64,000 bases of DNA from Okeania sp. KiyG1 (GTDB taxonomy: Bacteria; Cyanobacteriota; Cyanobacteriia; Cyanobacteriales; Microcoleaceae): NCBI RefSeq assembly GCF_014132355.1, contig NZ_BLZO01000091.1, forward strand, positions 203,171 to 267,170, in the 5' to 3' direction. The notes under the pieces are model-generated. The model had not been told where the DNA came from and made no database searches. It was given only the letters and a program-made list of their open reading frames with translations. Every line of letters starts with the position of its first letter. The first letter of the stretch is position 1. Shown here piece after piece: positions 1 to 64,000 of the stretch. The translations under genes were made by a program, and so were the position numbers.

Positions 1-1
1 A

Positions 2-271
2 GGCCGGACATCGTGGGTTGTCTACCCCCCAAATAGTATATATGTAGATATCAATACCCGCAAGGCAGGCTTTAGCGAAACTCCACTTTACTTCACTTCT
101 ATCGGTGGTGACCACAGCCATTTTATGACTCAGGGCGCTACCTCAATCTACAGGCCATCGCCGACGGGATTCCGTGTGTACATATACAAAGGAGAGCTCA
201 AATTTTCTCTGACTCCCGATAAGGCGAATAGCCTCTTGTGGCATATTAACTGGATGGCGATCGGTAAGTAA
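2..271 (+). CDS. C-terminal part of a secreted or tail-type protein (5' end outside window)
   Basis: An open frame enters from the left edge and stops with TAA at 269-271, giving 89 visible residues. It is rich in aromatic residues and glycine and ends in HINWMAIGK. From memory it resembles a small beta-rich C-terminal domain (pattern Y-V-D-hydrophobic, then TSIGGD, GATSIY and PTGFRVY) found at the ends of bacterial surface or tail-fibre-like proteins. No catalytic motif is visible. The N-terminal part cannot be seen, so the full architecture is unknown. Confidence 0.6.
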   Translation, partial: GRTSWVVYPPNSIYVDINTRKAGFSETPLYFTSIGGDHSHFMTQGATSIYRPSPTGFRVYIYKGELKFSLTPDKANSLLWHINWMAIGK

Positions 272-370
272 GACTCAGAGTGCAACGGCAAACTGACGCT
301 AGCTGATAGACTTTCCAAATATCCCGATAACCTTCCTAAAGCTAAGACTTCAGGAGGGATTTAATATTTT

Positions 371-462
371 CAAGACTTATGCAGAACCGCCATATCTAGT
401 AGGGGCGAATGGCATTCGCCCCATACAGATAGTGTATTATCTAAAAATTTGGGTAAGTCCTG
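371..462. repeat. Degenerate MITE copy (AGGACTTACGCA family)
   Basis: This is a diverged, inverted copy of the element at 917-1032. It starts near AGACTTATGCAGAACC, contains the hairpin GGGGCGAATGGCATTCGCCCC and ends in GGTAAGTCCTG. No coding potential is seen. Confidence 0.55.
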
Positions 463-476
463 ATTGTAATCTCCTT

Positions 477-655
477 TGACATCCTCCCCGGCCTAAAGGC
501 ACGGGGATTCCTACTAAGCCGTAGCTCCTCGGCGGGTTGACGCTTCACCGGGTGCTGCTTCCTTGACGGTAGTCTAACGCTTCCCTCCACATCCGTTTAG
601 AGTTTCCGAGTGCCCCTCGGCAACTAATAACAGTCTAGCATATATTCAATTCACT
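477..655. mobile_element. Relic of an IS200/IS605-type (TnpB-carrying) element end
   Basis: The hairpin-forming stretch GACATCCTCCCCGGCCTAA followed by AGGCACGGGGATTCC is a familiar motif at ends of IS200/IS605 elements carrying tnpB. It is followed by a structured non-coding stretch (ATCCGTTTAGAGTTTCCGAG) typical of the same end. No transposase frame is attached, so this is a remnant. Bases 656-916 hold only the short conserved end TTTTTCGGTAA near 704 and no gene. Confidence 0.6.
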
Positions 656-916
656 TGCAAATAAAATAAAAAGTCGCCCTACAAGGGCGAGGCTTTAAAC
701 CCAATTTTTCGGTAAAAAGATAGATACAGCAGTTTTCAGGTCAATGAACCAGAAAAAAGTGATAACCCTTTAAGGACGTTGCATACAAGGTCTCTACATT
801 ATGCTCTACTCAAATTACATTAATGTCAGAGGGTTTAACTCAATTAATCAAGACTGTACAGAACTCTTAAAACTCCTGAAAACTATTGTCAAATTAGCCA
901 AATCAAATAATTATCA

Positions 917-1032
917 CAGGACTTACGCAAAATGTGAAATTATACACCAATTGTAGTGGGCGCCATTCGGAGCTTTGCGGAACGCAAATGCCATTCGCCC
1001 CTACTAGATATGGTGGTTATGCGTAAGTCCTG
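917..1032. mobile_element. 116-bp MITE with CAGGACTTACGCA terminal inverted repeats
   Basis: The left end CAGGACTTACGCA (917-929) is the exact inverse of the right end TGCGTAAGTCCTG (1020-1032). Inside is a copy of the ATGCCATTCGCCCCTAC motif. Related pieces lie at 371-462, 50203-50270 and, right end only, near 29451. There is no ORF, so it depends on a transposase elsewhere. Confidence 0.75.
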
Positions 1033-1080
1033 TATCAATTATTAATTATTAATTATTCATTATTCATTATTCATTATTAA

Positions 1081-2388
1081 CTAACGCCCCAACTTATTCG
1101 GAATACCTTCACAACCACCAGGTATCTTTCTCCTACTTTTTTCCCCAGACCAAGCACAACAATAATAACGTTGTTCGTCAGACAACTTCTTGACTACATT
1201 AAAGTCAACATTTTCTACCACTGCACCAGTACAAATACCTGTTTGATAATTAGGTACATGAGTACGACTACGAGGAGTAGCAGTTTCTGCACTGCCATAG
1301 AAAAATCTCGTTCCCCTCAAGTCAGCACCCACCAGACTTGCTTCATACAAAATAGTACGGGAAAAATTAGCTTTTACTAAGTCACAATAACTAAGATTAG
1401 CTCTGACAAGATTAGCATCACTTAATTCTGTCCACCGCAAATCTGTTTTTGCCAGGTCAGCTCCTGCTAACATTACTCCTAAGTCAATCACACGAATACC
1501 ATATTCCCTATCTTCCGCATAACCCCCATTACCATCTAAAATAGGCCGACCAAGTTGCCGATCGCGCTTAATCGGTGTTATTAGTCTAGACTGAGATAAA
1601 AATCTGAGAATTTTCGCTTTACCTTCTCCATCTACACTTTTAATAATAGCTGCTGTACGTCCTTCAGCGATCGCTCGTTCCTGTGGCCAATCTTCCAATA
1701 AACCTTTTTCATCCATTGCCAAATCGGAAACTCCTTGAAAGTAAGCATCAATGGTTTGTTGTTGAGTGATGCGGTTTTGCTGAATGGTCAAATCTTTGGA
1801 AATAACATATTGTCGCCAAGCTACATATACAGCAATAATCGCAATTAAGATTTGACCTAAAGCTCCGATGAGTTCGCCCACCGCTCCAATGGCATCCCAG
1901 TTAATCTGAATATTACGAGTACCTGGTTCTTGGTTTGCTCCACTTAACATTAGTAAGCCAACAATAGCGGTTAAGATACCAAAGCAAGCAATAATCAGGT
2001 TACGCCAAACTGGAGGAATCAGGGTTTTCCAGACTTTACCCCAACTAGGCCAAATCATTCTGATGGAAGCTACCATTACCACAACTGCACTGCTATAACC
2101 AAGCAGTACATTATCTATGGCTAACCCCAGAATCATTAACGCAATTGCTGTCAGGGAGACAATGGACGCAATTCGATTCTTTGGCCCTTCATCTACTTGA
2201 TTGTTTGCCAAACCATTGAGCTGGGTGGGAGAGGAGGGTAGCATTTTTTCTATTTCGTTGTCTACCAAGTTTAATTGGTCTATTGATGTTTTTACAGGAG
2301 CGATCGCTGCTTTTGTGCCATTAGAATTTTCTGAGGTAGGACTGGTGTTTGGAGAATTAGCTGGAGAAGAGTTTGAATCATTATTCAT
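1081..2388 (-). CDS. Membrane-anchored pentapeptide-repeat protein
   Basis: This 435-residue protein has a Ser/Thr/Asn-rich N-terminus of about 70 residues. Hydrophobic segments follow at about 75-118, 128-150 and 165-192, the last ending in a Trp-Arg-Gln-Tyr anchor. The C-terminal cytosolic part holds pentapeptide repeats of the A(D/N)LxxT type at about 308-365 (GADLAKTDL, DANLVRANL, GADLRGTRF). Pentapeptide repeats fold as a right-handed quadrilateral beta helix and usually mediate protein contacts, without enzymatic activity. Such membrane-fused versions are common in cyanobacteria, mostly without assigned function. It stands alone between repeat-filled spacers. A short AT-rich tandem (ATTATTCATT type) lies just downstream at 1045-1078. 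Confidence 0.8.
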   Translation of the reverse strand: MNNDSNSSPANSPNTSPTSENSNGTKAAIAPVKTSIDQLNLVDNEIEKMLPSSPTQLNGLANNQVDEGPKNRIASIVSLTAIALMILGLAIDNVLLGYSSAVVVMVASIRMIWPSWGKVWKTLIPPVWRNLIIACFGILTAIVGLLMLSGANQEPGTRNIQINWDAIGAVGELIGALGQILIAIIAVYVAWRQYVISKDLTIQQNRITQQQTIDAYFQGVSDLAMDEKGLLEDWPQERAIAEGRTAAIIKSVDGEGKAKILRFLSQSRLITPIKRDRQLGRPILDGNGGYAEDREYGIRVIDLGVMLAGADLAKTDLRWTELSDANLVRANLSYCDLVKANFSRTILYEASLVGADLRGTRFFYGSAETATPRSRTHVPNYQTGICTGAVVENVDFNVVKKLSDEQRYYCCAWSGEKSRRKIPGGCEGIPNKLGR

Positions 2389-2564
2389 AGAATTTTTAAT
2401 TTTGATTTTTTGATAGACAATTAATTAGTTAAGTTTTTGTAATATCTATCAGGAGCCAGAAAGATGAGGAAAGATGAGTTATATCAATAATTTTACGGGT
2501 AAGTTTGGCTAGAGTTTAGGTTTTATATCAATTATATTGGGACTAAATCTATCAAGACATTAGA

Positions 2565-2695
2565 AGTCAAAAGTCAAAAGTTAAAAGTTAAAAGTTAAAA
2601 GTCAAAAAATATTGGTTAATCTAAGACTCAGTCCAAATTTAGAAGTCAAAAGTCAAAAGTCAAAAGTTAAAAGTTAAAAGTTAAAAGTCAAAAAA
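2565..2695. repeat. Heptamer minisatellite (AAAAGTC/AAAAGTT), two blocks
   Basis: Two blocks of tandem 7-mers AAAAGTC and AAAAGTT (about 2567-2610 and 2643-2692) both end in the sequence CAAAAAATATTG. The same heptamer recurs at 40782-40990. The remaining spacer of 2389-2890 holds a GATA microsatellite (2820-2836) and no gene. Confidence 0.8.
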
Positions 2696-2890
2696 TATTG
2701 ATTTAGGACCCAGGGGGTTTTGATTAATTAATATCAGGACTTTGACTTTGAGTAGGATGTCATAAGTTGGCTTGACTATTCATGACTCAAAGGCCGTGTA
2801 TATTTTATTAGGTATTAGGATAGATAGATAGATAGAGGTACTGTAAATACCTCTGTTTAAAATTTAGCCATTTTTTGTAAATGTAAAATT

Positions 2891-3457
2891 ATGACAACTT
2901 CTGAAATTTTAGTTAAGAAAGAAAAATTAGAGAACCCACCTTTGGAAATAAATTATTTGGGCGATCGCTCTTTGCGTCAGTCAGCGAAGCGCGTGACTAA
3001 GGTAGATGATGATATTCGGAAACTGATACGAGAAATGCTCCAAACTATGTATAGTGCTGATGGTATTGGTCTGGCGGCTCCCCAGGTGGCTGTCCAAAAA
3101 CAAGTCATTGTTATAGACTGCGAGCTAGATAATGCTGCTACGCCCCCTCTAGTTTTGATTAATCCTACGATTAAAAGGTATGGTAAAGAAGTTTGTCTTT
3201 TCCAAGAAGGGTGTCTGAGTATTCCTGGGGTTTATTTAGATGTTAAACGTCCGGCAATAATTGAAGTTGCATACAAAGATGAAAATGGTCGTCCCAAAAC
3301 CCTTCAGGCTAAAGAATTATTATCTAGAGCAATTCAGCATGAAATGGACCATCTTCAAGGGGTGCTATTTGTAGACCGAGTAGAAAATAAATTGGCACTG
3401 AATGAAGAGTTGACTAAGCATAAGTTCTCTCCTAAAGCTGTTAAATCTGTTACTTGA
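2891..3457 (+). CDS. def: Peptide deformylase
   Basis: This 188-residue metallo-hydrolase removes the N-formyl group from nascent proteins at the ribosome. All three family motifs are present: GIGLAAPQV at 58-66, EGCLS at 107-111 and QHEMDH at 149-154. The metal ligands are therefore C109, H150 and H154, with E151 as catalytic base. Its length is typical of bacterial type I enzymes with a short N-terminal extension. It is monocistronic here, with long spacers on both sides and no clear Shine-Dalgarno site before the ATG. A HIP1 octamer lies inside the gene near codon 24. Confidence 0.95.
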   Translation: MTTSEILVKKEKLENPPLEINYLGDRSLRQSAKRVTKVDDDIRKLIREMLQTMYSADGIGLAAPQVAVQKQVIVIDCELDNAATPPLVLINPTIKRYGKEVCLFQEGCLSIPGVYLDVKRPAIIEVAYKDENGRPKTLQAKELLSRAIQHEMDHLQGVLFVDRVENKLALNEELTKHKFSPKAVKSVT

Positions 3458-4062
3458 AATAGCAGTCAGCGGTCAGCGGTCAGCTATTCCTACGGAATGC
3501 TGCGCAAACAGCTTCTCTGGTGTCTTTATATAGGGGATACTCAAGAGAAGCAGCTCCGCGTCTACAAACTCCCATAAAAGACGCACCACGCGCTTTTTCA
3601 AATATAGTGGGGGACGCCGAACCCTTGGATTTTTAGCTGAAGTCCGCAGTTCCTCTGCAAGAGGCTAGCTAAATGCTGGCAAGGGTCCCATGACTATCAC
3701 GAAAAGCTAATAGCTAGTTAAAGTCTGGCAAAATTAATAGACATCTCGGAGTAGGGAGTAGGGAGTAGTAGGGACGTTGCATACAACATCCCTACAGAAT
3801 AGGAGAAAATAATTGATGATTTATGTACGGTAATTGATTTTATAGCAAGGAACGAGTTGGTGTTTGACTTATGTTGATGATGAATCTTAGGCAGAGAAAT
3901 TCTTTTCCCACTCTTGCCTTTTGCCTGTTCCCTGCTATATTTTTGATTTTTGGAGATGTCTAATACAAAAGCAATAGTCCAAAAGTTGAAGATTTATCAG
4001 TTCTTAACTTTAGTGCTTATCATAAAAAATTAAAACAGTCAATATTTTTGGAGAAGAAAGTT
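3458..4062. other. Gene-free spacer with short interspersed repeats
   Basis: The spacer carries a small repeat with TACGGAATGCTGCGCAAAC (3491-3509), a GGGAGTAGGGAGTAG tandem (3753-3770), and the palindrome-like GGGACGTTGCATACAACATCCC (within 3770-3797). No coding frame or RNA was recognised. Confidence 0.6.
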
Positions 4063-4263
4063 ATGGTAGGAACTCCTAAATCAACATTGCTTTTGGGTGG
4101 GTGTTGTATAGCAGCGATCGCAGCAGTGGGTTCTATTTTTGAGTTATCCTCTGGAGAACCAGAATTAGGTGGCCTAGTAACAGGAATAATTTTGAGTCTG
4201 AGCATTCCTCTAGCCACTTTACTCTTTTATTTAGCAATTCAAGACGCTAAAGCGAATCAGTAG
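4063..4263 (+). CDS. Small two-helix membrane protein, unknown function
   Basis: This 66-residue protein has two hydrophobic segments (about 8-25 and 35-56) separated by a short acidic loop (ELSSGEPE). I chose ATG 4063 because GGAGAAG lies six bases upstream. A TTG 15 bases earlier would overlap that ribosome site. The last residues are polar (QDAKANQ). I do not recognise a family. Similar tiny membrane proteins are widespread in cyanobacteria. Confidence 0.6.
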   Translation: MVGTPKSTLLLGGCCIAAIAAVGSIFELSSGEPELGGLVTGIILSLSIPLATLLFYLAIQDAKANQ

Positions 4264-4293
4264 AAATTAAGCAATGAACAATGAACAATTTTT

Positions 4294-4451
4294 GGCATTG
4301 CTGAATTAAGGTATGAAAGTAGGTTTATAGGTATGGAGGGAACATTTAACATAGAACAGGGAACAGTTAATATTAACAAGTAGTTTAAACCATCCAAAAT
4401 CCAAAATCCAAAATCCAAAATCATCAAATCATACCCAGAATCAGCAACACC
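4294..4451. mobile_element. MITE with GGCRTTGCTGAWT inverted ends and 8-bp target duplication
   Basis: The left end is GGCATTGCTGAATTAAGGTA. The right end is the inverse of GGTGTTGCTGATTCTGGGTA. The element is flanked on both sides by CAATTTTT (4286-4293 and 4452-4459), an 8-bp target-site duplication. The same family occurs at 22462-22676 and 28807-29017. The interior holds only short tandem motifs (CCAAAATCCAAAATC). Confidence 0.85.
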
Positions 4452-4527
4452 CAATTTTTAATTGATAATTAATTGTTCATTGCATACAAATAATTATTTT
4501 GACTAAAAATTTTAAAGATATCTAAAA

Positions 4528-5895
4528 ATGGCATTTCTGCGACAACTGTCTACAAGAGGGGTATATGAGGAAAAACTCATAAAAGAGTATCTATCTGAGA
4601 CAGAGGAGGTAGTGCTAGGACGCGATCCCAGGTGTCAAATTGTCCTAGAGACAAAATTTTATACAACGGTTTCTCGCCGTCATGCCCTAATTCGTATTCA
4701 TACCAAACAGGCCAAAACTACTGGTTTAGTATGGGAAATCTGCGACCTCAATAGTTCTAATGGTACTTATATTAATGGACGAAGAATACAGGGAAGTCAA
4801 ATTCTACAGGTGGGCGATCGTATTAGTCTGGGCTACAAAGGGCCGGAATTTATTTTCGATAATTTATCCCACCAAAAATCAACCTCATTAGTATCACCAT
4901 CAGTCAACCCTACTTCACTTCCTGTTAATTCTGTTGGCAGTGCTAAAGTTGAAGATGTTGGAGATACTGACTCGATAACTTTGACCCAGTTATTTCCTAT
5001 TGCTTCTACAGGAAAGCAATTAGCTAAAAAAGCCTATCTTTATCCAGGTATTATCACTGTATTTTTTGTGATTTTAATGTTTTTAACCGTGGGTAAAGCA
5101 ATAGCTTTTAATTTTTTATTAGCAGCTTATATTGCTGGTGCAGCTTATTATTTTGTTTATCAACTTTGTGGCAAAGAAAAACCTTGGTGGGTATTATTCG
5201 GATCATCTTTAACCACTGTTTTTATCTTATTAAGTCCAATTTTAACATTGTTTATTGGAGTATTTCGTTTTATACTTCCTGGTGATATATCAGTAAATCC
5301 TCAGCAAGTTGGCTTTCTTGATTTCCTGATTAGAATGTTTTTTGGCGCGGGATTAATGGAAGAGTTGTTAAAAGCATTACCCGTGTTTTTAATACTATTA
5401 ATAGGTCGTAATTTACCTTCTCCCTGGCGGAAGAAAATTGGTGTTTGGGAACCTTTAGATGGAATTTTATTAGGAACAGCTTCTGCAGTAGGATTTACTT
5501 TATTAGAAACTCTGGGACAATATGTTCCGAGTATTGTGGATAGTGCGAGTTTACAGTTGGGAGTAGATGCGGGTCAATTGGTAGGATTACAATTGTTAAT
5601 TCCCAGAATTTTAGGTTCAGTAGCTGGACATATGGCTTATAGTGGTTATTTTGGTTATTTTATCGGATTAAGTGTTTTAAAGCGTCGTAATAGTTGGTTG
5701 ATTTTAGGGGTTGGGTATTTGACTGCATCTATTCTTCATGCTTTATGGAACGCTTCTGGAGTTTTAAATATATTTCTTTTGGCTTTTGTGGGAGTGATTT
5801 CTTATGCTTTTTTGGGGGCGGCTATTTTAAAAGCGAGAGTTCTTTCTCCTACAAGAGATGAAAATTTTGCTACTCAGGTTATCATTAACAAATGA
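4528..5895 (+). CDS. FHA domain fused to PrsW-family intramembrane protease
   Basis: This 455-residue protein has an N-terminal forkhead-associated domain at about 20-112 (GRDPRCQI, SRRHALI and SSNGTYING carry the phosphothreonine-binding residues). A roughly 60-residue linker leads to an eight-or-so-helix membrane domain from about 175. The PrsW motifs are present: E278-E279 with K282 (EELLK), E327 in helix FTLLETLG, H368 in AGHMAYSG and H404 in HALWNASG. PrsW proteases perform site-1 cleavage of anti-sigma factors and other membrane substrates. The fusion suggests recognition of a Ser/Thr-phosphorylated partner. No kinase lies next to it. The long spacers around it suggest it is monocistronic. 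Confidence 0.88.
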   Translation: MAFLRQLSTRGVYEEKLIKEYLSETEEVVLGRDPRCQIVLETKFYTTVSRRHALIRIHTKQAKTTGLVWEICDLNSSNGTYINGRRIQGSQILQVGDRISLGYKGPEFIFDNLSHQKSTSLVSPSVNPTSLPVNSVGSAKVEDVGDTDSITLTQLFPIASTGKQLAKKAYLYPGIITVFFVILMFLTVGKAIAFNFLLAAYIAGAAYYFVYQLCGKEKPWWVLFGSSLTTVFILLSPILTLFIGVFRFILPGDISVNPQQVGFLDFLIRMFFGAGLMEELLKALPVFLILLIGRNLPSPWRKKIGVWEPLDGILLGTASAVGFTLLETLGQYVPSIVDSASLQLGVDAGQLVGLQLLIPRILGSVAGHMAYSGYFGYFIGLSVLKRRNSWLILGVGYLTASILHALWNASGVLNIFLLAFVGVISYAFLGAAILKARVLSPTRDENFATQVIINK

Positions 5896-5959
5896 AATTG
5901 TATTGGAGGGGAAAAAATAGTATTCACTATAGCCTATAGGTTTTGGCTTTGTCATCATA

Positions 5960-6053
5960 TTACCGAAAAATTTAGGTATAAAGCCTCTCCATTCATGGAG
6001 AAAAAAGGAAAAAAATCCATCGATCCAATCCTCTTATTTATAAGAAGAGGTAA
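5960..6053. mobile_element. 95-bp MITE with TTACC ends (copy A)
   Basis: It starts TTACCGAAAAATTTAGG and ends CCAATCCTCTT...AAGAGGTAA. Copies of nearly equal length lie at 9281-9375 and 15842-15937. A swollen copy is at 41764-42308. Confidence 0.7.
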
Positions 6054-6876
6054 CTCTAAATTCTAAATTCTTAATTTTTAATTCTTGAAATTTAGTTAGC
6101 CCCATAATTTGACTAATTTCACCAGAAGTTATTTGATTTTATTTGATAGGGGAAAATGTTGATAGAGTGCTTCTAATCCTTAGCTTAGGTAAAGTATTTT
6201 TTTTATTCCTTATTCCTTCCTGTTCCCTAAAATCCCAAACTTGTATATCTCACTAATTTTAAAAATTTTATATATAAAGATATTACCCAGTTAAATATAT
6301 TTAACTGAGTGATAAAACCCACATTCCGTACTTTAATTTGTAACATGAAAATTAGTATAAAATCCTTAGGTTGCTTAAATATTTATACTATATAAATTAT
6401 CTTCATTTACCTCGATCAAGAGTCAAATTCTCAGTTAAATATTAAGCATAAATACTTATTGAATTGTTAATTCCTATTGACCACTATAATTTTCTTCTTA
6501 ATGCATGACTTTTGAATGCATGACTTTTGACTTAGATTTTTATGCTACATTTTGTGGTGCGGAATGTGGGATAATAAAGATGCCTAGTTTAAGCTTTGAA
6601 AAGCCGTTTGAGCGCTATTTATTTTTCTACGTCCTCCGATCATACAGCACTTTCCACTGCTATGGGTACAGCCCGAAGATGCCAAGATTGCCTCACTGCA
6701 ATATTTTCACCATTTACCTTGTAGATCATTTGCCCGAAATATGCTGTAAATTACAACTTTGAATTAATCAAGAGTTGCTTAAAATTGGTGTGACTTGACT
6801 AGCTTTCCTATACTTTACTGATTCACTACCCATGAGATGAATTGATAAGAAAATGTTTAGAGAAATCTAGAGGAAA
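6054..6876. other. Gene-free spacer upstream of the channel fusion
   Basis: AT-rich DNA with ATTCTAAATTC-type tandem motifs near 6055-6090 and a duplicated ATGCATGACTTTTGA near 6501-6530. An 85-codon frame at 6505-6762 has no family features and is not called. The promoter of the downstream gene must lie here, but I cannot place it. Confidence 0.5.
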
Positions 6877-9168
6877 ATGATCCCAAAGAAAAAATTGATA
6901 ATTTGGCTGCTAACTATGTTCTTAACGGTGATAGCAGTTATAGTTATTACTAACCTTCAGGAACAAAATCAAAAAAATATAACAATCGCGATCGCTGCTC
7001 CCTTAAGCAATACCGGACAAGTGACACAAGAATTAGGCAAATCGATGGTTAGAGCAGCGCAACTCTGCATCGATCAGGTAAATAAAGCTGGCGGAATTGA
7101 AGGTAGGAAGGTACAACTAAAAATTTATGACGACCAAGGGAAAATAGACGTAGCAGAGAAAGTAGCTAGAGAGATTGTCGAATCTCCAGCGATCGCCGTC
7201 ATTGGTCACTATTCTAGTAGCACATCTCTGGCAGCTGGAAAAATTTATCAAGCTGCTGGGATTCCAGCAATCAGTGGTTCAGCAACTGCTGATGCAGTAA
7301 CCGCCGACAATGATTGGTACTTCCGCACAATTTTTAACGACAGCTTTCAAGGCAAATTTATCGCTACTTACTTGAGAAAAGTTCTAGGATATTCAGAAAT
7401 TAGTATTATTCGGGGCTACGATGTTTATGGTTTAAACTTAGGAAGAACTGTTGAAACAGCTTTTCGAGAATTAGGAGGAGAAATAGTAGCTCAGTGGCAA
7501 CTACCAACAAACCAAAACCTTGCAAGCGATCGGAGCATTATCGAAGAATTGCAGGAACTCAAAAAGTCTGATCGATTTCCACAAGCAATTGTGTTAGCTA
7601 CTAATCGTGCTCAAGTGAGAAGCTTACTCAGGGAAATCAAAAATCGCAATCTGAATTTATCCCTATTTGGTGGTGATGACATAGGTGATGTAAGTATTGC
7701 TCAATCCTTTAGTAACCTTCTTAAAGAACAAGAAACTCCAGGCTTCTTTACCAATGGCCTTTACGCCACAGTACCAACTATGTATGACGTGGCTAATGAT
7801 CGAACTCAACAATTTAGGAAAACATTTGAAGAAGTTTACAAAATGTCCCCTGGCTGGTCTGCTGCTTCTTACTATAATGCTACCACCGCAATTGTCGAAG
7901 CTATTCATCGTACTCTATTAACAGAGAAAGATTTAGCAAAATCAGCTTTTACTGGTAAAGATATTAAAAAAGATCGTTCTAGGGTTAGAGAGGGTTTGCT
8001 TCGGATCAACAGTCCCGATACTGCTGTCGCAACAGGAACAAAAAGATTTTACTTTAATAGGAATAATACTGTTACTTTTCCTCCTAGTGTGGGAATTTTT
8101 GACCGTGGTCAGCTTGTATCGGCTTTTACCCAACTACAAATAGTTCCCAATATCGAGGCAATTTTAAATTCAGAAGCCAAAATCCCTAGTGAGAATATTT
8201 TACAAATAGGGCAGCAATACTTGCAAAAAACTGACATTGTTTATGTAGGTCTTGACATCAACAAAGTTAGCTATCTAGACGAGAAAAGTTCAACCTATCT
8301 TGTGGATTTTTATTTGTGGTTTAGATATAAAGGTAATCTGAATCCTGATCAAATTGAGTTTAGCAACTATGGAATTGATCGCTTAGACTCTGGAGAAAGG
8401 TTAGCTATCGAAGAACCAATACAAAGGGGGGAAGACAATGGAGTTAAGTATAAAATATATAGAATTAAAGCCGATTTTCACGAAGAGTTTGATTTTCGCA
8501 ATTACCCCTTTGATAAACAGCATTTAAGTGTAAGATTTCGACATACAGAGTTAACAAGAAATCGGTTGATTTATGCTATTGACTTAATTGGTATGCAAGA
8601 TATTACTCGAAAGGAATTATTTAACCAGTGGAAAGAAAAAGTTTTCAACGAAATTACCTCTTGGACACCTACAAAAATAACTTTTTTCCAGGATACTTTA
8701 GTAAAAGATTCTACACTAGGCTATCGGCAATTGATCGACACTAAGTCAAATTTAGAATACTCCCAGTTTAATGCTGTGATTGAGATTAAAAGGAAATTAC
8801 TCAGTTTCAGTATCAAAAATTTGCTGCCTCTGTGGTTTTTTATTGCTGTGGCATATCAGTTTTTGTTTTTGCCTTTCGATCTACTCTCAGCCGAGTTATT
8901 GAGTGGGCTATTACTAGCGGTTGTATTTTACCATTTGAGTTTACTAGATGCTCTGCCTGATGGAGTGGGTTATGTTGTTGCCCTTGACTATGCTTTTTAT
9001 TTAGTTTACCTCTTATTTGGGTTAGAATTAACCCTAGTAACAGTAGGGTCTAGCGACAAGTTTAAGAATAATGAAGCACAGCGTAAAAAGTTACTCTTGT
9101 TAGGGAGAGTGCTGTTCCCAATGATTGTGTTCGTTGGCTCTATATGGCTTTATTTGCTGTATGTATAG
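6877..9168 (+). CDS. Periplasmic-binding-protein / pentameric ligand-gated ion channel fusion
   Basis: This 763-residue protein starts with a membrane anchor or signal (about 6-25). It continues with a type I periplasmic-binding domain of the Leu/Ile/Val receptor class at about 33-420 (IAIAAPLSNTGQ, INKAGGI-like QVNKAGGIEG, AVIGHYSSSTSLAA). Residues about 440-635 match the extracellular beta-sandwich of Cys-loop-type channels: VGLDINKVSYLDEK, FYLWFRYKG, PDQIEFSNYG and the hallmark NYPFDKQHLSVRF near 543-555. Four membrane helices follow (about 645-763), with a short loop between helices 3 and 4. The two cysteines of the animal loop are absent, as in bacterial GLIC/ELIC-type channels. The likely role is a channel gated by a small amino-acid-like ligand. 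It stands alone, with GAGG a few bases before the ATG. Confidence 0.82.
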   Translation: MIPKKKLIIWLLTMFLTVIAVIVITNLQEQNQKNITIAIAAPLSNTGQVTQELGKSMVRAAQLCIDQVNKAGGIEGRKVQLKIYDDQGKIDVAEKVAREIVESPAIAVIGHYSSSTSLAAGKIYQAAGIPAISGSATADAVTADNDWYFRTIFNDSFQGKFIATYLRKVLGYSEISIIRGYDVYGLNLGRTVETAFRELGGEIVAQWQLPTNQNLASDRSIIEELQELKKSDRFPQAIVLATNRAQVRSLLREIKNRNLNLSLFGGDDIGDVSIAQSFSNLLKEQETPGFFTNGLYATVPTMYDVANDRTQQFRKTFEEVYKMSPGWSAASYYNATTAIVEAIHRTLLTEKDLAKSAFTGKDIKKDRSRVREGLLRINSPDTAVATGTKRFYFNRNNTVTFPPSVGIFDRGQLVSAFTQLQIVPNIEAILNSEAKIPSENILQIGQQYLQKTDIVYVGLDINKVSYLDEKSSTYLVDFYLWFRYKGNLNPDQIEFSNYGIDRLDSGERLAIEEPIQRGEDNGVKYKIYRIKADFHEEFDFRNYPFDKQHLSVRFRHTELTRNRLIYAIDLIGMQDITRKELFNQWKEKVFNEITSWTPTKITFFQDTLVKDSTLGYRQLIDTKSNLEYSQFNAVIEIKRKLLSFSIKNLLPLWFFIAVAYQFLFLPFDLLSAELLSGLLLAVVFYHLSLLDALPDGVGYVVALDYAFYLVYLLFGLELTLVTVGSSDKFKNNEAQRKKLLLLGRVLFPMIVFVGSIWLYLLYV

Positions 9169-9220
9169 CACTGTTCGATGGCCGAAGAGATATTCTAGGG
9201 TTTGCGCTCAAAAGTCTTTT

Positions 9221-9270
9221 TTAAGGAGTAGGGGAGTAGGGGAGTAGGGGAGTAGGGGAGTGGGGGAGTG
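9221..9270. repeat. GGAGTAGGG minisatellite
   Basis: Several tandem GGAGTAGGG/AGTAGGGG units. The same motif recurs at 29148-29170, 41838-41890 and 45479-45500. A 96-codon frame on the minus strand crosses it and is rejected. Confidence 0.75.
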
Positions 9271-9280
9271 TGGGAAGAAA

Positions 9281-9375
9281 TTACCAAAAAATTGGGTTTA
9301 AAGCCTGCCCTTTTAAGGGGATAATAAATAAAAATTTTCCTGTTCGTCAATCCTCTTCTTTTCAAGGAGAGGTAA
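9281..9375. mobile_element. 95-bp MITE with TTACC ends (copy B)
   Basis: It starts TTACCAAAAAATTGGG and ends with TCAATCCTCTTCTTTTCAAG then GAGAGGTAA, the same layout as 5960-6053. No ORF. Confidence 0.7.
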
Positions 9376-9453
9376 TTCGCGCATTCTAAATTTTTGAAAA
9401 AAAAATATATATCTTCGCCATTACTATGCAGGATTACCAATTTATCTACCAAA

Positions 9454-9854
9454 CTAAGGCCATAAAACCTGGACAAAAAAATCATTCAAAATCTTGTTAC
9501 ATTGAAATGCCAGTTGATTTTGGTCTAATTCATCTTTAGTAAAATAAGCTAAACGCTGACCTTCATTAAGTTTAATTTGCTTTAAATCTAAGTCTATTTG
9601 CTTCCAGAAAACGTAATGTTCTCTATCATAAATATTGTACTTTTGAAAAAGTTAATATCTGTTAATTCAATTTCGATTTCTTCTCTTATTTCTCTGCATA
9701 TACATTCTTCAGGAAGTTCACCATTTTCAATAAATCCTCCTAATAAATTCCAAGTATTAGGAAAAGGAATAGAGTTTTTATCATCCCTAAGTACCAGCAA
9801 AATTTCATTATTGCTATTCAATAAAATAATTACAGAACCTTGAATTTTATTCAT
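9454..9854 (-). pseudogene. NUDIX hydrolase, frameshifted
   Basis: The first 86 codons (start ATG 9854) hold a NUDIX domain. The Nudix box GGFIENGELPEECICREIREEIEIEL fits the GX5EX7REUXEEXGU pattern except for I in place of the final G. The frame then ends early in KSTIFMIENITFSGSK. Shifting frame near 9645-9655, at the A/T runs, continues as KYNIYDREHYVFWKQ and runs to a stop at 9454, giving a normal-length protein of about 130 residues. NUDIX enzymes hydrolyse nucleoside diphosphate derivatives. The substrate cannot be inferred. Either a one-base indel has inactivated the gene or the base call is wrong. Confidence 0.75.
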
Positions 9855-10526
9855 ATTTTTATCCTAATTAAAAAGTTGCAAGATTTTATTGTAGGGGTTT
9901 AGTCTTCAAACCCCATTTTTACTTGGGTTGGGAAACCAATATAGTTTTTTTCACGAATCATTTTATGTTGCTATAGCGATCGCCTCATTCCTTCATTCTA
10001 AATCTAAAATCCTTCTTATATTATTTGCTAACTATCAGAAAAAATTAATCAGCTTTTTACAAATTAAGTATTTTTCACGTTTTTGTGAAAACTAAGTAAA
10101 GATGAAAATTCAGTGATAATACTACTCCTTTTTTAAAATAATTGTTAAATTAAATCTAATAAATCACTTAATAAAGTGAATCTTCAGGGTAAATGTTTGT
10201 ATTTGCTTTGGTGGGTTACAGCGTACATTAAAGCAGGAAAATTACAGTCATAATCCCGCCCAACTAACCCTACTAGAGCGTCAAGCTTAAAGTAGTGGAA
10301 TAGATTTTTGATGTCAAGCTTTGAAAAATTAGCATCCTACCATTTTCCTAAAGTAACATTTAAGGCTTGACACGGCACTACAAGGGCTTAAGTTTTTGTT
10401 TATAAACAGTCTCTAAATGAAAATTTAGGGATTACATTATCGAAGTTCACATCTGTATCAAGCTTTATAAAAACAGGTGAGATAAACCTTCCATTTCCTA
10501 ACTATATGTACAAGGAGTCAATAATT
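9855..10526. other. Gene-free spacer with an inverted-repeat element near its end
   Basis: The spacer is AT-rich. At 10280-10371 the ends GTCAAGCTTAAAG and TTTAAGGCTTGAC form an imperfect inverted pair about 92 bp apart, possibly a MITE. No ORF or RNA gene was recognised. The last 150 bases presumably contain the promoter of the PEP-CTERM gene. Confidence 0.45.
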
Positions 10527-11219
10527 ATGAAAATTGGAACTACATTCAGTAAATTATTAACAGTTACTGGAGGATTAATTGTTGCAGTAGGAGCTAGTGG
10601 AAATGCTCATGCAGCAACACTAGGTGTTGAACTGGTGCAAAATGGCAATGCGGAAACAGGAGATACTACTGGATGGTTAAGCACAGGTATAAATACTGTT
10701 CCCACTTCGGCACCGTTTTTGTTACCTTCTCCAGTAGATATTGGTTTATTTTCTTTTACAGGTGGCACAGGTCCTGCTGATTCTCAAGCGTTGCTACAGT
10801 CAATAGATGTTAGCTCTCTAGCTCTGCAAATTGATGAGGGTGATATTGTCTCTTCGTTTAGCGTTTTATTACAATCTCGTAGAACTGATATTGCAAAAGC
10901 AACCTTATCATTTTTGGATGAAAGTAACAATGTACTTGAATCAGAAATTTTTATTGATAATACTGTTGCGAGTATCTTTGACTGGAATCAATTTGTTGAT
11001 GAAAGAATAGTACCTGTACAAACCCGTTCTATAGAAATTATTCTTGATTCAAGTCGTAGTAATGCAGGCATATCTTCTGATAGTTTTTTTGACGAAGTTT
11101 CTCTAACCCTTAATTCGTCGGACAATCAATCTGTGCCAGAACCTACATCTGTACTAAGTTTAATTGGTTTGGGTGTTCTAGGTTTAGGTTCACGTTTACT
11201 AAAGCGAACATCACGGTAG
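10527..11219 (+). CDS. PEP-CTERM sorted exported protein
   Basis: This 230-residue protein starts at ATG 10527, nine bases after AAGGAG. An in-frame ATG at 10506 has no such site. It has a signal peptide (MKIGTTFSKLLTVTGG to NAHA, about residues 1-29) and a beta-rich body with LVQNGNAETGDTTGW, a galactose-binding-like opening. The C-terminal sorting signal is VPEPTSVLSLIGLGVLGLG followed by an Arg/Lys-rich tail (SRLLKRTSR). PEP-CTERM proteins are processed by an exosortase and are linked to exopolysaccharide and surface biofilm. The body family is not recognised. Confidence 0.85.
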   Translation: MKIGTTFSKLLTVTGGLIVAVGASGNAHAATLGVELVQNGNAETGDTTGWLSTGINTVPTSAPFLLPSPVDIGLFSFTGGTGPADSQALLQSIDVSSLALQIDEGDIVSSFSVLLQSRRTDIAKATLSFLDESNNVLESEIFIDNTVASIFDWNQFVDERIVPVQTRSIEIILDSSRSNAGISSDSFFDEVSLTLNSSDNQSVPEPTSVLSLIGLGVLGLGSRLLKRTSR

Positions 11220-11379
11220 TAAATCTGTGCTGTACCTGTAAGGAAAAGTTTTGGTAATTTCGTTTAGTCAGTTTTTCCACAAGAAAACGTCTGATATACC
11301 AATAGTAAAGGTAGGGGTTTAGTCACCGAACCCCTACAGAAGATTAGCTATGTTGAAATAATGGTCTTGTGTAGAAGCC

Positions 11380-13510
11380 ACTTGGTGTATTTGTCTGAAG
11401 TTTCCCAATTTCCCATCCATCACTCCTGAGTGAAAAAACACCAACATTCTCATTCTATGAAGCTCCTGGAAAAATCGCGCCTCAAAGGATTTTCGGTTCC
11501 ATCCTCACAATTTTTGTGATATTCTAAAGCTTAGATGGAGTTGCTCGCCCCTACACATGACTTTTTATTCAACTAAAATTCCCGACTCAGAAACAACCAG
11601 ATATTCAGGAATTTTTCCCGCAAGCAAGAGTAACGCAGAAATATTTTCATCTTGTGTAGCTTCCGGTAAATGTTTGTTTTGCCTCGTCAAAATTTTCCAT
11701 CCATCACTTCTGAGTGAAAAAACACCAACATTTTCATTTTATGAAGCTCTGAAAAAATCGCGCTTCAAAAGATTTTCGGCTGCATTCTCACAATTTTTGT
11801 GATATTCTAAAGCTTAGATGGAGTTGCTTGCCCCTGCACATGACTTTTTATTCAACTAAAATTCCCGACTCAGAAACAACCAGGTATTCAGAAATTTTTC
11901 CAGCAGGCAACAAGAGTAACACAGAAATATTTTCATCTTCTGGAGCTTCCAATATCTTTGTTTTGCCTCGTCAAAATTTCCCATCCATCACCCCTGAGTG
12001 GAAAACCACCAATATTTTCATTCTCGAAAGCTCCTAAAAAAACGCGTCTCAAAGGATTTTCGGTTGCATCCTCACAATTTTTGTGATATTCTAAAGCTTA
12101 AATGGAGTTGCTTGCCCCTATACATGACTTTTTATTCAACTAAAATTCCCGACTCAGAAACAACCAGGTATTCAGAAATTTTTCCAGCAAGCAACAAGAG
12201 TAACACAGAAATATTTTCATCTTCTGGAGCTTCCAATATCTTTGTTTTGCCTCGTCAAAATTTCCCATCCATCACCCCTGAGTGGAAAACCACCAATATT
12301 TTTATTCTCGAAAGCTCCTAAAAAAAAACGCGCCTCAAAGGATTTTCGGTTGCATCCTCACAATTTTTGTGATATTCTAAAGCTTAGATGGAGTTGCTTT
12401 CCCCTGAACATGACTTTTTATTCAACTAAAATTCCCGACTCAGAAACAACCAGGTATTTAGGAATTTTTCCAACAAGCAGGAGTAACGAAGTCAGAACTC
12501 AGAACTCAGAACTCAGAAGTTATTTTTGTAAAGGGGATTTGAGCAACTCTCCAAAAACCCGATCACCGATCAAGGCGGGGTTGCGCGACCCAATCCTGTT
12601 TGATAATACAGAAGTATTTTCATCTTGTAGAGCTTCAGAGAAATGTTTGTTTTGCCTCGTCAAAATTTCCCATCCATCACTCCTGAGTAGAAAACCACCA
12701 ACATTTTCATTCTCTGAAGCTCATAAAAAAATTGCGCCTCAAAAGATTTTCGGTTGCATCCTCACAATTTTTGTGATATTCTAAAGCTTAAATGAGGTTG
12801 TTCGCCTCTACAAATGACTTTTTATTCAACTAAAATTCCGACTCAGAAACAACCAAGTATTTAGGAATTTTTCCCGCAAGCAAGGAATCGCAGAAATATT
12901 TTCATCTTGTGGAGCTTCAGAGAAATGTTTGTTTTGCCTCGTCAAAATTTCCCATCCATAACTCCTGAGTGTAAAACCACCAATATTTTCATTCTCGAAA
13001 GCTCCTAAAAAAACGCGTCTCAAAGGATTTTCGGTTGCATCCTCACAATTTTTGTGATATTCTAAAGCTTAGATGGGGTTGTTCGCCCCTAAACATGACT
13101 TTTTATTCAACTAAAATTCCCGACTCACAAACAACCAGGTATTCAGGAATTTTTCCAGGAGGCAGGAGTAAGGAAGTCAGAAGTCAGAAGTCAGAAGTCA
13201 TTTTTGTAAAGGGGATTTGAGCAACTCTCCAAAAATATTTCGCTTTAAAAGGCAGGGTTGCGTGACCCAATCCGGTTTGATAATACAGAAGTACTTTCAT
13301 CTTGTGGAGCTTCAGAGAAATGTTTGTTTTGCCTCGTCAAAATTTCCCATCCATAACTCCTGAGTGGAAAACCACCAACATTTTCATTCTCTGAAGCTCC
13401 TGAAAAAATCGCGTCTCAAAGGATTTTCGGCTGCATCCTCACAATTTTTGTGATATTCTAAAGCTTAGATGGGGTTGTTCGCCCCTACGCATGACTTTTT
13501 ATTCAACTAA
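11380..13510. repeat. Tandem array of a roughly 283-bp unit, seven copies plus a partial
   Basis: The anchor ATGACTTTTTATTCAAC occurs at 11557, 11840, 12124, 12410, 12814, 13095 and 13491. Spacings are 283, 284, 286, 404, 281 and 396. The two long units each carry a similar insert of about 115-120 bp (12490-12607 and 13165-13285) beginning with GTCAGAA(C/G)TCAGAA repeats and GTAAAGGGGATTTGAGCAAC. Each unit contains the palindrome CACAATTTTTGTG. The frames through the units are open on the + strand for up to 180 codons, but they shift between units and look like no known protein. I treat the array as non-coding. Confidence 0.9.
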
Positions 13511-13579
13511 AATATGCTAAAAAGTATAAATCTTGGAAGATAAAAAGTTAAATTAGAACCAACTCCAGGCAAATAATTA

Positions 13580-15804
13580 TCAGTAGTTATCTCCAGAAAA
13601 TTTTCTCTCGTAATCAACAATAAGATTATTGATTACCCATCCACATTTATCCGTTAATTCATCCCTATCAATAGTCATATTTTCCAGAAGTAAATAAACC
13701 GAATTTTTACCAGCGAGTGAAAAATTCAAGTCAGAAAAATCTCCAGGAAAATAATTATTGGCAGTTGTCTCAAGCAAATTTCCTTGCTCATCTAAAGAAG
13801 AAAATGCAACAGACAAACCATCACATTCTTGATTCAGAAAATTTAGTTGACCAGTAATTTTTACTGATTCAGATACTTGCCCTAAATAGAGAAAATATTT
13901 AGAGGTTTGTTTAGTAACATCCGAGGGGTCTGTCATTAATTTATAACTATTTTCAGAAGTTTGAATAACTGCCGAATAATTATATGTAATATAAGGAGAT
14001 TGATTTAAACTCATCCAGTCTAACTGTCTACCTGGACGTTGAGGAATTTGTTTTTGTACTGCTGATAAAGTTTGTACAGCAGTTGCTATAGAAGTAGGGC
14101 GAAATCTTTGATAAAAACTGACAGTAATTCCACCATCTAAGATAAATTCTTCTGGCAATTTTTGGAAATCTTGAGCAATGGGAAAATTTTGAGTAAAAGC
14201 ATCATAGACAAATTTAACTAAATCTTGTTGCCCTGGTTTTAAGACTTGTTCATCAGTTAATAATACTTTCTGAAATGGGTGAGCAATAACTATATATTGT
14301 GCTTCTAATAATTCTGGCAATGGGTAAGTATCACGGGTGTCGATGTGTGGTTTACTTATTGCTCTTAAATTCGACCAACTTTCAGGATTAATTATCCGAT
14401 TAGCGTTTCTAATAATATTGGCATTAAATAGATTTGAAGAAGCAGCTACATATACTAATTCTTTATTTTTGGCTAATTTACTTAGATAATCACTCAAACG
14501 TAAAACTTCATCATAGTCGGAACGAATTAACGGAGAAAAATTAGTGGCAAATAATGGTCGTAGAGGATTATTAAATTTGCCAATTGTAGTTAAACCAAGG
14601 ACAAAATTTCCAAGTAACAATATTCCCGTGAGAGTTAAAATGATTAATCTAGTTTTGTCTCGGAAAGTATTAATGGTCGTCCAGATAAATGAAGCTAATC
14701 CTAAAACTATTATTGGCGTGAAATGTAGAGAGTAATGAATATTGCCATAACGGAGTAAAATCAACCATTCACCTAGAGAAAAATTCCGAATAATAAGAGA
14801 AAAATAGTAGTAGATGGAATTAAAGATTTTGTCAGAACACCAACAGAAAATCCTGTGGCAACTAATAGTAAAGTTATTAATCCATAAAAACAGGCATAAC
14901 GCCAGAAGATGTCAGGTATTGATAAACTCCAAGCAGCATAGAGAGTTCGATAATTTTCTGTCAAAGAACTTTGGATAAAACCCCAAGCAAAAATTGATAT
15001 AGTCAGGAAACTACTGAGAGAAATCAGACTAATTTTTATGGCACTTTCTAAAAGTCTTTTCCAGGAATTATTGACAGAATTGAAAGTAGTCAAAAAGTTA
15101 ATTATAGTTTGGCAACTAACAGCAGCAAGAAAAGCTATTGCGCTATAAGCAAAATGTCTCCTTAAAACAATAGATATTCCTAAACATAATCCAATCAAAG
15201 GAATTTGCCACCAAGCAGTCAATCTAATATTTTGTAAGTAAATTAAAGTTGCCAATAAAATAAATAGAGTCGCTCCAATATCAGGATATCCTCTCAAACT
15301 AGGACTCCAGGTCATAGGTATTAGTAGAGCGATCGCTACTGTTGACCAAAATACCCACCGAGAAGGAACTGGAATTAATTTTGTTGCGATAGAACCGAGC
15401 AGCAAACTAAATGGTAATAAATAGACCAGATTAATACTCAGAATATAAACAATTCTTTGATTACCAAACAGATAAAGAAATGGGATTAATGGCAGGACGA
15501 CCAAATAATTTTTCTGTTGAGATAAAGAACCGAAAATATCATCAATAGCTCTTTGAGGTGATGATCGAAATAAATTTGTTAAATTATTTGCTGCGTTCTG
15601 ATATCCCACAAAGTCCCACCAATAAATTGTATGTTCATTGGATATATATATAGATGTTATGACCGTAATTATCAAAACTACAATGAAGAAAATAATGCTA
15701 TTAATCTGAAAGCTAGACTGTGAATTAAGTTTAGTATTTAATGATTTTAAAAAAGAGTTATTTTTCATATTTATCCCGAAATTAGATAGCTGTGTTCTTG
15801 CCAT
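13580..15804 (-). CDS. Multi-pass membrane glycosyltransferase (GT-C/ArnT-like), frameshifted
   Basis: Two abutting minus-strand frames form one gene. The first (start 15804; an alternative ATG at 15768 gives MKNNSFLKSL) has about nine hydrophobic helices. It has an acidic loop after helix 1 (YWWDFVGYQNAANN) and RGYPDIGATLF, features of GT-C glycosyltransferases that use lipid-linked sugars. The frame ends at 14773 as LLLFGIFL. One extra base in the five-T run (A-run 14779-14783 on +) continues it as GIFSLGEWLILLRYGNIHYS into the second frame. That frame carries two more helices and a soluble roughly 330-residue tail ending at 13580. The joined product is about 740 residues. The acceptor is unknown. 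It sits between two tandem arrays, near sugar-nucleotide gene 18032-19126. Surface polysaccharide or glycoprotein assembly is an inference. Confidence 0.65.
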
Positions 15805-15841
15805 ATAATTCTATTTAGCTAATATCAAACTTTTCTTAATT

Positions 15842-15937
15842 TTACCGAATAATTAAGGTTAAAATTCTCTCCTTTAAAAGAGAAACAATGAATTAATTTT
15901 CCTTTTATTCAATCCTATCCGTTTTAGGTAGAGGTAA
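15842..15937. mobile_element. 96-bp MITE with TTACC ends (copy C)
   Basis: TTACCGAATAATTAAGG at the left, TTCAATCCTATCCG and GTAGAGGTAA at the right. Same family as copies at 5960, 9281 and 41764. It lies about 40 bp upstream of the membrane glycosyltransferase start. Confidence 0.65.
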
Positions 15938-15981
15938 TTATCAATTATCAATTATCAATTATCAATTATCAATTATCAATT
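15938..15981. repeat. AATTATC heptamer tandem
   Basis: About six copies of the 7-mer AATTATC in tandem, directly abutting the MITE end at 15937. Confidence 0.85.
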
Positions 15982-16099
15982 ATTGAAGCTCTTATTCTAT
16001 CCTTGAAAATACTATTTATAGTAATTCCCAAGAAGCGTGAGGTACAAAATTCCTTTGTTGTGCGGGGGTAGGGAGTAGAGAATAGGGAATATAAAAGAA

Positions 16100-17850
16100 G
16101 AAAAACAACTGTACCTCCAATTGATTCAAAATTTTCCCACAGAAAAAATTTCTTATTTTTTTTGCCATTTTCCCAAGATAGTCACAATTAATTGATGGAT
16201 AATTTTCCCTGATGAGGGAGAAATTTTTTCCCCTCCTCAGTAGTGGAGTTTTTTGGCAAAATTTCACAGAACTTTCCCACAGAAAAAATCTCTTATCCTC
16301 TGTGTCACTTTCTCAAAATAGTGAGAATTAATTGATTCAGAATTTTCCCTGATGAGGGAGAAATTTTTTCCCCTCCTCAGTAGTGGAGTTTTTTGGCAAA
16401 ATTTCACAGAATTTCCCCACAAAAAATCTCTTATCCTGTGTGTCACTTTCTCAAAATAGTGAGAATTAATTGATGGATAATTTTCCCTAATGAAGGAGAA
16501 ATTTGTCTGTTCTTCAGTAGTAGAGTTTTTTGGCAAAATTTCACAGAACTTTCCCACAGAAAAAATCTCTTATCCTCTGTGTCACTTTCTCAAAATAGTG
16601 AGAATTAATTGATTCAGAATTTTCCCTGATGAGGGAGAAATTTTTTCCCCTCCTCAGTAGTGGAGTTTTTTGGCAAAATTTCACAGAATTTCCCCACAAA
16701 AAATCTCTGACCCTGTGTATCACTTTCTCAAAATAGTGAGAATTAATTGATGGATAATTTTCCCTAATGAAGGATAAATTTGTCTGTTCTTCAGTAGTAG
16801 AGGTTTTTGGCAAAATTCACAGAACTTTCCCACAGAAAAATCTCTTATCCTCTGTGTCACTTTCTCAAAATAGTGAGAATTAATTGATGGATAATTTTCC
16901 CTAATGAAGGATAAATTTGTCTGTTCTTCAGTAGTAGAGGTTTTTGGCAAAAATTCACAGAACTTTCCCACAGAAAAAATCTCTTATCCTCTGTGTCACT
17001 TTCTCAAAATAGTGAGAATTAATTGATGGATAACTTTCCCTAATGAAGGATAAATTTGTCTGTTCTTCAGTAGTAGAGGTTTTTGGCAAAAATTCACAGA
17101 ACTTTCCCACAGAAAAAATCTCTTATCCTCTGTGTCACTTTCTCAAAATAGTGAGAATTAATTGATGGATAACTTTCCCTAATGAAGGATAAATTTGTCT
17201 GTTCTTCAGTAGTAGAGGTTTTTGGCAAAATTCACAGAACTTTCCCACAGAAAAATCTCTTATCCTCTGTGTCACTTTCTCAAAATAGTGAGAATTAATT
17301 GATGGATAACTTTCCCTAATGAAGGATAAATTTGTCTGTTCTTCAGTAGTAGAGGTTTTTGGCAAAATTCACAGAACTTTCCCACAGAAAAATCTCTTAT
17401 CCTCTGTGTCACTTTCTCAAAATAGTGAGAATTAATTGATGGATAACTTTCCCTAATGAAGGATAAATTTGTCTGTTCTTCAGTAGTAGAGGTTTTTGGC
17501 AAAATTTCACAGAATTTCCCCACAGAAAAAATCTCTTATCCTCTGTGTCACTTTCTCAAAATAGTGAGAATTAATTGATGGATAACTTTCCCTAATGAAG
17601 GATAAATTTGTCTGTTCTTCAGTAGTGGAGTTTTTTGGCAAAATTTCACAGAATTTCCCCACAGAAAAAATCTCTTATCCTCTGTGTCACTTTCTCAAAA
17701 TAGTGAGAATTAATTGATGGATAACTTTCCCTAATGAAGGATAAATTTGTCTGTTCTTCAGTAGTGGAGGTTTTTGGCAAAAATTCACAGAACTTTCCCA
17801 CAGAAAAAATCTCTTATCCTATTTATCACTTGACAAAAATAGTCACAATT
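16100..17850. repeat. Tandem array of a roughly 138-bp hairpin-bearing unit, thirteen copies
   Basis: The anchor CCCAC before the A-run occurs at 16136, 16276, 16416, 16553, 16693, 16829, 16967, 17106, 17244, 17381, 17518, 17658 and 17797, a period of 136-140 bp. Each unit carries two potential hairpins: CACAGA pairing with TCTGTG, and TCACT pairing with AGTGA around TTCTCAAAAT. Early copies have an A/G-rich variant of the middle segment (TTTTTTCCCCTCCTCAGTAG) and later ones TTTGTCTGTTCTTCAGTAG, so the array has at least two subtypes. Minus-strand frames through it (76-97 codons) are not conserved from unit to unit and are not called genes. Confidence 0.92.
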
Positions 17851-17865
17851 AATTGACTAATAGTT

Positions 17866-17960
17866 TTTTCTTCTTCCTTCTTCCCTCTTCCTTCTTCCTT
17901 CTTACTTCTTCCCTCTTCCTTCTTCCTTCTTACTTCTTCCCTCTTCCTTCTTCCTTCTTA
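17866..17960. repeat. Pyrimidine-only CTTCTTCC tandem tract
   Basis: About 95 bases of nearly pure C/T on the + strand, made of CTTCTTCCTT and CTTCTTCCCT units with a higher-order period of about 33. It lies 70 bases upstream of the sugar-nucleotide gene. Confidence 0.85.
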
Positions 17961-18031
17961 TGCTAAAGTGAGAAAAAATTCAGCCCTAAGAACAAAAACT
18001 ACAACAAAAATCCGCAATTGGAAATATTGAT

Positions 18032-19126
18032 ATGAAAGCATTAATTCTCTCTGGTGGAAAAGGTACAAGGTTACGTCCTCTTACTTATACAGGAGCAAAG
18101 CAATTAGTACCAGTTGCGAATAAACCTATTTTGTGGTATGGAATTGAGGGTATTATCGCAGCAGGTATTACCGACATTGGCATTGTTATTAGTCCAGAAA
18201 CTGGAAAAGAAGTACAAGAATTAACAGGAAACGGTGAAAAATTCGGGGCTAATATTACCTATATCCTGCAAGAGCAACCTGCTGGTTTAGCTCATGCTGT
18301 AAAAATTGCCCAACCATTTTTGGCAGATTCTCCTTTCATAATGTATTTAGGAGATAATATTATTGAAAGTCAACTAGAACAATTTTTAGATACTTTCAAA
18401 AAAGAACAATTAGATGCTTTAATTCTGCTGCGAAAAGTGCCTAACCCCACAGCGTTTGGTGTTGCAAAAGTAGATGAAAAGGGAAAAGTTTTAGGGTTAG
18501 TAGAAAAACCAAAAGTTCCCCCATCTGATTTGGCACTGGTGGGAATATATTTCTTCTCAAATAAAATACATAATGCCATTGCTAATATTAAACCTTCAGC
18601 TAGAGGAGAATTAGAAATTACTGATGCTATTCAATATTTAATTGACCAACAAACATCCGGTGCAGATAAAGAAATTTCTGTTGAAGCGCGTACCTTAGAA
18701 GGTTGGTGGTTAGATACAGGTAAAAAAGATGATTTACTTAGTGCTAATCAAATTATTTTAGATACTCGTTTAACTAATTCAATAAATGGGGAAATAGATT
18801 CTCAAAGTCAAATTATTGGACGGGTAAAAATTGGTGAAAATACTAAACTAATTAATTGTAGTATTCGTGGTCCGGTGATTATTGGAGAGAATTGTCACCT
18901 AGAAAATTGTTTTATCGGTCCTTATAGTAGTATTGCCGATAATGTGACTTTAATTGATGTTGATCTTGAGCATAGTGTGATATTACAAGGAGCAAAAATT
19001 ATTGAAATTCATCAACGTATTGTTGATAGTTTACTCGGTCGTCGTGCCCAACTAATTAATGCTCCACAACGTCCTAAAGCATTACGGTTTATGATTGGAG
19101 ATGATAGTCAAATAGAACTAACATAA
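18032..19126 (+). CDS. Glucose-1-phosphate thymidylyltransferase, long form
   Basis: This 364-residue enzyme transfers a nucleotide to glucose-1-phosphate to make an activated sugar such as dTDP-glucose. The N-terminal nucleotidyltransferase domain has the signature LSGGKGTRLRPLT (6-18), KQLVPVANKPIL, the metal-binding region MYLGDNI and the EKPK lysine motif. The last roughly 110 residues show hexapeptide-type repeats (IIGRVKIGENTKLINC, VIIGENCHLENC) of a left-handed beta helix. This marks the long StrD/RmlA-like class rather than the roughly 290-residue RmlA. No rmlBCD genes adjoin it. It probably supplies sugars to the glycosyltransferases in this region (inference). Confidence 0.9.
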   Translation: MKALILSGGKGTRLRPLTYTGAKQLVPVANKPILWYGIEGIIAAGITDIGIVISPETGKEVQELTGNGEKFGANITYILQEQPAGLAHAVKIAQPFLADSPFIMYLGDNIIESQLEQFLDTFKKEQLDALILLRKVPNPTAFGVAKVDEKGKVLGLVEKPKVPPSDLALVGIYFFSNKIHNAIANIKPSARGELEITDAIQYLIDQQTSGADKEISVEARTLEGWWLDTGKKDDLLSANQIILDTRLTNSINGEIDSQSQIIGRVKIGENTKLINCSIRGPVIIGENCHLENCFIGPYSSIADNVTLIDVDLEHSVILQGAKIIEIHQRIVDSLLGRRAQLINAPQRPKALRFMIGDDSQIELT

Positions 19127-19156
19127 TCAGACTTTATAGCATAGAGTTAATTTTGG

Positions 19157-19189
19157 CATAAGCTTATGGTATTGAGCCATAAGCTTATG
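19157..19189. terminator. Strong 13-bp inverted repeat after the thymidylyltransferase gene
   Basis: CATAAGCTTATGG (19157-19169), a 7-base loop, then CCATAAGCTTATG (19177-19189): a perfect stem 31 bases past the stop codon. No T-tract follows, so a factor-independent terminator is only one possibility. RNA stabilisation or protein binding are others. Confidence 0.45.
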
Positions 19190-19255
19190 GGAGTCATTGA
19201 GAACTCGGAGAATTAGAAATTATACCGAGAGCTTTCTGCCATGTTCACAACTTGA

Positions 19256-20979
19256 CTATTGACATAATTGAACTTTTACTGCATCAATGAGGAAACCAAA
19301 ACCATCCTCTTTCTCATTAAGGTTATCAAAACTCAAAGTAGCGCTAGTTGTAGTAGCTTCAAGTTTGTCGTCGGTATAAGTCTGCCATACAGCATCTTTC
19401 TCTGTTTTCTCCAGATTGAGAACATTCTTATTTCCCCAACGAACGTTTAGTATATTTTGTATGGAAGAATTAGCTTTGAATCCAAAGGAGAGTTTGTATT
19501 TCTTGCCGATCTTTGAAAGTTTGGTTTGCTGCGCCAACAGGAGGAATACCACTCAATTCTCCTGTATTGGAATCTACAGTTAACCAACTAAGGGAAGAAA
19601 CTGAACCAAAACTATAGCTAAGTGTGTCATTATCACGATCGCTGAAATACCCATCTAGTTTCAGATCGTATTTGACACCCTCTGTAGCTGATTCACTAAT
19701 AGATGTCTGATTAGCTTTAGGAGGTTGATTAACTGACTTAACTGTTTGGATGAATCTCATTTCACCGAGAAGATAACCATCAAACTCGCCATCAATCATA
19801 CTTACTTGCAAACCAGCAACCTTACTACTGTCATCATCCGTAGCAAAACCAAAAAATTCATCTCCCCGTCGATGATTACTAATATCAAATCCGTTTAATT
19901 CGGCACGTAAAAAATGTTCCATCTTCAACGATTACCAAATATTTCTCCCCTCCAGGGAGGGGTTAGGGGTGGGTCCCCATCCCCCATCCTCCCATATTCC
20001 CCTCCAGGGAGGGGTTAGGGGTGGGTCCCCCATCCCCACATTCCCCTCCAGGGAGGGGTTAGGGGTGGGTCCCCCATCCCCCCATCTCCCCATCTAATTA
20101 CACCGATGCTACCGGATTTGATATAACTTGACCTAAAAGCTGACCTTGGCGATCGTACACTTTAATTAATGTATGACCTATACTATCAAAGCCCAAAACT
20201 CTGACACCAACACTAGCTACATCTTTATCAAAAAGGGCGCTGTAAGCAGCGTGATCTTCAGTATCCAAAACATAGCCACCTGAAGCAGTGCTTTCTTCTT
20301 TTGTACGACTAGAGCGTACAACAGCTGTGGAAGCTAAAGATAGAGGAGAAGAAGAGTCATTAACTATACAACCAAGTTCACTAGAAAACCCACAATCTTT
20401 GCTAGTTTCGTCAGAATAACCTTGCCCTTCAAAGAAAGCTCTAAAGCTTATGGTTGGAGCTTGAGACCCTGCACCATAGTCCTTGGGTTCATACTTTACT
20501 GTCCAGAGATCAGAGGTATGTTCTTTGAAAGTAATATAACCTGTAGAATTCTTGAAAGCATCTGTATATACTAGATGTACACCATTCAACTTGGCATCAG
20601 AATAAGTGACAGTTTTTGGCTTAACATTAGCTTGGTAAGCTTTTTGAATAAAACTTAAGTCACCAATTTTGAAGCCTCTCACTTCTGGATTAACTAAGCT
20701 CAACTGTATGCCAGCAATTTTGTCAGTATTGTCATCAGTGCCAAAACTAATGAACTCATTACCTGTTTCTTGATTGCTAACTTGTTTGAGTAGAGTACCC
20801 TGGCGATCGAAAAACTTAACTGCTACACTACCCACATTATCCAACCTCAATACGGATACTCCAATAGCTGCCACATCTTTATCAAACAAAATACTATAGG
20901 CAGCATTATCCTGAGTTATCAAAGCACGGTTCATTGGAGCTAGCTTCCTGCGCGTGCTGACGCAATGCTGCGCAAACAT
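19256..20979 (-). pseudogene. Decayed exported multidomain gene (two paired modules, Ig-like, DUF642-type)
   Basis: Three minus-strand frames are pieces of one ancestor related to the intact gene at 24030-25226. Frame 20098-20979 holds two copies of a module with NAAYSILFDKDVAAIGV...TDDNTDKIAGIQLSL...IGDLSFIQ. It breaks at GQVISNPVASV, where the triple hairpin repeat 19944-20090 sits. Frame 19470-19928 resumes with GFATDDDSSKVAGLQV and an Ig/cadherin-like segment (SWLTVDSNTGELSGIPP), then shifts frame. Frame 19256-19552 holds the C-terminal galactose-binding-like (DUF642-type) part ending DAVKVQLCQ. The 5' end is missing, cut off next to the decayed TnpB gene. Confidence 0.75.
19944..20090. 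repeat. Three tandem copies of a CCCTCC...GGTGGGT hairpin element
   Basis: The units read CCCCTCCAGGGAGGGGTTAG and GGGTGGGTCCCC, ending near 19974, 20023 and 20069. The motif is related to the palindromic elements inside both tnpB relics and at 22346, 28653, 29205 and 41901. Here it interrupts the exported-protein pseudogene. Confidence 0.8.
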
Positions 20980-21046
20980 TGAAGAACACTGACCTCAGTC
21001 TGCAACTTATCTTCGAGAGCAGGCTTGAAATCGGTGGGAACTCCAC

Positions 21047-22143
21047 CTACTTATTCACATAGTTTTCTAGATTGACAGCAGCATTAAAGTCTCTGTCAGT
21101 TTCAAATCCGCAGTTAGCACAATTATACGTTCTCACATTTAACGGCATTTTCTGTTGATGTCCACAGTGAGAACATATTTGAGAACTTGGATAAAATCTA
21201 TCTGCTATCACTAGCTGGCTTCCATACCACTCACACTTGTATGCAAGTTGACGCTTGAACTCATAAAACCCACAGTCTGCACCCACCCCCATCCCCTCCC
21301 GGGAGGAGCTAGAGAGGGTGGGTTGTGATTTTTCAGCATTCCACTGACATTCAAATCTTCTATCACTATGGTGCTGTGGTTTTTAGCTAACCATGCTGTG
21401 AGTTTATGCAGTGTATCGGCTCTGATATAAGCTACTTTTTTGTGCAGTTTTGCTAGTTTTTTGATAGCTTTGGCTCTGTTTTTGGAGCCTATCTCTTTTT
21501 TGTTGACACGGCGTTGAGAACGAGTTAGTTGTTTTTTCGCTTGCTTATATGCTTTGACGTTAGCATAGGTTGTTCCATCGCTACAGGTAGCTAGGGTGTT
21601 TATACCTACATCTACACCAATCACAGGTCGTTTTTTCAGAGGCGGTAATAGTGCTGGTTCCCAATCATATTTAAAACTGATATACCAATTATCTGCACGT
21701 TTTGATATGGTAACATTTTTGACAGGCACAGATGGTAAGATTTCATAAGTTTTTACTATTCCTATTCTGGGTAGTTTGATATAGTTTCCTTTCAGGATTT
21801 TAATACTTCCTTCTAAGTATAAACTATCTTTTTTACCTTTTTCTTAAACTTAGAAATCCACGTTTAGGAATAGTCAAAAAGTTTTTGAATGCCCTTTCTA
21901 AATCTCTTAATGCTTGTTGAGGGGCGCACTTTGATACTTCATAATACTAGGGATTTTTACTTTTGACTTCCCTTACCAAACGTTTATGTAAAGTGATAGC
22001 ACTCAGTCGTTTCTTGGTTGATTGGTATTCAGTAATGCAAGTTGCTAATCCCCAGTTATAAGCAGTCAGGGGCTACACCAGCGTGTTTGGCAAGTATGGT
22101 TTTTGTTTATTATTAATTTTGAGTTTAGTTTTTATTGATTTCA
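21047..22143 (-). pseudogene. tnpB: TnpB (IS200/IS605 family), decayed
   Basis: TnpB is the RNA-guided nuclease carried by IS200/IS605 elements. Frame 21211-21729 holds RuvC motif I (GVDVGINTLAT) and motif II (IVIEDLNVSGM). Frame 21047-21292 holds the zinc ribbon (CSHCG...CANCG) and RuvC motif III (TDRDFNAAVN). The two are split by a 43-bp palindrome at 21281-21323. The N-terminal third (21730-22143) is recognisable only with stops and frameshifts (for example YNWGLATCITEYQS and YYEVSKCAPQQAL). No tnpA is present. The 60 bases after 21047 look like the element's structured end. Confidence 0.88.
21281..21323. repeat. Palindromic insert within tnpB copy 1
   Basis: It starts ACCCACCCCC, is centred on CTCCCGGGAG and ends GGGTGGGT. 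On the minus strand it follows AAAAATCACA and replaces about 15 bases of tnpB coding sequence between MLKNH and ADCGFYEF. Confidence 0.8.
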
Positions 22144-22345
22144 TTTCAATTGGTCAGCTACCTCTTTTATCAGAATTAGTTCTATGGGAATTCTAAGCGA
22201 TCGGCAATAGGTCCGATCTTTCTCTGTTTAGAATGGTCTGCAAAATCAACCATTTCCCAAATAGTATACCATCTCTTGCTTGTTTGAGTTGTTATTTCAT
22301 GTTCGGTTGAATACTTAGACTTTGGAGGTCCGAAGGCAGAAGGCA

Positions 22346-22378
22346 ACCCACCCCTAACCCCGACCGTGGAGGGGAAGG
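22346..22378. repeat. Single copy of the ACCCACCCCTAACCCC...GGAGGGG motif
   Basis: A short G/C-rich palindromic element of the same family as 19944-20090. The rest of 22144-22461 holds no recognised gene. A 72-codon frame at 22182-22400 resembles nothing I know. Confidence 0.55.
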
Positions 22379-22461
22379 CAGAAGGGAAAGAAAGGTTCAA
22401 CGCCAGAAGTTTTTTTTATAACTAATTATCCGGACATGATATTATACCAATTTGAAAAAAG

Positions 22462-22676
22462 GGCGTTGCTGATTCTGGGTATGATGCAGAGCTAGCCGAG
22501 CAAGCCAATGGGTGGGGGGAATAAAACTCTAAAAGTCCCCCTTTATTAATCCCCTCCCGTCCCCCGCAGGATCGGGGGAAGCCAGAGGATGCTGCGCTTT
22601 TTGTTGAATGGGGGACCAGCGGGGGCGAAGGCGAGAACCAAACAATCGCGCATTCATACTTCAATTCAGCAACGCC
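22462..22676. mobile_element. 215-bp MITE, GGCGTTGCTGATT family, with 8-bp target duplication
   Basis: The ends GGCGTTGCTGATTCTGGGTA and TTCAATTCAGCAACGCC are inverted. The element is flanked by GAAAAAAG at 22454-22461 and 22677-22684. The interior is almost the same as 28807-29017 and carries a cargo-like C/G hairpin region (CCCCCTTTATTAATCCCCTC). An 80-codon frame inside is not a gene. Confidence 0.88.
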
Positions 22677-22800
22677 GAAAAAAGAATGTTACAAATAAAC
22701 TGGCTAGTAAATAACTAATAATCCACCTAAAACCTAAAACTAGCACCTACCACCTAAAACCTAGAAAATTATTTGTAGCAAACATTTATCACGCTTGGTA

Positions 22801-23919
22801 TTATGGATTAACAGTTAAGTTAAATGAACTGTTTACTACATGACCATCATGGTCGTCAACAGTAATAGGTACAGCAAAAGAACCAGAGGATTGTGGTCCA
22901 GGGGGTGGTGGTGAAGATGGGTCAACAATTATACTTTTTGTTGTGGAGTCAAATGTTAATCCCGGGGGTAGGTCAAGATCCGAGACTGTGTAAGTCCAGG
23001 AATTTGCAGATGGATTGAAAACTGTTGATACATCAATAGGTAGATTTGTTGTTTGCCCCTGGGTTAAGGTTGGAGCACTAAAACTAGAATTGACAGTAGG
23101 GATAGAACCAGAAGGAGAACTCCCTGTCACAATTGAGCGAACAATATTTTCAATGGTATCTTGATTTACCGTTGCAGTAGAAGCGAACATAACTAAGTAG
23201 AAGTTCTTAAAGTAGAGAGTTACCGAATTCCTACCCACGTTACTGTTGACAAAAAGCAAGACGCTTCTCCCACGATTCCTAATTACCCTTGATTGGGGGG
23301 AAATTAATAGCTCTGAAGGAAGGGTGTCTTCTGCAATCAAGAGTTGGTGAACGGTGGGAGCATAGGGATTATTACTGGGCAAAGATGCCCAACTAACAGC
23401 ATTATTATCGACTTGGAATGGTTGTCTTATTTTGATGCCCCCTGGACCATAGTCTGGACTTAGCCAAAAGTCTCCAATATGAGTGTGAAAAGGCTTTGTT
23501 AAGAGGTTCACCCCTATGATTGCTAATTCAGGGTGTTGCCGTGTAAAATAACGTCCTAATTGATGACCTGATGTTGAAGGAATATTCACCACATGGTTTT
23601 CAGAATTAGGTAAATCAGGAACTCTCTCACCATACTCGTAAAAATCCAGAAAACCATACAACCTCAAACATCCGTAGCCCCCAGGGGAGCCATAGTAATT
23701 AAAGATTGTCTTATCGGTCAACCCGTGATTCCCACAAAGACTTGGTTTGTCCCGCCCAACTTCCAGGTTATGAAGACCAGGGATGACATTGCCGATCGCC
23801 TGATGGTTACGGTTTATACCTGCCAGCACTTGATCTATATGATCGGCAGCCGCTGGTCTTGGGAAGCCTAAGAGTACTACTAGGCAACCCACGAGTATGA
23901 ACATCAGAAATTTTTTCAT
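22801..23919 (-). CDS. Exported protein with C-terminal Ig-like domain, unknown core
   Basis: This 372-residue protein starts at ATG 23919, preceded by GGAGGAAAAC. A longer frame to 24039 lacks a ribosome site. It has a signal peptide MKKFLMFILVGCLVVLLGF to PAAADH. The core (about 25-255) has many aromatic and histidine residues (LCGNHGLTDKTIFNYYGSPG, GDFWLSPDYGPGGIKIRQPF) and is not a family I recognise. The C-terminal roughly 95 residues (TVNSSFSAPTLTQGQ through VPITVDDHDGHVV) look like a putative Ig/cadherin-like fold with a Pro-rich loop. It lies downstream of, and in the same direction as, the exported gene 24030-25226, separated by 110 bases, so co-transcription is possible. Confidence 0.72.
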   Translation of the reverse strand: MKKFLMFILVGCLVVLLGFPRPAAADHIDQVLAGINRNHQAIGNVIPGLHNLEVGRDKPSLCGNHGLTDKTIFNYYGSPGGYGCLRLYGFLDFYEYGERVPDLPNSENHVVNIPSTSGHQLGRYFTRQHPELAIIGVNLLTKPFHTHIGDFWLSPDYGPGGIKIRQPFQVDNNAVSWASLPSNNPYAPTVHQLLIAEDTLPSELLISPQSRVIRNRGRSVLLFVNSNVGRNSVTLYFKNFYLVMFASTATVNQDTIENIVRSIVTGSSPSGSIPTVNSSFSAPTLTQGQTTNLPIDVSTVFNPSANSWTYTVSDLDLPPGLTFDSTTKSIIVDPSSPPPPGPQSSGSFAVPITVDDHDGHVVNSSFNLTVNP

Positions 23920-24029
23920 TGTTTTCCTCCATTGGAAAAAAGTTACTTTTTGGTTTAGATATTTATATCCAGCTATCGCCCCTTGCTTGTTTAAATAGAG
24001 CGATCGCTTCACAGCTGAGGAATATCTGA

Positions 24030-25226
24030 CTATTGGCATAAGTTCAGACTTACTCCATCAAGATGAATACCATAACTATTAGGTGTTTCATTGAGATTAT
24101 CAAAGCTCAGAACTGTTTCAGTGCTTTTGGCTTCCAGGTTGTAAGTTTTCTCCTCCCATGGAGTCTCACTGTCAAGTTTATCTAGTGCTTCAACTAATTC
24201 ATTTCCCCAATGTACATTCAGCTTTTGATGTTCGACTGTAGCTGGATTATAACTAGCTTTAAATGCAAAAGTTAGCTTGTAAGTCTTTCCTACCTGAGTG
24301 GCAATTTTCTGAGAAATTTTAGTTGTTGAATTATAACTATCTAAATCCACAGTTTGTCTACCATCGCGGGGGTCGTTGATGTATTTATTAATTTCGATGT
24401 ATTGACCCTGGTCTAACTCCCAGCCTTCAATTGCATTTTCAAAACTATAAACGCCAGCTAATACTGGTTTTTCAAAGCTGCCATTTACCACTAAATTGTT
24501 TGGTGCTGTATTTTGGCATAAAACCTGCTGAGGCATTTCTTGGATAAAACTGATGTCACCAATTAAATAACCATCATTTTCAGCACCAGCTAAACTCAGT
24601 TGTACCCCGGCAATTTTCTCCTTGTCGTCATCAGTGGCAAAACCAAGGTACTCATTACCTGTTTTACTGTTAGTTACCTCTCCCAATAGCCCTCCGGTGC
24701 GGTCGAAAACTTTGATTTTGACAGCACCTACTGCATCAAGGTCTCCTACTGTTATCCCCACACTGGCTACATCTTTGTCGAACAAAATGCTATAAGCTGC
24801 ATTCTTTTGAGTAGCAATGACTCTACCGTCTGAGAAAGCAGGGTTAGAAATAATACTAACTACACGAGTCCGGATATCTGTAGATAGAGATAAGGGGTTG
24901 CTTGGGTTTCCAATAATGCAACCAAGAGCTGTTGCCCCTGGACAATCTGTTGCTGTATTACGCGAATAGCTTTGGCCTGCAAACATTGCTTTGAAGGTCA
25001 GGGTAGGGGCAGTAGCATCTCCACCATATTCAGCAGGTGTATAGACAGGTTCGAGAGTCTCGTTAGGCAATTCATTAAAGGTGATGTTACCTGTGGGAGC
25101 ATTCAAGTCTGAGGCCATAATAGTATGAATGCCGTTGAGAGTTCCACTGTGGGCTAGAGCTGGCTGAACTATCCAAGTTGCCAAGCTTAAAGTTAGGACG
25201 ATTAAATACGATATTAGTTGTTTCAT
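24030..25226 (-). CDS. Exported protein with DUF642/galactose-binding-like C-terminal domain
   Basis: This 398-residue protein has a signal peptide (MKQLISYLIVLTLSLATW to ALAH, 1-26). The first module (about 30-235) contains FNELPNETLEPVYTPAEYGG, the signature YSILFDKDVASVGI and GFATDDDKEKIAGVQLSL...IGDISFIQE. The C-terminal domain (about 243-398) opens with NLVVNGSFEKPVL and EGWELDQGQYIEIN and ends LDGVSLNLCQ, typical of DUF642-type galactose-binding-like beta sandwiches. It is probably extracellular and carbohydrate-binding (inference). It is the intact relative of the relic at 19256-20979. Confidence 0.78.
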   Translation of the reverse strand: MKQLISYLIVLTLSLATWIVQPALAHSGTLNGIHTIMASDLNAPTGNITFNELPNETLEPVYTPAEYGGDATAPTLTFKAMFAGQSYSRNTATDCPGATALGCIIGNPSNPLSLSTDIRTRVVSIISNPAFSDGRVIATQKNAAYSILFDKDVASVGITVGDLDAVGAVKIKVFDRTGGLLGEVTNSKTGNEYLGFATDDDKEKIAGVQLSLAGAENDGYLIGDISFIQEMPQQVLCQNTAPNNLVVNGSFEKPVLAGVYSFENAIEGWELDQGQYIEINKYINDPRDGRQTVDLDSYNSTTKISQKIATQVGKTYKLTFAFKASYNPATVEHQKLNVHWGNELVEALDKLDSETPWEEKTYNLEAKSTETVLSFDNLNETPNSYGIHLDGVSLNLCQ

Positions 25227-25340
25227 GGGTTTAATTTTCCAAAAATCATGAGAATCTTGAACAATAAGATCATTTCAGTTATCACTTATCAGTACCTCTG
25301 CAATAAGGAGGCTTGACATCAGGAATAGTCTCTTTCTCTT

Positions 25341-25383
25341 GGTCGATTAGATATGGCGAGGAGACCTAGCCATTTCTCGACCG
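25341..25383. repeat. 43-bp palindromic element (GGTCGATTRGATATGG...CTCGACCG)
   Basis: Near-identical 43-bp copies occur here and at 42218-42260, each starting GGTCGATT and ending CTCGACCG. A partial copy starts near 42076. Otherwise the 775-base spacer 25227-26001 holds no recognised gene. It must contain the divergent promoters of the two exported-protein genes. Confidence 0.75.
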
Positions 25384-26001
25384 CTCACCAAAGTCGCCTC
25401 AGATTGCCAGGAAGGGCGATCGTTAAAGTTTAGAGTCTACAGTTAATAGAAATTCTACCATATCAGGGATATTTATTCAATTGATTACTGAATGAAAAAC
25501 GCCTTATGTTTCATCTACTTTTTAACTCAATTCTCTACCAAAATCAACATATTTATTTGAAACTTTACTATTAAATTTTGTGAATAATTCTGGTCGTTCT
25601 AGGACACAGGATTTATGTTATTCGATCTCAAATTGGAGTCCAAAAAACTATCATATCATATCCAATTAATTTAGGCATTTCATAGTCTTTCAGACTTCGC
25701 CCGTGAGGGTCTCAAAACCTGTAACTAAAAAGCCCATACTCCAGCCCATAGAAGCTTATTTGCCCGATAACATAATTCTTAATAAACCCTATAACCTAAA
25801 TTTTTAAATCCTGAATTTACCCCAAATTTTTATTTGACTTTTTCCTAAAATATTCTTAACTATGAAATGTACTTAATTCATCGCAATAGTCAAAAAACTA
25901 TGAGTAACGATTGAGCTAGTTTAAAGAAATAAATGTCCTTAGCCTCAATCAAACTTATTTGCATGACTACTCCTGATTGATGAAAACAATGGAGCTTAAA
26001 A

Positions 26002-28560
26002 GTGATCGAGAAACTTTATAAGTCACTGATAGCAGTCTTAATGGCGATCGCCTTAACGATCGTCGGACCTGGCATGGCTCAGGCCACACCCAATACCGTC
26101 ACATATATAGAAGGTAGTCCGCCGATTCCAATTAACAGCAGTCTCAACTTTTCTTGTGGTTTAGAATATGGAGACGGTGAACTGCGGTTTAGTCTCAGCA
26201 ACGGTACCCCCAACGACCAGTTGAACCTTACCAGCGCTACCAACCCCAATGCCAAAGGAGCAATCTCAGTAGATAATTCCGGCAGCATTTTCTTAGGCAA
26301 TGGAACTGAGACTAATCGTATTGGTTCGATCCTGGAAACTGAAGATGGAACTAATGGCAAAGCCTTAACCATTCGCTTTTCCAGTCCCCTGACCAATGCC
26401 GGGTTTGAAACCGGGGATCTGACTGGCTGGACAGCCTTTCAGAAAAATTACAGTACTGTCCAAAACCTCAATGGTCAAAGCATTGCCTACGATTTCAACG
26501 GTAGCACTGGCACGGGCAAAATTATTGTCTCTACACCCAATGGTTCTCCTAAGTATACCGTTAGTATAGACAACAAAACTGTAGGCAGTGGCAACTACGC
26601 TCTGCGCCTAGTCAGTAATGGTGGCATCACTGGCCCCAGTGGTAGCGATCGTCCATCGGGCAATGGTTCTCTCCACGGCCCTTATGTTCGTAGTGATTCC
26701 TTTGAAGCCTTTGCAGGGGACAGCATCACCTTGGATTTTTCGGCTCAAAGGGGAAGTGATGCCTACGAAGTTTTTGGCTTTTTAATTGGGACAGGTAGCG
26801 ATAATAGCTTTGGCAGTAGTGATGACACTCGTACCCAACTGTTTGCCAAGCGTGGCGACAAAGTTCCTTTCAATTCTGTCAGCGCTACCATCCCCGCAGA
26901 TGGTCAGTACCAGTTTGAATTTGTTTGCGGGACCTATGACAAAACTGGTGGACTAGGCCTCGGTGCAAGCTTGTTTGTAGACAACGTGCGTTTGGTTTCT
27001 GCAACTTCCGTTACAGATGCTGTAATACAAGCTATTAGCGATGGTGTCACCTATAACAATATTTCTCACAACCCCAATACTGATACCCGTCATCTGAACA
27101 TCACTCGCAAGACTGCTAATAATATGACAGATTCTACTGCAGTAGATATTCTGTTCACGGCGGTGAATGATGCTCCGACGATCGCCAATAATGATGGTGC
27201 AACAGTGAATGAAGGAGAATCAGTAACAATCGGATCGGCTAACCTCAGTGGTACAGATTTAGATAACAACAATGCTGACTTGACTTACATCCTGAACACT
27301 AACCCTAGCCATGGCAGTATTCAAGTTTCTGGAGTCAATACCACTCAGTTTACGCAAGCCGATCTGGATGCAGGCCTTGTCACATATATTCACGACGGCT
27401 CCGAAACCATTGCCGACAGCTTTAATTTTGAGTTAACGGATGGAGTTACCTCTGTTACCGAAACATTTAACTTGAATGTCATCCCTCAAAATGACATCCC
27501 GGTAGTGGTTAATCCCATTGACGATCAAACAATTTACTCCCGGCGTTTATGGAATTTCCCTATTCCCATCGATACCTTCGAGGATGCAGATGGAGACATT
27601 CTCACCTTGAGTCTTAGTATGGCTGATGGCAGTCCCTTACCGGCTTGGCTAACTTTTGAATCAGACACAGGAATATTTGGCATCCCCAGCAATGATGACG
27701 TGGGAATCCTTAACCTGGTTGTTACTGCAGATGACGGTCATGGTGGCAGTGCTAGTACTGGTTTTGTTGTTACTATTGAGCGTGGTAACTATGCTCCTGT
27801 TGTGGTCAACCCTATTGACGATCTCAGCACAGTAGTGACTAAACCTTTCAGTTTTACTGTCCCTGGGACAACGTTTAGCGATCCCGATAGCGATCCACTA
27901 AGCCTCAGCGCGAGTTTGGCTAATGGCGCTTCTTTGCCTACTTGGTTAAGCTTTGACCAAGCAACAGGGATGTTCAGCGGTACTCCTCCTAAAACCGACA
28001 TCGGTACCCTTTGCTTGGTAGTAACTGCAGATGATGGACAGGGAGCACAGGTGAGCGATCGCTTTAGCCTGAATGTTGAATCCTTGCTTTCTCTGAAGGA
28101 AACCTACACCAATCCTGACAACGGACACATTTACTTCTTAACCAAAGTTGGCACTTGGACTGATACCCAAGCTGAAGCAGAAGAGGTAGACGGCAACCTT
28201 GTTACCATCAACGATGAAGCCGAACATGATTGGTTGTGGGGCACTTTTGGCACTGGCGAGCCGTTCTGGATCGGTCTCAATGATGCGAATAACGAAGGCA
28301 CCTTTAGCTGGATTAGTGGTCAAGACTTTGACTATGAATATTGGCATCCCATTAAGCCTGACAGTGGCTATTATGGTGGTGAGGACGAAGATTATGTCGT
28401 GATGAATTGGCGTGACCTCCGTGAGCCTGGGAATGGTTGGGCTGATGTGGAAAACGATGGTCCTTACTACGGCGACCCTGTTCAGGGTATTGTTGAGGTT
28501 GAACCCGAAAGCCTTGATTATTCCCTCAATGGTGATTCTGATGCTTGTGATGAAGTCTAA
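26002..28560 (+). CDS. Large exported adhesin-like protein: cadherin/Ig-like repeats and C-terminal C-type lectin
   Basis: This 852-residue protein starts at GTG 26002, seven bases after GGAG. It has a signal peptide (1-28, ending GPGMAQA). The N-terminal beta region (about 30-345) contains ETGDLTGWTAF and SFEAFAGDSITLDFSA, a galactose-binding-like sandwich. A cadherin-like repeat of CSPG4 type follows at about 385-495 (NDAPTIANNDGATVNEGESV, FTQADLDAGLVTYIHDGSE). Two dystroglycan/He-PIG-like repeats follow at about 498-695 (each with LPAWLTF or LPTWLSF and a GIFGIPS or GMFSGTP turn). A C-type-lectin fold lies at about 700-832 (NGHIYFLTKVGTWTDTQAEA, FWIGLNDANNEGTFSWISG, NGWADVEND). The tail is acidic. 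Calcium-dependent surface adhesion is likely (inference). Confidence 0.85.
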   Translation: MIEKLYKSLIAVLMAIALTIVGPGMAQATPNTVTYIEGSPPIPINSSLNFSCGLEYGDGELRFSLSNGTPNDQLNLTSATNPNAKGAISVDNSGSIFLGNGTETNRIGSILETEDGTNGKALTIRFSSPLTNAGFETGDLTGWTAFQKNYSTVQNLNGQSIAYDFNGSTGTGKIIVSTPNGSPKYTVSIDNKTVGSGNYALRLVSNGGITGPSGSDRPSGNGSLHGPYVRSDSFEAFAGDSITLDFSAQRGSDAYEVFGFLIGTGSDNSFGSSDDTRTQLFAKRGDKVPFNSVSATIPADGQYQFEFVCGTYDKTGGLGLGASLFVDNVRLVSATSVTDAVIQAISDGVTYNNISHNPNTDTRHLNITRKTANNMTDSTAVDILFTAVNDAPTIANNDGATVNEGESVTIGSANLSGTDLDNNNADLTYILNTNPSHGSIQVSGVNTTQFTQADLDAGLVTYIHDGSETIADSFNFELTDGVTSVTETFNLNVIPQNDIPVVVNPIDDQTIYSRRLWNFPIPIDTFEDADGDILTLSLSMADGSPLPAWLTFESDTGIFGIPSNDDVGILNLVVTADDGHGGSASTGFVVTIERGNYAPVVVNPIDDLSTVVTKPFSFTVPGTTFSDPDSDPLSLSASLANGASLPTWLSFDQATGMFSGTPPKTDIGTLCLVVTADDGQGAQVSDRFSLNVESLLSLKETYTNPDNGHIYFLTKVGTWTDTQAEAEEVDGNLVTINDEAEHDWLWGTFGTGEPFWIGLNDANNEGTFSWISGQDFDYEYWHPIKPDSGYYGGEDEDYVVMNWRDLREPGNGWADVENDGPYYGDPVQGIVEVEPESLDYSLNGDSDACDEV

Positions 28561-28611
28561 GTTGTTGATTTACTAATATCATATTCGGATCAGCGCGTTA
28601 TAATATTGTAG

Positions 28612-28760
28612 TGGACTGTTTCATCTTAAATGTTGCATTAGAAAATGGGGTGATGGGAACCCACCCTAGCCCCTCCCCTCCGGTGGAGGGGAATTTGGGG
28701 GTGATGGGGGGATGGGGTGACGAAAAAAGCGCTCTGCACTATTTTAGGTGAAACAGTCCA
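28612..28760. mobile_element. 149-bp MITE with TGGACTGTTTCAYCT ends
   Basis: The left end TGGACTGTTTCATCTTAAAT is the imperfect inverse of the right end ATTTTAGGTGAAACAGTCCA. Flanking GTAG at 28608-28611 and 28761-28764 may be a 4-bp target duplication. A palindromic ACCCACCC...GGAGGGG element is nested inside. Confidence 0.6.
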
Positions 28761-28806
28761 GTAGGCTGAGTGCAACCCAACCTACAGAACTGCCCATAAT
28801 ATTTTG

Positions 28807-29017
28807 GGCGTTGCTGATTCTGGGTATGATGCAGAGCTACCCGAGCAAGCCAAAATTGGGGGGAATAAAACTCTAAAAGTCCCCCTTTAATCCCCTCCCG
28901 TCCCCCGCCGGATCGGGGGAAGCCAGAAGATGCTGCGCTTTTTGTTGAATGGGGGATGCGCGGGGGCGAAGGCGAGAACCAAACAATCGCGCATTCATAC
29001 TTCAATTCAGCAACGCC
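28807..29017. mobile_element. 211-bp MITE, GGCGTTGCTGATT family (third copy)
   Basis: Nearly identical in sequence to 22462-22676. It is flanked by TATTTTG at 28800-28806 and 29018-29024, a 7-8 bp target duplication. No gene is inside. Confidence 0.85.
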
Positions 29018-29024
29018 TATTTTG

Positions 29025-29507
29025 AAACTGCAACTGGAATGAGCAGGAAAAATTATGAAGATCGGGATTTAGGCAGTAATTCTAGAAATAGAGTTGCTGC
29101 CTAATATAGAACCCCTAAACGGATCTATTAAGCATCTCCTCCACGCATAGGGAGTAGGGAGTAGGGAGTAGGGACGCCCTTATGCAACGTCCGTACAGAG
29201 TAGGGAACCCACCCTCGCCCCTCCCCTCCCAGGAGGGGAAGAATTGATGAATAACAGTGCAATAATTGATTTGATTTTTGATTGTTGGAGATATCTATCT
29301 ATAGTAATTAAATATCAATATCCTCACTTCTTGACCTAAAAACCCTACCGCGTGCAAAGATATGATCGGGGCTTCTATAAAGTGCGATTGATTAGCAATT
29401 ACATTTGAGTGATCGGTTAAATTGGAGTGCGCTATATATACTATCTTTGCGTAAGTCCTGATTAAGTAAAAAATCAAAAGTGAACTTGTAGATTAGGAGA
29501 AACTAAT
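29025..29507. other. Gene-free spacer with minisatellite and hairpin element
   Basis: It carries GGGAGTAGGGAGTAGG (29148-29170), a palindromic ACCCACCCTCGCCCCTCCC element (about 29206-29240) and a lone TGCGTAAGTCCTG end (29451-29463). No coding frame is supported. Confidence 0.5.
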
Positions 29508-30380
29508 ATCAATACAAATTCTTCCATATACTTTCTCACAGTTAATTACTATTCCACTCAATTAATTCAAAAATTAATCAATTCCATTAAATTAACTCCC
29601 CAACTGTTTCAGCAAATTATCATTATTAATAACTCGACCGATGATAATTCTATTTATCAACTCCAAAACCATACCACAATTATTATCAACTCAGAAACTA
29701 ATTTAGGATATGGTAAAGCCTGTAATTTAGGATTAAATTGGATTTATGTTCGAAATCCCCAAGCAATAATTTGGTTAATTAATCCCGATGCTTATTTATT
29801 GCCAAATGCCCTAGAAAAAGCACATCATTTTTTAGCAGAATATCCAGATTTTTCTATATTAGGAACAACAGTCTACGAACCCACAGGAAAAGTTTGGTTT
29901 GGTGGGGGAAATTTTATCCCTGAAACTGGCAAAATAATTGCTAATGAATTTCTCTCCAACACAGAAACATCAACCACAGATTGGGTGACAGGGTGCAGTA
30001 TGTTAATTAACTTCAAAAACTTTAAAAGCTGTCCTGAATTTGATGAGGATTATTTTTTATATTATGAAGATTTTGATTTTTGTAGACGCTATGCAAAACA
30101 AGGTCATAAAATAGCTATAACTCAAAAAATATCTGTAGTTCATCAACCATCTTCCATTACTAATAAAAATCCCGAATTAAAATTTGAGCATAGCATCTAT
30201 AGCTACCTATTGAGTTTAGAAAAACATACAAATAAATTGGTTTTAATATATAGATTAATTAGAATTACTATAGCAGCCCTGATTCTGCTACCTATAAATT
30301 ATAAAATAGCTTATGTTAAAATCAAAGCAATAGGTAAATTTATCAGACATAATTGTAGGTTGGGTAGAACGAAGTGTTAG
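29508..30380 (+). CDS. Family 2 glycosyltransferase (rhamnosyltransferase-like), unusual or lost start codon
   Basis: The open frame runs from after a stop near 29481 to 30380. It encodes about 290 residues of a GT-A fold enzyme: IYFLTVNYYSTQLIQKLI, a nucleotide-sugar loop with NPDAYLLPNAL, GCSMLIN, and FDEDYFLYYEDFDFCRRYAK near the acceptor site. The frame has no ATG, GTG or TTG before 29799, which would cut off the nucleotide-binding half. AGGAG (29496-29500) precedes ATC 29508, which would be ATG in the expected NTNSSIY start, so either a rare ATC start or a mutated start is likely. The 3' end runs into a MITE at 30354, which supplies the last nine codons (CRLGRTKC and stop). Confidence 0.7.
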   Translation: MNTNSSIYFLTVNYYSTQLIQKLINSIKLTPQLFQQIIIINNSTDDNSIYQLQNHTTIIINSETNLGYGKACNLGLNWIYVRNPQAIIWLINPDAYLLPNALEKAHHFLAEYPDFSILGTTVYEPTGKVWFGGGNFIPETGKIIANEFLSNTETSTTDWVTGCSMLINFKNFKSCPEFDEDYFLYYEDFDFCRRYAKQGHKIAITQKISVVHQPSSITNKNPELKFEHSIYSYLLSLEKHTNKLVLIYRLIRITIAALILLPINYKIAYVKIKAIGKFIRHNCRLGRTKC

Positions 30381-30496
30381 CGGAGCTTATCCGTTAGGAT
30401 AAACCCAACAAAGCATGATTTGATTGAACTAATTTTTGTCTGATCTAAAATAGATTGGGTGAAAATGTTGGGTTTCGTTTTTCAACCCAACCTACA
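30354..30496. mobile_element. 143-bp MITE with TGTAGGTTGGGT ends
   Basis: TGTAGGTTGGGTAGAACGAAG at the left is inverted against AACCCAACCTACA at the right. It overlaps the end of the glycosyltransferase and supplies its stop codon. Confidence 0.7.
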
Positions 30497-30497
30497 C

Positions 30498-31137
30498 TAT
30501 AGCATTTCTCTGTTTAATATGGTACATTCACGATCCCCCGCGCATCCCCCTTAAAAAGCTATCCCTTATAAGGAACTCCTGAAACCCTTGTAGGAGGATG
30601 GGGAGGAGGGGGAAGAGGGGGAAGAGGGGGAGTAAGAATTTTGTCTACAGTCCTCAAAAAAGTGTATTTTTCAATACAATTTTCTCCCGAAAAAGCTGAA
30701 CCCAGACTTACCCATAACTTGTCTGTTTTGTCAAGTTTTATGTTAAGAAAGATGTTTATAAAGCATAGCTTAAAAAGGGGGACTTTGAAGGCTCACCCCC
30801 CCTAAATCCCCCTTAAAAAGGAGACTTTGAAGGCTCCCCCCTTTTTAAGCTATCCCTTACCCATAACTCCTGAAACCCTTGTGGGAGGGTGGGGAGGATG
30901 GGGAGGATGGGGAGGAGCGGGAGGAAGAATCCTGTCTACAGTTATCAAAAAACGTATTTTTCAATACATTTTTCTCCCGAAAAAGACGAACTAAGACTTA
31001 CCCATAACTTGTCAATAATGTCTACGTTTTATGTTAAGAACTATGTGGGTAAAGCATAGCTTATTAAGGGGGGTTAGGGGGTATCTGGGGGCAGAGGGGG
31101 TCTAAAACTGTACCTCATAGATTAAAGAACTGCTATA
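30498..31137. repeat. Composite TATAGC-ended MITE with duplicated interior
   Basis: The left end TATAGCATTTCTCTGTTTAA pairs with the right end TAGATTAAAGAACTGCTATA (inverse). Between them, CCCCCTTAAAAAGG and GGGGGACTTTGAAGG hairpin blocks and a GAGGAAGAATYYTGTCTACAG segment occur twice with a period of about 300. Same family as 55169-55352 and 60063-60526. Confidence 0.7.
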
Positions 31138-31159
31138 TTTAAAATTTTTTGCTCTATAA

Positions 31160-32242
31160 ATGTCTAATCAACTTCTAATCAATCTATCAGTATTAATCCC
31201 ACAACCAACAGGAATATCCATCTACGCAAATAACATCCTGCCGCAACTTCAACAACTCAATCCTACTCTGTTAGTTGCTAATAATATTCCCAATTTTAAC
31301 TGCCATCTAATCCCTAACAATATGACACCAGCTCAGGGAACTAAAGGTCATTTACGACGATTATTATGGACTCAATTTCAACTATCAAAAATCTATAAAA
31401 AATTACAAGCAAATCTACTTTTTTCTCCCCTTCCAGAAGCACCATTATATTCTCAGTGTCGTTATATAGTAATGGCTCACGATTTAATTCCTTTACGTTT
31501 TCCTAAACCTGGTTCTCGCTTAACTGCTTATTTCAAATATTATATTCCCCAAGTATTAAGTCAGGCAGAACATATTATTTGTAATTCTCAAGCTACGGCA
31601 ACAGATATTACTGATTTTTTCCAAATACCACCTCAAAAAATTACGCCTATTCCTTTAGGTTATGATTCTCAAAGATTCCGATTTTTAGACTTACCCACAA
31701 AAAATTACTTTCTTTATCTCGGTCGCCACGACCATTATAAAAATCTGCATCGGTTAATAGAAGCATTTGCTAAATTGCCTAATTTTTCCGAGTATGAATT
31801 ATGGTTTGCCGGACCTACAGATAATACCTATACACCAACATTAAAAACTCAAATCAAAGAATTAGGTTTAACAAAATTAGTCAAATTTCTTGACTATGTT
31901 CCTGATTCAGAATTACCCAAAATAATAAATCAGGCGATCGCTCTGGTTTTTCCTAGTCTGTGGGAAGGGTTTGGTTTTCCAGTATTGGAAGCAATGGCGT
32001 GTGGTACTCCAGTTATTACTTCTAATATTTCATCCCTGCCAGAAGTTGCTGGAGATGCAGCTATTTTAGTTAACCCGAAAAATGTGGGAGAAATAACAGA
32101 TGCGATGAATATTATTGCTAAAGATGGGGGAGAGCGATCGCGCCTCTCAACCTTAAGTTTAGGTAGAGCTAGAGAGTTTAGTTGGAAACAAACTGGTTTA
32201 GCTACTAGGCAGATAATTCTGAATTATCTGATTAAGGTTTAA
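31160..32242 (+). CDS. Family 4 glycosyltransferase (GT-B fold)
   Basis: This 360-residue enzyme has the N-terminal GT-B feature QPTGISIYANNILPQL and a loop VMAHDLIPLRFPKPGSR. The C-terminal nucleotide-sugar domain has FLYLGRHDHYKNLHRLIEAF, then PSLWEGFGFPVLEAMACGTPVI, the E-x7-E motif of family 4, and SSLPEVAGDAAILVNP. Mannosyl- or rhamnosyl-transfer onto a polysaccharide or lipid carrier is typical of the family. The donor cannot be told. A HIP1 site lies within the EGFGF region. With 29508-30380 it forms a probable surface-polysaccharide pair split by the composite MITE. Confidence 0.9.
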   Translation: MSNQLLINLSVLIPQPTGISIYANNILPQLQQLNPTLLVANNIPNFNCHLIPNNMTPAQGTKGHLRRLLWTQFQLSKIYKKLQANLLFSPLPEAPLYSQCRYIVMAHDLIPLRFPKPGSRLTAYFKYYIPQVLSQAEHIICNSQATATDITDFFQIPPQKITPIPLGYDSQRFRFLDLPTKNYFLYLGRHDHYKNLHRLIEAFAKLPNFSEYELWFAGPTDNTYTPTLKTQIKELGLTKLVKFLDYVPDSELPKIINQAIALVFPSLWEGFGFPVLEAMACGTPVITSNISSLPEVAGDAAILVNPKNVGEITDAMNIIAKDGGERSRLSTLSLGRAREFSWKQTGLATRQIILNYLIKV

Positions 32243-32373
32243 ATAATTAGGGCGATCGCTCCTTTTTGATTTGGGAATTTAAATTAACTGTGAATTGCTA
32301 ACATTAAAACCCCAGTTATTGAAGTTCAACCAATGGTTATATAATACTTGTTAACCATTAAAATTGATTACAA

Positions 32374-32766
32374 TTACTCGTACTTCAAAGTGCCATCAAT
32401 ATTAGCAATGTGCTCGTCTAGATTGATTCCAGCTGGTACCCATACCTGATCGCGTGTTTTACACTCACCAACTAGAAAACTAGGGCCAGACAATTGAGTA
32501 TAGCGACAAGTCTGAATAAAGTTGCCTGGTTGCCACATGAGACTTCCATCAACATTTTCTATGTATGGATTCAAGTTTATCTGTGTTGGATTTAGGTAAC
32601 CACTAATAGTCCTGCAAGTTGAAAACAGAGTTGAACCACTAATGCCAGAGTCGTAGCAACTTTGGCTAAAATCACCCAAGGCCCAAGCTTGGTTAGCGAA
32701 CATACCGAAGGACATTGCAACAGTAAATATGAAGGCAACTACAGCCTTAAAGAATCCATTTTTCAT
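32374..32766 (-). CDS. Secreted cyanovirin-N homologue (CVNH lectin)
   Basis: This 130-residue precursor has a 29-residue signal peptide (MKNGFFKAVVAFIFTV to NQAWA) and a mature 101-residue protein, the same length as cyanovirin-N. It aligns without gaps to the sequence I remember, with roughly 60% identity by eye. All four cysteines keep their positions (mature 8, 22, 58, 73), as do LGxFSQ at the start, IENVDGSL, WQPxNFI, TCRxTQL, ECKTR and the final IANIDGTLKYE. CV-N binds high-mannose glycans through two sites. Here several residues known at site A differ (D3, S7, R23, I25), while site B keeps E41, N42, D44, N53, T57, T75, R76 and Q78. The start is taken at ATG 32766. An upstream in-frame start at 32805 would add 13 residues before the signal peptide. 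Confidence 0.93.
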   Translation of the reverse strand: MKNGFFKAVVAFIFTVAMSFGMFANQAWALGDFSQSCYDSGISGSTLFSTCRTISGYLNPTQINLNPYIENVDGSLMWQPGNFIQTCRYTQLSGPSFLVGECKTRDQVWVPAGINLDEHIANIDGTLKYE

Positions 32767-32919
32767 GACAATTAAGTTTTCTTTCTGAACTAGGGTAAAT
32801 AACAAAGGTTTGCCAGATTACCTTGATTTAGGATTATCTGGTTTGATCTTGAGGTTCCTTTTAAGTTCCTCTGCAATTAAGACGATCTAGGAGGGCAGTT
32901 TATGATTTTTTTTTTAGGC

Positions 32920-33075
32920 GCTTTTCTACTAATAGTTACAGACTTCGGATTGATATTATCTGGCAAGATTTCATAAGTTTTTACCCATCCAATTCTTGGT
33001 AGTTTAATATGATTAAAGCCTACCGATATTGAGCCATCTAAAGTAAAGCTATCTTCCGTTCTTAGAAACCTATGA
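32920..33075 (-). pseudogene. Third tnpB fragment
   Basis: About 150 bases closely match the region around 33855-34010 of the neighbouring tnpB relic (TTTTCTACTAATAGTTACAG, CCATCCAATTCTTGG, GAGCCATCTA). This is a piece of another TnpB copy or a local duplication. No open frame remains. The rest of 32806-33169 holds nothing recognised. Confidence 0.65.
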
Positions 33076-33169
33076 TAATCTATAGAAATCTATGATTATC
33101 TGTTCTATTCCTGTTTCTATCTGGCAACGTCGGCGTTATCCAGTCCACAGGCTGTCACGGCCGTTCGCG

Positions 33170-34343
33170 CTAGCGTTGCGGAGCAAACTGACCGCCATAG
33201 CTAAATTTAACGCTGCATTCAAGTCTCGTTCGCGCTAGCGTTGCGGAGCAATCGCAACTAAAATTGCAGTGTTCGCAATTGAAAACGCGCTCTGATAAAA
33301 ACAGAGACTCTTTAACAGTTCCACACCTACTGCAAGTTTTAGAACTAGGAAACCATCTATCCACAATGGTGAGTTGAGAACCATATAACTCACACTTGTA
33401 CTCTAACTGTCTGCGAAACTCGTAAAAACCCATATCTGCAACAGCCTTAGCTAGCTTGTGATTTGACATCATTCCTGATACATTTAGGTCTTCACCCACC
33501 CCTCTAGCTCCCTCCCGGGAGGATGGGGTGGGTTGTGGTTTTTAGCCAAGTAAGTAGTAAGTTTATGCAATGTATCTTTTCTGATATTAGCTATTTTGCT
33601 ATGCAATTGAGCTATCTTAAGTTGCGCTTTTTTCCAGTTGTTAGAGAACTTGGTTTTATGTCGGTTCAGGTATTGCAGTCGGGATAGTTTAGCTTCTAAC
33701 TTTTTGCATATGTTTACCACCATCGAATACTTCACCTGTTGACAATGTTGCCAAAGTTTTAACTCCTAAGTCTACACCAACTACATCTACTGATTTTTCA
33801 ATGTTTTGAGATTCTCTTTCTACTTTAAAGCTGACAAACCAACGATTAGCTTTTCTACTAATGGTTACAGACTTGGGATTGATATTATCTGGTAATATTT
33901 CATGCATTTTTCACCCATCCAATTCGGGGTAATTTAATTTGATTAAAACCTACCGAGATTGAGCCATCTAGAGTGTTTGCGTAGCATTCCGCAGGAAAAC
34001 TATCGTCTCTACCTTTTTTCTTGAATTTAGGTTGATCAGACACTTTGCTAAAGCAACGTTTCCAAGCATTTGATAAATACCTCAAAGCATATTGAGGCGC
34101 TGTTTTAGAGACTTCATAATACCAATAGTTATTCGGTTTAACCATTGCCACCAAAAGTTTATGCAGGTCGATTGCGGTAGGAAATTTCAGTTTACCTGAA
34201 GGATTATTTGAATTGTGATCGAGAATGTTCCTAGTTAACCATAGTCCCCAATTATAGGCATGACGGGCTACACCAGCGTGTTTAGCCAGCAATGTTTTTT
34301 GCCCTTTTGTGGGGTGTAACTCAGTTTTGAATCCAAGTAGCAT
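33170..34343 (-). pseudogene. tnpB: TnpB (IS200/IS605 family), frameshifted copy 2
   Basis: Four minus-strand frames cover a whole TnpB. 33900-34343 is the N-terminal domain (FKTELHPTKGQKTLLAKHAG, HAYNWGLW). 33689-33907 holds RuvC-I (GVDLGVKTLATLS). 33484-33735 is the linker helices (KIAQLHSKIANIRKDTLHKL). 33170-33499 holds RuvC-II (EDLNVSGMMSNHKLAKAVAD) and the zinc ribbon (CSRCG, CEHCN). The RuvC-III motif (DLNAAL) survives in another frame, after a repeat insert at 33221-33252 (GCGCTAGCGTTGCGGAGCAA). A second small insert adds AECYAN after DDSFP. No tnpA is present. Confidence 0.9.
33494..33533. repeat. Palindromic insert within tnpB copy 2
   Basis: It starts ACCCACCCC, has a CTCCCGGGAG core and ends GGGTGGGT. 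It lies in the opposite orientation to the insert in copy 1. On the minus strand it follows AAAAACCACA and replaces about 15 bases between LAKNH and EDLNV. Confidence 0.8.
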
Positions 34344-34393
34344 AAACAGATAATCCCAGATTTTTATAGATAATACCAGATTTTAGCCAACAG

Positions 34394-35728
34394 TTACAAG
34401 CCCCCTGTATCCGTCAACGACCTATGCCAAATCTGAATATCCTTCAATGAACTCCGAACATTCAGGAAAAGTTTCATCTCTCCCATTAACCGAGAGCTTA
34501 ACCAATATTTAGTATTATCCCCTGTCAAACTCTGCCACATAACATACGGTTTCAACCATCGCGATCGCTTCCTTGATAAGCAACAGGGAAAATATTTTTT
34601 CTGGTGACTTTTGTTTACAGTTGATAGGCAACAGGCAACAGACAACAAGGAAGCAATTTTTTCAGATCGTGGGTGGTGCAAAAAAAAACTTTTCTGATCA
34701 CCTTTGCTTACTGTTCTATAGAATGGTTGAATAAAATTATTGATTTTCTGGATATCTCTATTATCCTTTGACACCACCAAACTTTGGACACGCCCATCTT
34801 TTTCTGCCTCAACTACCTCTTCTGGTGATGGGGTGATGTGGGTGATGGGGTGATGGGGTGATGTGGGTGATGGGGTGATGGGGTGATGGGGTGATGTGGG
34901 TGATGGGGTGATGGGGTGATGGGGTGATGTAGGTGATGGGGTGATGGGGTGATGGGATGATGTGGGTGATGGGGTGATGGGGTGATGGGGTGATGGATAA
35001 ATAGAATGGCCATCAAATGTAGGGCAATCGCCTTGCAATTGTTTCGTCCCTATCTCTAACCCTTTCCTTTCTTCCGACTCAATTCTCTGCTGCTTTTCCC
35101 CATATTTCCTTTGGGTAGACAACTTCCGACCCACCCCTGCCGTAACACTTACTTTCTTCCCCGTCCCTAGAAAATAGTTGCTCAACTTCTCTTTGAGCTT
35201 TTTCTTGGCCACATATATCCGCCTGGATACATTGTTGTAAGATATCCCTTGCCGTTCCGCAATTTCTATATGGGAAAGCTCTTCGTAAAAATGTAAAATA
35301 AAAGTCTCCCGTAACGTTTCCGATAAATCAGCGATCGCCCGTCGAATCTCAATAGACTTCTCCTCTCTCTCCAGACAACTCTCCGGCGACTCCACCGAAG
35401 ACGCAATACCCATCTCATCTGTCTCGCCCACTAATTCAATACTTTCAACACCTGTAGCGCCTCGAGAACGTTCTCGAATAATATCAATACAAAGATTGCG
35501 AGTCAGCTTGATGGACCAGGCCCTAAAATTAGTAATTTTCCCCTCAAACTTTTGCACCTTTTCCCAAGCTTTTAGCGTCGCCCGACTCAGAGCATCCTCC
35601 GCATCTGTTCGGTTAGAATTCATTAACCTGAGACAGCACTGATAAAGTATGTCTTGATGTTCAGTCCATTGCTCCCAAAACTGATAAACCAGACCGGAAT
35701 TGCCCCTCTCGGTTAAAGCAAAGTCCAT
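34394..35728 (-). CDS. ECF-type sigma-70 factor with repeat-expanded C-terminal tail
   Basis: This 444-residue protein has sigma region 2 at about 20-92 (DAEDALSRATLKAWEKV, FRAWSIKLTRNLCIDIIRER) and region 4 at about 138-190 (LRETFILHFYEELSHIEIAE, GISYNNVSRRIYVAKKKL). These are the core-RNA-polymerase and -35 binding parts. The family normally ends near residue 195. Here 250 more residues follow, including a roughly 60-residue run of HHPITPSPTSP units encoded by the minisatellite at 34825-34997. The last roughly 60 residues (RWLKPYVMWQSLTGDNTKYW) do not resemble a known domain. No anti-sigma gene adjoins it. Whether the tail is translated as drawn is uncertain. Confidence 0.82.
   Translation of the reverse strand: MDFALTERGNSGLVYQFWEQWTEHQDILYQCCLRLMNSNRTDAEDALSRATLKAWEKVQKFEGKITNFRAWSIKLTRNLCIDIIRERSRGATGVESIELVGETDEMGIASSVESPESCLEREEKSIEIRRAIADLSETLRETFILHFYEELSHIEIAERQGISYNNVSRRIYVAKKKLKEKLSNYFLGTGKKVSVTAGVGRKLSTQRKYGEKQQRIESEERKGLEIGTKQLQGDCPTFDGHSIYPSPHHPITPSPTSSHHPITPSPTSPHHPITPSPTSPHHPITPSPTSPHHPITHITPSPEEVVEAEKDGRVQSLVVSKDNRDIQKINNFIQPFYRTVSKGDQKSFFLHHPRSEKIASLLSVACCLSTVNKSHQKKYFPCCLSRKRSRWLKPYVMWQSLTGDNTKYWLSSRLMGEMKLFLNVRSSLKDIQIWHRSLTDTGGL
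34825..34997. repeat. GGTGATGG minisatellite inside the sigma-factor gene
   Basis: About twenty units of GGTGATGG, with periodic GGTGATGTG variants giving a higher-order period of 25-33 bases. Related GGGGGATGGGGA repeats occur at 48601-48650. Confidence 0.9.
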
Positions 35729-36256
35729 TATATTTCTCTTCCATCTGCTGACTATCTACATAGAAAAGACGTAAGGAAATTTACCTGTATGACTCATCAA
35801 ACTTCATATAAAACCTCATATAATTAGGCACCGTTTTTAGCTATCCTCACAAGTCAAATCATTTGTCAATCTCATAAAACCTACAAATACTACTACTTTC
35901 ACAAGTCGAATCATTTGTCAACCCTATAAACTCTATATGAATATTTATTCAACAAACAATAGACAGCAAGCATTAACGAAGTCAGAAGTCAGAAGTTAGA
36001 AGTCAAATGTACAATCTGAGTCCCATCTCCCCTACTCCCCAGAGGGAGGCCAGAAGCTCCTACTTCAAAGGCCCAGGAGTAGGCTGAAAAAAAAAGCGAT
36101 CGCCTCCTTCTTAGCTATGGAGCGATCGCCCTTAATTTGCCAAAATTCTCAAAATGACTGACTAGGTAAATAATTCAAAATTATGTATTCAATCCGGAAG
36201 TGCTATTCTCTTTGTTGAGAGTGAGAATAACTTAATCTTGACGAGGAGTGAAAATT
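35729..36256. other. Gene-free spacer between sigma factor and glmM
   Basis: It holds two imperfect copies of CACAAGTC(A/G)AATCATTTGTCAA (35849-35873 and 35900-35920), a GTCAGAA tandem (35981-36003), and two HIP1 sites flanking GCCTCCTTCTTAGCTATGGA (36095-36130). This last GCGATCGC...GCGATCGC pair could form a hairpin. No gene. Confidence 0.5.
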
Positions 36257-37717
36257 ATGGTAGCAACACCATCATTCAAACCAACTTATGGACAAAAAAC
36301 CTTTAACTTATCGCCCACAGCAATAACAACAACATTACCTTGGAATAATACCTCATTGCCCACAACACCCCTATTCGGCACAGATGGCATCCGGGGTAAA
36401 GCAGGAGAACTACTTAATGCCCCCCTAGCTCTACAAATAGGTTTTTGGGCAGGACAAGTGTTACGCGAATATTCTCAAAATCCCGGCCTTGTAATCATGG
36501 GTCAAGATACCAGAAACTCTGGCAATATGTTAGCCATGGCTCTATCAGCAGGTTTAACAGCAGCAGGATTAGAAGTTTGGAATTTAGGTTTATGCCCCAC
36601 TCCTTGCGTTGCCTATCTCACAAGTGTTTCAGAAGCCATAGGTGGAGTAATGATTTCTGCTAGTCATAATCCACCCGAAGATAATGGAATAAAATTTTTT
36701 GGCTCCGATGGTACAAAGCTTTCTTCAGAATTACAGAAACAGATAGAATCTGGAATTAGAGGAACAGCAGATTTTCCAGCCATCCACAGTAACTGGGGAC
36801 AGCATTACCATCGACCAGAATTAGTCAAGGAGTACCAAGCATCTCTACATTCTCCTTTAATACCAGGACATTTCCAAGGAATGAAAATAGTTCTGGACTT
36901 GGCCTGGGGAGCAGCAGTTCATACCGCCCCAGAAGTTTTTCAGGCAATGGGGGCAGAAGTTATTTGCTTACATGACCAACCAAACGGCGATCGTATTAAT
37001 GTCAACTGTGGTTCGACCCACCTACATCATCTCCAGCAAGCAGTAGTAGAAAACAAAGCTGATATAGGATTTGCCTTTGATGGAGATGCTGACCGAGTAT
37101 TAGCAGTAGATTCTCAAGGTCGTTCTATTGATGGAGATTATATACTCTACTTCTGGGGTCAAAGCTTAAGTCAAGCTGGCTTACTACCAAACAATTTGAT
37201 TGTCACTACAGTTATGGCCAATTTAGGATTTGAACGTGCTTGGCACAAACAGGGTGGACAAATATTAAGGACAAAAGTAGGAGACCAATATGTTCATGCA
37301 GAAATGCAGCGGACGGGTTCAATGTTAGGAGGGGAACAATCAGGACATATTCTCTGTCCTCACTATGGCATTTCAGGAGATGGTCTTATGACGGCCTTAC
37401 ATTTAGCAACCCTAGTCAAAAATTCTGGAGTCTCCCTAGGAGAATTAGTAGACCAAAGCTTCCAGACATATCCTCAACTGCTCCAAAATGTCCGGGTTGA
37501 AGACCGCGATCGCCGAGCCAACTGGCAAAAGTGCGAAGCATTAGTCAGAGCTATAGACGAAGCAGAAATAGCTTTAGCAGATGTAGGGCGGGTTTTAGTC
37601 CGAGCCTCTGGCACAGAACCACTAATTAGAGTTATGGTAGAGGCAATTAATGCTGAACTTGCAAGCTACTGGACAGAGAACTTAGTCTTAGCAGTCCAGC
37701 AACATCTCAGGAATTGA
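36257..37717 (+). CDS. glmM: Phosphoglucosamine mutase
   Basis: This 486-residue enzyme converts glucosamine-6-phosphate to glucosamine-1-phosphate for peptidoglycan and other amino-sugar polymers. The family motifs are complete: [13 protein letters not shown] near the N-terminus, the phosphoserine loop [16 protein letters not shown] (S136), the metal loop [12 protein letters not shown] at about 272-283, the sugar-specificity loop GGEQSGHI, and the phosphate-binding [12 protein letters not shown] near the end. I chose ATG 36257, eight bases after GAGGAG. A GTG at 36248 lies inside that site. It is somewhat longer than the usual 445-450 residues because of an N-terminal extension of about 35 residues. 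A related phosphomannomutase is less likely. Confidence 0.92.
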
Positions 37718-37724
37718 GAATTTA

Positions 37725-38118
37725 GAATGCAGAATGTAGAATTAACAAGAATTGAGAATTTAGAATGCAGAATACAGAATTAACGAGAATTTAGAATGCA
37801 GAATACAGAATTAACGAGAATTTAGAATGCAGAATGCAGAATTAACGAGAATTTAGAATGCAGAATGCAGAATGCAGAATTAACGAGAATTTAGAATGCA
37901 GAATGCAGAATGCAGAATTAACGAGAATTTAGAATGCAGAATGCAGAATGCAGAATTATTAAATTAAGAAATTAACAAGTTAACCATTATTTTTTAATTC
38001 TCAATTCTCAATTCTCAATTCATATAGACAATTGTTGAATTCTAAATTCTAAATTCTAAATTCTAAATTCTAAATTCTAAATTCTAAATTCTAAATTCTA
38101 AATTCTAAATTCTAAATT
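37725..38118. repeat. Tandem GAATTTAGAATGCAGAAT block and ATTCTAA heptamer block
   Basis: First (37725-37955), about seven units of AATTTAGAATGCAGAATGCAG with AATTAACGAG joints. Then (38037-38118), about twelve copies of TAAATTC. Both are AT-rich tandem repeats filling the spacer before hpsL. Confidence 0.85.
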
Positions 38119-38125
38119 TATCAGA

Positions 38126-39756
38126 ATGCCGACAAAACAAAAGTCTAAAAAAAAATCAAAAAGCAAATCAAAAAAGAAAGGCAAACCTGCTGCTCCTCCC
38201 ATTAGCAAAAAGGAATTAGCTGCCAGAAAGCGTCAAAGAGCTAAACAAATTCAGCAGGCTATTGGTGCTCTTGTTACTTATGGTGGTCTTGGTCTTGTTA
38301 TTGGTATAACGTTATATTTCGTAGCGGAACCAAAAATAGCCCTTGCTGGTGGTGGTGGTGTGGCAGTTTTAGGTCTTTCCTTTAAATATCCAATGTTGGG
38401 GCTTTGGGGATTTATGATTTATATGCCCTTTGCTGGCACCGTGACTTACTGGATCGGTGGAGGAAGTCCCATATTTCAGTTAGCTAAAGATGGCTTTTTT
38501 ATTCCTGCAATGATTGGCATTGGTATGTGGTGCAAGCAGACAGGAAATCCATTCATCATTCCCAAGGCACTAAAAAAATCCCTTATACATTTTATTGGGC
38601 TTTTGTCTGCTCACTCTACTATTGGTTAATGGTGCTCAACAGCTTGACCCACCCAGACCAGGGGATAAGCCTATTTTGATGGGAATATTGGGACTCAAAG
38701 CACTTATTGGTTACCTACCTTTAATTACAGGTGCTTATTATAAGCTCAAAACCAAAAAAAGAATTACTACTTGCTGCCCGTCTTACGCTAATTCTAGCTA
38801 TTATCTGTTGTTTATTGGGTATAGTACAGTACCAATTCTTGAGTTCAGGTAAGTGTGTTGGTACTCGTGGTAAAACCGGAGATGAATTATTTAGGGCAAG
38901 CCTTGAAGCTAAATGTTTAGTAGGAGGCGCTCTACTATTTAGCCCCGACCAAGGTACAATTCGTTTACCTGGTACTTTTGTTGCACCTTGGCAGTGGGGA
39001 TGGTTCTTGATTTCTAATGCTGCCTTTACCTTTGCAGTTGCTTTTAGTGACCCCTCTCCTCTGTGGCGGATAGGAGGTTTATTTGGAATGGCAGTAGTTT
39101 TTGTTAATGCAGCTATTAGCGGTCAAAGAATTGCTCTAGCTCTAGTTCCCACAGTAACTATAATTCTTCTGGTGCTGACAGGTCAGATCGCTAACCTCAA
39201 AAAGTTTCTTCCCATTGGTATTGGACTCGGCGTTGTCCTCGGAGGAGCAATAGTATCCAATCCCGCAGTTGTTCAACAACGGATAGATAGTTTTGTGAGT
39301 CGTTGGAATGCCTCACCACCAACTGCTTTTATTAGTCAACAATTTGAGGAGTCTAACCATGGACAAGATGGATTTTTTGGCAATGGGTTAGGGCGAGCGA
39401 CCAACGCAGCCCGAGCTTTTGGTAAAACTAGGTTAATTGAGACTTATTATCCTAAGTTAATTTACGAAATAGGGCCGATAGGTACAATTGCAATGTTACT
39501 CTTAGTAACAGTTATTACTTTTACTGGTTTCAAAGCTTATCGCTCTGTTAAGGACAAGAGTCTACGAAGTTATGGTGCTAGCTATTGGGTTTTTGTTTTG
39601 ATTATTAGCTACAACACTTATTACTATCCTCTAGATGTAGACCCAGTTGCGGTTTATTACTGGTATTTTGCTGGGGTAGTTCTGAGGTTGCCAGCAATTG
39701 ATAAACAAGAGCAAGCAAGAATTAAAGCGGAAGAAGAAATGGAAAATAGTAAATAA
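38126..39756 (+). CDS. hpsL: HpsL-like hormogonium polysaccharide protein (O-antigen-ligase-like), two frameshifts
   Basis: Three + frames make one roughly 540-residue membrane protein. Frame 1 (38126-38629) begins with a very basic Lys/Ser-rich tail (about 45 residues), then helices LGLVIGITLYFV and PMLGLWGFMIYMPFAG. A one-base shift at the A7 run near 38571-38577 leads into LYILLGFCLLTLLLVNGAQQ. A second at the A7 run 38754-38760 leads into KKELLLAARLTLILAIICCL and the long third frame, with about ten helices in all. It contains AAISGQRIALALVPTV and FFGNGLGRATNAAR, the ligase-like loop. HpsL belongs to the gliding-slime polysaccharide loci named in Nostoc. hpsN follows after 11 bases, supporting the call. 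Wzy-polymerase or ligase activity is inferred. Confidence 0.75.
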
Positions 39757-39767
39757 GAAGGAGAAAA

Positions 39768-40778
39768 ATGAACGCACAATCTCTAAACGAAGAAAACCAA
39801 CAATTAACTATTCCTATTTCTGTTGTCATTCCTACCTATAACCGGGAAGAAGCTCTGGTAGATACGATCGCTGATGTTATTGAACAAGACTATCCGAATT
39901 TTGAAGTTTTGGTAGTGGACCAGACTGCTACTCATAAACCAGAGACTCAAGCTTATTTAGAAGAACAAGCAAGTGCTGGAAAAATTAAATTGTTCCGTCT
40001 GACTTGGGCGAGTTTACCAGGAGCAAGGAATTATGCAGTCAGACATTGTAGTGGCGAAATAATTATTTTTATTGATGATGATGTACGCTTGGAAAAAGGA
40101 TTTTTGGCTGCCCATGCTCGTAACTATGTCGATCGCACAGAGATAGGTGCAGTGGCGGGACGAGTATTCGATCGCATGAAATTAGGAGATTCTGGTGGAG
40201 AGTTAGAAATAGAAGATTTGCCCCCTGAAGCTTCAGACCCTGGTATTGCTTGGTATCATATCGATCTGGTACATACAGTTAAGCCTCAACGAGTGATATC
40301 AGCTAGAGGCTGTAATATGTCTTATCGCCGAGAGATTTTTACTAAGTATGGTCTTAGTTTTGATGAGCGGTTTCGGGGTAGTGCTGTACGCGAAGAGTCA
40401 GATTTTTGTTTGAGGTTACGACAAACTGGTTATCAAATTTGGTTTGACCCAGAAGCTTCTTTAGTTCACTTGGGTGAAGAAAGTGGGGGTTGCCATGATA
40501 TTTCAACGCGATCGCTCAAATATCAAGTTACTTTTTATCACAATCACTTTTTCATGGGATTAAAAAATCTTACTCCTACTCAATGTGCGCGTTTCTTTGC
40601 CAAATTATTTGATTGTCATGTATTGGGGAACCCTCCTTGCTATAAAAGTGGCTCCCCTATCAAAATAATTACCCGTGGAGGTTTCTATACTCTTGGTTTT
40701 TTGAGTGCTGTTCAAACAAGGGTTAAATCTATTTGGGATGACGGGCAAATTTATACAAAGAAAGCCAAAATTGAATAA
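39768..40778 (+). CDS. hpsN: HpsN-like family 2 glycosyltransferase
   Basis: This 336-residue enzyme starts after AAGGAG, 11 bases past hpsL, so the two are co-transcribed. The GT-A motifs are ISVVIPTYNREEALVDTIAD, VEQDYPNFE-like IEQDYPNFEVLVVDQTA, GARNYAVRHCSGE, the DxD-type IFIDDDVRLEKGF, and an acceptor region RGCNMSYRREIF with FRGSAVREESDFCLRLRQTGY. It closely resembles the hormogonium-polysaccharide glycosyltransferase HpsN of filamentous cyanobacteria. It should add a sugar to the gliding polysaccharide at the cytoplasmic face of the membrane. Confidence 0.85.
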   Translation: MNAQSLNEENQQLTIPISVVIPTYNREEALVDTIADVIEQDYPNFEVLVVDQTATHKPETQAYLEEQASAGKIKLFRLTWASLPGARNYAVRHCSGEIIIFIDDDVRLEKGFLAAHARNYVDRTEIGAVAGRVFDRMKLGDSGGELEIEDLPPEASDPGIAWYHIDLVHTVKPQRVISARGCNMSYRREIFTKYGLSFDERFRGSAVREESDFCLRLRQTGYQIWFDPEASLVHLGEESGGCHDISTRSLKYQVTFYHNHFFMGLKNLTPTQCARFFAKLFDCHVLGNPPCYKSGSPIKIITRGGFYTLGFLSAVQTRVKSIWDDGQIYTKKAKIE

Positions 40779-41010
40779 ATTCAAAAGTCAAAAGTCAAAA
40801 GTCAAAAGTAAGAAGGTAATAATTCAAAAGTCAAAAGTCAAAAGTCAAAAGTAAGAAGGTAATAATTCAAAAGTCAAAAGTCAAAAGTCAAAAGTAAGAA
40901 TTAAAGAAAATCAAAAGTCAAAAGTAAGGATTAAAAAAGTTACAAGTTAAAAGAAAGTCAAAAGTCAAAAGTAAGAATTAAAGAAAGTTACAAGTTCAAG
41001 GAAATTGTTT
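40779..41010. repeat. CAAAAGT heptamer minisatellite with 60-70 bp higher-order period
   Basis: Blocks of CAAAAGTCAAAAGTCAAAAG joined by TAAGAAGGTAATAATT (three times) and TAAGAATTAAAGAAA. It directly abuts the Rpn-type gene start at 41013 and contains its promoter region. Confidence 0.85.
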
Positions 41011-41763
41011 ATATGAGATTTATTAATCCTAAAACAGATTATGCCTTCAAAAAAATCTTTAGTTCTGCACAGAGTAAAAATATTCTGATTAGTTTTCTGA
41101 ATGCACTACTCTATGAAGGTCAAAATACTATCCGTGACTTAGAATTTATTGATACATATCAACCAGGGTCAGTAGCCATTCTCAAAGATTCATATTTAGA
41201 TGTGAGAGCTAAACTTGATAATGGCTCCACAGTCATTATTGAAATGCAGGTATTAAATATAGAAGGTTTCAATAAACGGGTTATTTACTATGCTGCAAAA
41301 GTTTATGTTAATCAACTCCAGCGAGGTAAAATTTATACAGGTCTAAAACCAGTAATTTCTTTAACTATTGCTGATTTTACGATGTTTAAGGAGAGTGAAA
41401 AAATTATTACACGCTTTGCATTTAAAGAATGGGAGAATTCTTTTGTTTATCCAGACAGCGATATAGAACTATTTTTTGTGGAGTTACCTAAATTTAAGAA
41501 AAATTGGCAAATTTAGAAAGTATTACAGATAAATGGCTCTACTTTATGAAACATACTAATAGTTTGGAGGTCGTACCGGAATCAATGGAAGTAGTTCCTG
41601 AAATTAGTCAAGCTTTTACTATTGCTAATGAGGCTAATTTAACTATAGATGAATTGCAACAATTGGAAAAGCAAGAGCAATTTATTCTTGACCGGAAAGG
41701 AGCAATTGCTTTTAGTAAAGAAGAAGTTCAAGAATTTAGAATTTAGAATGCGCGAATTTAGAA

Positions 41764-42308
41764 TTACCTCTCCTTGAAAAGAAAAGGATTGGGTTATATC
41801 AAATCCGGTTAAATAACCTCACAATCAATAGATATCTCCAGTAGGGAGTAGGGAGTAGGGAGTAGGGAGTAGGGAGTAGGGAGTAGGGAGTAGGGAGTAG
41901 GGAACCCACCCCTAACCCCTCCGGTGGAGGGGAATAATTGATAATTTATGTAAGATAATTGATTTTATTTTTTATTATTGCAGATGCCTAATAGCTTAAA
42001 ATCCTGATTATGACGTTATTGGATCTATGTGCAATTAGGCGGATTTGATATTAAAAGGAATTTTTTTCTTCTCTTGGTCTCATGGATATGGCGAGGGGAC
42101 CCGTTCTTGCAGACCCGCTCCGCTGTTAGCGTTTGCGGTAGCATTCCGGAACGGAAAGCTTTGCGGTAGCAAACGCCATCCCACCCTACGGGAAGCTCCG
42201 CTAACGACCGCTGTCTTGGTCGATTGGATATGGCGAGGGGACCTCGCCATCCCTCGACCGCTTTTTTCTCCATGAATGGAGAGGCTTTATACCTTAATTT
42301 TTCGGTAA
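41764..42308. mobile_element. Swollen TTACC-ended MITE (copy D) with nested repeats, inserted in the Rpn gene
   Basis: The left end TTACCTCTCCTTGAAAAG and right end TTTTTCGGTAA are the two ends of the 95-bp family in reverse orientation. The 545-bp interior includes eight GGGAGTA units (41838-41890), an ACCCACCCCTAACCCCTCC hairpin (41901-41940), a GCGGTAGCATTCCGGAACGG block and the 43-bp palindrome 42218-42260. Frames of 76-82 codons inside are not genes. Confidence 0.75.
42218..42260. repeat. 43-bp palindromic element, second copy
   Basis: Starts GGTCGATTGGATATGG and ends CTCGACCG. Nearly identical to 25341-25383. A partial copy (TGGATATGGCGAGGGGACCC) lies at about 42082-42101. Confidence 0.75.
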
Positions 42309-42694
42309 AAGAGAGGGTCGTGAAGAAGGAAGAAGGGAATTAATTCTAAGTTTAATAGAACGTTTATTAGGCAGAATTGATGCCAATACAAAAGAACGCT
42401 TTAATCAATTATCAAATAGGGAATTAGAAGTATTAAGTCAGGCAATGTTAGAATTCAAAAATGTATCTTAATTTATACCAATTCGACCTGATGTTGCGCT
42501 TAATAAAAGATAACAGCTATTAGTAAAATTCAGGTTTTGGTAAGAATTATTAAGCGGATTGTTACAGAGAAATGGTATTAGTAGCTTGGTTAGAGCAAGT
42601 CAGAGATGAAGAGTGACACAAATAGGTAGTAAATAGGGAAACTATTTTTTTGATAAAAAATCAAGATTTAAGTAATACTAAGAGAAAATTAACA

Positions 42695-42777
42695 TCATAC
42701 AAGGGAGGGCGAATGCCATATACAAGGGAGGACGAATGCGATATACAAGGGAGGGCGAATGCCATTCGCCCCTACAA
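42695..42777. repeat. Tandem ACAAGGGAGGGCGAATGC units upstream of hpsO
   Basis: Three tandem copies of a roughly 25-bp unit TACAAGGGAGGGCGAATGCC, the last completing the hairpin GGGCGAATGCCATTCGCCC found in the MITEs at 371, 917 and 50203. It lies 63 bases upstream of the hpsO start and may be transcribed in its leader. Confidence 0.75.
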
Positions 42778-42839
42778 GCTGTTTTCTAAAAATTCTAACA
42801 CATACTCCTTCATCAATAGTAAATTATCCAATAAAAACC

Positions 42840-44006
42840 ATGAAAATATTAGTAGCTAGCCACACTTATATTGTTGACTTAAACCGGGAAAAGTTACGCG
42901 CTTTAGCTCACCTTGAACCAGGGATTGAAGTTACGGTTGTTGTTCCTAAACGTTGGAACCCTAAAGGAGTACAAAGTCAAATCGTTGAAACCCAATTTAT
43001 TGATGAGGGTTCTTTTCAAGTAGTACCGATTTCTAATTACAGTGAAAATAATCAAGCTTTACTGACTTTCGGTCCTGACTTAATTAGTTTGCTACGAAAA
43101 TTCAAGCCCGATATTATTCAAGTAGAACAGGGTTCTAAAGCTTTAACTTATGCTCAATTTATTACTTTTAATAAGCTTTTAGGACTCAAAGCTAAAAATC
43201 TATTTTTTACTTGGTGGAATTTACCTTATACTCTCAAGTTTCCCATTTCTTTACTAGAATCTTATAATCTCAAAAATACTGATGGAATTGTTGCTGGAAA
43301 TAAAGATGGAGAAGATATTTTAAGAGAACGAGGCTATAAGGGGCCGATTAAAGTTATGCCTCAATTGGGGGTAGATGAAAGTTTGTTTAAACCAGAATCT
43401 CAGCCAGAATTAAAAGATAGTTTGGGAATTAAAATTGATGATTTTGTGGTGGGTTTTGTAGGTCGTTTTGTTGAGGAAAAGGGATTACTCACATTAACTG
43501 AAGCCTTGGCAGGTTTACGAGAAAAACCTTGGAAATGGTTATTATTAGGAAGGGGTGAGTTACAATCGACTTTGTTAGAAAAAGCAGCAGAATTAGGAAT
43601 TAAAGACAGACTAATTTTAGTAGAAAGTGTGCCTCACGACCATGTACAAAAATATATTAATCTGATGAATACTTTAGTATTGCCATCAGAAACTACTTAT
43701 AAGTTTAAAACTTTAACTTCTGTGGGGTGGAAGGAACAATTTGGTCATGTTTTAATTGAAGCAATGGCTTGTAAAGTGCCTGTAATAGGTTCTGATTCTG
43801 GAGAAATTCCTTATGTAATTGGGGATACTGGTTTGGTGTTTCCAGAGGGAAATGTTGAGGAATTGAGAAGTTGTTTAATGCAGTTGATGGAGCAAAAAGA
43901 ATTAGCTGAGGGATTAGGGAAAAAGGGTTATGAAAAAGCAATGAATCAGTATACAAATCAAGCTTTGGCTAGGCAGTTATTTAATTTTTATCAGGAGTTG
44001 ATGTAA
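42840..44006 (+). CDS. hpsO: HpsO-like family 4 glycosyltransferase
   Basis: This 388-residue GT-B enzyme starts at ATG 42840 (MKILVASHTYIVDLNREKLR). The upstream in-frame extension from 42759 is repeat-derived. Motifs are VTVVVPKRWNPKGVQ, IIQVEQGSKALTYAQ, FFTWWNLPYTLKFPIS, VVGFVGRFVEEKGLLTL (donor domain), and EQFGHVLIEAMACKVPVIGS with SGEIPYVIGDTGLVFPEG. It matches the hormogonium-polysaccharide glycosyltransferase HpsO almost motif for motif. It would normally follow hpsN directly. Here 2 kb of minisatellite plus the broken Rpn gene separate them, so a separate promoter is needed. Confidence 0.87.
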   Translation: MKILVASHTYIVDLNREKLRALAHLEPGIEVTVVVPKRWNPKGVQSQIVETQFIDEGSFQVVPISNYSENNQALLTFGPDLISLLRKFKPDIIQVEQGSKALTYAQFITFNKLLGLKAKNLFFTWWNLPYTLKFPISLLESYNLKNTDGIVAGNKDGEDILRERGYKGPIKVMPQLGVDESLFKPESQPELKDSLGIKIDDFVVGFVGRFVEEKGLLTLTEALAGLREKPWKWLLLGRGELQSTLLEKAAELGIKDRLILVESVPHDHVQKYINLMNTLVLPSETTYKFKTLTSVGWKEQFGHVLIEAMACKVPVIGSDSGEIPYVIGDTGLVFPEGNVEELRSCLMQLMEQKELAEGLGKKGYEKAMNQYTNQALARQLFNFYQELM

Positions 44007-44411
44007 TTTCAAATTTTAAGCATAAATAAAGAAGGGAAGACAAGATTTTAATCAGGGTAAGAGTATCTCAATTATTCTTGACACAAGGAATCAGAGGAGT
44101 CTATTGTAGACTCAAGAAAACAACAACAGAGAAGTTGAATCATATAATCGTTAAATTTTGTGTATTCAACTTTTACCTTCCACATAGTATTCTATCTGCT
44201 AGGTTGTCTACTAGCGCGTCTGTAAGTATTCAGCTATTAGTAGTTAGCTATCAGCAATTAGTAATGAAAATTACTTCTTAGGTTTATAAATGGGACTTTG
44301 GCAGTAAATTTTTATTCTTTCTCAATTTAAAAGGTTGCTTTTACCTTCTCCAAAATTAATATTAATAGCTGATAGCTAATAGCTGAATGCTTACGCGAGT
44401 CTTATTTAAAA
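44007..44411. other. Gene-free spacer with GCTATTAG-type repeats
   Basis: It contains AGCTATTAGTAGTTAGCTAT (44229-44248) and its near-inverse AGCTGATAGCTAATAGCTGA (44370-44389), which could pair over about 150 bases. No supported gene. Confidence 0.45.
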
Positions 44412-45376
44412 TCAATATTCTAGTTGATATTCTTTTGGATAATCTTGAATCAATATTTCTGGATATTCCCTAACAATTTTTTGATTATTTTCAACATAAA
44501 AGCCATCAGTTATTCTATCAATATATTCTTTTTCAGAAACAAGTGATTTTTGAGTATCATTGACTATTAATCTATAAAGTAGTCCTAATACATTTACAAT
44601 ATACTTATTCTTTGTCTTAATAATTAATTTAATCTTATTAATGGCTATTGTTCTATGAAGTTTATTAACATCAAATTTTTCATTGACTCTATCAGATAAT
44701 AAGCTGGTGTCAAAATTTTCGATTTTATCTTCTAGGATATTTTCTAACTGAGAAATGATATTTTGGGCATTTGAGCGAAACTGTTCGTATAGAAAAATAT
44801 GAACTTTGGGAAAGTTATCTTTATAAAGTTTAATTAATTCGTAATAACATAAATCAATTAAATTGATATTGTGTGATAGATAGTTGTAAGATCGAGTATT
44901 TTTATTCCACCTAAATTTATTCATGGATAAATCATCTTTATAATCATCGTAAGTATATTCTTTTTAGAATACCAAATATATTTTTTGATATTTCCTGTAT
45001 AACCCATTTTTACTGCTTGATTATAGCTAGACATAAGCAGAGATTGCTGACCTCTAAGAAAAATAATAATTTCTGCTTGAGGAAATGCTTGTTTGAGTCG
45101 TCTAACAATTAGAGTTCTATTAATAGTCAAATTAGTCCCACAAAATATCTCATCGGAAATAAGTATTTTGGATGCGGCTATTTTCCCTATTTCTTTTTTT
45201 ATTTCTTCTGGATCATAATAACAATCATCTGCATACTGTAACTGATTAAAAGTCTTACTTTGTTGAGTATAGGGTCTACTAATCAAAGTTGTATTATTGA
45301 GTCTGGGAAAAATTTTATCCTGTAAAAAAGTTGTTGCTGTCTTAGGCAAACCTACATGAATAAAAGTGCGTGTCAT
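44412..45376 (-). CDS. Sulfotransferase-family protein, one frameshift
   Basis: Two overlapping minus frames form one roughly 320-residue gene starting at ATG 45376. The N-terminal half has the PAPS 5'-phosphosulfate loop VGLPKTATTFLQDKIFPRL and the 3'-phosphate region IIIFLRGQQSLLMSSYNQAV, typical of bacterial sulfotransferases. It ends out of frame as YSKKNILTMIIKMIYP. One more A in the five-A run gives YSKKEYTYDDYKDDLSMNKF and joins the second frame (44412-44924; VHIFLYEQF, SQLENIL), which ends in QDYPKEYQLEY. Located next to the hps genes, it may sulfate the exported polysaccharide (inference). Confidence 0.75.
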
Positions 45377-45725
45377 TCTAGATTCTCCTTGAAAAGATAA
45401 GTTAATTATGAAAATTTTAACAATAAATATGCAATACTGATATTTTATTTATGAAGCTTTTGTCAAGCCAGCTTTTCAGTTAGGGAGTAGGGAGTAGGGA
45501 GCAGGGAAGAAATTTAAAAGATACTCTTGAGAAACACTTGTTCCCTGTTACATATATTAAAATACAAATTTTGATAAATATTAAATTAGTATCAATTAAG
45601 GATAAAAATATAGGATAATCTTATAATAGTATTCTAAAGTTATCTGGATATTGCTGTCAGGGTTACGACTAAGAGATATACTAGATTTTTGTCCAATACA
45701 TATACATATCAATCAATCACATCGA
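45377..45725. other. Spacer between divergent sulfotransferase and aminopeptidase genes
   Basis: AT-rich, with a GGGAGTAGGGAGTAGGGAG tandem at 45482-45500. The two flanking genes diverge, so both promoters lie here. None can be placed with confidence. Confidence 0.45.
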
Positions 45726-48328
45726 ATGTCCAATCTCTACTTTGATTCTGAAAATAATTCCAAATCTTTTGAATTACCAGGTGCTAAACCCCATTATAAC
45801 CCCGATCGTCCAGGCCAAGTAGAACATATTTTCCTCGATCTAGAACTCGACATTCCTAATCACAGTTTTCATGGCAATTGTATCATTAGTATAAACCCTG
45901 TACGGAGTGGCATTGATAAATTAACCCTTGATGCGGTTGACTTAGAAATTCAATCTATTAAAATTAACGACACTGAACAAACTTTTGATTACGACGGCGA
46001 AGAATTACAGATTTATCTGCAACCAGCTACTGAAGCAGGTAAACGAATAAAAGTAGCGATCGCCTATGCTGCAAACAACCCTCAACGAGGTATCTATTTC
46101 ATCACTCCCGACAAACATTATCCAAACAAACCCACCCAAGTCTGGACTCAAGGGGAAGACGAAGACTCTCGTTACTGGTTTCCCTGTTTCGACTACCCCG
46201 GTCAACTATCGACATCAGAAATTCGTGTCAAAGTACCCCATAAATTTATTGCTATCTCCAATGGCGAACTTATCAACACCGAAGAAAGTGAAGATAGCAA
46301 AACTTATCATTGGATGCAAAAACAAGTTCACCCGACATATTTAATGACTTTAGCAGTGGGTAAATTTGTCGAAATTCAAGATGAATGGAATGGTATACCC
46401 GTTACTTATTATGTAGAAAAAAAACGTGAAGATGATGCTCTACGAACTATGGGCAAAACTCCCCAAATGATAGAATTTTTTAGTCAAGAATTTGGCTATA
46501 AATATCCCTACCCTAAATATGCTCAAGTTTGCGTTAATGAATTTATTTTTGGAGGGATGGAAAATACCTCTACAACTTTACTGACAGATAGATGTTTACT
46601 AGATGAAAGAGCAGCCTTAGATAACCGTAATTCTGAAACTTTAGTGGCTCACGAACTTGCTCATCAATGGTTTGGCGATTTAATTGTCATTAAACATTGG
46701 TCTCATGCCTGGATTAAAGAAGGAATGGCTACCTACTCAGAAGTATTATGGACAGAGCATGAATATGGTCAAGATGATGCTGCTTATTATCTATTGAAAG
46801 AAGCTCGAAGTTATATTGCTGAGGATAAATCTCGCTATCGTCGTCCGATTGTTACTAATGTTTATCGGGAAGCAATAGAGCTTTATGACCGTCATCTTTA
46901 TGAAAAAGCTGCTTGTGTTTATCACATGATTAAAACCGAATTAGGAGATGAATTATTTACAAAAGCCATTCATACTTTTGTGAAAAATAATGCTCATAAA
47001 ACGGTGGAAACTATCGATTTATTAAGAGCAATTGAACAGACAACAGGACGGAATTTATTATTCTTATTTGACCAATATGTTTTTCGGGGCGGTCATCCTG
47101 ATTATCAGGTTAATTACTCTTGGGATGGTGATAGTAAATTAGCTAAAGTAACAGTCAAACAAACTCTGGTAAAAAATGATAAAAATGGGGATTCAAGTAA
47201 AGAATTATTTGACCTAAAAATTCCTATTGCTTTTGGTTATCTCAAAGAAGAAAAACCAGAATTGACAACCTTTACTGTACGAATACATGAGCAGGAACAA
47301 ACCTTTTATTTTCCCCTGGCAGAAAAACCGAAATTTATCAGTTTTGATGTTGGTAATAACTATCTCAAAACAGTGAAATTGGTATATCCATTGGCGGAGT
47401 TAAAAGCACAATTAGAATTCGATCCAGATCCTACATCTCGTATTTATGCTGCCGAAGCGTTGGTGAAAAAGGGTGGTTTAGAAGTTGTGAAAGTATTATC
47501 AAAGGCGCTGATAGAGGAATCTTTTTTGGGGTGTGCGCCTTGAGGTGGTGAAGCAACTGGCAAAAATTCAACTAGACCAGGTTTTTTGATAGTTTGGTTA
47601 CAGGTTTAAACGACGAAGATGCTCGGGTGCGTCGTGCTGTAGTGGAAGCACTAACACAAATAAAAACCAATAAAAGTTATCAGCAACTAAAATCTATAGT
47701 GAAAAATGGCGATGCTAGCTATTATGTAGAAGCTGCTGCTGTGTCTGGAATTGGGGATATTGCTGCTGCCAATGCTAACTCTGATCGAAAGCCAACTGAG
47801 GAAAAGGTAATTAAATTGTTGAAGTGGGTATTGGCAGAAAAACGGGGTTGGAATGAGGTAGTGCGTTCTGGTGCTATATCAGCGTTGAGTAAGATGAAGA
47901 CTTCTGAAGCTGCTCTAAATCAGATTCTGAAATATACTGTTATTGGTGTATCGCAGACGTTACGTTTGAGTGCTATTCGTTCTCTAGGGACAATTTCTAC
48001 TGCTCAGTCTCCTGTTAATTTGGAACGTATTTTGCAACGACTAACGGAATTATCACGGGAAAATTTTTTCTTAACTCAGATGTCTGTAGTAGCTGCTTTG
48101 TCGCAAATGGAAACTGCTACAGCGATTTCAATTTTGCAGAGTATAGTCGATCAAACTACTGATGGTCGAGTACGTCGTCGAGCTGAGGAAGCGGTACAGA
48201 GAGTGCAGAAAAATATTGGTTCTGATAAGGCTTTGAAACAGTTGCGTCAGGAATTTGATAAAATCAAAAAAGAAAATCAGGAATTGAAAAGTCGCTTGGA
48301 AAATTTGGAGGCTAAGGCTAAAGAGTAA
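45726..48328 (+). CDS. M1-family aminopeptidase with HEAT-repeat C-terminus, two frameshifts
   Basis: About 867 residues in total. It starts at ATG 45726 (MSNLYFDSENNSK). An upstream in-frame start at 45651 is less likely. The N-terminal beta domain leads to the exopeptidase motif FGGMENTSTT and the zinc site H309-E310-x3-H313 with E332 (HELAHQW, KEGMATYSE). The enzyme removes N-terminal amino acids from peptides. The frame breaks at the T6 run near 47522-47527 (SFLGCAP then stop) and again at the T6 run near 47582-47587. With each run one base shorter it reads SFWGVRLEVVKQLAKIQLDQ then VFDSLVTGLNDEDARVRRAV. The final frame (47594-48328) holds HEAT-like helical repeats and a coiled-coil end (ENQELKSRLENLEAK). 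Confidence 0.85.
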
Positions 48329-48403
48329 AGGTTAGTCTTGTAGATGTAGTGATTTAGTCTGGAGTAAGGGAACAGGGAACAGGGAACAGGGAACAGGGAA
48401 CAG

Positions 48404-48955
48404 AGAGGTTGTCTGAGAAGTCTCATTTGCTACATCACTCGCCCCCTAAATCCCCCATTCAACAAAAAGCGAAGCATCTTCTGGCTTCCCCCTTTCCAAG
48501 GGGGACGGGAGGGGGATTCCAAGGGGGACTTTTACCAGCTAATGAATTCTTGTTCCCCCCAGAATTGGCAGGGTCTATTTATTGTCACTAGAGAAAAATT
48601 GATGGGGGGATGGGGAGATAGGGAGATGGGGGGATGGGGAGATGGGAGATGGAGATATTTGTATATTTGCACAATTAAATGTACTTCAGCACAATTAAAT
48701 GTACTTCTTATGAATATTCTCGCTACGACAATGAATTAGCCCTGCCCAGAATTGGCTTGCTCGGGGGGCAAATTCAGTATTAAACAACTTTTCAGATATC
48801 CTCTAAGTTTCCTGGTTCACCTTTGATCTAACCTCGCCCCCGCGTATCCCCCAAAATTGGGGGACTTTTAACAGCTAATGAATTCTTGTTCCCCCCAGAA
48901 TTGGCTTGCTCGGGGGGCAAAATTCAGTATTAAACAACTTTTCAGATATCCTATA
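48404..48955. repeat. AGAGG-ended MITE with nested and duplicated interior
   Basis: The left end AGAGGTTGTCTGAGAAGT is at 48404. The right end CTTTTCAGATATCCTCT ends at 48804 and occurs again, mutated (TATCCTAT), at 48955. The stretch from GTTCCCCCCAGAATTGGCTT to TTCCTGGTTCACC is duplicated (about 48735-48850 and 48885-48990). GGGAACA units (48368-48403) and GGGGGATGGGGA units (48601-48650) add minisatellites. No gene in 48329-49078. Confidence 0.7.
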
Positions 48956-49078
48956 AGTTTCCTGGTTCACCTTTGATCTAACCTCCTCTATAATTTCTAT
49001 TTCTCCTGACTCCTGACTCCTAACTTTACCAAAAGACTTTTGAGCGCAAACCCTAAACATTATTTCCCCAAAAAATCA

Positions 49079-50071
49079 ATGACAAATCATAAATTTAACC
49101 TACCTAACTTTGATGACGCAGAAGATTTGCTTAATGATTTATTTGAAGCAGTAAGAAGCAAGGAAAGTGAATTAGCAGGAGGAGAAATTCAAGAGTTAAA
49201 AAGAGGAGCAACTGCAATTCAAAGATTGAAGGAAACTACTGTTAAATTTGGCAATCCTCGTAGTCGATTAATTCCTCTTACTGCAAAAGGTTTTGAAGCA
49301 AAGGGAATAGAGTTGAATTACGAAATTAAGCAGTTAATGAAGCAGTTTGATTTCTATTCTATGGTTGTGAGTATTGATCCAAAACCTCAATCAAGTGTTT
49401 TGATTTCAAAGTTAGAGTGTCAGCTTGATTTTAGTCCTCAAGGAAAAGAGGAGGTAATAGTACATCGTATTATCCCAAATAGTAAATGGCAAACGGTATT
49501 AAAGACAGGAGTCAACTTGAATTTGGGACTAGATGCCAACTTAGAAGTGGGATTTGGAGTTGATGTTTCTGAGTTTACTAAAATAGTTAATCTTCCTGAT
49601 TATGACAAGTTAAAGGCTAATATAGGAACTAACAATGAACTTAAAACATTTATTGTTTTAGATAGCTTAAATTATAGATTGGGTAAGTTTAATCTTTTTG
49701 CTCAGGGAGAAGATAATTCTCGGTGTTACTGGCGACTTGAAAAACCAGAAATTCAGGATAAATCTACTGTGAAATTTGACATTATTTTCAAAGTTCCTAA
49801 AGGATGGGAGTCTGTTGATTTAATTGGTAATGTCTGGATTGAACCAAGTATTGATTGGCTTAATGGTGAATTAATTGATGTAATGTCAACTTTACCAGAT
49901 CATTTAAAAAATTTGTTTGGGAGTAAAGATAAAGCAGCTAAGAGTTTTGCTGTTGGGGTAAAAGAAGAATGGATTGGTGAAAAGCAAATTATCTTACCTA
50001 AGAGGTTGTCTGAGAAGTCCCATTTGCTACATCCAAGCCCCCTAAATCCCCCAAAATTGGGGGACTTTTAA
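49079..50071 (+). CDS. Unknown beta-rich protein at the head of the CHAT/VMAP module
   Basis: About 330 residues from ATG 49079 (MTNHKFNLPNFDDAEDLL). I do not recognise the family. The N-terminal roughly 75 residues look helical and charged. From about 85 the sequence alternates as in a beta sandwich (VLISKLECQLDFSPQGKEEV, VDLIGNVWIEPSIDWLNGEL). No signal peptide or membrane helix is seen. It precedes the CHAT gene by about 210 bases in the same direction and is probably part of the same locus. Its last 24 codons (after ILPK) are encoded by the MITE at 50001-50154, so the native C-terminus has been replaced. Confidence 0.6.
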   Translation: MTNHKFNLPNFDDAEDLLNDLFEAVRSKESELAGGEIQELKRGATAIQRLKETTVKFGNPRSRLIPLTAKGFEAKGIELNYEIKQLMKQFDFYSMVVSIDPKPQSSVLISKLECQLDFSPQGKEEVIVHRIIPNSKWQTVLKTGVNLNLGLDANLEVGFGVDVSEFTKIVNLPDYDKLKANIGTNNELKTFIVLDSLNYRLGKFNLFAQGEDNSRCYWRLEKPEIQDKSTVKFDIIFKVPKGWESVDLIGNVWIEPSIDWLNGELIDVMSTLPDHLKNLFGSKDKAAKSFAVGVKEEWIGEKQIILPKRLSEKSHLLHPSPLNPPKLGDF

Positions 50072-50154
50072 CAGCTAATGGATTCTTGTTCCCCCCAGAA
50101 TTGGGGGGCTAGGGGGGCAAAATTCAGTATCAAAAAACTCTTCAGATATCCTCT
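50001..50154. mobile_element. 154-bp AGAGG-ended MITE overlapping a gene end
   Basis: AGAGGTTGTCTGAGAAGTCC at the left, CTCTTCAGATATCCTCT at the right (imperfect inverse). The interior carries the hairpin blocks CCCCAAAATTGGGG and CCCCCAGAATTGGGGGG. This is the simplest full-length copy of the family. Confidence 0.8.
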
Positions 50155-50202
50155 AAACCCTAGTGTCACTACGCGGAAGTCAGAAGTTAAAAGTATTGAT
50201 TT

Positions 50203-50270
50203 CAGGACTTACGCATAGACAGTAAATCTATTGAGGGCGAATGCCATTCGCCCCTACATAAAACCCTACA
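50203..50270. repeat. Partial CAGGACTTACGCA MITE in the CHAT gene leader
   Basis: Left end CAGGACTTACGCATAGACAG plus the hairpin GGGCGAATGCCATTCGCCC. The right end is missing. It ends 15 bases before the CHAT start codon, so it is probably transcribed in the leader. Confidence 0.65.
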
Positions 50271-50284
50271 TAATTTATCTGACA

Positions 50285-51688
50285 ATGAATCAATATTTTT
50301 ATCATATTATTGTTCCTAATGAGAATACGGTTAGAGTGAGAAAGTTAACTCCTCAGTTAGCTGACAAAGAGCAGTCAACAGGAAGGTTAAATCTCGCTAA
50401 AATGAACGATAAAATTAGAGAAATTATTAAAGATCCTGCTAACTTAAAAGGTGGACAAATTACTAAAGTGGGAGAAGCTTTGTTTGAGGCTTTGTTTGAT
50501 AGTGAATTAAGGGAAGATTTTTTAGCATACTATCAAGAAGTTGTTAAAAAGCAACAACAAATATTAGCAGTTATTTTAGAAATAAATGAGATGGCAATGC
50601 CAGAAGTGGTAGCTTATCCTTGGGAGTTAATGTGTTTACCTCAGAAATATAATCAGGGTGAAGTTTATTTTGCAACTGACCGTAAATTAAACTTTTACCG
50701 CTGTGGATATCAACTAGAAGAATCAGATAAACTATCTATTAATATTAATGAAGGAAAAAAACTAAAAATTGCTTTGGTTGTCTCTAAACCGACGGCTGAT
50801 TCTCAATTAAGTAATGTGGAATATCAGGGAGTACAGCAATACTTAAAACGAGTAGATAGTCAACAAGAGCAAGTGGAATTTATGCCTGTTATGGATGGTC
50901 TAAATTTCTATGATATTGTAGAAAAATTAGAAGCAGATAAACCGGATATTTTTCATTTTATTGGTCACGGTCAATTAGTTGAGAAGGAAGGAGAAGAAGT
51001 AGGGCAAGTTGCTTTAGTTAATGAATTGGGTGAAGCTGATTGGAAAGATGCTAGGATGTTTGGTCAATTGTTTAGTGGTAACACACCTAAAATTGTTGTT
51101 TTACAAGCTTGTGAAACAGGAAAGCAATCTGAAACTAATGCTTTTAGTAGTGTTGCTTCTCGTTTAATGTTGCAAGGAATTCCAGTAGTTATAGCTATGC
51201 AATATAAGGTTTCTAATCAAACGGCGATTAGTTTTGTGAAAGAGTTTTATGCAAAAATAATTGAAGGTAATTCTGTTGAAATAGGGGTGCAGAAGGCTCG
51301 GTTTAAATTAGGTATTGAGAATGGGTATGATAAACGAGATTTTGCTATTCCTGTGGTGTATATGAATGCTTTGGATGGTTATTTATTTTCAAAAGAATCT
51401 AAATATAAATCCTCAAATGAGAAAACAAATAGCTTCTCGAACTTAACAGATGCACAAAAAAGAAAACTTCGTGAAGAGATAGAAAGAGTATTAAGTGAGG
51501 ATAAACTAAGAACAATATTTATTGAATATGAAGAGAAATTTGGAAGTAACTTTTATCATCAAATTCCTGGAGATAATTATCGTACAAGATTGATTAATTT
51601 AATCAAGGAGCTAAAGAATCAAAAACTTATTCATGATTTTATTGAAATTGTTAGGCATGAGTATCCTAATGTTGCTCAAGATTTATAA
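50285..51688 (+). CDS. CHAT-domain protease with C-terminal effector-associated (death-like) domain
   Basis: This 467-residue protein starts at ATG 50285 (MNQYFYHIIVPNENTVRVRK). The caspase-related CHAT domain spans about 85-375. Its catalytic dyad is intact: H228 in FHFIGHGQL and C276 in VVLQACETGKQ, followed by ASRLMLQGIPVVIAMQYKV. The C-terminal roughly 80 residues (from LTDAQKRKLREEIERVLSED) are an all-helical domain nearly matching the N-terminus of the next gene. It fits the effector-associated domains (EADs) that recruit effectors by like-with-like contact in bacterial conflict systems. The protease probably cleaves a partner or kills the cell when recruited. Its substrate is unknown. 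Confidence 0.87.
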   Translation: MNQYFYHIIVPNENTVRVRKLTPQLADKEQSTGRLNLAKMNDKIREIIKDPANLKGGQITKVGEALFEALFDSELREDFLAYYQEVVKKQQQILAVILEINEMAMPEVVAYPWELMCLPQKYNQGEVYFATDRKLNFYRCGYQLEESDKLSININEGKKLKIALVVSKPTADSQLSNVEYQGVQQYLKRVDSQQEQVEFMPVMDGLNFYDIVEKLEADKPDIFHFIGHGQLVEKEGEEVGQVALVNELGEADWKDARMFGQLFSGNTPKIVVLQACETGKQSETNAFSSVASRLMLQGIPVVIAMQYKVSNQTAISFVKEFYAKIIEGNSVEIGVQKARFKLGIENGYDKRDFAIPVVYMNALDGYLFSKESKYKSSNEKTNSFSNLTDAQKRKLREEIERVLSEDKLRTIFIEYEEKFGSNFYHQIPGDNYRTRLINLIKELKNQKLIHDFIEIVRHEYPNVAQDL

Positions 51689-51724
51689 ACTGTACATAAA
51701 AAGATTAATTTAAGTATATAAAAA

Positions 51725-53237
51725 ATGAAATTAACTGATAACCAAAGAATTAAATTTCGTGAAGGAATTGAAAGTGTATTATCGGAGGATAGATTAAAAG
51801 GTATATTACTTGAACATGAAAATGAATTTGGATGTAATTTTTATAATCAAATTTCTGGAGGCGACTATCGAACTAGAATTATTAATCTGCTAAAAGAATT
51901 GGAGAATCAAAGAAAATTAAGAAATTTGATAGAGATTGTTAGTAAGGAATACCCATCAATTAAAGAACGTTACTTAATATATGCACAACTATCTTCTCTT
52001 ATATTTTTACTGAAAGAAATATTTAAAGGATATCAAAATTTTAGAGATTTTTTCAAGATTTTGACGATATAGATGAATTAGAAAATCATTTGTTAGAATT
52101 AACTGAAGAAAGTAATAATACTCAGCTTTTAAGTGATATAGATAATTCGCTTCTTAACTCTTATCCAGGTTTTATAGACTTTGTAGAAAAATATCTAGAT
52201 AAAATTTTGAATGCTCAAAATATCAAGGATAATCTCAAGCAAAAATTGAGAAAATGGATAGAAATAAATTGTCCAGATGCAGCAGTTACTCCCGAACAGC
52301 AAATATCATCTACTCTCCAAAGCTATCTTTTGATAACTATTTTCCCCATGGGAGGTAAAACCAAAAATAATTTAAAACCACTTCTTAATGTTCGAGCTGA
52401 GTTTATTGAGAATTGGGGTCAAACTCAAAATACTCAAGTTGAGCTAAAAAAAGAAGATATTAAGGAAAATGGATATTCAGAACAAGAAATTCCTAATATT
52501 ATTTATAAATTCATTGAGATAGTTCAAAATGAATATCTGTACTCCAAAGTGTTTGGAGGTAAACACTTTGATTTAAAAGTTGAATTATTTTTAAATAAAG
52601 AACTTTTTACTAAAGATTTTGAGTTTAAGATTCCTGATGCTCTTAGAGAAGACCAAAAAGCTATTTGTGAAGAATATTCTGTAATTTTACGTTCTTTAGA
52701 GCGATTATATCCAGAGCAAATAAATTGGCTAAATTCTTGCAATAAAAAGTGGGAGACAATAAAAAAAGAAACAAGAATAGCAGAAAAAAATTAGCTTTTG
52801 AAGATGAAGATAAATTAAGTACATTACTATCTAATTCACAACAAAGAAAACAGCTAGGAATTAAATTAGAGGATAAAATGATCCTAAAAATATCTTGTGG
52901 TTTACCTACATCTCAATCTAAAAGATTTCATTTATTTAAAATTATTTTAGAAAATGGTGTCCCTTTATGTTTATGGATAAAAAGTAAAACCAAGAGAGAT
53001 AAATTAGATGATTTGCATTATAACTTTCTCGTAAATAAACTAAATAATTTAATAGAAGTAGAAGATTTACAAGATGTCAACAGATTATATGCAAAAATTT
53101 TTGATATTCGTAAAAGACACCTTGCTGATACTTGTAAAAAAAGATGTTTAGGTTATCATTTAAGAATTTTGTGCGATTATACTGAACGAAGACCAATTAA
53201 TCTGCCTACTTTTAATCAACTAATAACTAATTATTAA
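51725..53237 (+). CDS. VMAP-type (vWA-MoxR-associated) protein with N-terminal EAD, two frameshifts
   Basis: Three consecutive frames form one gene of about 500 residues. Frame 1 (51725-52072) is an EAD (LTDNQRIKFREGIESVLSED ... DYRTRIINLLKELENQ ... IEIVSKEYPSI). At the T6 run near 52051-52056 one more T leads into FQDFDDIDELENHLLELTEE and frame 2 (to 52794), an all-alpha/beta middle. At the A7 run near 52783-52789 one more A gives RIAEKKLAFEDEDKL and frame 3. The C-terminus (GVPLCLWIKSK, then GYHLRILCDYTERRPINLPT) matches the C-terminal signature of VMAP proteins, which partner vWA and MoxR proteins in ternary conflict systems. The MoxR gene follows after 14 bases. Confidence 0.78.
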
Positions 53238-53251
53238 AAAAGGAGAAAGCA

Positions 53252-54412
53252 ATGGTTAACAATCAACCCCAAAACGATATTACAGAAAATCAGAAAAACT
53301 GGCTTTTTTTCTATGGTGATGGAAACAGTCATAATGTTAATATTGCTGACCTTCCTGACCCTCCACCTTGGCGAAAATTTAAAGAAATTAAACAACCTAA
53401 ATCAGAACAAACAGAAAAATCTCCAGAACTAATAGAACTTGAAAAACAATGGCAAACTATTCAAGATTTAGCAAATTCTGAGGCAAATAAACGTGGTATA
53501 GAAAAGGGTCAAAAATTCCGTATTTATTCCCCAGAAACAGAAGAAGATGATTGTCAAGAACCACTGGTTAATGTTGTGGATGCAGTAAATGCTGCAATAT
53601 ATTTACGACGACCTCTTTTAGTAACTGGAAATCCTGGTTCAGGTAAAACCTCTTTAGCTTATGCGATCGCTTATGAATTAAAATTAGGGCCAGTATTGAA
53701 TTGGGCCATTACAGCTCGTTCTACTTTGCAGGATGGACTTTATCGTTATGATGCGATCGCTCGATTGCAAGATTCCCAGTTGGATAAAAATCAACCACAA
53801 GATATTGGTCAATATGTGACGTTGGGTCCGGTTGGTACAGCTTTTTTACCATCTCTGCATCCGAGAGTATTATTAATTGATGAGATAGATAAAAGTGATA
53901 TTAATTTACCTAACGATTTGCTACACTTATTTGAAGACGGAAAATATGAGATTCCGGAATTAGTCCGTTGGGCTGATAAATCTCATACAATGGATAATAA
54001 TCAACAAAAATCAGTAAAAGTCCGCACGGAAGATATAGGTATTAAAGCTTCTATTATACGGGGAAGAGTTGATTGCTCCAGCTTTCCCATTGTGATCATG
54101 ACTAGCAACGGGGAACGAGACTTTCCTCCTGCTTTTGTGCGCCGCTGCTTGCGAATAAGAATGCCAGACCCAGATACAGCAGCTCTTAAAACTATTATTA
54201 ATGCTCATTTTCAGGATGAGGAACAAAGTGAGAATATGAAAAAAACAACGGAGCAACTCATTGAAGCTTTTTTAGAAAAAGAGGAACAGGAGCGAGCAAA
54301 CGATCAGTTATTGAATGCTATTTATATTCGTAATAATCTTAGTCCAGAAGCTTTTACTGATGATTTACAAGCTTTATTATTGAAAGGTTTATCAACTACA
54401 GATGAAGTTTAA
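53252..54412 (+). CDS. MoxR-family AAA+ ATPase
   Basis: This 386-residue protein starts after AAAGGAG. It has an N-terminal roughly 90-residue lead with a Pro-rich segment (NIADLPDPPPWRKF). The AAA+ core has Walker A LLVTGNPGSGKTSLAYA (about 120-136), Walker B RVLLIDEIDKSDINLPNDLL (about 206-225), sensor 1 IVIMTSNGERDFPPAF and an arginine finger region RRCLRIRMPDPD. MoxR ATPases act as chaperone-like remodelers with vWA partners. It lies between the VMAP gene (14-base gap) and the vWA fusion, completing the VMAP-MoxR-vWA trio. The last 50 residues are a helical lid. Confidence 0.9.
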   Translation: MVNNQPQNDITENQKNWLFFYGDGNSHNVNIADLPDPPPWRKFKEIKQPKSEQTEKSPELIELEKQWQTIQDLANSEANKRGIEKGQKFRIYSPETEEDDCQEPLVNVVDAVNAAIYLRRPLLVTGNPGSGKTSLAYAIAYELKLGPVLNWAITARSTLQDGLYRYDAIARLQDSQLDKNQPQDIGQYVTLGPVGTAFLPSLHPRVLLIDEIDKSDINLPNDLLHLFEDGKYEIPELVRWADKSHTMDNNQQKSVKVRTEDIGIKASIIRGRVDCSSFPIVIMTSNGERDFPPAFVRRCLRIRMPDPDTAALKTIINAHFQDEEQSENMKKTTEQLIEAFLEKEEQERANDQLLNAIYIRNNLSPEAFTDDLQALLLKGLSTTDEV

Positions 54413-54447
54413 CAGTACGTTCAATGATTAATAATTACCTTTCCTTG

Positions 54448-55042
54448 AGAGGTTGTCTGAGAAGTCCAATATGCTACATCCAAAGCCCCCGCGCATCCCC
54501 CAAAATTGGGGGACTTAAAGATAGCAAATTGACTCTTGTTCCCCCCAAAATTGGGGGGTTAGGGGGGCACCAAAGTTGGGGAGCTAGGGAGGCAAAATGT
54601 TGTCTGAGAAGTCCAATATGCTACATCCAAAGCCCCGCGCATCCCCCAAAATTGGGGGACTTAAAGATAGCAAATTGACTCTTGTTCCCCCCAAAATTGG
54701 GGGGTTAGGGGGGCACCAAAGTTGGGGAGCTAGGGAGGCAAAATGTTGTCTGAGAAGTCCAATATGCTACATCCAAAGCCCCCGCGCATCCCCCAAAATT
54801 GGGGGACTTAAAGATAGCAAATTGACTCTTGTTCCCCCAAAATTGGGGGTTAGGGGGCACCAAAGTTGGGGAGCTAGGGGGGCAAAATGTTGTCTGAGAA
54901 GTCCAATATGCTACATCCAAAGCCCCCGCGCATCCCCCAAAATTGGGGGACTTAAAGATAGCAAATTGACTCTTGTTCCCCCCAAACTTGGGGGGTTAGG
55001 GGGGCAAAATTCAGTATCAAAAAAACTTTTCAGATATCCTCT
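54448..55042. repeat. AGAGG-ended MITE expanded to four tandem 145-bp units
   Basis: It starts AGAGGTTGTCTGAGAAGTCC and ends CTTTTCAGATATCCTCT. The unit start TTGTCTGAGAAG occurs at 54453, 54600, 54746 and 54890, at spacings of 147, 146 and 144. Each unit carries CCCCAAAATTGGGG and CCCCCCAAAATTGGGGGG hairpins. Frames of 71-152 codons through it are artefacts. Confidence 0.88.
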
Positions 55043-55168
55043 GAAAACCCGATAATCAGCGATAGAACTCCGTTCCGCTTACGCGACCAAAAAACTTTAT
55101 CCCTTTTAACCTTTTGTTCCCTTTTACCTTCCTTCCACTAAAGTATAAGTATTCAAGCGGACATGATA

Positions 55169-55352
55169 TATAGCGTTTCTCAAATTGGTGAGTACAGTTT
55201 TAGATCCCCCCTAACCCCCCTTAAAAAGGGGGGAACTGTTTAACTTAAAAAGGAGAGAACTGCTTAAAAGAGGGGGAGGTTTCAAAGTCCCCCTTATTAA
55301 GGGGGATTTAGGGGGATCATAAATGTACCTCATCTTTATGAAAAATGCTGTA
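55169..55352. mobile_element. TATAGC-ended MITE upstream of the vWA fusion gene
   Basis: TATAGCGTTTCTCAAATTGG at the left pairs with ATGAAAAATGCTGTA at the right. CCCCCTTAAAAAGGGGGG hairpins fill the centre. It ends 14 bases before the start codon of the next gene, so it supplies most of the local upstream region. Confidence 0.7.
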
Positions 55353-55365
55353 ACCAGAGAAAAAT

Positions 55366-58300
55366 ATGACTGATAAATTTGACCGTTTAATTAGGTTATT
55401 AGAAAAAGAATTGAAGCTCACAGGAACAGAAATCACTGAAATTCTTTGGTTAGCAATGCAGCGTCAATCTCATGCTTCTACTCACAGCAAAAAAATACCT
55501 TCTGAGGATGAAACAACAACAGAAGAAAGTAATAAAGTACCACCGACATCTTCTTCTGTAATACCAGAAAATCCCACATATCCAAAAATTACTGAAAGGA
55601 ATTCTTACGCTGAAGTTGCTCCCAAAACTGATTCTGTATCTTCCAAGAAAAGTGATTTACCCATAAAAGTTCCTGATGTTTCTTCACTGCGTCACCCTCT
55701 TAAGATTGCTAGAGCTTTTCGTCCCCTCATGCAATATATTTCTTATGGTAAAGCAGATTTATTAGATGAAGAAGCTACTGTTGAAAACATTGCCGAATTG
55801 GAAGGAATTTGTGTTCCTATTCTCAAATCTCCCCTAGAACTTCAATTTGATTTAGCTTTAGTGGTAGATAGAAGTGATTCTATGATTTTTTGGCGACAAA
55901 CAACTCAAGAATTACAACAATTGTTCAAACGTTATGGTATTTTTCGGAATGTACAAACTTGGGGAATGGTGACAGATACCGAAGGAAAAATTCGCCTGAA
56001 ACAAGGAATTAAGCAAAACAGTTATTCCCATAATTTTTATTCTCCTCAAAAACTTATCGATCCTACTGGTCGTCGTTTGATTTTAGTGGTTAGTGATTGT
56101 GTTAGTAATATTTGGCGTAATGGTAAGGCTTTTTCTTTGTTAGAGAGTTGGGGAAAACATAATGTTGTGGCAATTGTGCAAATTTTACCAGAACGGTTGT
56201 GGTTAAGAACAGCTTTGAGTTTAGGTGCAATGGTGCAGTTAGATTGTTTACAACCTATTGTGCCTAATAGCAACTTATTTATCAGAGAAATTTGGTTTGG
56301 GAGCGGTGATAATTTACAAAATGGGATAAAAGTTCCTGTCTTTAGTTTAGAACCAGAACTGATAGAAACTTGGAGCGAAATGGTAGTAGGCAAAGGAACT
56401 ATTGGTGCTGGTGGTTTTGTTTTTTACTCTTCATTAAAACAAGAACAAAAGCAAATAGTTGAAAATACAGAAATAGAAAGTTTAACCAGTAAAGAACGGG
56501 TGTATAACTTTGAGATGAGTTCTTCAAAGATAGCACAAAATTTAGCGAAATTACTCTCTGCTGCACCTGTAATTAATTTACCTATTGTACGGTTAATTCA
56601 AAAAAATTTCCTCAGTGAGTCTCAACAAGTTCATGTAGCAGAGGTCTTTCTTGGCAATATTCTCAAACCTAAATCTTTGATTACTCCTGACACTAATTCT
56701 GATGAAGTTCAATATCAGTTTATTGATGAAGAAGTGAGAGATATTTTGCTTAAAAATAGTCCGAGAAAGAATTCTGAAGAGATTATTACTGTAATTTCTC
56801 AGGATTTTGCCAAGCGACTAGGTAAGAGTCTCCAAGAATTTTTGGCATTGCTGAAAAAACCTGATGAGTTAGAAAGATTAAAAACTGAAAATAATGTTGC
56901 AGATTTAGATATTAAATATTTTGCTACAGTCACAACTAAAGTTTTAAAAAGATTAGGAGGAGCTTATGCTCGCTTTGCTGAAGAAATAGAAAAATCTCAA
57001 GATGAAATCCCGGGTAATACTGCTACGTCAAAAGGTATTAATTTAGATAATTTTGAATCATTTGAATTTACAACTAACGTTGCTACTATTGCTAAATTAA
57101 ATACTATTTTATTAGTTGAAGACGAACAAAGGGTAATCCAAGAAGTATCAGAAAATTTATCATCCCAATATGACATTAACGTCATAGGAACAGATAGTGT
57201 CAATGAAGTTATTGAATTAGCAGAATTAGGTGAAATAGATTTGATTTTAATTAATTATGATTTACCTAACAGTCGCTACCAAGACAGACAAGTTAATGGA
57301 TTTGAAATGATCGGGATTTTGAAGGCTAATTATGATATTTCTCCAAACTTACCTATTGTTGGTTTCTCCTCTAGTATGAGACGTTTTTTACCTCTAAATT
57401 TAGCTGATGAATTTGTTAAACGTGGTGCAGATGGTTTTTATTCTAAAAAAGAATTGTTGCTTAATAATGATTATAAAAAGTTCGTTAACTATCTCGAAGA
57501 AATATTTAATCAAGCCATTGAAACTGCACACTATCTACCAGAAAAGAATTATGCGATCGCTATCGGTATTAACCAATATAACCATCTACCATCCCTACGA
57601 TATCCTTACGCAGGTATGTATGGAAAGGTGATGCAAGCTTTTACCAAGCAGCAAAACTTTAGCGAAGTTTTCTCTTTAACAGAAGGAACTTTTGTAGAAG
57701 TGGAGGAATTTTTGGCTGCGACATTTGAGAAGCTTTTTCTCTCCACAAAGGATAATTTGTGGTTTTTCTTTCGCGGTCACGGCCGCTTGACACAAGGTGT
57801 TGAATATCTCATGCTAGCAGACAGTAAAACTAAGGAAATTACAGAGACTGCAATTTCTCTTAATTCTATTGTTGAACGACTACTATCTTCAGGTGCAGGA
57901 AGGGTCATTTTATTCCTGGATATGGACAGACTCTCCAGTGAAATTTCTCTCTCCCCTACTTCTACTTTGCCGATAGAAGATGATCGAGGACTTATCATTT
58001 TCTATGCTTGTGAACAAAATACCGCAGCTTATGAAATTGAGCAACTTCAGCAGGGAAGCTTTACCTATGCTTTACAAGAAGCACTATCATCAACCCAAGG
58101 GAACTTGAGTATTAATCAACTTCAGCAGTTTTTGAGCGATCGCGTTCCTGAACTTAACCAACAGAATGGTCTAGGGATGCAAACTCCACAAACATTTATT
58201 TCTACTAGAAACCTGGGAGAATGGGTTCCCTTTCCTTCAAACTTTCAGGTTTTTCAGTATGCAACACCTACAGTCAACCGACGGGGAGAAATTATTAAGC

Positions 58301-59250
58301 AAGATACTAAGCTTGTCCAATATTTCACCGAAACCCTTGCAGACGGTATTGACCTAGAAATGGTAGCTATTCCTGGTGGTAATTTTACTATGGGTTCTCC
58401 TGTAGGAGAGAAAGATAGTAGGAGTTATGAACGTCCCCAACATTATGTAACTGTATCTCCCTTCTTTATGGGTAAATATCCCATTACTCAAGAACAGTGG
58501 AGAGCGATCGCTTCTCGAAAAGACTTGAAAGTAAATTTAGATTTAAACCCAGAACCCTCTCGTTTTAACGAACCATACCAAAATATAGATAGATGGCAAA
58601 GACCAGTAGAGCGGGTAAATTGGTATGAAGCAGTAGAATTCTGTGAAAGACTCTCAAAACTAACTCGAAACAATTATAGACTGCCGAGTGAAGCAGAATG
58701 GGAATATGCGTGTCGTGCTGGAACGATTACACCTTTTCACTTTGGAGAAACTATTACAGGAGAATTAGCTAATTATGATGCGTCAATAACTTATGCTGAT
58801 GAACCAGAAAGAGAATATAGAAAACAAACTACCCCTGTAGGCCAATTCCCTCCTAATGTCTTTGGATTATATGATATGCATGGGAATGTGTGGGAATGGT
58901 GTGCGGATGACTGGCATAATAGTTATGAAAATGCTCCAACTGATGGGAGTGCTTGGCTTGATAATAATAAAAGAGAAAACATGAATAATAGACCTCCCCA
59001 GGAATCAAGGTCTAACAACTTTTTCAAAAGGATGAGAAATACAGTATCAAATATTTTTAATCAAAATGAACCAGAGTCTAGCAGTAATGATAATGATGAA
59101 AAAGAAAAGTATACCGTGCTGCGGGGCGGTTCCTGGTACCTCAATCCTAATTACTGCCGTTCCGCTTTTCGCAACGACAGCATTAGGCGCGTCATCCACG
59201 ACGACCTTATTGGTTTTCGTATTGTATGTTCTGGCGGGAGAACGGTTTGA
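55366..59250 (+). CDS. vWA - receiver - caspase-like - FGE/C-type-lectin fusion (DGR target)
   Basis: 1294 residues. The first 35 look helical (DRLIRLLEKELKLTGTEITE). A vWA-type domain of the SAV_2336-related class spans about 120-360, with metal-site D168-S170-S172 (DRSDSM) and LILVVSDCVSNIW. A receiver domain spans about 580-715 (ILLVEDEQ), but the phospho-acceptor position is N630 (DLILINYDLP). A caspase-like domain spans about 725-955, with H805 kept (FFRGHGRL), but the Cys position is D854 (LFLDMDRL). A formylglycine-enzyme/C-type-lectin domain spans about 990-1294 (GGNFTMGSPVGE, RLPSEAEWEYACRAG, DMHGNVWEWCADDW), with a roughly 45-residue acidic/Asn insert and a hypervariable end. It should pair with MoxR and VMAP as a sensor-scaffold. 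Confidence 0.9.
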   Translation: MTDKFDRLIRLLEKELKLTGTEITEILWLAMQRQSHASTHSKKIPSEDETTTEESNKVPPTSSSVIPENPTYPKITERNSYAEVAPKTDSVSSKKSDLPIKVPDVSSLRHPLKIARAFRPLMQYISYGKADLLDEEATVENIAELEGICVPILKSPLELQFDLALVVDRSDSMIFWRQTTQELQQLFKRYGIFRNVQTWGMVTDTEGKIRLKQGIKQNSYSHNFYSPQKLIDPTGRRLILVVSDCVSNIWRNGKAFSLLESWGKHNVVAIVQILPERLWLRTALSLGAMVQLDCLQPIVPNSNLFIREIWFGSGDNLQNGIKVPVFSLEPELIETWSEMVVGKGTIGAGGFVFYSSLKQEQKQIVENTEIESLTSKERVYNFEMSSSKIAQNLAKLLSAAPVINLPIVRLIQKNFLSESQQVHVAEVFLGNILKPKSLITPDTNSDEVQYQFIDEEVRDILLKNSPRKNSEEIITVISQDFAKRLGKSLQEFLALLKKPDELERLKTENNVADLDIKYFATVTTKVLKRLGGAYARFAEEIEKSQDEIPGNTATSKGINLDNFESFEFTTNVATIAKLNTILLVEDEQRVIQEVSENLSSQYDINVIGTDSVNEVIELAELGEIDLILINYDLPNSRYQDRQVNGFEMIGILKANYDISPNLPIVGFSSSMRRFLPLNLADEFVKRGADGFYSKKELLLNNDYKKFVNYLEEIFNQAIETAHYLPEKNYAIAIGINQYNHLPSLRYPYAGMYGKVMQAFTKQQNFSEVFSLTEGTFVEVEEFLAATFEKLFLSTKDNLWFFFRGHGRLTQGVEYLMLADSKTKEITETAISLNSIVERLLSSGAGRVILFLDMDRLSSEISLSPTSTLPIEDDRGLIIFYACEQNTAAYEIEQLQQGSFTYALQEALSSTQGNLSINQLQQFLSDRVPELNQQNGLGMQTPQTFISTRNLGEWVPFPSNFQVFQYATPTVNRRGEIIKQDTKLVQYFTETLADGIDLEMVAIPGGNFTMGSPVGEKDSRSYERPQHYVTVSPFFMGKYPITQEQWRAIASRKDLKVNLDLNPEPSRFNEPYQNIDRWQRPVERVNWYEAVEFCERLSKLTRNNYRLPSEAEWEYACRAGTITPFHFGETITGELANYDASITYADEPEREYRKQTTPVGQFPPNVFGLYDMHGNVWEWCADDWHNSYENAPTDGSAWLDNNKRENMNNRPPQESRSNNFFKRMRNTVSNIFNQNEPESSSNDNDEKEKYTVLRGGSWYLNPNYCRSAFRNDSIRRVIHDDLIGFRIVCSGGRTV
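59119..59240 (+). other. Diversity-generating-retroelement variable region 1 (VR1)
   Basis: A 122-base stretch aligned with 62295-62416. Codons 59137-59208 hold the differences. The 3' constant part (ATTGGTTTTCGTATTGTATG then TTCTGGCGGGAG) is identical in both copies. Twelve codons differ in amino acid and all keep the same third base (C or T), as expected if AAC and AAT codons in a template had their adenines mutated. The product ends ...IGFRIVCSGGRTV, the exposed lectin-fold surface. Confidence 0.85.
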
Positions 59251-59335
59251 CAGTTATCAGTCATCAGTTATCAGTTATCAGTAACAGTTTGAGAGTTGGC
59301 GGTTTCCTCACAAAACTAAGGATTAAGAAAAGCTT

Positions 59336-59691
59336 ATGAGTGTAAGTAACAGTATTGTTTACCAGAAAGCTTACCAATTTGCTATTAGAATTGTCAAAGC
59401 TTATAAATATTTGACTGAGGAAAAAAAGAATATGTATTATCCAAACAACTGTTGAGAAGTGGAACATCTATTGGAGCCAACATAGCAGAAGCTAATGGAG
59501 GCATATCTCAAGCTGATTTTAGGGCGAAAATGTCCATAGCTTACAAAGAAACCCTGGAAACAAAGTATTGGTTATCTCTTCTAAAAGATACTGACTATAT
59601 TGAAGAAAAAGCATTTGAAAGTATTCATCAAGATGCAGATGAGATTGGCAAAATCTTATTTTCCATCATTAAAAGGACTGAAAAAAACTGA
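59336..59691 (+). CDS. Four-helix-bundle protein (23S intervening-sequence type), frameshifted
   Basis: Starts at ATG 59336 (MSVSNSIVYQKAYQFAIRIV) and breaks at the A7 run near 59420-59426 (EEKKNMYYPNNC then stop). One more A gives EEKKEYVLSKQLLRSGTSIG and continues to 59691. The conserved motif RSGTSIGANIAEA and the helical end YKETLETKYWLSLL are typical of this roughly 118-residue family, often found near repeats and conflict genes in cyanobacteria. Function is unknown. It is flanked by tandem TTATCAGT units (59252-59282) and ACTGATGACTGATAACTGAT units (59687-59716). Confidence 0.8.
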
Positions 59692-59725
59692 TGACTGATA
59701 ACTGATGACTGATAACTGAAAAGCA

Positions 59726-60061
59726 ATGGATAACTTAGTTCAATATCGCGCTATTATTCAACAGGAACTCAAAGAATATACAGAAATTCCTTATGCTCAC
59801 GGGGATTTACAATGCCGTTTAATTATTAGTGAGGATAGGAATGATTTTTTATTAATTACTCAAGGATGGGAAAATGACATACAAGTTCATGGGTGTTTAG
59901 TTCATATAGAAATTATTGGGGATAAAATCTGGATACATCGGGATGGTTTAGAGGATGGAATAGCATCCGATCTACTTAGAGCAGGTATTCCTAAAAGTCA
60001 AATAGTCTTGGGTTTTCATCCCCCAGATGTGCGAGTGTTTACAGAATTTGCAGTCAATTAA
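59726..60061 (+). CDS. xisI: XisI-type protein
   Basis: This 111-residue protein carries the XisI family pattern: MDNLVQYRAIIQQELKEYTE, YLITQGWE-like LLITQGWENDIQVHGCLVHI, DKIWIHRDGLEDGIASDLL, IPKSQIVLGFHPPDVR and FTEFAVN at the end. XisI was named as a control factor for fdxN-element excision in Anabaena. Most homologues lie far from any excision site and usually follow xisH. No xisH is found upstream here, so this is an orphan. Its last codons are included in the tandem duplications that follow. Confidence 0.88.
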   Translation: MDNLVQYRAIIQQELKEYTEIPYAHGDLQCRLIISEDRNDFLLITQGWENDIQVHGCLVHIEIIGDKIWIHRDGLEDGIASDLLRAGIPKSQIVLGFHPPDVRVFTEFAVN

Positions 60062-60062
60062 T

Positions 60063-60526
60063 TATAGCAATTCCCACAGCTATGAGGTACGTTTACGATC
60101 CCCCTAAATCCCCCTTGAAAAGGGGGACTTTGAAGACTCCTCCTTTTTTAAATAGTTCCCCCCTTATTAAGGGGGGTTAGGGGGGATCTAAAACAGAATT
60201 TGCAGTCAATTAATTATAGCAATTCCCACAGCTATGAGGTACGTTTACGATCCCCCTAAATGCCCCTTGAAAAGGGGGACTTTGAAGACTCCTCCTTTTT
60301 TAAACAGTTCCCCCCTTATTAAGGGGGTTAGGGGGGATATAAAACAGAATTTGCAGTCAATTAATTATAGCAATTCCCACAGTTATGAAGTACATTTACG
60401 ATCCCCCTAAATGCCCCTTTTCAAGGGGGACTTTGAAGACTCCTCCTTTTTTAAACAGTTCCCCCCTTATTAAGGGGGGTTAGGCGGGATATAAAACTGT
60501 ATCTCATAGATTAAAGAAGTGCTATA
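60063..60526. repeat. TATAGC-ended MITE triplicated with the 3' end of xisI
   Basis: Three units of about 150 bp. The segment CAGAATTTGCAGTCAATTAA, which is the xisI stop region, recurs before the second and third copies (about 60195 and 60343). Each unit has CCCCTTATTAAGGGGGG and CCTTGAAAAGGGG hairpins. The right end GCTATA lies at 60521-60526. Confidence 0.85.
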
Positions 60527-60564
60527 CTAGACACTAATTAATCTAAAATAGAGCCAAAAATCTT

Positions 60565-60915
60565 ATGAAAAACGTTAAAATCGACGACCTAGAAAAACAA
60601 ACTTTATTAGCTCAAAAAGAACTGATTTCTATAGAGCATGAAGGAAAAACAATTGGTTATTATTATCCAATAGGCGATCGCGAAGTAGCAAAAAAAGCCA
60701 AAGAAGAACTTGACAGAATTACGGAAAAAACATTACATCCCACTGGATTAACAGAAGAAAGAATAGCAGAGTTGCGTAGTAATCTTGATTACGAAGCAGC
60801 CAAAAAAGCAGCAGAAAAACTTGACATACTTATGGAACAAATATTAGCTCAGACAGGGTTAACAGAAGATGAATATGTATCAATGTTTATGAATGCAACT
60901 GAGGATGAGGAATAA
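60565..60915 (+). CDS. Antitoxin-like protein paired with a PIN toxin
   Basis: This 116-residue, charged, mostly helical protein has a beta start (EKQTLLAQKELISIEHEGKT then IGYYYPIGDR) and an internal duplication: AKKAKEELDRITEKTLHPTG and AKKAAEKLDILMEQILAQTG, each followed by LTEERIAEL or LTEDEYVSM. Its stop overlaps the ATG of the PIN gene at 60915, a classic toxin-antitoxin layout. It resembles the VapB-side proteins found with cyanobacterial PIN toxins. No ribbon-helix-helix motif is obvious. A fragment similar to its first 20 codons lies at 61451-61512. Confidence 0.75.
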   Translation: MKNVKIDDLEKQTLLAQKELISIEHEGKTIGYYYPIGDREVAKKAKEELDRITEKTLHPTGLTEERIAELRSNLDYEAAKKAAEKLDILMEQILAQTGLTEDEYVSMFMNATEDEE

Positions 60916-61332
60916 TGCATCTAGTTGTTGATACAAACATTTTAGTAGCTGAACTGCTAAGAAAGCGGGGAAAAGCTTTAATTAATTCGCAAAACTTTGA
61001 ATTATTAAAAGATGAAAAATGAAGCTGAATACGAATTACAAAAGCGCGTTTCCATAAGAATTAATAAAGGTAACTTAACTCCAGAACAGGGACAATTTCA
61101 ATTAGAACTAGCTCTAGGACTAATTAATAATAGAATTACCACTGTCCCTTTATCTGATTATCAATCATTTGAAGCAGAAGCAAGAAAGCGTATTCCTAGA
61201 GACCCTAATGATTGGGAAACAGTTGCCCTAGCGTTAGCGTTACCTGCAGCAATTTGGACTGAAGATTATGACTTTTTTGGTTGTGGATGTCCGACTTGGA
61301 CTACTCAAACTTTATTGCTGCAAATTAACTAA
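60915..61332 (+). CDS. PIN-domain (VapC-like) toxin, frameshifted
   Basis: Starts MHLVVDTNILVAELLRKRGK, with the first catalytic Asp in VVDTN. The frame stops after ELLKDEK at the A5 run near 61015-61019. One more A reads DEKNEAEYELQKRVSIRINK into frame 61012-61332, which carries the rest of the PIN fold (RIPRDPNDWETVALALALPA and the late acidic site IWTEDYDFFGCG). PIN toxins are metal-dependent RNases that cleave tRNA or mRNA. About 138 residues is normal for the family. If the shift is real, the antitoxin is an orphan. Confidence 0.82.
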
Positions 61333-61538
61333 CCAAAGCGGGCAAGATGCCTGCACTAGAAGATAAAAAAGAAGTACACACATCGCGGGCAAGATGCCCG
61401 CACTACAAGATTTTCAACATTTACCTTCTACATTATTTACCCTAAATATTATGAATAATCTTAAATTAAACGACTGAAAAAAACAATTTTTATTAGCTCA
61501 AAAAATTGATTAGACTTTGTATTGTCAGAATATAAATT
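61333..61538. other. Spacer with GCGGGCAAGATGCC repeats and an antitoxin-gene fragment
   Basis: Two copies of GCGGGCAAGATGCCYGCACTA (61338 and 61386) form hairpins. Bases 61451-61512 resemble the first 60 bases of the antitoxin gene at 60565 (ATGAATAATCTTAAATTAAA, TTATTAGCTCAAAAAATTGA) with a stop, a decayed duplicate. Confidence 0.6.
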
Positions 61539-62423
61539 ATGCTGAAAACACTTCCAATCAAACGTCAAAGCAAAAGGTTCCGAGGTTACAGGGAATATAT
61601 TGATAAAGTTCCTCTAGAAATGGTATTAATCCCTAATGGAACCTTCACAATGGGCGCGCCAGAATCTGAAGAGGGGAGTAGCAGCAGAGAAAGACCCCAA
61701 CATAATGTAACTATCTCGGCGTTTCTAATGGGGCGTTACCCTGTTACTCAAGATCAATGGAGAGCGGTCGCGCAAGCGGAACGGAGTTCTATCGCTTCTC
61801 GAACAGACTTGAAAGTAAATTTAGATTTAGAAATAGATCCTTCTTATTTTAAAGAACCATATGAAGGTATTGATAGATGGCAAAGACCAGTAGAGAATGT
61901 GAATTGGTATGAGGCGGTAGAATTCTGTGAAAGACTCTCAAAACTAACTGGAAAGAATTATAGACTGCCGAGTGAAGCAGAATGGGAATATGCCTGTCGT
62001 GCTGGAACGACTACACCCTTTCACTTTGGAGAAACCATTACAACAGACTTAGCTAATTATCAAGGGACGGACAATAAAGAAATGAAATGGTCAGGCTCTT
62101 ATGGGGAAGGACTCAAAGGAAAATATCGGCAACAAACTACACCTGTAGGCTATTTTGATGTAGTTAACTCTTTTGGACTAAGTGATATGCACGGAAACGT
62201 TTGGGAATGGTGTACAGATGAATGGCATGATAATTATGAAAATGCTCCTACTGATGGCAAACCTTGGCTAAATGGTGATGATAGTCGTTCACCGCTGCGT
62301 GGCGGTTCCTGGTTCAACAATCCTGATTTCTGCCGTTCTGCGTATCGCTACTTCGACGTTAGGCGCGACATCCACGACTTCAATATTGGTTTTCGTATTG
62401 TATGTTCTGGCGGGAGTGAATGA
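61539..62423 (+). CDS. Stand-alone FGE-sulfatase/C-type-lectin domain protein (DGR target)
   Basis: This 294-residue protein is a close paralogue of the last 300 residues of the vWA fusion (55366-59250). Shared blocks include RWQRPVE, NWYEAVEFCERLSKLT, RLPSEAEWEYACRAGTTTPF and SDMHGNVWEWCTDEW. It lacks the Asn-rich insert of the fusion but has an 8-residue extra piece (VAQAERSS) created by a small repeat within a HIP1 site. No signal peptide. The C-terminus from RGGSW on is a variable region. In DGR proteins this fold is a diversified ligand-binding lectin and lacks formylglycine-generating activity. It may bind the same upstream signalling proteins. Confidence 0.9.
   Translation: MLKTLPIKRQSKRFRGYREYIDKVPLEMVLIPNGTFTMGAPESEEGSSSRERPQHNVTISAFLMGRYPVTQDQWRAVAQAERSSIASRTDLKVNLDLEIDPSYFKEPYEGIDRWQRPVENVNWYEAVEFCERLSKLTGKNYRLPSEAEWEYACRAGTTTPFHFGETITTDLANYQGTDNKEMKWSGSYGEGLKGKYRQQTTPVGYFDVVNSFGLSDMHGNVWEWCTDEWHDNYENAPTDGKPWLNGDDSRSPLRGGSWFNNPDFCRSAYRYFDVRRDIHDFNIGFRIVCSGGSE
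62295..62416 (+). other. Diversity-generating-retroelement variable region 2 (VR2)
   Basis: Aligns without gaps to VR1 (59119-59240). The reading is RGGSWFNNPDFCRSAYR then YFDVRRDIHDFN and IGFRIVCSG. Apart from the twelve amino-acid-changing codons, only three positions differ: CGG/CGT, TCC/TCT and GCT/GCG. Confidence 0.85.
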
Positions 62424-62619
62424 AGTCAGAAGTCAGAAGTTTGTTTGCGCAGCATTCCGCAGGAAAGTCAGAAGTTTTGGAATAGGGAAATATTGATTCG
62501 TCGGCGGGAGGTTTTGAATAAGTGAAATATATAAAAAAGGGTAACGAACCCAAAGATTTAGCAAAATTTAAAGCATCTGCTTGAACAGGAGAAAAAGTCA
62601 ACACACTATCTACAACCAT
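62424..62619. other. Spacer with GTCAGAA tandem and TTTGCGCAGCATTCCGCAGG repeat
   Basis: The small repeat at 62442-62466 matches one found at 3490, 20955 and 33975. No gene. It separates the convergent FGE and histidine-kinase genes. Confidence 0.5.
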
Positions 62620-64000
62620 TCACCCATCATCAAAATCAAGACACTCTTTAATAAAAGTTTTCAACTGTTTAAGCTGGAAACTATTCGCTAGTTGCAAAAT
62701 TTCTTGGGCAAAAGGAGAAAAAGTCACATCCGATGCTAGAAGCTCTTCAGCTACCTCCACAACACTTTGAATATCACCATCTTCTACTAAAGTGAGTAAT
62801 TCTTGTAAGACTTCCATAGCTGGAGCAACAATTTCTTCACTTTTTCTAACCTCAGTCACCTGAGCTGATGCTGTGCTCTGTTGCTCATAAACCCACTCTA
62901 AGTCGAGACACTGCTGTAAAATTTCTAATAATCTGTCAGTCTCTATAGGTTTGGGCAAAAATACATCCGCTCCAGTTTCCATTGCCTCTTGTTGATTACT
63001 TTCAAACACACTAGCAGAAGAAGCGATCGCCACCACATCCTTCAACTTTTCCGAACTGCGGATATATTTAAGCAATTCATAACCGTTCATTACTGGCATC
63101 ATTAAATCAGTAATCACCACATCCGGTAGAGATACCATCATTTTTTCTAGAGCTTCCTTTCCATTTTTCGCTTCACTCATTTCAAAGCCAAGCATTTCTA
63201 ACAAGCTCACCACCACCGAGCGATTTTCCGAACGATCATCAACAACTAAAACACGGTATTTTTTACCTCGATAACCCAATATAGTTCCCAGGTTGAGAGT
63301 TCTCGAAGCCATTGTCCATTCTTGTGCTTCTGGAACTTCCAGAGCGAACCAGAAAGTACTGCCTTTACCTACTTCACTCTTTACTTCCAGTTCACTATCC
63401 ATAAGTTTGACAATCTTTTGACTAATAGCTAACCCCAAACCCGTGCCTTCTGTCTGTTTTTGGCGATCGCCCACCTGTTCAAATGGCAGGAATATTTTCT
63501 GTTGTTGTTCTGGGGTCATACCTACTCCTGTATCTTTGACTTCAAAGTGCAGGCGATATCCATCTGACAACTTTTGTGTGGTGACACAAAAGGTAACGCT
63601 ACCAATATCGGTAAATTTAATCCCATTGCTCAGGAGATTGATCAATACCTGCTGTAGTCGTTTTTCGTCAGCACGAATGCATATCGGTAAATTTTCATCA
63701 GGTGCATAGTAAAAATTTATGCCTTTTTGTTCGGCTCGAATGCGACATATTTCCGCCACTCCTTGGAGGAAAGAGGGAAAATGAAACTCCCTTGTCAAGA
63801 GGTCGAGTTTGCAGGCTTCAATTTTGGAGAGGTCGAGAATATCATCGATCAACTTCAGCAAGTGAAGGCCACATTGTTTGATAATATCAAGATCTTTTTT
63901 TTCTTCCTCACTAATGGTTTCAGAATGGTGAAGAATTTGAGCATAACCAAGAATACCGTTAAGGGGAGTGCGGAGTTCATGGCTCATATTGGCAAGAAAT
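62620..64000 (-). CDS. Hybrid sensor histidine kinase / response regulator (N-terminus outside window)
   Basis: The visible 459 residues start within FLANMSHELRTPLNGILGYA, so the sensor part lies beyond the right edge. The phospho-accepting His is in MSHELRTP. The HATPase domain follows at about 105-225 (NLLSNGIKFTD, DTGVGMTPEQQQKIFLPFEQ, GTGLGLAISQKIV, GKGSTFWFALEVP). A receiver domain spans about 248-365 (VLVVDDRSENRSV, phospho-Asp in VITDLMMPVMNGY, Lys in FLPKPIE). The last 90 residues are helical and acidic and end in KECLDFDDG, with no clear His-phosphotransfer motif. It is typical of the large cyanobacterial hybrid kinases. The signal sensed cannot be told. Confidence 0.92.
   Translation of the reverse strand, partial: FLANMSHELRTPLNGILGYAQILHHSETISEEEKKDLDIIKQCGLHLLKLIDDILDLSKIEACKLDLLTREFHFPSFLQGVAEICRIRAEQKGINFYYAPDENLPICIRADEKRLQQVLINLLSNGIKFTDIGSVTFCVTTQKLSDGYRLHFEVKDTGVGMTPEQQQKIFLPFEQVGDRQKQTEGTGLGLAISQKIVKLMDSELEVKSEVGKGSTFWFALEVPEAQEWTMASRTLNLGTILGYRGKKYRVLVVDDRSENRSVVVSLLEMLGFEMSEAKNGKEALEKMMVSLPDVVITDLMMPVMNGYELLKYIRSSEKLKDVVAIASSASVFESNQQEAMETGADVFLPKPIETDRLLEILQQCLDLEWVYEQQSTASAQVTEVRKSEEIVAPAMEVLQELLTLVEDGDIQSVVEVAEELLASDVTFSPFAQEILQLANSFQLKQLKTFIKECLDFDDG

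Follow-up and report, generated by a model that had tools for sequence, protein, structure and literature searches.

Two genes of a VMAP ternary conflict locus with variable regions of probable DGR origin and no cognate cassette found in the assembly

Genes and domains of the locus

We analysed a 64-kb stretch of DNA (the window) from a marine filamentous cyanobacterium of the Okeania type. It carries a ternary conflict locus (VMAP / MoxR / vWA) and two genes that end in variable regions (VR1 and VR2). The features are:

50231-51688, + strand: CHAT protein with an EAD6 match under the cut-off, putative effector of the ternary system
51725-52072, + strand: open reading frame with an EAD1 match under the cut-off, putative adaptor of the ternary system
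52090..53237, + strand: VMAP region, split into the overlapping frames 52090-52794 and 52749-53237
53252..54412, + strand: MoxR-like ATPase of the AAA family (AAA_5/AAA match), part of the ternary system
55366..59250, + strand: gene of a 1294-aa variable protein with a C-terminal FGE domain, ending in VR1
59119..59240, + strand: variable region VR1, 3' end of this long SAV_2336-N (vWA-like)/receiver/caspase/FGE gene
61539..62423, + strand: gene of a 294-aa variable protein, FGE domain only, with VR2 at its end
62295..62416, + strand: variable region VR2, 3' end of this stand-alone FGE gene

The ternary set (MoxR AAA, vWA-type protein and VMAP protein) is present in full in one locus, with the VMAP frame split. 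Frame 52090-52794 has a VMAP-M12 match and, under the cut-off, a VMAP-C match, and the region is a single 385-codon frame in the relative G004 (L218). Domain profiles placed a SAV_2336 N-terminal domain, a caspase (Peptidase_C14) and the FGE domain on the 1294-aa protein; a response-regulator match fell just under the cut-off. Pfam VWA gave no match to this protein, and its vWA assignment derives from the SAV_2336 N-terminal match and from homology; the protein is homologous to the vWA-FGE protein of Nostoc plasmid pn2. The motif DRSDSM in its SAV_2336 N-terminal domain resembles a vWA MIDAS motif. PF03781 (FGE-sulfatase) matched both variable proteins, with the VR at the domain end in each. 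Rfam at gathering scores yielded no match in positions 50000-64000 of the window.

Ternary systems of this kind with a DGR-diversified FGS domain have been described; for the DGR-associated cases in the sections cited here, TRs lie close by or at another place in the genome (Kaur et al. 2020, PMC7159879). The present locus resembles the systems in those sections in that VMAP and MoxR AAA share one locus with a vWA-type protein that carries a variable FGE domain, but differs in the added caspase and receiver domains of the fused protein, in the split VMAP frame, and in the absence of Avd, RT and TR from the locus. The anti-phage or conflict role of VMAP ternary systems is itself a published prediction.

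Third-base signature of the variable regions

VR1 and VR2 are both 122 bases long, begin on a codon boundary and align without gaps. As the initial annotation had stated, twelve codons differ in amino acid, all through the first and/or second base only; third bases are therefore kept in 12/12 such codons versus 31/63 upstream in the same two genes (probability about 2e-4 at the upstream rate). Codon comparison also recovered the three silent third-base differences listed there (CGG/CGT, TCC/TCT, GCT/GCG). A thirteenth codon, AGA/AGT, lies across the end of the 122 bases and differs in amino acid through its third base. The identical 3' end had been taken to begin at ATTGG, which needs correction: the ATT preceding GGTTTTCGT varies among 28 family members (ATT, TTT, GTT, others), so the unmutated 3' arm starts after the A of this ATT. 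Both VRs have the family third base at 17/17 variable codons, and both bear the hallmarks of DGR targets, i.e. a 3' hypervariable block, first- and second-position changes and NNY codons.

The scaffold of VR1 and VR2 is common to nine genes in the genome, one family gene (C66:313-1023) carrying two stops. Alignment of these nine, a comparison the initial annotation had proposed, showed third-base agreement at 338/409 amino-acid-different codons in the VRs versus 1096/2493 upstream; the gene pairs are not independent, and the Fisher value for this contrast is descriptive only. The paralogues hence lack the equal third-base variation that had been named as evidence against a DGR. For these and the following VR-versus-upstream counts, genes were filtered separately, and the 55 with an upstream part of 120 aa or more were used. 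The contrast was strong in the relatives G001 (151/156 versus 520/1307) and G011 (384/390 versus 1233/3263) and weak in G002 (37/65 versus 182/444) and G017 (49/73 versus 193/516). Five of seven VRs in G001 have 17/17 third bases. Silent sites are so well kept in the VRs of G001 and G011 that rewriting must be recent there, less so in G002 and G017.

Across 28 VRs of the genus, the consensus third base occurs at 436/476 variable codons, and C or T is the last base of 462/476. Over all scaffold codons the third base is kept at 393/476, a lower figure because of the VR edges; at the 11 inner scaffold codons it is kept as well as at the variable codons (280/308). For these counts (436/476, 462/476, 17/17, 280/308) 28 of 39 VR strings were kept; those dropped for another scaffold or length were two from C43, one from C11, three from G004:C2, four from G002:C228 and one of G002:C112. 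One codon was taken out by hand for alignment in three 36-codon VRs. Reading 13 relatives yielded VRs with this scaffold, which number 2-10 per genome in the set read.

Diversifying selection on ordinary paralogues for amino-acid change, without any DGR, would also make a binding surface highly diverse in amino acids, but should use third bases too. Only 14/476 variable codons end in A or G, and within the genome itself changed codons in the VRs retain their third base at about double the upstream rate; unless this third-base bias has a different origin, the explanation is barely credible. Shuffling of existing VRs among paralogues by recombination or gene conversion would be permitted by the similar scaffolds, and runs of at least five identical residues lie slightly above expectation (7 versus 3.0, shuffle maximum 7). 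Three of these seven runs, however, are near-identical pairs, and otherwise the 66 VR strings examined show roughly the independence of shuffled strings: 45 of 2145 pairs, among them three near-identical pairs, share at least 7/17 residues (expected 35, shuffle maximum 48). We therefore regard shuffling as improbable. The 66 VRs comprise the 28 above and 38 of 41 further strings, which were read from 50 fetched regions of relatives; one more 36-codon VR had a codon taken out, G005:C33:453106 was left out, and G001:C433 and G001:C223 yielded no usable string.

Given the third-base signature and the PF03781 matches on both proteins, a DGR origin of VR1 and VR2, with FGE as the target domain as originally proposed, is near certain. 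Silent sites are more uniform in VRs than in gene bodies, and silent scaffold positions are mixed among the nine VRs of the genome (TCT 6, TCC 3; GCG 6, GCA 2, GCT 1), in line with the earlier suggestion of more than one template or of drift. Comparing third bases where codons have changed offers an easy means, independent of any template, of spotting orphan DGR targets.

Search for the template and its cassette

We inferred a template from the VRs themselves, so that only its match to a Nostoc TR is independent. This real TR, on plasmid pn2 of Nostoc sp. UHCC 0926 (NZ_CP117770.1), is 91.8% identical to the inferred template over 110 bases, which supports the AAC/AAT-codon template proposed initially, and was the sole match to exceed 90% when the three top candidates were scored in each of 291 genomes sampled from the order. 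It follows Avd and RT, downstream of homologues of the MoxR, vWA-FGE and FGE genes of the window, in the order AAA, vWA-FGE, FGE, Avd, RT, TR; the AAA and FGE proteins are 43% and 57% identical to the MoxR-like ATPase and the 294-aa protein, respectively. The order of the first three genes is alike in the window, but on pn2 Avd, RT and TR come directly after FGE, and all three are absent here. Over the first 110 bases, this related, non-cognate TR has 4 and 6 non-adenine mismatches to the window VRs, 15/19 and 17/23 of the mismatches falling at adenines. Judged by sequence, it is a relative of the template for the window VRs and not that template itself. Four related cassettes, each with an RT gene annotated as full-length, are plasmid-borne, and 117/119 of their TR/VR mismatches fall at TR adenines.

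Neither a DGR RT nor Avd was found in the 64-kb window, as already noted in the initial annotation. The assembly (198 contigs, 92% complete) contains a single recognised DGR RT, on contig C43, where a 1722-bp insertion sequence divides it into two frames; an intact DGR-clade RT (GNLTSQ motif) was not found in this incomplete assembly. Avd occurs twice, on C43 and, without RT, on C11 (95/104 positions matched). The RT on C43 adjoins a template unlike that of the window genes, which is nevertheless the best non-gene template match in the assembly (76%); none of the 25 candidates scored there is a cognate TR. The C43 or C11 cassette could write the window VRs in trans, being in the same genome, directed at the same target family and equipped with Avd. 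Yet a local alignment of the C43 template to the window VRs spans just 33-35 bases, this template differs from them at scaffold codons, its RT is interrupted, and C11 has no RT; the scaffold mismatch largely refutes this source, which we consider scarcely tenable. The statement that RT and Avd must act in trans thus lacks support, the proposed genome search having returned an RT only in interrupted form and no fitting template. Absence of RT or template from a complete genome had been put forward as evidence against a DGR; something close to it was found, in an incomplete assembly, and the DGR origin stands because the signature records past rewriting.

No cognate Avd-RT-TR cassette was seen in six genus genomes, and broken or partial RTs occur in G017, G022, G026, G035 and G011:C32. 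Among the best 14 candidates per genome, no matching template was seen in the 13 relatives with this scaffold, no cognate template in the G001 and G011 assemblies, and a similar one (83%) in G039, on a contig not known as a plasmid. Several candidates were rejected. A 21-base exact template match on C89 sits in an unrelated CAA/CAC-rich stretch, and partial matches of 92% in G050:C9 (59 bases) and G012:C3 (37 bases) are gene-end VRs. RT matches in G002:C216, G002:C232, G022:C648, G029:C103 and G032:C278 (E 4e-18 to 1.5e-37) were not counted as DGR RTs because of their QGAV(I/V)SP motif and, in G002:C216 and G022:C648, an apparent Cas1 part, which we take to indicate RT-Cas1. Two degenerate template patterns had 0 matches each in viral contigs, where the FGE protein had no match either; among phage records the template matched only Microcystis phage MaMV-DC (73%, two records of the same phage).

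Rewriting of orthologous variable regions

Among the orthologues C85, G001, G005 and G002, VRs differ at 23-27/122 bases, except in the pair C85/G002 (2/122), against an upstream divergence of 3-9% (windows up to 800 bases upstream). The sequence past the stop is also strongly divergent between C85 orthologues, so the VR is not the sole divergent stretch. Of the 17 VR residues, all are identical between C85 and G002 and 14 between C144 and G001:C49, in a more loosely filtered comparison of 29 entries (406 pairs, with duplicates of G003:C401 among them). VR rewriting was recent on the scale of the genus, with one orthologue pair frozen.

Proposed history and fate of the cassette

From these sequence comparisons we consider it highly probable (about 90%) that VR1 and VR2 are genuine DGR variable regions of two FGE/C-type-lectin sensor genes that underwent mutagenic homing in the past and whose cognate cassette has been lost or was not assembled. 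An error-prone RT with Avd would have copied a shared TR in which most of some 17 codons are AAC/AAT, placing random bases at template adenines, and the mutated cDNA would have replaced the VRs of both window genes and of at least seven others. Mutagenic homing as the copying step and a sensor role of the variable proteins are inferred. The cognate Avd-RT-TR, absent from the locus, would since have been lost or would reside on DNA missing from the assemblies, e.g. a plasmid.

Known cyanobacterial DGRs have CLec/FGE-type variable proteins dispersed over the genome, with vWA and other signalling domains, and include plasmid DGRs in Anabaena sp. 90 and Fischerella NIES-4106 and the gene all3226 of Nostoc PCC 7120, which retains remnant TR/VR homology with no RT nearby (main text of Vallota-Eastman et al. 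2020, PMC7517822). The main text of that study does not name Okeania; the remote-VR systems it describes are like ours in the dispersed FGE targets, the signalling domains and the RT-less remnant paralogue, and differ in that here nine VRs share a scaffold and no template was found in the assembly. In Thiohalocapsa PB-PSB1 there are several DGR loci, with components damaged by transposons, loci that are incomplete and targets that are remote, and action in trans accounts for some of these; for its incomplete loci the sections cited here report either a TR that matches or a structural variant that is intact, whereas neither was found in our case (Dore et al. 2024, PMC10907252).

If the cassette is extinct, having been lost independently in several lineages, the VRs would be frozen specificities under ordinary selection. 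We give this nearly even odds. It accords with the decaying cassettes on C43 (RT disrupted by the insertion sequence) and C11 (Avd without RT), with the broken RTs of the relatives, with the frozen or nearly frozen pairs C85/G002 and C144/G001:C49, and with the precedent of all3226 in the account cited above (PMC7517822). Against it, the C85 orthologues of G001 and G005 have been rewritten with little divergence upstream, and a DGR RT was seen in neither genome, so extinction needs several recent losses.

A cognate Avd-RT-TR on a plasmid or other unassembled DNA that still rewrites the chromosomal VRs is plausible at somewhat less than even odds. The only template match above 90% and the four related cassettes with full-length RT genes are on plasmids; the VRs of G001 (5/7 at 17/17) and G011 (384/390) look fresh, with no cognate template seen in either (best 14 candidates); and the relative G004 is a MAG, a genome type whose bins often lose plasmids. 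On the other side, such a cassette was seen in none of the six genus genomes, a similar template also lies on a contig not known as a plasmid (G039), and silent scaffold positions are mixed in the genome. Moreover, in Nostoc UHCC 0926 (7 contigs, 100% complete) one long chromosomal VR has 7 non-adenine mismatches and a 6-base gap to the plasmid template; a plasmid-in-trans reading thus failed there, and orphan VRs occur even with plasmids assembled.

DGR targets in cyanobacterial conflict systems are already published, and what this locus adds is the puzzle of the missing machinery: whether the cassette was lost or is on unassembled DNA would tell whether a resident or a visiting retroelement keeps such repertoires. 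It is conceivable, though rather unlikely, that in this family of filamentous cyanobacteria plasmid-borne or otherwise transient DGR cassettes rewrite the binding ends of chromosomal banks of sensor genes in trans and are then lost, the repertoire being chromosomal and the mutator extrachromosomal. The template of each such cassette would leave marks particular to the lineage at positions other than adenines, as in G011.

Gene ends and their third-base signature

The 122-base ends of the fused SAV_2336-N (vWA-like)/FGE gene (variable region VR1, 59119–59240) and of the stand-alone FGE gene (VR2, 62295–62416) align without gaps and, as the initial annotation stated, differ in amino acid at twelve codons and silently at three. 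All twelve change only base one and/or two; upstream of the VR in the same two aligned genes, the third base is kept in 31 of 63 amino-acid-different codons, and at that rate 12/12 retention has a probability near 2e-4. The mutagenic-homing start suggested at ATTGG needs trimming, because the A of ATT before GGTTTTCGT varies across the wider family and the unmutated 3' arm thus begins after it. Together with a plasmid template match (pn2, below), the third-base signature bears out the proposed origin of both ends from a diversity-generating retroelement (DGR), which we regard as good as certain.

VR2 matches nine places, itself included, in the assembly of this genome (10.98 Mb, 198 contigs, 92% complete), each inside one of its 31 FGE-sulfatase (PF03781) matches; one of these has two stops. 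Across 28 VRs from six genomes of the genus, 17 codon positions vary at bases one and two, and there the third base matches the consensus at 436 of the 476 cells (17/17 in VR1 and likewise in VR2) and is C or T at 462. Among scaffold codons (those outside the variable positions), the third base is kept in 393 of 476 cells at 17 degenerate codons; for the 11 of these that lie further inside, the figure is 280 of 308. Within the VR, changed and unchanged codons therefore retain their third bases to the same degree, the pattern expected of copies made from one template.

We also compared amino-acid-different codons between gene body and VR of the same gene pairs within each genome. Third-base identity in this genome was 338/409 in the VR versus 1096/2493 upstream, so that paralogues lack the equal third-base variation that the initial annotation had named as counter-evidence. 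The contrast was strong in G001, of the same genus (151/156 versus 520/1307), and in the relative G011 (384/390 versus 1233/3263), and weaker in G002 (37/65 versus 182/444) and G017 (49/73 versus 193/516). We attach no formal probability to these contrasts, since gene pairs from one genome depend on each other. The higher identity in the VR indicates that its silent sites are younger than the carrier genes. Three scaffold places are GTT, CTT and GTC in seven of the ten dispersed G011 VRs (L311–L321), which use mostly NNT where the window's genus has NNC; none of 56 other VRs has this GTT, and no template matching the ten was seen among the best candidates scored in that assembly (at most 14). 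Very long frames with VR-like stretches occur in G002 (L213, contig C228; 2418 codons, four stretches) and G003 (L216, contig C401; 1615 codons, two).

Template search

A search template was inferred from the VRs themselves. In this assembly, the candidates (25 of 25 scored) comprised the nine VRs, the template on contig C43 (76% match), FGE ends on C39, C43 and C11, and short matches. Among the best candidates per genome (at most 14) in 60 relatives, no match of at least 100 bases exceeded 84%; one at 83%, in G039, proved to be a real template lying behind an RT (reverse transcriptase), with 16 adenine mismatches and one other to its VR. With no more than the best three candidates scored per genome, a search of 291 genomes from the order gave one match better than this genome's own VRs; it lies on plasmid pn2 of Nostoc sp. 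UHCC 0926 and reaches 91.8% over 110 bases. The gene order on pn2 is AAA ATPase, vWA-FGE, FGE, Avd (accessory protein), RT, template, and each of the three target-side proteins has its homologue in the window (ATPase, 43%; fused protein, 51% in the FGE half, 33% in the N-terminal half; FGE protein, 57%). Fischerella, Microcystis and Anabaena plasmids carry related cassettes. In the four plasmid cassettes, eight VRs differ from their templates by 117 mismatches at template adenines and two elsewhere; one VR also shows a one-base gap.

DGR machinery in this genome and genus

This genome has 36 RVT_1 matches. Apart from the one on C43, those with readable motifs (not every fragment) belong to group II introns or other kinds of RT, and C43 alone scored above group II level with profile A1, built from 12 DGR RTs. 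The C43 cassette combines Avd (NF033474, 117 bits versus a cut-off of 80) with an FGE gene, an RT and a template; the RT carries YVDD and the DGR-clade motif GNLTSQ, and over 142 bases the template departs from the VR at 14 adenines and a single G. A 1722-bp element encoding a DDE transposase interrupts the RT; its terminal inverted repeats are 14 bp long and perfect, and the target duplication measures 7 bp. The C43 template aligns locally with the window VRs over only 33–35 bases. The genome-wide search proposed in the initial annotation thus yields a DGR RT, but a split one, and no template fitting the window VRs. Contig C11 holds an FGE gene and Avd (95/104 positions), beside which the profile search found no RT; the gene after this Avd presumably resembles TnpB.

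Within the genus, neither profile A1 nor a Nostoc plasmid RT query found a DGR RT in G001, G002, G003 or G005 (by score; in G001 and G002 also by motif). G004 has an intact DGR RT, adjoined by a template of another scaffold. Its cassette (contig C2, L220 4919–7581) has two template-like repeats: the one directly after the VR shows 10 differences from it, all adenines, and the template behind the RT fits less well, with many non-adenine mismatches. RTs in L229 (G002, contig C216) and L243 (G022, contig C648) scored well with the DGR profile and were rejected for their QGAVISP motif; from their Cas1-like part, we take them to be RT-Cas1.

Rewriting among close orthologues

The C85 gene of this genome and its orthologues in G002 (C244), G001 (C219) and G005 (C33) have 89–94% amino-acid identity upstream, and differ by ~2 to 6% of bases over the 400 bases before the VR, with a maximum of 9% in the final 100. 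VR differences far exceed this: 24–27 of 122 bases when either C85 or G002 is set against either G001 or G005 (four comparisons), and 23/122 between G001 and G005. The VR was therefore rewritten after the lineages split, except between C85 and G002 (2/122). Strong divergence with gaps also occurs downstream of these genes. In G001 and G004, the window's likely orthologues (80–86% upstream identity) share 3–5 of 17 variable residues, yet 14–17 of 17 third bases. VR strings are otherwise unique, and of 2145 pairs only three stand out as near-identical, two of them orthologues within the genus. The stand-alone FGE gene (61539–62423) has the FGE part only, whereas its likely orthologues have longer frames, of 428 (G004, L218 8753–10036) and 427 codons (G001, L204); the former has what we take to be a TIR-like start.

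The window VRs are a well-supported case of a known kind with one real puzzle: close relatives carry rewritten VRs, yet their assemblies show no machinery. A cassette on DNA missing from the assemblies fits, and the closest templates do have plasmid homes, but a chromosomal VR of Nostoc sp. UHCC 0926 is not fitted by that genome's plasmid template. Several recent cassette losses fit too, in keeping with visibly decaying cassettes. Vallota-Eastman et al. 2020 (PMC7517822) describe plasmid DGRs as well as remote variable proteins, one of which shows remnant homology without an RT close by. Adenine-specific hypermutation is described for Nostoc punctiforme targets in PMC12691664. A limited literature search for Okeania and retroelement returned the word only within a reference list.

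Locus and genes between the targets

Alongside the targets lie CHAT, VMAP and MoxR-type genes, as well as EAD matches below cut-off, and we therefore interpret the locus as a VMAP ternary conflict system whose sensors are DGR-diversified. Kaur et al. 2020 (PMC7159879) describe this kind of system, as do Dore et al. 2024 (PMC10907252). Individual features at the locus are:

52090–53237, VMAP region in two overlapping frames (a single 385-codon frame in G004, L218)
54452–55006, intergenic tandem array, 146-base unit, 3.8 copies
59336–59690, between the two targets, 23S rRNA intervening-sequence four-helix family gene (PF05635), frame split near a poly-A run
59726–60061, between the two targets, XisI gene (PF08869)
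60041–60497, intergenic tandem array, 152-base unit, 3.0 copies
60916–61332, between the two targets, PIN-domain gene (PF10130 from 61012), start apparently in another frame

The split VMAP region may impair the system. Weak Avd-profile matches in relatives may be members of the PF05635 four-helix family.
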